Below are positions 1 to 16,321 of a stretch of DNA of 16,321 nt, piece after piece. The notes below the pieces were generated by a model, which saw nothing but the letters and a program-made list of their open reading frames with translations, was not told the origin of the DNA and searched no databases. The position numbers were made by a program, and so were the translations under genes. Source of the DNA: Desulfobacterales bacterium. Lineage in GTDB: Bacteria > Desulfobacterota > Desulfobacteria > Desulfobacterales > Desulfobacteraceae. The stretch lies in NCBI GenBank assembly GCA_022361095.1, contig JAKSBO010000342.1:1-16321 (forward strand), given 5' to 3'. Positions within the stretch are counted from its first letter, which is position 1, and each line of letters opens with the position of its first letter.

Positions 1-589
1 CAACGCCGAAGTTGGGCAAATTAACAAAAACCGGACCATCGAGTGATTGATGCTTGCCGATTTTTTTTCCCTTATCAGACATAAATTTTTTTCTCAAAAA
101 AAGAGATTTTTACTATATGTCCAGCGACTATTTTTCCATGATGTTGTGTCCCGTTTGTTACAGTGGGTGCCAATATATCATCGGCATATATTATCGAATC
201 ACAATCTGCTAATAGTTGATTCGTCAATAAAAATATTTCCGGAAAAACAGTGCAGGCGCAACGATCAATCATCGTCTTTTATTTTTCGTTTGATCCTCTC
301 TCTGTACCCATGAAGAACAAAGAGTGTTCGTGATTTAACCCCGTTCATTTCTATGCGAAAATACCATTTGCTGTATTCAATTGCATTGATTTAACCTCCT
401 GCTAGTAAAAATTGCGATCGTCAACTAAATTCTGATCACTTGTCCAGGGCCATTGCGAAATGAAGTCAACGGGCAACTGAAAAAGGTGTATTTTTTTGTT
501 TAAAAAATACGGTCACAATTCGTTTGTGCCATTCAAGATCGTCGCCATTGTGCAAGTAATATCCAATGCTTGGGCAGCAATGAGATGCC
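1..589. other. Intergenic or leader stretch, no supported gene
   Basis: This AT-rich stretch contains only short open frames with no convincing ribosome binding site or recognisable protein sequence. One AT-rich inverted repeat (489-497 with 503-511, loop of 5) is visible. It could be a weak hairpin, but base composition alone could also produce it. The window edge cuts whatever lies upstream. Confidence 0.6.
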
Positions 590-626
590 TTGACGAGGTT
601 TGTCTATTTAAGTATGCTGTCCGCCT

Positions 627-669
627 ATTTTGACAGCCTATATTTTTACAACCGAAATTTTGACAGCCT
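627..669 (+). repeat. 13-bp direct repeat, 30-bp spacing, in leader of the GHMP gene
   Basis: ATTTTGACAGCCT occurs exactly at 627-639 and again at 657-669. The starts are 30 bp apart, close to three helical turns, and the second copy ends 31 bp before the start codon at 701. Same-face spacing in a leader suits cooperative binding by a regulator. Each copy contains TTGACA, but no good -10 follows at the right distance. Function is inferred; only the repeat is seen. Confidence 0.5.
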
Positions 670-700
670 GATTAACGATTTTCAAGCAAGGGGGAACCGA

Positions 701-1915
701 ATGGACAGTCAGAACGAAACCCAGCAAAAGCAAAAGGTAGAAATTGATATTGTAGGCGGCCGATTTGATAAAGTGACCACGGTTTTGGAGGAATTTGAGC
801 CGGGTGACGAACGATTTATTCATTCCTATGAGAAAATGAACCTTGGGTCACGACAGGTTGGAGATGTTGAAGTCCGGGAAGTAGAGGTCAAAGTACCCGC
901 AAGGCTTCATCTTAACGTGTTTGATATGAACCGGTTTAATTTGAACCGCCCCGGCGGCGGGGGCCTTGGCGTAAGTGTAGGTGTCTATTTTTATGCAAAG
1001 GTTAAATCCATACCCGAGCCGGTGATTCGCACCACAGGCGAACGCCAACTGATCATGGCGCATTACGGACATATTTTTAAAACCCTATTGGGGTATGACG
1101 GCGGGTTTGAAATAGAACTCCAGGACCATAAACGCCGGCATGTGGGGCTTGGCTCTTCCATCGGTTCCATGTGTGCCGTGTGTATCGGTATGAATGAAGT
1201 GCTGGGCAGGCCTTTTTATGGATGGGAACTGCGGCGGATTATGGGATTTCATGCCTGTGAGGAGAGCCCTGTGAACGATCAATTCCTGCTGCCTGCATTT
1301 GAAACCGGTATCGGTGCCATGGTGAGTATTAACGGCGGCTGGGTGGTTGCCAGTGATGACCTGGTACTGGTTCAGCGTGTGCCCCTGCCGGATACCAAAG
1401 TGCTGATGTTTATCCCGGAGGTTGACAGCCTAGAGGACGAATTCCAGGGGAAAGAGACCGCTGCAGAATCAGAAGTTGAGCTCTTAATGAGACGGGCAAG
1501 AACCCTTGATACGCTTCAGGTCGGGGCCAAGGCGCAAATTGTCCTGATGGACATGATTCCTGCAATGATTCGAAATGATCTTCAAAAAATGGGCGATGCC
1601 CTTTTTGAACTGACGCATATGGGATCCAAACGGGCCGAGTGCGAACAACACGGTGCGCTTGGTACACCCATATACAGCTATATCAATGCTTTCCGGGAAA
1701 TGGGAATTGAGGTTGCCGGCATGAGTTCCGTGGGCCCCACGATTTTTGCATTGACCCGGGATCAGGATGCCTATGACCGGGCACTGAACTACCTTAAAGC
1801 AAAAAATATTTCAGACACGCGTATCATTGAGACCGAGGTTGACAATGTCGGTGGCACGATCACGGAAAACGGGGTTGAAAGAACCTTTATAAATGACACC
1901 TGGCTTCAAGGATAA
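701..1915 (+). CDS. GHMP-superfamily protein, beta-RFAP synthase-like
   Basis: This 404-residue protein resembles beta-ribofuranosylaminobenzene 5'-phosphate synthase. That family condenses an aminobenzoate-type aromatic with PRPP in (methano)pterin biosynthesis. Family-like blocks are VKVPARLHLN (64-73), the glycine-rich RPGGGGLG (83-90), the GHMP loop HVGLGSSIG (147-155), a helix with VLMDMIPAMIRNDL (281-294) and the C-terminal GMSSVGPTIFAL (340-351). The segment after the GHMP loop (about 184-210) looks diverged, and about 60 residues precede the core. I chose ATG 701 because a purine-rich AGGGGGAA lies just upstream; the frame is open back to 590 but that extension has no good RBS. The next gene starts 5 nt after its stop, indicating an operon. 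The substrate is unknown, because the neighbours are not known methanopterin genes. Family confidence is good; exact activity is low-confidence. Confidence 0.8.
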   Translation: MDSQNETQQKQKVEIDIVGGRFDKVTTVLEEFEPGDERFIHSYEKMNLGSRQVGDVEVREVEVKVPARLHLNVFDMNRFNLNRPGGGGLGVSVGVYFYAKVKSIPEPVIRTTGERQLIMAHYGHIFKTLLGYDGGFEIELQDHKRRHVGLGSSIGSMCAVCIGMNEVLGRPFYGWELRRIMGFHACEESPVNDQFLLPAFETGIGAMVSINGGWVVASDDLVLVQRVPLPDTKVLMFIPEVDSLEDEFQGKETAAESEVELLMRRARTLDTLQVGAKAQIVLMDMIPAMIRNDLQKMGDALFELTHMGSKRAECEQHGALGTPIYSYINAFREMGIEVAGMSSVGPTIFALTRDQDAYDRALNYLKAKNISDTRIIETEVDNVGGTITENGVERTFINDTWLQG

Positions 1916-1920
1916 GTCTT

Positions 1921-2616
1921 ATGACAAGTGGTTACAAAGTCAAAATTTGCGGCACCACCAATATGGAAGATGCCCAGATGACGGCCGATGCAGGGGCGGA
2001 TTATTTCGGCGTGGTCGTGGAAGCCGATTTTTCCCCAAGATCTATGACCATTGAAGCGGCCAAACCGCTCTTTTCGTCTCCCCCCCTTCCGCCGGTGGCC
2101 CTGGTTTTCAATATGGCAGCATCCCGGGTTGAAACGCTTATTCAACAATTGAACCCATTTGCCGTACAATTTTTAAGTTTGGCGGAACCTTCTTTTGTTA
2201 CGTATTTAAAGCGGCGCTATCCGAAGGTTGAAGCCTGGCAATCAATCCATTTGCCCCGGGCCGGCGAATCCGTGGACCTGGAAAATTTTCAAAAAACGGT
2301 TCAAACCTCTGTGACAGCCGGTGTTGATGCCCTGCTTTTTGATACTGCGGCTTTGTCCAAAGGGGAGATGAAATTCGGCGGCACAGGCATTACTTCGGAT
2401 TGGGACATTGTTAAGGAATTGATGGATTCGATCCGGGGGACGGTGCCCATTTGGCTGGCCGGCGGCATCAATCCGGACAACGTCGCAGAGGCCATTGACA
2501 AGATTAACCCTTACGGCATTGATTTATGCTCCGGCGTGGAAGCGGCCCGCGGAAAGAGAGATGCGGCAAAACTGACGTCACTGATGACAAACATTCGCGG
2601 TACGCAATTAATATAG
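1921..2616 (+). CDS. TrpF-like (phosphoribosylanthranilate isomerase family) barrel
   Basis: A 231-residue (beta/alpha)8 protein of the TrpF family, which performs an Amadori rearrangement on phosphoribosyl anthranilate. Visible hallmarks are VKICGTT with the catalytic-position Cys10, SPRSM (38-42), Asp141 in the LLFD segment (catalytic-acid position), the phosphate-binding GGTG (153-156), GGINPDNV (181-188) and CSGVE (203-207). The usual TrpF stretch QLHGDE is replaced by QFLSLAEP (83-90). No other trp gene is nearby. It starts 5 nt after the GHMP gene, so the pair is probably co-transcribed. With a phosphoribosyl-aromatic-forming enzyme upstream, it may act on an analogous phosphoribosyl amine rather than in tryptophan synthesis; that is inference. 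A genuine TrpF encoded away from a trp operon remains possible. Confidence 0.8.
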   Translation: MTSGYKVKICGTTNMEDAQMTADAGADYFGVVVEADFSPRSMTIEAAKPLFSSPPLPPVALVFNMAASRVETLIQQLNPFAVQFLSLAEPSFVTYLKRRYPKVEAWQSIHLPRAGESVDLENFQKTVQTSVTAGVDALLFDTAALSKGEMKFGGTGITSDWDIVKELMDSIRGTVPIWLAGGINPDNVAEAIDKINPYGIDLCSGVEAARGKRDAAKLTSLMTNIRGTQLI

Positions 2617-2634
2617 TGCATGATCGAGAACCCA

Positions 2635-2760
2635 GTGTTTGGGCGAAAAGTTGCCCAGATGCAAGGCGCGAGCAAAGCTGAAACCGGAGCGTACTATAGT
2701 ACGTGAGGATTGCAGCTTTGTGAAGCAACGCCGCAGATGGGCGAGTTTTCGTTCAAACAC
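2635..2760. repeat. Palindromic repeat element (REP/MITE-like), about 126 bp
   Basis: The intergenic segment is one long imperfect palindrome. Its ends are GTGTTTGGGCGAAAA (2635-2649) and TTTTCGTTCAAACAC (2746-2760). Inner arms TTGCCCA and TGGGCGA, and AAAGCTG and CAGCTTT, also pair. The centre is the perfect palindrome CGTACTATAGTACG (2690-2703). No coding capacity is present. It lies inside an apparent operon and ends 19 bp before the next start codon, so transcripts would carry a large hairpin. A shorter related hairpin is at 12498-12546. Confidence 0.75.
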
Positions 2761-2779
2761 AAAATAGGAGAATTCATTC

Positions 2780-3811
2780 GTGAAAGCAGCAGTAGTCCAT
2801 GGAAAAGATGATATTCGCATTGAAGAATATCCGACACCAACGGCAAATGCCGGGGAAATTATTGTAAAAACAAAAGTATCGGGCATTTGTGCCACCGACA
2901 TTAAAACCTTGCTGGGCCAAGGGCTTCCCAAGGATTTGCCCACCATTTTGGGACATGAGGTGGTGGGGGAGGTGTTTGAACTCGGGGAAGGGGTTACGGA
3001 TTTTCAACCCGGCGACCGGGTGGCGGTTTATCCCATTGCCGTTTGCGGAGATTGCTATTACTGCCGCCGGGGCAGGCATAATTTGTGTGAGCACGAATTT
3101 GGTCTGGCCCACGGTATTGAGGGAGGATTTGCCGAGTACGTCCGCCTTCCCAAAGAGATTGTGAACATTGGCGGGGTTATCAAGATTCCGGATGAGGTGC
3201 CCTTTGACAGCGCTGTTTTGTCAGAGCCCTTATCCTGCGCCATGGCGTCCCTGACCGCCTGTAAGGTGGGACCGGACCAGGTTGTTGTGGTTCTGGGGGC
3301 CGGCCCCATGGGGCTGATGCACCTGAAGCTGGCTAAGTGGATGGGTGCCGTTGTGATTGTTGTTGATCTGCTGGAAGACCGGTTGGGCATTGCCGAAGAT
3401 ATGGGTGCGGACCATTGCATCAATCCGGCCCGGACAAAACATATTGAAGAGATCATGGCGCTAACCGGCAACAAAGGCGCACAGGCTGTGATTGCATCTT
3501 TGGGCATACCATCTGTGATTGAGGAAAATTTACTGCTGACCGGAAAAGGCGGCACATTTAATATTTTTGGCGGACCGCCGGCCGGCCATACAATATCGGT
3601 GGATCCAAGATGGCTTCACTATTGCGAAATAAATTTAACCGGAACCTTTGCGGCATCACCCAAAGATTTTGAAAAGAGCCTTGGGCTTATCATCAACAAT
3701 GACATCACCGTTGATGACCTCGTTACCGACCGGTTTACCCTTGATACGTTTTTAGAAGCCGTGGAACGCGCCAAAAACCAGCAAATGATTCGTGGAATTG
3801 TCGAATTTTAA
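2780..3811 (+). CDS. Zinc-dependent medium-chain dehydrogenase (MDR/ADH family)
   Basis: A 343-residue NAD(P)-dependent zinc dehydrogenase of the sorbitol/threonine dehydrogenase type. Catalytic zinc ligands are seen as Cys37 (SGICATD), His59-Glu60 (GHE) and Glu149 (SEPLSC). The structural zinc lobe has Cys89, Cys92, Cys95 and Cys103 (CGDCYYCRRGRHNLC). The Rossmann loop is GAGPMG (173-178), with an acidic residue after strand two (VVDLLED, Asp196) that favours NAD over NADP. The start is GTG at 2780, with AGGAG at 2766-2770 correctly spaced. It is separated from the TrpF-like gene by the palindromic repeat and followed 22 nt later by the aldolase gene. It probably oxidises or reduces a polyol or hydroxy intermediate of the same pathway; the substrate is not deducible. 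Confidence 0.9.
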   Translation: MKAAVVHGKDDIRIEEYPTPTANAGEIIVKTKVSGICATDIKTLLGQGLPKDLPTILGHEVVGEVFELGEGVTDFQPGDRVAVYPIAVCGDCYYCRRGRHNLCEHEFGLAHGIEGGFAEYVRLPKEIVNIGGVIKIPDEVPFDSAVLSEPLSCAMASLTACKVGPDQVVVVLGAGPMGLMHLKLAKWMGAVVIVVDLLEDRLGIAEDMGADHCINPARTKHIEEIMALTGNKGAQAVIASLGIPSVIEENLLLTGKGGTFNIFGGPPAGHTISVDPRWLHYCEINLTGTFAASPKDFEKSLGLIINNDITVDDLVTDRFTLDTFLEAVERAKNQQMIRGIVEF

Positions 3812-3833
3812 TTTATTAAAGGGGACGTCAACT

Positions 3834-4634
3834 ATGGATGGAAAAGAGAGACGACTGAATAAAATTCTGAATAAAAAAACAGGACGTTCTTTGGTCCTAG
3901 CGGTTGATCACGGCATGGCGCTTGGTGCCATGACCGGCATTGTGGACATTGCCGATACGATTCGGACACTGGACGCCACAGACAAAGTTGATTGCTGGCT
4001 TATGACCAAAGGCATATATACCTATGCGTTTGACCCGGCAGGTGATCCGGGGGTGATCCTGCGCGCCAGCGGCGGCGCAACCATTGCCGGACCGGAATTG
4101 ACCCGGGAGGGGCAAACCGCAGATACCGAAGAGGCCTTGCGGCTTGGCGTGGATGCCATGGCAACTTCAGCCTTTGTCGGATCGGTAAATGAGCATGAAA
4201 CCCTCATTGGTATGGCCCGGATGGCAACAGAATGCCGTAAATGGGACATGCCGCTTTTAGGGGTTATTGGTCTGGGGAAGGTTAATGAAGATAAGAAGAA
4301 AGATCCCAAGTTTATCGCCCTTGGTGCAAGGGTGGGGGCCGAGCACGGCGCGGATATCATCAAGACCTATTATACGGAAACCGATTTTGATAAGGTCGTG
4401 GCCGGATGCCCCGTCCCGGTCATGATTGCCGGCGGGCCCAAATGTGAAACGGACCTTGATACGCTTAATATGATATACGGCGCGCTCCAGGGCGGTGCCA
4501 AAGGCATTGTCATGGGAAGAAATGTGTGGCAAAGCCCGCACCCCACGGCATTATTGTCAGCAGCCTACGGATTAATACATGAAGGAATGAATGTGAAAGA
4601 GGCAGCGGACCTGCTCGCCCATGAAGCCCACTGA
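3834..4634 (+). CDS. DhnA/LsrF-family class I (Schiff-base) aldolase
   Basis: A 266-residue (beta/alpha)8 class I aldolase related to archaeal-type fructose-bisphosphate aldolase, LsrF and 2-amino-3,7-dideoxy-heptulosonate synthase. Visible motifs are VLAVDHG (21-27), the Schiff-base lysine in ADIIKTYYT (Lys177), AGCPVPVMIAGG (190-201, phosphate-binding region) and MGRNVWQSPHP (227-237), which closely matches LsrF by recall. I chose ATG 3834 over an upstream in-frame start inside the dehydrogenase gene, because AAAGGGG at 3818-3824 is well placed for it. It is the last gene of the cluster and is followed by a strong terminator. The actual donor and acceptor are unknown. The association with a beta-RFAP-synthase-like and a TrpF-like enzyme argues against a simple glycolytic role. 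Confidence 0.88.
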   Translation: MDGKERRLNKILNKKTGRSLVLAVDHGMALGAMTGIVDIADTIRTLDATDKVDCWLMTKGIYTYAFDPAGDPGVILRASGGATIAGPELTREGQTADTEEALRLGVDAMATSAFVGSVNEHETLIGMARMATECRKWDMPLLGVIGLGKVNEDKKKDPKFIALGARVGAEHGADIIKTYYTETDFDKVVAGCPVPVMIAGGPKCETDLDTLNMIYGALQGGAKGIVMGRNVWQSPHPTALLSAAYGLIHEGMNVKEAADLLAHEAH

Positions 4635-4699
4635 GTAGTCTTTGGACGGCTCGTTAGAGGGGCGTCCAAATGCGGGTTGGTCTTCAGGTTCTTTTATTG

Positions 4700-4750
4700 A
4701 AAAAAAGCGTACATTCAGCAGACCGTCTGCGTCGAATGTACGCTTTTTTT
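4700..4750. terminator. Bidirectional intrinsic terminator
   Basis: Seven A residues (4700-4706), GCGTACATTC (4707-4716), GCAGAC (4718-4723), GTCTGC (4725-4730), GAATGTACGC (4734-4743) and seven T residues (4744-4750) form a nearly continuous stem. It has an A-tract on one side and a T-tract on the other. It lies between the convergent aldolase and CsgG-like genes and can serve both. Confidence 0.95.
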
Positions 4751-4784
4751 AGTTTAAGAATGGCTGTGTTTATTGATTAGGCAA

Positions 4785-5846
4785 TTATTGCCAGTACTTT
4801 TGCAGGTATCTTCTTTCAAGTAATTTCAGCGAGCTGATATCAACCTGGCCGCCCGGTGCATAAAACTGAACAAGGTCGTTTTTGTATGTGATTTTTCTGG
4901 CACTGCTGAATGTAAATGTCCGGGAACGGTCCTTGGTGACAATTACATAATCGTAAATCCCGGCGGCAGCGTTGTATATACGCTGGGTCATGACTCCCTG
5001 GAAGACATTGGACGCCGCCATTGCCGCAGCGCCGCCCTGCACACCCATGGCCCCGCCTGTGCCGAGCCCGCCGGCCACCGATTGCGCTTTGTAAGACTTC
5101 ACGGCTCTGATCAGGTTGTTCATGGAGTCTGTGAATGCCGCCACAATCACCTTGCCCTCGGGTGTTCTGCCGTAAGCGCCTGCCGCTCCCCCGGCATGGG
5201 ATCCGAACATGCCGCCCATAAGGGAAAAATCCGTATTCCTGGCACTGCCTTCTGCCGCCGCCAACTGAACCCCGGAACGGTTTTCAATCAGTGTCAGCAT
5301 GGTACTGGCATCGCTGGTCTTGAATCCCCCGGCCACGGCCCCGGCCACAGACCCGAGAAGTGCCCCCACAACAGCGCCGCCGCCACTGGTGTCACGGGCA
5401 CTGAAGGTGATGCTCGGCGTCATGGTGTAGTCGGCAGCCACGATCTGGCCTTTTCCAAAATTGGAACCACTTCGCATTTCACCGGACTGCATCAACGCAC
5501 GTTCTTCCATCATCTGATTCATGGCCTTACCCCGTTCAACCACCACAAAGCAATTGGACTGCTGGGCCAGAAGGCGAAGCACGGGGACGGTGGAGGGCAA
5601 ACGCAGATCACTAGTCAAATAGTGATACCAGGATTCGTCCCTGTCTTCATAAATGGCCAAGGTGCCCAAAGAGGCCGTGCACCGCTCAAGCCCCTGGTTG
5701 GCATTCTGGGTATTTGCGCCCCCGGCCGCACCTGTGGCGGTTGTTTTTGCACCGCTGTTACCGGTGGACATTGAAGACATACACCCTGTCGCCATAAACA
5801 AAAGAATGCAGGCCGCCGCTAAACTTAAAATTTTTTTTCTGTTCAT
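4785..5846 (-). CDS. CsgG-family-like outer-membrane lipoprotein
   Basis: A 353-residue predicted lipoprotein. It has Lys-rich N-terminus MNRKK, a hydrophobic stretch and lipobox MATGC with Cys22. The region LLAQQSNCFVVVERG (92-106), followed by EERALMQSG (114-122), GKGQIVAADYTMTPSITF (131-148) and AAFTDSMNNLIRAV (236-249), matches the layout of CsgG/curli-assembly-like proteins. It is longer than CsgG and carries three Gly/Ala-rich stretches (155-174, 211-225, 258-275), the first like a glycine-zipper segment. The C-terminal 55 residues are not recognised. It is monocistronic, transcribed divergently from the efflux operon; AAGGA lies about 10 nt upstream of ATG. No curli (csgABEF) genes are nearby, so a role in surface-structure export is not supported. 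An envelope-stress or secretion accessory role is possible. Confidence 0.7.
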   Translation of the reverse strand: MNRKKILSLAAACILLFMATGCMSSMSTGNSGAKTTATGAAGGANTQNANQGLERCTASLGTLAIYEDRDESWYHYLTSDLRLPSTVPVLRLLAQQSNCFVVVERGKAMNQMMEERALMQSGEMRSGSNFGKGQIVAADYTMTPSITFSARDTSGGGAVVGALLGSVAGAVAGGFKTSDASTMLTLIENRSGVQLAAAEGSARNTDFSLMGGMFGSHAGGAAGAYGRTPEGKVIVAAFTDSMNNLIRAVKSYKAQSVAGGLGTGGAMGVQGGAAAMAASNVFQGVMTQRIYNAAAGIYDYVIVTKDRSRTFTFSSARKITYKNDLVQFYAPGGQVDISSLKLLERRYLQKYWQ

Positions 5847-5925
5847 GCGAATTATTCCTTATAAATTAAAGAAAAATGAAAGCCCAATAAAAATTAGTTT
5901 TCTACTGAAAACGAATTCATGTCCA

Positions 5926-5976
5926 ATCTGATTTTATAATCAGATAATAGTATGATAGCGCATTTTATCTTGTCAA
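5926..5976 (-). promoter_or_regulatory. Promoter of the CsgG-like gene with adjacent palindrome
   Basis: On the minus strand TTGACA (5976-5971) is followed after 18 bp by TACTAT (5952-5947). Just downstream is the perfect palindrome ATCTGATT, TTAT, AATCAGAT (5926-5945), placed where an operator would block initiation. It could also form a 5'-UTR hairpin. Confidence 0.5.
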
Positions 5977-5998
5977 GAATTAAGAGATGGAATCCGTC

Positions 5999-6052
5999 TT
6001 GACAGAAACGGGTGTTGTCCTTATTATACGCGAAAGTCAATTTTCTGACTTT
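5999..6052 (+). promoter_or_regulatory. Sigma70 promoter and operator of the tetR-efflux operon
   Basis: TTGACA (5999-6004), a 17-bp spacer and TATTAT (6022-6027) make a near-consensus promoter. The inverted repeat AAAGTCA, ATTTTC, TGACTTT (6033-6052) covers the expected transcription start. This is a classic arrangement for autorepression by the first gene product, a TetR-family regulator. The promoter is read directly; the repressor assignment is inferred from adjacency. Confidence 0.75.
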
Positions 6053-6140
6053 TGGGTCATTTTTTTGTACGAAACGGTCAGAGAACTATTTTTATCTTTC
6101 CCCACAGCAATGATGCGGGGGCAACCCAAGGAAATGATAA

Positions 6141-6737
6141 ATGAATTCGCCCACCAAAAGAAAAGAGATTATGAACCGGCTTCTCAAGGAGATAGCGGTC
6201 AAAACCGTGTTGGCAATGATCCAGGAAGGCACACCCGTTACCATGGATAATGTGGCGTCCAGATGCGGTGTCTCTAAGGGAACCTTGTACAACTATTTTC
6301 AAAATAAAAAAGACCTGCTGCATTATATCCATGAGGCTGTGATCATTCCCATTAAAAAGGGATCAAATAAAATATTTAAAAAAAACATCCCGCCCATGGA
6401 AAAAATATATGGATTTGTGGGTAATGTATTTGATTTTCATAAGGAATATCCACTCTACTTTAAATTTATCCAGAGTCAGCGTTCGGCAGCCGATGCCGTT
6501 ACGGAACGCATGGACGTAATCATTCTCCCTTTGGTCAATGTCTGCCGGGAGGGGATGCGTCGTGGCCAGTTTGTGGATACCGATCCCTATGTCATGGCAG
6601 CCATGATTTTCGGTACGGTGATCGGCCCTTTGGAGTCCCTGACATATCGGGGGGAGTCTCTGCAGGATCTGGAAAAACTCAAACAAGACATTGTCCGCTT
6701 TCTGGACAACTGTATACTTAAGGAACAGGAGAACTAG
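6141..6737 (+). CDS. TetR-family transcriptional regulator of the efflux operon
   Basis: A 198-residue regulator. Its N-terminal helix-turn-helix spans residues 33-57 (VTMDNVASRCGVSKGTLYNYFQ, then NKKDLL), typical of TetR/AcrR. The C-terminal 130 residues are the variable ligand-binding domain. ATG 6141 has AAGGA at 6128-6132; ATG 6134 is out of frame and ATG 6171 lacks a better RBS. The stop codon lies 2 nt before the membrane-fusion-protein gene, so the regulator is the first gene of the pump operon. It probably represses its own operon from the 6033-6052 palindrome until a pump substrate binds. A leader of about 105 nt lies between promoter and start. Confidence 0.92.
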   Translation: MNSPTKRKEIMNRLLKEIAVKTVLAMIQEGTPVTMDNVASRCGVSKGTLYNYFQNKKDLLHYIHEAVIIPIKKGSNKIFKKNIPPMEKIYGFVGNVFDFHKEYPLYFKFIQSQRSAADAVTERMDVIILPLVNVCREGMRRGQFVDTDPYVMAAMIFGTVIGPLESLTYRGESLQDLEKLKQDIVRFLDNCILKEQEN

Positions 6738-6739
6738 TT

Positions 6740-7912
6740 ATGAAGCGTTTTTTGCTTGGTTTTGTCACGGCCGTAATTATTGGCGGTGGATATTTGTATT
6801 ACTCAGGACAGCTTGCAGTGCCCCGGGCCGGGACGGAAAAAGACCAGGCGTCCTCCCAGTCCGCCCCGGCCCGTCCGCCCGTTGAAGTGGCCGTCTATAC
6901 TGTCAAGCCCCGGCAAATGATCTTCACCAAAGATCTGGCCGGCAGAACCTCTGCCTATCAAGTGGCTGAAATTCGCCCCCAGGTCACAGGCATCATCCTG
7001 AAGCGGATGTTTACCCAGGGCAGTCTCGTTAAAAAGGGGCAGCAGCTTTATCAGATTGATCCTGCCACCTATAAGGCCGCATATGAATCGGCATCCGCCG
7101 GCCTGGTGCGTGCCCAGGCCGACGTCAAGGCTGTTGAGCCCAAACTTGCCCGTTACAGCCGCCTGGTGAAAGTGGGCGGCGTCAGCCGCCAGGTCTATGA
7201 CGATACCGTGGCGGCCCTGGCCCAGGCCAGGGCGGATGTGGCGGTTGCCAAAGCAAATCTGGCCGCTGCAAAAATCAATCTGGACTATACCAAGGTGTTT
7301 TCACCCATTTCCGGGCGCATCGGCAAGTCATCGGTGACCGAAGGTGCCCTGGTGACGGCCAATCAAACCACCGCCCTTGCCGTGGTACAGAATCTGGACC
7401 GGATTTATGTAGACGTTAACCAGTCCAGCGAAGAGCTCATGGCACTTAGAAAAGGCATGAATACTCCTGAACAGAACTCCATGGTCAACCTTTTCATCGG
7501 AAAGGAAGGTACGCCCTATGATCTGCAGGGCAAACTGCTGTTCTCCGATGCCACGGTGGACCAGAGCACCGGCATGGTCCAGTTGAGGATACTGTTTCCT
7601 AACCCTGAAAAGGAATTGCTCCCCGGCCTTTTTGTCCGCGCCAGGGTAGAGCAGTCCCGCCGGGAGACGGCGATTGCCGTTCCCCAGAAGGCTGTGATCC
7701 GCAATGCGGACGGCTCTGTTTCCGTGTGGGTTGTGGACAAGAATAATACGGTGAAGTTCCAAGCCGTGAATGTACTCCAGGCAGTAAAGGACCAGTGGGT
7801 GGTCTCTTCGGGTCTGGTTCCCGGTGACCGGGTGGTGGTTGAGGGATTGCAGAAAATCAGCCCCCGGGCCAAGGTTGCGACCGTGGAATACAACGCATCC
7901 GCCAACTCATGA
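6740..7912 (+). CDS. RND efflux periplasmic adaptor (membrane fusion protein)
   Basis: A 390-residue AcrA/MexA-type adaptor joining the inner-membrane RND pump to the outer-membrane channel. An N-terminal hydrophobic segment (4-20) serves as signal or anchor; no lipobox cysteine is present, unlike AcrA. The lipoyl half-motif AEIRPQVTGIILKRMFTQGSLVKKGQQLYQID (76-107) is followed by an alpha-hairpin (about 110-182) and the second half-motif VFSPISGRIGKSSVTEGALV (186-205). Beta-barrel and membrane-proximal domains follow, including PGLFVRARV and AIAVPQKAVI. It begins 2 nt after tetR and ends in tandem stops (TGA TAG) 15 nt before the pump gene. Confidence 0.95.
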   Translation: MKRFLLGFVTAVIIGGGYLYYSGQLAVPRAGTEKDQASSQSAPARPPVEVAVYTVKPRQMIFTKDLAGRTSAYQVAEIRPQVTGIILKRMFTQGSLVKKGQQLYQIDPATYKAAYESASAGLVRAQADVKAVEPKLARYSRLVKVGGVSRQVYDDTVAALAQARADVAVAKANLAAAKINLDYTKVFSPISGRIGKSSVTEGALVTANQTTALAVVQNLDRIYVDVNQSSEELMALRKGMNTPEQNSMVNLFIGKEGTPYDLQGKLLFSDATVDQSTGMVQLRILFPNPEKELLPGLFVRARVEQSRRETAIAVPQKAVIRNADGSVSVWVVDKNNTVKFQAVNVLQAVKDQWVVSSGLVPGDRVVVEGLQKISPRAKVATVEYNASANS

Positions 7913-7927
7913 TAGCAGGATAAAAAC

Positions 7928-10900
7928 ATGTCTCGATTTTTTATAGACCGGCCCATATTTGCATGGGTTATTGCAATTGTCATCATGCTGTCCGGGCTGT
8001 TTGCCGTGCTTACCCTGCCGGTGGAACAATACCCCAAGATTGCCCCGCCCAGCATTACCATTTCAACCATGTACCCAGGCGCTTCGGCCCAGGTGGTGGA
8101 AGACAGCGTCACCCAGGTCATTGAGCAGGCCCTCACCGGCATTGATTATTTAAGGTATTTCTCGTCATCCAGTGAGGCCAGCGGCCAGCTCACCATCAGC
8201 CTGACATTTGAACCGGAGGCAGACCCGGATATCGCCCAGGTTCAGGTGCAGAATAAAATATCAAAAGTGGAAAGCCTGCTGCCCGAGGAAGTTCAACAGC
8301 AGGGCCTGACCGTCCAGAAGGCTTCCGACAGCTTTCTTTTGCTGGTCGGATTGTACTCCGAAGACGGCACCTATAAGGATGATGATCTCTCCGATTACCT
8401 TCAATCCAACATGGCGGACCCGGTTTCCCGTGTACAGGGGGTGGGCGATTTAACCGTGTTCGGCTCCCAGTACGCCATGCGGATATGGGTTAATCCGGAA
8501 AAACTCAATGCATTTAGCCTGATGCCGTCGGATGTTGTTTCAGCCATCCAGGCCCGGAATGCCGACGTCTCATCCGGCCAGCTCGGCGGTGCCCCGTCCA
8601 TCAAAGGCCAGCAGATCAATGCTGTTGTCACGGCCCAGTCCAAACTGCAGACCATAGAAGAGTTTGAAAAGATTTTAATCAAGGAGAACCCGGACGGTTC
8701 CCAGGTCCGGGTGACGGATGTGGCCAAAGTGGAAAAGGGGCCTGAAAGGTACGGGTTCAACACCCGGTATAACCGGAATCCTGCCGCAGCCATGGCCATC
8801 AGTCTTGCCACAGGGGCCAATGCCCTTGATACGGCCAAGCGGGTCAAGGATAAAGTCAAGGAATTGAGCCAGTTCCTGCCGCCCGGACTGGAGGTGATTT
8901 TTCCCTACGACACCACCCCCTTTGTCCGGCTCTCAATTGAAGAGGTTGTCAAGACCCTGATCGAAGCCATTGTGCTGGTATTCCTGGTCATGTATCTGTT
9001 TTTGCAGAGCTTTCGGGCAACGCTGATCCCAACCATTGCAGTGCCGGTGGTGTTGCTCGGCACCTTTGGCGTGTTGTCGGTATTTGGGTTCAGTATCAAT
9101 ACCTTGTCCATGTTTGCCATGGTGCTTGCCATCGGGCTTCTGGTGGATGATGCCATTGTTGTGGTGGAAAACGTGGAACGGGTGATGTCCGAAACCGGTA
9201 AGCCGCCCAAGGAAGCCACCCGGGAGTCCATGGATCAGATCACCGGCGCCCTTGTGGGTATTGCCATGGTCCTCTCTGCGGTGTTTATCCCCATGGCGTT
9301 TTTCTCAGGCTCCACCGGTGCCATCTACCGTCAGTTTTCACTGACCCTGGTATCGGCCATGGCGCTTTCAGTGCTTGTGGCCCTGGTTTTGACCCCCGCG
9401 CTTTGCTCCACACTGCTCAAGCCTGTGAAAAAAGGGCACCATGAACATAAGCGCGGCTTTTTCGCCTGGTTCAACAAAGGCTTTGACTTAAGCAAGGCCA
9501 TGTATAAATCCAGCGTCAGGTATGCGGCCACCCGGGCGGTAAGGTTCCTGATCGTCTATGCATTGATCATTGCGGGCCTGATCTACATTTTTCAAGGCAT
9601 CCCCACCGGATTTTTGCCCGACGAAGATCAGGGCATGATGATGACCATCATCTCCGCCCCGCCGGGTGCGACCATGGAACGGACCCAGCAGGCCGTAAAT
9701 AAGGTGGAAGACTACTTCCTGGACCAGGAGAAGGGTAATGTAAAGGGCCTGTTTACGGTGGTCGGCTACAGCCATTCCGGCCGTGGGCAGAATGTGGCCA
9801 TGGGCTTTATGAACCTTACGGACTGGTCCCTGCGCCACCGGCCGGACCAGAAAGCCGCCGCAATTACAGGCCGGGCCATGGCCAGTATGTTCAGCATCAA
9901 GAACGCATCCGTGTATGCCTTTATCCCGCCGGCCATTTTGGCCCTGGGCGATGCCACCGGGTTTGACTTTGAGCTGGTGGATCGCGGGGGATTAGGCCAT
10001 ACTGCATTAATGAACGCAAGAAACCAGATGCTGGGTATGGCTGCCCGGAATCCCAAGCTGGTCGGTGTCCGCCCCAACGGATTGTCTGATGTGCCCCAGT
10101 ATAAGCTGCACATTGATTATGAAAAGGCCGAGGCGTTAGGTGTGACCACGGCCAATATCACCAATGTGCTCCAGACCGCCTGGGGGTCATCTTATGTTAA
10201 TGATTTCATGGACGGCAACCGGCTTAAAAAGGTATATATCCAGGGGGATGCAGGATCGCGCATGCTGCCCGAGGATATTAACAGATGGCATGTGCGGAAC
10301 AACCAGGGCACCATGGTGCCCTTCTCTTCATTCACCTATGGCGAGTGGACCTATGGATCACCAAGGCTGGAACGGTATAACGGCACCTCTTCGGTGGAGA
10401 TATTAGGTGCGCCGGCCCCGGGGGTCTCCTCGGGTGAAGCCATGGCCATTGTTGAGGATATGGCCCGGAAACTGCCCAAGGGGATTTTCCTGGAATGGAC
10501 CGGCCTCTCCTATGAAGAGCGGATGGCCGGTTCCCAGAGCGGCATGCTTTATGCCATCTCCCTTTTGTTTGTATTTCTATGTCTGGCCGCCCTTTACGAA
10601 TCCTGGTCCGTCCCGTTTTCGGTTATGCTGGTTGTGCCTTTGGGTATCATCGGTTCTGTGGTTGCCACAAGCTGGGCGGGATTAAGCAATGATGTCTATT
10701 TTCAGATTGCCTTACTTACCACGGTGGGCCTTGCGGCTAAAAACGCCATCCTTATTGTTGAGTTTGCAAAAAGTCTATACGAAGCCGGGACCGAACTGGT
10801 TCAATCGGCTGTCATCGCCGCAGAGCTCAGGCTTCGGCCCATTCTGATGACCTCCTTTGCGTTTATCCTGGGGGTGACACCTTTGGCCGTTTCCGACGGT

Positions 10901-11056
10901 GCCGGTTCCGCCAGCCAGAACGCCATCGGCATCGGTGTTATCGGGGGCATGGTCGCCGCCACATCCCTGGCGATTATCTTTGTTCCCCTCTTTTTCATCC
11001 TCATTGAACGGGGCGGTGAAAAGAAAAAACAGGCCGCGATGGGCCAAGGAGAATAA
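7928..11056 (+). CDS. RND multidrug efflux transporter, HAE1 (AcrB/MexB) family
   Basis: A 1042-residue inner-membrane proton-driven transporter, close to the normal length for AcrB homologues. The N-terminus [23 protein letters not shown] is typical. Proton-relay residues are present: Asp407 and Asp408 in [20 protein letters not shown] and Lys938 in [15 protein letters not shown]. The porter-domain phrase [21 protein letters not shown] is also family-typical. Two six-helix bundles and two large periplasmic loops fit the repeat architecture. CAGGA (7916-7920) precedes ATG. The next gene starts 3 nt after the stop. The HAE1 subfamily handles hydrophobic or amphiphilic compounds; the specific substrate cannot be read from sequence. 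Confidence 0.97.
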
Positions 11057-11059
11057 CTT

Positions 11060-12493
11060 ATGGCAATTCGAATAATTACGTCAGCCGTTGCCGGCCTGAT
11101 GCTGTTGGCCGCCGGCTGTTCCTTTATCCCGGAATACAGTCAGCCGGAAATGCCGGTGGCCGGCGCCTGGCCGGACAATGGCCTCAATGCAGAGTCCGGG
11201 GCCGGTCAGACCCCGGCCGACATCGTTTACCAGGATTACTTTACCTCCAAGACCTTGCAGCAGATTATTGCCATGGCCCTGGAAAACAACCGGGATTTGA
11301 AGGTGGCCCTGTTTAATATTGAGCAGGCAAGGGCTGCCTATCGTATTGAAAAGGCCGATGAACTGCCCGTCATTTCAGGCAGCACCGGCGTAGGCCGCCA
11401 GGGCGTTGCCGAAGACGACAGCCGTTCGGGCAAGGCAAATACCACGGATACATCCATGACTGTGGGACTGGGCGTTACAGCTTATGAACTTGATCTTTTC
11501 GGCCGGGTCCGAAGCATGAGCCAAAGTGCCCTTGAATCCTATCTTGCCACCCGGGAGGCGGCGTCAAGCACCCGCATTGCCCTGGTGGGCCAGACCGCAG
11601 ACGCCTATGTCACCCTGTTGGCCCAAAGAAAATTGCTGCAGCTTGCTAAAAAGACATACAAGGCACAGAAAGCCACCTATGATGTAATCAAAACCCAGTA
11701 TGATGCCGGTTCCACAGACCAGCTTGCCCTGGCCCAGGCGGCCACATCAACCCAAAGCGCCAAAGCCTTGATTTATCAGTACAAACGGTTGGCGGCCCAG
11801 GCGGAAAACGCCCTGGCGTACCTTGCAGGCCCCGGGGTATATGATCTTATCAAAACAACTGAATCCATTGATGAGATCGGCTTCTTGACAGAGCTGCCGG
11901 CGGGAATTCCCTCCCGGATCCTTTTGGCCAGACCGGATATCCAGGCGGCAGAGCATCAGTTGAAAGCGGCCAATGCAGACATCGGCGCAGCCCGGGCAGC
12001 CATGTATCCCACCATCAGCCTGACCGGTTCCCTGGGGTTTGCCGCCCAGGGGCTCTCCTATCTGTTTGATCCGTCCAGAAGCCTCTCATGGGCCTTTTCC
12101 CCCAATCTGAGCATCCCCATTTTCAACCGGGAAGGCCTTAAAGCCAGCCTGGCGGTTGCCACTGTCAGCGAAAAAATTGCGGCAGCCCGGTATGAAGGGG
12201 CAATTCAAACCGCATTTAAAGAGGTGGCCGATCAATTGGTGGCGCGCAAACACTACAAAGGTCAGTTGGATGCCCAGAATGCACTTGTTGCCGCCACCCG
12301 GAAAGCTTATGATCTCTCCAAGGCCAGGTATGACAACGGCATTGATGATTTCCTCGCGGTGCTGGATTCCCAGCGTTCGCTGTTCAGCGCTGAGCAGGGC
12401 GCCATTGTCCTGAAACAGTCTTACTTAAGCAACCTGATTAACCTATACAAGGTTATGGGTGGTGGAAAAATGGATACGTCTAATGCCGGTTAA
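11060..12493 (+). CDS. Outer-membrane efflux lipoprotein, NodT/OprM family
   Basis: A 477-residue outer-membrane factor. The signal peptide ends in the lipobox LLAAGC with Cys20. Family signatures include VALFNIEQARAAYRIEKADELP, the Y-E-L-D-L-F-G-R-V-R motif of NodT-type channels, and RPDIQAAEHQLKAANADIGAARAAMYPTISLTGSLG. The sequence shows the duplicated helical-hairpin/beta-strand organisation of TolC-like trimers. It completes a tripartite pump with the two preceding genes, so the operon encodes its own exit duct. It is followed by a hairpin repeat (12498-12546), which may stop or stabilise the transcript. Confidence 0.95.
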   Translation: MAIRIITSAVAGLMLLAAGCSFIPEYSQPEMPVAGAWPDNGLNAESGAGQTPADIVYQDYFTSKTLQQIIAMALENNRDLKVALFNIEQARAAYRIEKADELPVISGSTGVGRQGVAEDDSRSGKANTTDTSMTVGLGVTAYELDLFGRVRSMSQSALESYLATREAASSTRIALVGQTADAYVTLLAQRKLLQLAKKTYKAQKATYDVIKTQYDAGSTDQLALAQAATSTQSAKALIYQYKRLAAQAENALAYLAGPGVYDLIKTTESIDEIGFLTELPAGIPSRILLARPDIQAAEHQLKAANADIGAARAAMYPTISLTGSLGFAAQGLSYLFDPSRSLSWAFSPNLSIPIFNREGLKASLAVATVSEKIAAARYEGAIQTAFKEVADQLVARKHYKGQLDAQNALVAATRKAYDLSKARYDNGIDDFLAVLDSQRSLFSAEQGAIVLKQSYLSNLINLYKVMGGGKMDTSNAG

Positions 12494-12497
12494 TGAT

Positions 12498-12546
12498 TGA
12501 GCGAAACGTCTGGGGCGTTGCATCCGTGCAACTTTTCGTCCACTCA
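12498..12546. repeat. Short palindromic repeat related to the 2635-2760 element
   Basis: TGAG (12498-12501) and CTCA (12543-12546) flank arms GCGTTGCA and TGCAAC around the loop TCCG (12523-12526), with GCGAAACG facing TTTTCGTC. Read on the minus strand, GGACGAAAAGTTGCACGG followed by ATGCAACGCC closely matches GGGCGAAAAGTTGCCCAG followed by ATGCAAGGCG at 2641. This looks like a reduced member of the same repeat family, placed just after the efflux operon. Confidence 0.6.
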
Positions 12547-12594
12547 CAGGTTTCCGTCTATACACTAATAAATTTAAGATAAGAGGGGAAAAAC

Positions 12595-13734
12595 ATGACA
12601 CCGGAACTTGGCGCAAAGCTTCAGCAGATTACTGAACAGAATATAATGGATATCGAAGCACACAAACAGCAGGGCAAGTCTGTGGTGGGCTACTATTGCC
12701 TGTACGGCCCCACGGAACTTGCCGTTGCGGCGGACGCCATCCCGCTGCCTTTGTGCGGCACCCGGCAGGACCCCATTGAAGCGGCGGAACAGACCTTGCC
12801 CAGGAACCTGTGCCCCCTGATCAAAAGCAGTTACGGATTTGCCGCCACCGGCACCTGCCCGTTTTTTAAATTCTCGGATATGATCGTGGCAGATACCACC
12901 TGTGACGGGAAAAAGAAAATGTTCGAGATCATGGGCAAAATGACGCATGTCCATGTGCTCCAGTTGCCCCAGCAGCAGAACACCGATCTTTTTTTAGACC
13001 CCTGGATTACCGAATTAGAGCAGTTGCGGCAGGTGATCGGAAACCAGACCGGGATTCCCATTACCGATGAACGCCTCAGGGCCGCTATTTCGCTGTTGAA
13101 CCGGGAACGCGAGGCCAAAAAGGGGCTTATGGATGTGGCTGCCGTTAAGCCGTCGCCCATCAGCGGCACCCGGATGCTTGAAATTTTGTTTAAGACAGGT
13201 TTTTTTGCGGACAAGGAAAAGGGCATTGAGCTGATCCATGAAATCACCGAGGCCTGCATGCAAAAGGCAAAAAACCAGGAAAGCCCCTTTACGGCGGATA
13301 CGCCCCGGATTCTTTTGACCGGCGTACCCGTGGGGCTGGGATCGGACAAGGTGGTAAAAATCCTTGAAAATTCCGGGGCCAATGTGGTGGCCTTTGAAAA
13401 CTGCAGCGGATATAAGCAGGCCTTCCGGGTGGATGAGGATAGAGATCCCATCAAAGCCCTTGCCGAGCAGTATCTTGCCATTCCATGTTCGGTGATGAGT
13501 CCCAACCCGGGCCGCGAAGAGCTTCTCACCCGCATGGTGGAAACGTTCAAGGTGGACGGGATTGTGGATCTCACCTGGCAGGCCTGTCACACATACAATG
13601 TCGAAGCATTCCAGATCCGGGAACTTGCCGAACAGACCTTTAATCTGCCCTATCTGCACCTGGAAACCGATTATTCCGAATCAGACACGGAACAGCTCCG
13701 GGTCCGGATCGAAGCGTTTCTTGAAATGATTTGA
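12595..13734 (+). CDS. HgdB/YjiM-like 2-hydroxyacyl-CoA dehydratase D-component family protein
   Basis: A 379-residue iron-sulfur protein of the 2-hydroxyglutaryl-CoA dehydratase D-component superfamily, resembling stand-alone YjiM/double-cubane cluster proteins. Cysteines lie at 35 (GYYCLYGPTE), 54 (LPLCGTRQ), 73 (NLCPLIKSSYG), 88, 103 (DTTCDGKKKMFE), 270 (ENCSGYKQA), 298 and 331 (WQACHTYNVEA). The NLCPLIKSSYG and TTCDGKKK motifs are typical cluster-binding segments. AGAGGGG lies just upstream of ATG. The partner subunit and the ATP-dependent activator (HgdC/YjiL type), usually adjacent, are not in this window. It may work with a distant activator, or as a reductase of small molecules. A hairpin follows the gene. 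Confidence 0.85.
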   Translation: MTPELGAKLQQITEQNIMDIEAHKQQGKSVVGYYCLYGPTELAVAADAIPLPLCGTRQDPIEAAEQTLPRNLCPLIKSSYGFAATGTCPFFKFSDMIVADTTCDGKKKMFEIMGKMTHVHVLQLPQQQNTDLFLDPWITELEQLRQVIGNQTGIPITDERLRAAISLLNREREAKKGLMDVAAVKPSPISGTRMLEILFKTGFFADKEKGIELIHEITEACMQKAKNQESPFTADTPRILLTGVPVGLGSDKVVKILENSGANVVAFENCSGYKQAFRVDEDRDPIKALAEQYLAIPCSVMSPNPGREELLTRMVETFKVDGIVDLTWQACHTYNVEAFQIRELAEQTFNLPYLHLETDYSESDTEQLRVRIEAFLEMI

Positions 13735-13749
13735 TTCGCCCTCAGATAA

Positions 13750-13790
13750 GGGATGCGGAAAAAATAAAAGCTGTAGAGTTTCCGCGTCCC
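13750..13790 (+). terminator. Hairpin downstream of the HgdB-like gene
   Basis: GGGATGCGGAAA (13750-13761) pairs with TTTCCGCGTCCC (13779-13790) over 12 bp with one G-T wobble and a 17-nt loop. No T-tract follows, so it may be a weak terminator or an RNA-stabilising end. Confidence 0.6.
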
Positions 13791-14099
13791 TGACTTCATA
13801 GTATAGGAATTTCCATTTTCGGGAACGATAAAGCACGCCCGAAGAGCCCCCTAAGTTCATGTCAATCCTCAACGGCCGCCTATTTTGAAAAGGGCATATT
13901 TAAAACTCATTCCTTTGTTTTTGAAAGCTTGATGATCAAAACTATTTAATAAAAGTCCGGGCTTTTGATTTCGTTATTCAGGAGATTTCAATTTTAGCAT
14001 AGTCTTCTGTTAAAAATCTTTAATACACTAACACCAACGGGCTTTGCTGTGGTAAATAAGTACTTCAATATTTGAAATATAATCAAAATCCCTTCAAGT
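13791..14099. other. AT-rich intergenic stretch, no supported gene
   Basis: From about 13880 the composition becomes clearly more AT-rich than the genes to the left. I see no coding frame with an RBS on either strand. An imperfect TTTGA-N7-TCAAA pair (14071-14087) is present. This may mark the left edge of an acquired segment carrying the retron-like cassette. Confidence 0.5.
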
Positions 14100-14122
14100 T
14101 AATATCACTATAATTGATATTA
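14100..14122. promoter_or_regulatory. Candidate operator upstream of the retron promoter
   Basis: TAATATCA, a 7-bp spacer and TGATATTA form a perfect 8-bp-arm palindrome, ending 23 bp before the -35 at 14146. A shorter ATCA-T-TGAT palindrome lies between -35 and -10 (14152-14160). Both fit binding by the XRE-type protein encoded downstream; this is inferred. Confidence 0.5.
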
Positions 14123-14145
14123 TTTATATAAATAGAAAAATTATA

Positions 14146-14173
14146 TTGACAATCATTGATCGGGACTTATTTT
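14146..14173 (+). promoter_or_regulatory. Sigma70-like promoter of the retron cassette
   Basis: TTGACA (14146-14151) is perfect; a 16-bp spacer leads to TATTTT (14168-14173). Transcription would start near 14180, just ahead of a GC-rich hairpin (CCGGCG at 14187, CGCCGG at 14196) and the structured RNA. Confidence 0.6.
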
Positions 14174-14430
14174 TACAGTCAATAGTCCGGCGAGTCGCCG
14201 GTTTGCTCTTTGACATGATTGGAAACTTCAAACTCTAAGCTCATGTATTGTGTGATTAGCTCCTTTTCACAGGCTGACTTTTAGCCTTCCTTCGGGATTA
14301 CAGCCGGTTTTGAGATTGGCTCCCACCTTAGTTGTGGGTATTTCCAGCCACATGTGTGCTAGCATGGCGCAAAGGCCAAGGCCCATGGATCCACACCGCC
14401 CCGTAGCTCATGATTTGCTGGAAGTGAATC

Positions 14431-14450
14431 AAAGCAAAATTGCTTTTTTT
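14431..14450 (+). terminator. Terminator-like hairpin inside the retron RNA
   Basis: AAAGCA (14431-14436) pairs with TGCTTT (14441-14446) around a 4-nt loop, then T residues to 14450. It could attenuate transcription between the msr-like part and the small ORF. If the a1/a2 model is right it must be read through often, so its role is uncertain. Confidence 0.4.
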
Positions 14451-14476
14451 CTTTTTATTTATGAGTAAGTGAAAAA

Positions 14477-14550
14477 GAACTTAAGAGCGCTATTTTTGAG
14501 CAGCGATGAAACCTGTTCCGTTGGGGAACAAACGCTGCTCTTAACTGTTC
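14477..14550 (+). other. msd-like stem-loop
   Basis: GAAC-TTAA (14477-14484) faces TTAA-CT-GTTC (14541-14550). GAGCAGCG (14498-14505) pairs with CGCTGCTC (14533-14540), and TGTTCC (14514-14519) pairs with GGAACA (14525-14530) around the loop GTTGG. The 5' copy TTAAGAGC (14481-14488) can alternatively pair with GCTCTTAA (14537-14544), so the stem can slip. Its size and its place next to the a2 arm fit the hairpin of a retron msDNA of roughly 80-95 nt. Confidence 0.6.
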
Positions 14551-14567
14551 TTGAAAAGGAGCAATAT

Positions 14568-14810
14568 ATGAGAACATTGAATGAAGTTGAAGTAAAAGCA
14601 GTATTAGCTATGGTTCGTGACAGTGAAAAATTGGTCATGGGTTTGAAAGTTTCCATCAGTTCTACTTCATCAGAACTGGGTGCGGTGCAGGATGGTCTTG
14701 AGAAATACATTAGGACTAAAAAGCGTCAGTTTGAATTAAGGCTACTCAGCCTGTTGTGTAAAACAGCTTTGAAAAAAATTGCATCAATCATTTTGGCATT
14801 CATCTGGTGA
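14568..14810 (+). CDS. Small protein of the retron-like cassette, unknown family
   Basis: An 80-residue protein I do not recognise. ATG 14568 has a strong RBS (AAAAGGAG, 14554-14561). A GTG 33 codons upstream is in frame but lies before the msd-like hairpin and lacks an RBS. The N-terminal half is helical and mixed-charge (MRTLNEVEVKAVLAMVRDSE). The C-terminus is a basic, hydrophobic helix (LRLLSLLCKTALKKIASIILAFIW, 57-80), which could be membrane-active. The RBS and start codon lie inside the 3' arm of the long-range RNA stem, so translation should be blocked unless the stem opens. The HTH gene starts 51 nt downstream. A toxin or effector controlled by the retron is a reasonable guess, but nothing proves it; it may also be a chance ORF. 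Confidence 0.55.
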   Translation: MRTLNEVEVKAVLAMVRDSEKLVMGLKVSISSTSSELGAVQDGLEKYIRTKKRQFELRLLSLLCKTALKKIASIILAFIW

Positions 14811-14838
14811 ATAGCTCACTCATAAAATAAACATTAAT

Positions 14839-14851
14839 CCTCATTATGAGG
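14839..14851. promoter_or_regulatory. Palindrome overlapping the RBS of the HTH gene
   Basis: CCTCAT-T-ATGAGG is a perfect 13-bp palindrome whose right arm contains the GAGG of the ribosome binding site for ATG 14862. It could be an autoregulatory operator, or, as RNA, CCTC/GAGG could mask the RBS. Confidence 0.45.
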
Positions 14852-14861
14852 TGAAACATAT

Positions 14862-15173
14862 ATGGGTTTAGGAAAAATATTGAAATTAATCAGGACAAAT
14901 AAAGGTTTGACCCAAAAGCAGATGGCAGATCACATCGGCATTTCTCAAAATTATTTGTCCCTAATCGAAAGCAACAGTAAGGTCCCTTCTGCTGACCGCC
15001 TCTCATCTTTTGCTAAGACACTTAAAGTCTCAAAAGATGCTCTCGTGTTTGTTGCATCACAGCCACCTGAAGAATTATCCGAAAGGGACAAAAAAAAGTA
15101 CAAAGAGTTACAAAGCAATATCATGTCTCTCCTGCTGCTTGATATTACCGGAGAACTCGTTCCGAATGCCTGA
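14862..15173 (+). CDS. XRE/Cro-type HTH protein of the retron-like cassette
   Basis: A 103-residue DNA-binding protein. The XRE domain spans about residues 4-60, with helices 2-3 at 17-37 (TQKQMADHIGISQNYLSLIES) followed by the usual NSKVPSADRLSSFAKTLKV. The C-terminal 35 residues are charged and helical (EELSERDKKKYKELQSNI), ending in a hydrophobic patch, possibly for dimerisation or partner contact. GAGGTG lies upstream of ATG. Its last codons overlap the RT start by 8 nt, so the two are translationally coupled. Small XRE-type proteins are known partners of some retron RTs. Here it probably regulates the cassette from the palindromes at 14100-14122 and 14839-14851. A sensor or antitoxin-like role is an alternative. 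Confidence 0.88.
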   Translation: MGLGKILKLIRTNKGLTQKQMADHIGISQNYLSLIESNSKVPSADRLSSFAKTLKVSKDALVFVASQPPEELSERDKKKYKELQSNIMSLLLLDITGELVPNA

Positions 15174-16044
15174 TGCTTATTCAAGTATAAAACTCAATAT
15201 CAAGACATTAAAACATCTTTCCCATCGTCTGGGATTTCAAATAGATGTACTGGAAAAAGCAGCAACAAAAGCAGAAAAATCATATAAATTTGGTAAAATT
15301 CCTAAAAAAAATGGAAAAGGTTTTCGTAATATTTCAGAGCCTTATCCACTTTTAAAGAGTATTCAAGAATCCATCCACAGGCTTCTTAAAGAAGCGACTG
15401 TCTCTGAGCATGCCCACTGCGGTATTCAGAAAAGATCAAACCTGACAAATGCAAAAAACCATTGTCGCAAAAAGATGATATACAGCCTTGATTTCAAAGA
15501 TTTTTTTTCCAGCATAAGGCATACTAGAGTTTACGGATTGTTCTTCAATGAATTAGGCTGTTCTCCTCCTGTATCACGTCTACTAACAAGACTCTGCACA
15601 GTGAATGGTTGCGTTCCTCAGGGCGGCTCAATGAGTATGGATATTGCTAATCTGGTCTGCCGGAAATTGGATGATCGCATTAGTGGTCTTTGTGCAAGAT
15701 ATGGTGTGGAATACACACGTCATTGCGATGACATGACGTTTTCGGGCAATTTCTTCTCAGACAAATTCAGAACAGAGGTGAAAAAGATAATAAACGAGTG
15801 CGGGTTTCCACTCAATCCTGAAAAAGAAATGAGCTTACCCCATCACAACTCTCAAACAGTCGTCGGATTAGCGGTTAACAGGAAAAGGCCTCTTATTCCA
15901 AGGGTCATAAGAAGAAAATGGCGACAAGAAAAGCACCTGTTCGAAAAGCATGAGGTTGGTAGGCTAAGTGAAGAGGTCGCAGAAATCCAAAAAAAACGTA
16001 TAGGTGGGCAGCAAAGCTATCTTAATTATATCAACAAAGGTTAG
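15166..16044 (+). CDS. Retron-type reverse transcriptase with variant motifs
   Basis: A 292-residue RT of normal retron length. Retron features are NAKNH (95-99, the NAxxH motif), motif A SLDFKDFFSSI (107-117, catalytic Asp109), motif B VPQGGSMSMDIANLVCRKLD (150-169), motif C HCDD (186-189, catalytic Asp188 and Asp189), motif D GFPLNPEKE (213-221), and VVGLAVNRKRPLIPR (232-246) in the place of the retron VTG motif. Three signatures differ from the norm: HC for YA before DD, GSMSM for the usual SP-ending motif, and VVG for VTG. All three catalytic aspartates remain. No intron maturase or fused effector domain is present. ATG 15166 overlaps the HTH gene; GGAGA at 15150-15154 sits 11 nt upstream. 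It probably synthesises a branched msDNA from the RNA at 14180-14588. Confidence 0.92.
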   Translation: MPDAYSSIKLNIKTLKHLSHRLGFQIDVLEKAATKAEKSYKFGKIPKKNGKGFRNISEPYPLLKSIQESIHRLLKEATVSEHAHCGIQKRSNLTNAKNHCRKKMIYSLDFKDFFSSIRHTRVYGLFFNELGCSPPVSRLLTRLCTVNGCVPQGGSMSMDIANLVCRKLDDRISGLCARYGVEYTRHCDDMTFSGNFFSDKFRTEVKKIINECGFPLNPEKEMSLPHHNSQTVVGLAVNRKRPLIPRVIRRKWRQEKHLFEKHEVGRLSEEVAEIQKKRIGGQQSYLNYINKG

Positions 16045-16321
16045 ATCATTAAGAGGGCAAATGACAATTCATTGAAATCAGATGTTATTTTTTAAGGAGT
16101 AAGTACCCAAGACTATCCCTCTCAGTCCACACCTTTTAAATTTCCAAAGAGAATGATTTTTGCATTCTCATTTGGTCAGTTTCAGGTGCCTACCGCAATG
16201 ATTGAACTCTTTTCAGGAAGTTGTCCGGGCACTATATATTGTATCTGCTCTCAAAAGCCAAGAATCAATTATGGCCACCTCTAATAATTGCCTTTTGGCT
16301 ATGATTTCTTCGTTGCAATAA
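16045..16321. other. Non-coding region downstream of the RT with two long hairpins
   Basis: No coding frame is seen. CCAAA-GAGAATG (16144-16155) pairs with CATTCTC-A-TTTGG (16163-16175) over 12 bp around the loop ATTTTTG. AGCCAA (16256-16261) and CAATTAT (16266-16272) pair with ATAATTG (16284-16290) and TTGGCT (16295-16300), with a 4x4 internal loop. The first may end the RT transcript, although no T-tract follows it. The second lies at the window edge and could be a boundary or repeat structure. Confidence 0.55.

Follow-up and report, generated by a model that had tools for sequence, protein, structure and literature searches.

Can one RNA be both the substrate of a retron RT and the messenger of a small protein? 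The question is raised by a stretch of DNA of 16,321 nucleotides (hereafter the window; contig JAKSBO010000342.1 of the Desulfobacterales assembly GCA_022361095.1), for which an earlier note had proposed a retron-like a1/a2 stem that buries the Shine-Dalgarno sequence (SD) and the start codon of a small open reading frame (ORF). The operon (14146-16044, + strand) comprises a promoter-like site, a hairpin, a boxA-like element, a structured leader RNA, an 80-aa ORF, an HTH gene and an RT gene (Table 1). We are highly confident of this architecture. Folding and comparison with related loci suggest that, at any one time, this RNA is probably used either as a template for DNA or as the messenger of the small protein.

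Table 1. Features of the retron operon, with positions counted from the first letter of the window.
Feature	Positions	Strand	Remarks
Promoter-like site: -35 TTGACA, 16-nt spacer, -10 TATTTT	14146..14173	+	10/12 matches
Hairpin CCGGCG-AGT-CGCCGG	14187..14201	+	near expected 5' end; boxB-like by position; -10.1 kcal/mol
boxA-like element GCTCTTTGACA	14205..14215	+	pattern match
H1 outer arm (a1)	14220..14235	+	pairs with 14639-14655; 16 bp, one bulged base (folds of 14175-14690 and 14180-14660)
H2 start-codon arm (a1, inner part)	14240..14249	+	pairs with 14563-14572; 10 bp (minimum-energy fold)
H3 anti-SD arm	14259..14269	+	fold uses 14259-14268:14553-14562, 10 bp
msr stem-loops and presumed msd template	14270..14552	+	from the fold; boundaries inferred
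Shine-Dalgarno AAGGAG of small ORF	14556..14561	+	inside H3, at presumed RT template start
H2 3' strand (a2, inner part)	14563..14572	+	contains AUG (minimum-energy fold)
Small ORF	14568..14810	+	80 aa; no family match; candidate effector
H1 3' strand (a2, outer part)	14639..14655	+	codons 24-30 of small ORF
XRE-type HTH protein	14862..15173	+	103 aa; HTH_VI E 5.9e-23 (PADLOC), HTH_19, HTH_3
Retron-type RT	15166..16044	+	292 aa; RT_III-A E 1.3e-69, RT_VI E 2.4e-68 (PADLOC), RVT_1

Judged from its sequence, the locus looks like a type VI retron, a class that is said to go back to Mestre and colleagues (2020). The HTH gene lies directly 5' of the RT gene and overlaps it by 8 nt. By PADLOC profile scores, the RT is nearly level between the models RT_III-A (232.5 bits) and RT_VI (228.4 bits), yet its HTH partner is that of type VI. 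The model retron_St85_RT matched at E 3e-55 with 187.5 bits, under its cut-off of 235. Two motifs, NAxxH and VTG, which we take to be hallmarks of retron RTs, were inspected; NAxxH is present, and where many relatives have VTG, the RT of the window has VVG. The RT is the sole RT match at E <= 0.001 within its own genome, and its nearest species-named relative is Desulforapulum autotrophicum HRM2 (62% identity). A search of Rfam and a single-protein scan of genome contigs gave no match, and the same kind of scan of viral contigs gave one distant locus. The RT_VI search of control genomes also matched an archaeon, Methanosarcina acetivorans.

The pairing was examined in the minimum-energy fold of 14175-14690. 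As had been claimed, 14259-14269 is complementary to 14552-14562 at 11 of 11 positions by Watson-Crick pairs, and 14240-14250 meets 14562-14572 with 10 of 11 Watson-Crick pairs and one G-U pair. The RNA of 14180-14660, which the earlier note had proposed to fold, is unusually stable (z = -4.8; 0/100 shuffles as stable). The note had joined these segments and an outer 7-bp helix (14224-14230 with 14582-14588) into one stem with an 8-nt bulge. The nesting holds, but C14562 had been used twice; the minimum-energy fold assigns it to G14259, which yields two 10-bp helices (H2 and H3) with a 9-nt bulge between them. The outer segments are complementary at 7 of 7 positions, but their helix is absent from the fold, where it is superseded by H1; we rejected it because it competes with H1, and the chance and recurrence tests back the other helices only. 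On the + strand of the window, 14259-14269 is the only place with exact complements of the 9-, 10- and 11-mers overlapping the SD, and none of 1000 dinucleotide-shuffled versions of the 70 nt that follow boxA contained an 11-nt complement. The msr/msd region ends in a predicted hairpin (14475-14552) that adjoins the SD. G14259, a candidate branch guanosine, is part of a UUAGC at 14256-14260, a motif that by eye is not consistent between loci. The fold thus predicts a structured RNA enclosed by a1/a2 inverted repeats and, together with the HTH_VI and RT_VI matches, bears out the idea that a retron-like basal stem is fused with the site where translation of the small ORF starts.

From RT searches, 19 loci with readable upstream DNA were followed; they were drawn from the phylum of the window, from the order to which a Geobacteraceae MAG (L021) belongs and from the gammaproteobacteria (hereafter gamma), the class of a Shewanella genome. 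All 19 have an ORF of 46-110 aa after the leader. The gene that follows this ORF is an HTH gene preceding the RT gene in 18/19, a count partly produced by selection because the loci were mostly picked for an HTH gene before the RT. The exception is the gamma locus L140 (1172-2430), in which boxA, leader and small ORF are followed directly by the RT gene with no HTH gene between, so that the HTH gene is perhaps dispensable. L140 also carries a transposase-like ORF upstream (38-631). Within the class of the Shewanella genome, RT_VI at 1e-55 matched 10 of 274 genomes, namely six with the order small ORF-HTH-RT, L140, and L142-L144 with long RTs and without this layout. The order small ORF-HTH-RT is also found on three of three annotated plasmids (Pseudomonas pBYT1-1, Alteromonas pAMCP48-600, Psychrobacter pA22P5), on each of which the small ORF is annotated as hypothetical. 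Family and class re-searches gave no new loci. Loci were left out when they had no upstream DNA (L003/L020/L102 and L104) or repeated other loci (L001, L100, L101, L119, L122, L124, L128), and dropped when they did not have the order small ORF-HTH-RT (L153-L155, on E. coli, Hafnia and Klebsiella plasmids, and L125-L127, L156, L157). Five loci with no boxA match (L133, L135, L136, L137, L004) were handled apart. L018, a same-genus MAG ('uncultured Desulfobacteraceae') and the sister of the window, nearly duplicates it and was therefore excluded from the permutation tests. Directly 3' of the L018 retron (2562-3116) lies what we take, from the look of the translations, to be a HigB/HigA-like toxin-antitoxin pair.

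The earlier note had staked the pairing on its conservation in homologous loci, and there it does persist with changed sequence. The 5' arm and ORF start of each locus were compared with all combinations in which arms had been swapped between loci. In 13 of the boxA loci, stems scored 21.65 with own arms vs 16.89 (sd 0.85) with swapped arms (0/100000 permutations), and the own duplex energy was reached in 1/100000 permutations; wider, cruder regions gave 16/200000, and composition-matched shuffles 0/1000. In L005, L103 and L138, the own stem was not better than the swapped ones in the start region. A scan revealed a second peak inside the ORF, where the segment just 3' of boxA pairs with +67 to +101. 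For this helix, H1, the nine Desulfobacterota-type loci scored 27.4 with their own arms vs 17.5 when permuted (2/100000), with P <= 0.041 singly in 8/9 and failure in L008 (P 0.286); for H2, the same loci scored 21.2 vs 16.8 (7/100000), with P<=0.05 singly in 5/9. When scanned along the operon, the H1 arm scored high only for windows within +45..+115, and the H2 arm had its main peak at -30..+40 and a lesser one at -105..-35. Examples of H1 are ACTGAATAACTTATCGCGG with CCGTGATAAGTGATTCAGT in L021 and ATTGAAATCGCCGG with TTGGCGGTTTCAAT in L103. In the closer relatives of the window, some of the codons paired in H1 encode the conserved protein motif VSI, and the conservation of H1 is therefore shared with coding there.

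Gamma loci pair at other codons. There, the partner of codons 2-12 is the region that begins at boxA (21.3 vs 16.6, P 0.0014, n=6), and the SD region has a second, distinct partner segment (17.0 vs 13.1, P 0.0014, n=6); these six are the first four loci, for which the outer helix gave P 0.042 by permutation, and two plasmid loci seen before the test. Among the loci with no boxA match, L004 has a 15-nt stem at +20..+34 (0/300 shuffles) and L135 has 11 bp at +11..+21 (P 0.023); the arms of L133 and L136 are weak (P 0.093 and P 0.127). Relative to the AUG, the paired place ranges from -18 to +34 for inner or only stems and from +67 to +101 for H1. All P values are optimistic because the test regions were chosen after scans or by-eye inspection: those of the 13-locus test and of its wider, cruder version after most loci had been inspected by eye, those of H1, H2 and the gamma loci after scans, and the gamma regions also after L150 and L151 had been seen. 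With this reservation, the comparisons indicate a basal stem embedded in the small ORF in most loci, at different codons.

Burial of the SD and AUG, the central claim of the earlier note, is predicted to be near-total in the window and L018 and is not general over the 14 boxA loci. The predicted unpaired probability from SD to AUG is 0.01 with the 5' arm and 0.52 without it in the window, and 0.03 and 0.53 in L018. Burial is partial in L021 (0.14 vs 0.43), L141 (0.23 vs 0.44) and L099 (0.35 vs 0.46), and in L098, L103, L134, L008 and L138 the arm is predicted to raise the openness. Averaged over the 14 loci, predicted openness is 0.43 when the arm is deleted and 0.36 when it is present, and 0.36 with own vs 0.42 with swapped arms. 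Seven of the 14 loci (window, L018, L099, L134, L138, L139, L140) carry an exact anti-SD that is 6 nt or longer, with a combined shuffle P of 29/1000 over 13 loci. On the mean openness and the anti-SD count we rejected universal SD burial; burial thus appears to be a clade feature. What the loci are predicted to have in common is a stem that overlaps the ribosome landing zone or the first codons.

This result bears on a rival explanation, that the RT needs a long a1/a2 stem that has been overlapped with the ORF only to save space; ribosomes would open the stem freely, and the small protein would be translated constitutively with no switch. Such compaction agrees with a basal stem that recurs while SD/AUG burial does not, and with the drift of the paired place relative to the AUG. 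Against it, the scans place the pairing, wherever it was found, at the ORF start or early codons though the whole leader was possible, the gamma loci have kept their separate SD helix, and the window's own SD and AUG are almost fully closed in the predicted fold. We consider compaction alone unlikely, and lean slightly towards cis silencing of small-ORF translation by the predicted stem.

What the small protein does bears on the remaining rivals. The 80-aa ORF has 0 matches in PADLOC, Pfam and NCBIfam. A profile of six sequences matches 49 database proteins at E<=0.01, and an alignment of 52 sequences has conserved residues. The sequence family is established around the window only; the small ORFs of gamma and other distant loci have no sequence similarity to that of the window (7-13%) and were equated with it by position alone. 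The protein is small and mostly basic, with two predicted helices in a weak structure model (AlphaFold, pLDDT 65). The best hydrophobic window exceeds that of the ORF's own shuffles at P<0.05 in 4/19 small ORFs; neither hydrophobicity over the 19 loci nor the model gave a clear membrane or toxin signature. An in-frame GTG start at 14469 (113 aa) was rejected, as AAGGAG ends 6 nt 5' of the ATG at 14568. A constant extra gene 3' of the RT was also rejected, since none is present throughout the 10 loci examined. It follows from this, and from the small ORF kept in L140 without the HTH gene, that the small protein is the best candidate for the effector, a role for which we see about equal chances for and against.

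The small protein may instead be an accessory that binds the nascent retron RNP in cis (a chaperone, antitoxin-like or nucleoid-type protein), the HTH protein being effector or regulator. XRE-type HTH proteins of about 103 aa are usually repressors, which speaks against this, as do the two observations that single out the small protein. The existence of a PADLOC model for HTH_VI and of none that matches the small protein would fit, as would the small, basic, two-helix character of the latter; that type VI RTs are associated with an HTH and a small auxiliary protein has already been published (PMC8541194). On balance we find an accessory role quite improbable. An ordinary attenuator, in which leader structure sets the expression of HTH and RT and the small ORF encodes a leader peptide, is very improbable: the small ORF does lie directly 5' of HTH-RT, and a boxA close to a gene start can repress translation, as in suhB (PMC5725501), but a retron-type RT with a large structured RNA upstream speaks against it, and the conservation of residues over the 52 small-protein sequences goes beyond the needs of a leader peptide.

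The explanation that we prefer as a whole, and hold to be about as probable as all else together, combines a dual retron RNA/mRNA with a cis-controlled effector and boxA read-through. The single transcript of a type VI-like retron would be at once the retron RNA and the mRNA of the small protein; a2, the 3' strand of the basal stem, would lie inside the small ORF and not beside it, and the 5' arm just 3' of boxA would pair with SD and AUG as well as, in the relatives of the window, with codons in the twenties to thirties. The folded, RT-engaged RNA would hardly be usable as mRNA of the small ORF, and an RNA under translation would be unable to keep the basal stem. The effector would normally be kept low by this control in cis, and be made once fold, RT or msDNA is lost or saturated.

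Because the predicted basal stem lies inside the ORF start, reverse transcription should begin near the ribosome-binding site (RBS) of the small ORF, either at a2 or immediately 5' of it. The guanosine from which retron RTs prime adjoins a1/a2, and the template is then removed by RNase H1 (PMC8989520). Given an a2 within the ORF, copying would begin with the SD and the bases around it, and if the RT starts at the RBS, cDNA synthesis and host RNase H would destroy the RBS on each RNA used. Carried further, reverse transcription would itself be the translational off switch: the RT would start at SD/AUG, RNase H would strip the RBS, and msDNA, its 5' end antisense to the SD, would guard further transcripts in trans, until phage infection caused a loss of msDNA, RT or RNase H activity and the effector was translated. 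We regard this extended version as rather unlikely.

The preferred dual-RNA reading can be set beside known systems. In the type I toxin-antitoxin mRNAs hok and tisB, start sites are buried; there, too, a small protein has its start closed by long-range pairing in its own mRNA, and the difference is that the closing structure would here be a reverse-transcription substrate. Tripartite toxin-antitoxin retrons (Sen2, Eco1 and others) are alike in their small operon of RNA, extra protein and RT, and an abortive-infection role would likewise be expected here; in those retrons, the RT-RNA-msDNA complex controls the effector protein by holding it (PMC12948488), whereas here control would act on effector translation. 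Small proteins beside type VI retrons are already known; the a2-in-ORF layout and the boxA leader are seemingly new, as far as the literature searched was available. In the available parts of that literature, we found no explanation of how type VI retrons work and no mention, for this type, of a basal stem reaching into a small ORF or of a hairpin-boxA leader. Among the literature matches listed, including PMC12548924 and PMC9252829, no retron with a2 in an ORF was seen in the available text, which is weak evidence. The overlap of stem and ORF start makes the mechanism of type VI directly testable by asking whether DNA synthesis and small-protein translation are mutually exclusive. If the reading is true, a class of retrons controls its effector by translation and not by holding the protein, and the boxA-like leader links retron RNA synthesis to the host machinery for ribosomal-RNA transcription.

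This leader has the same predicted elements in all boxA loci. The best promoter-like site, taken from a best-of search, scores 9-11/12 in all 14, and its -10 element ends 28-34 nt 5' of boxA in 13/14 (42 nt in L139). The 27 nt 5' of boxA fold as a predicted hairpin in 14/14 with changed stem sequences. The pattern GYTCTTTRANA has a single match in the window, GCTCTTTGACA (0.11 expected; at least one match in 20/200 shuffles), and fits exactly in 11/14 boxA loci, the others being L021, L134 and L141. A looser pattern, written after the loci were seen, matches 14/19 loci and 2/3 plasmid loci, with no boxA by pattern in the Psychrobacter locus L152. The core reads TCTTTGA or TCCTTGA in Desulfobacterota-type loci, and the gamma loci L138, L139 and L140 have exactly the published consensus GYTCTTTAANA (PMC5725501). 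A stricter boxA pattern had no match in the 16S leaders of three relatives; picked by eye, TCTTTGAA occurs in four 16S leaders from those three genomes, within ~100 nt of 16S. The hairpin and boxA-like element right 3' of the promoter-like site, at 14187-14215 and in 13 other loci, resemble rRNA leaders.

It is known that boxA can precede long untranslated RNAs, as in rrn and CRISPR-array leaders (PMC5725501 and PMC7862264). The boxA-like element of the retron leader likewise stands before a long untranslated RNA, and it probably recruits Nus factors so that the polymerase reads through ~390 untranslated bases. The differences are that the RNA is here a retron and that, in five gamma loci (L138-L140, L150 and L151), the predicted outer stem joins boxA itself to codons 4-10 of the small ORF. 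Nus binding and retron folding would compete in these five, because boxA is one strand of that stem. A retron together with a boxA was not seen among the literature matches listed, in the text available. Near the promoter-like site of L138, L139, L141, L021 and L134, a palindrome-like sequence (TTGACTnnnAGTCA or AACTCACAGTCA) was noticed by eye, possibly an operator for the HTH protein, and in L133, L135 and L136 its place is taken by a repeat resembling TTCGCTnnnAGCGAA.
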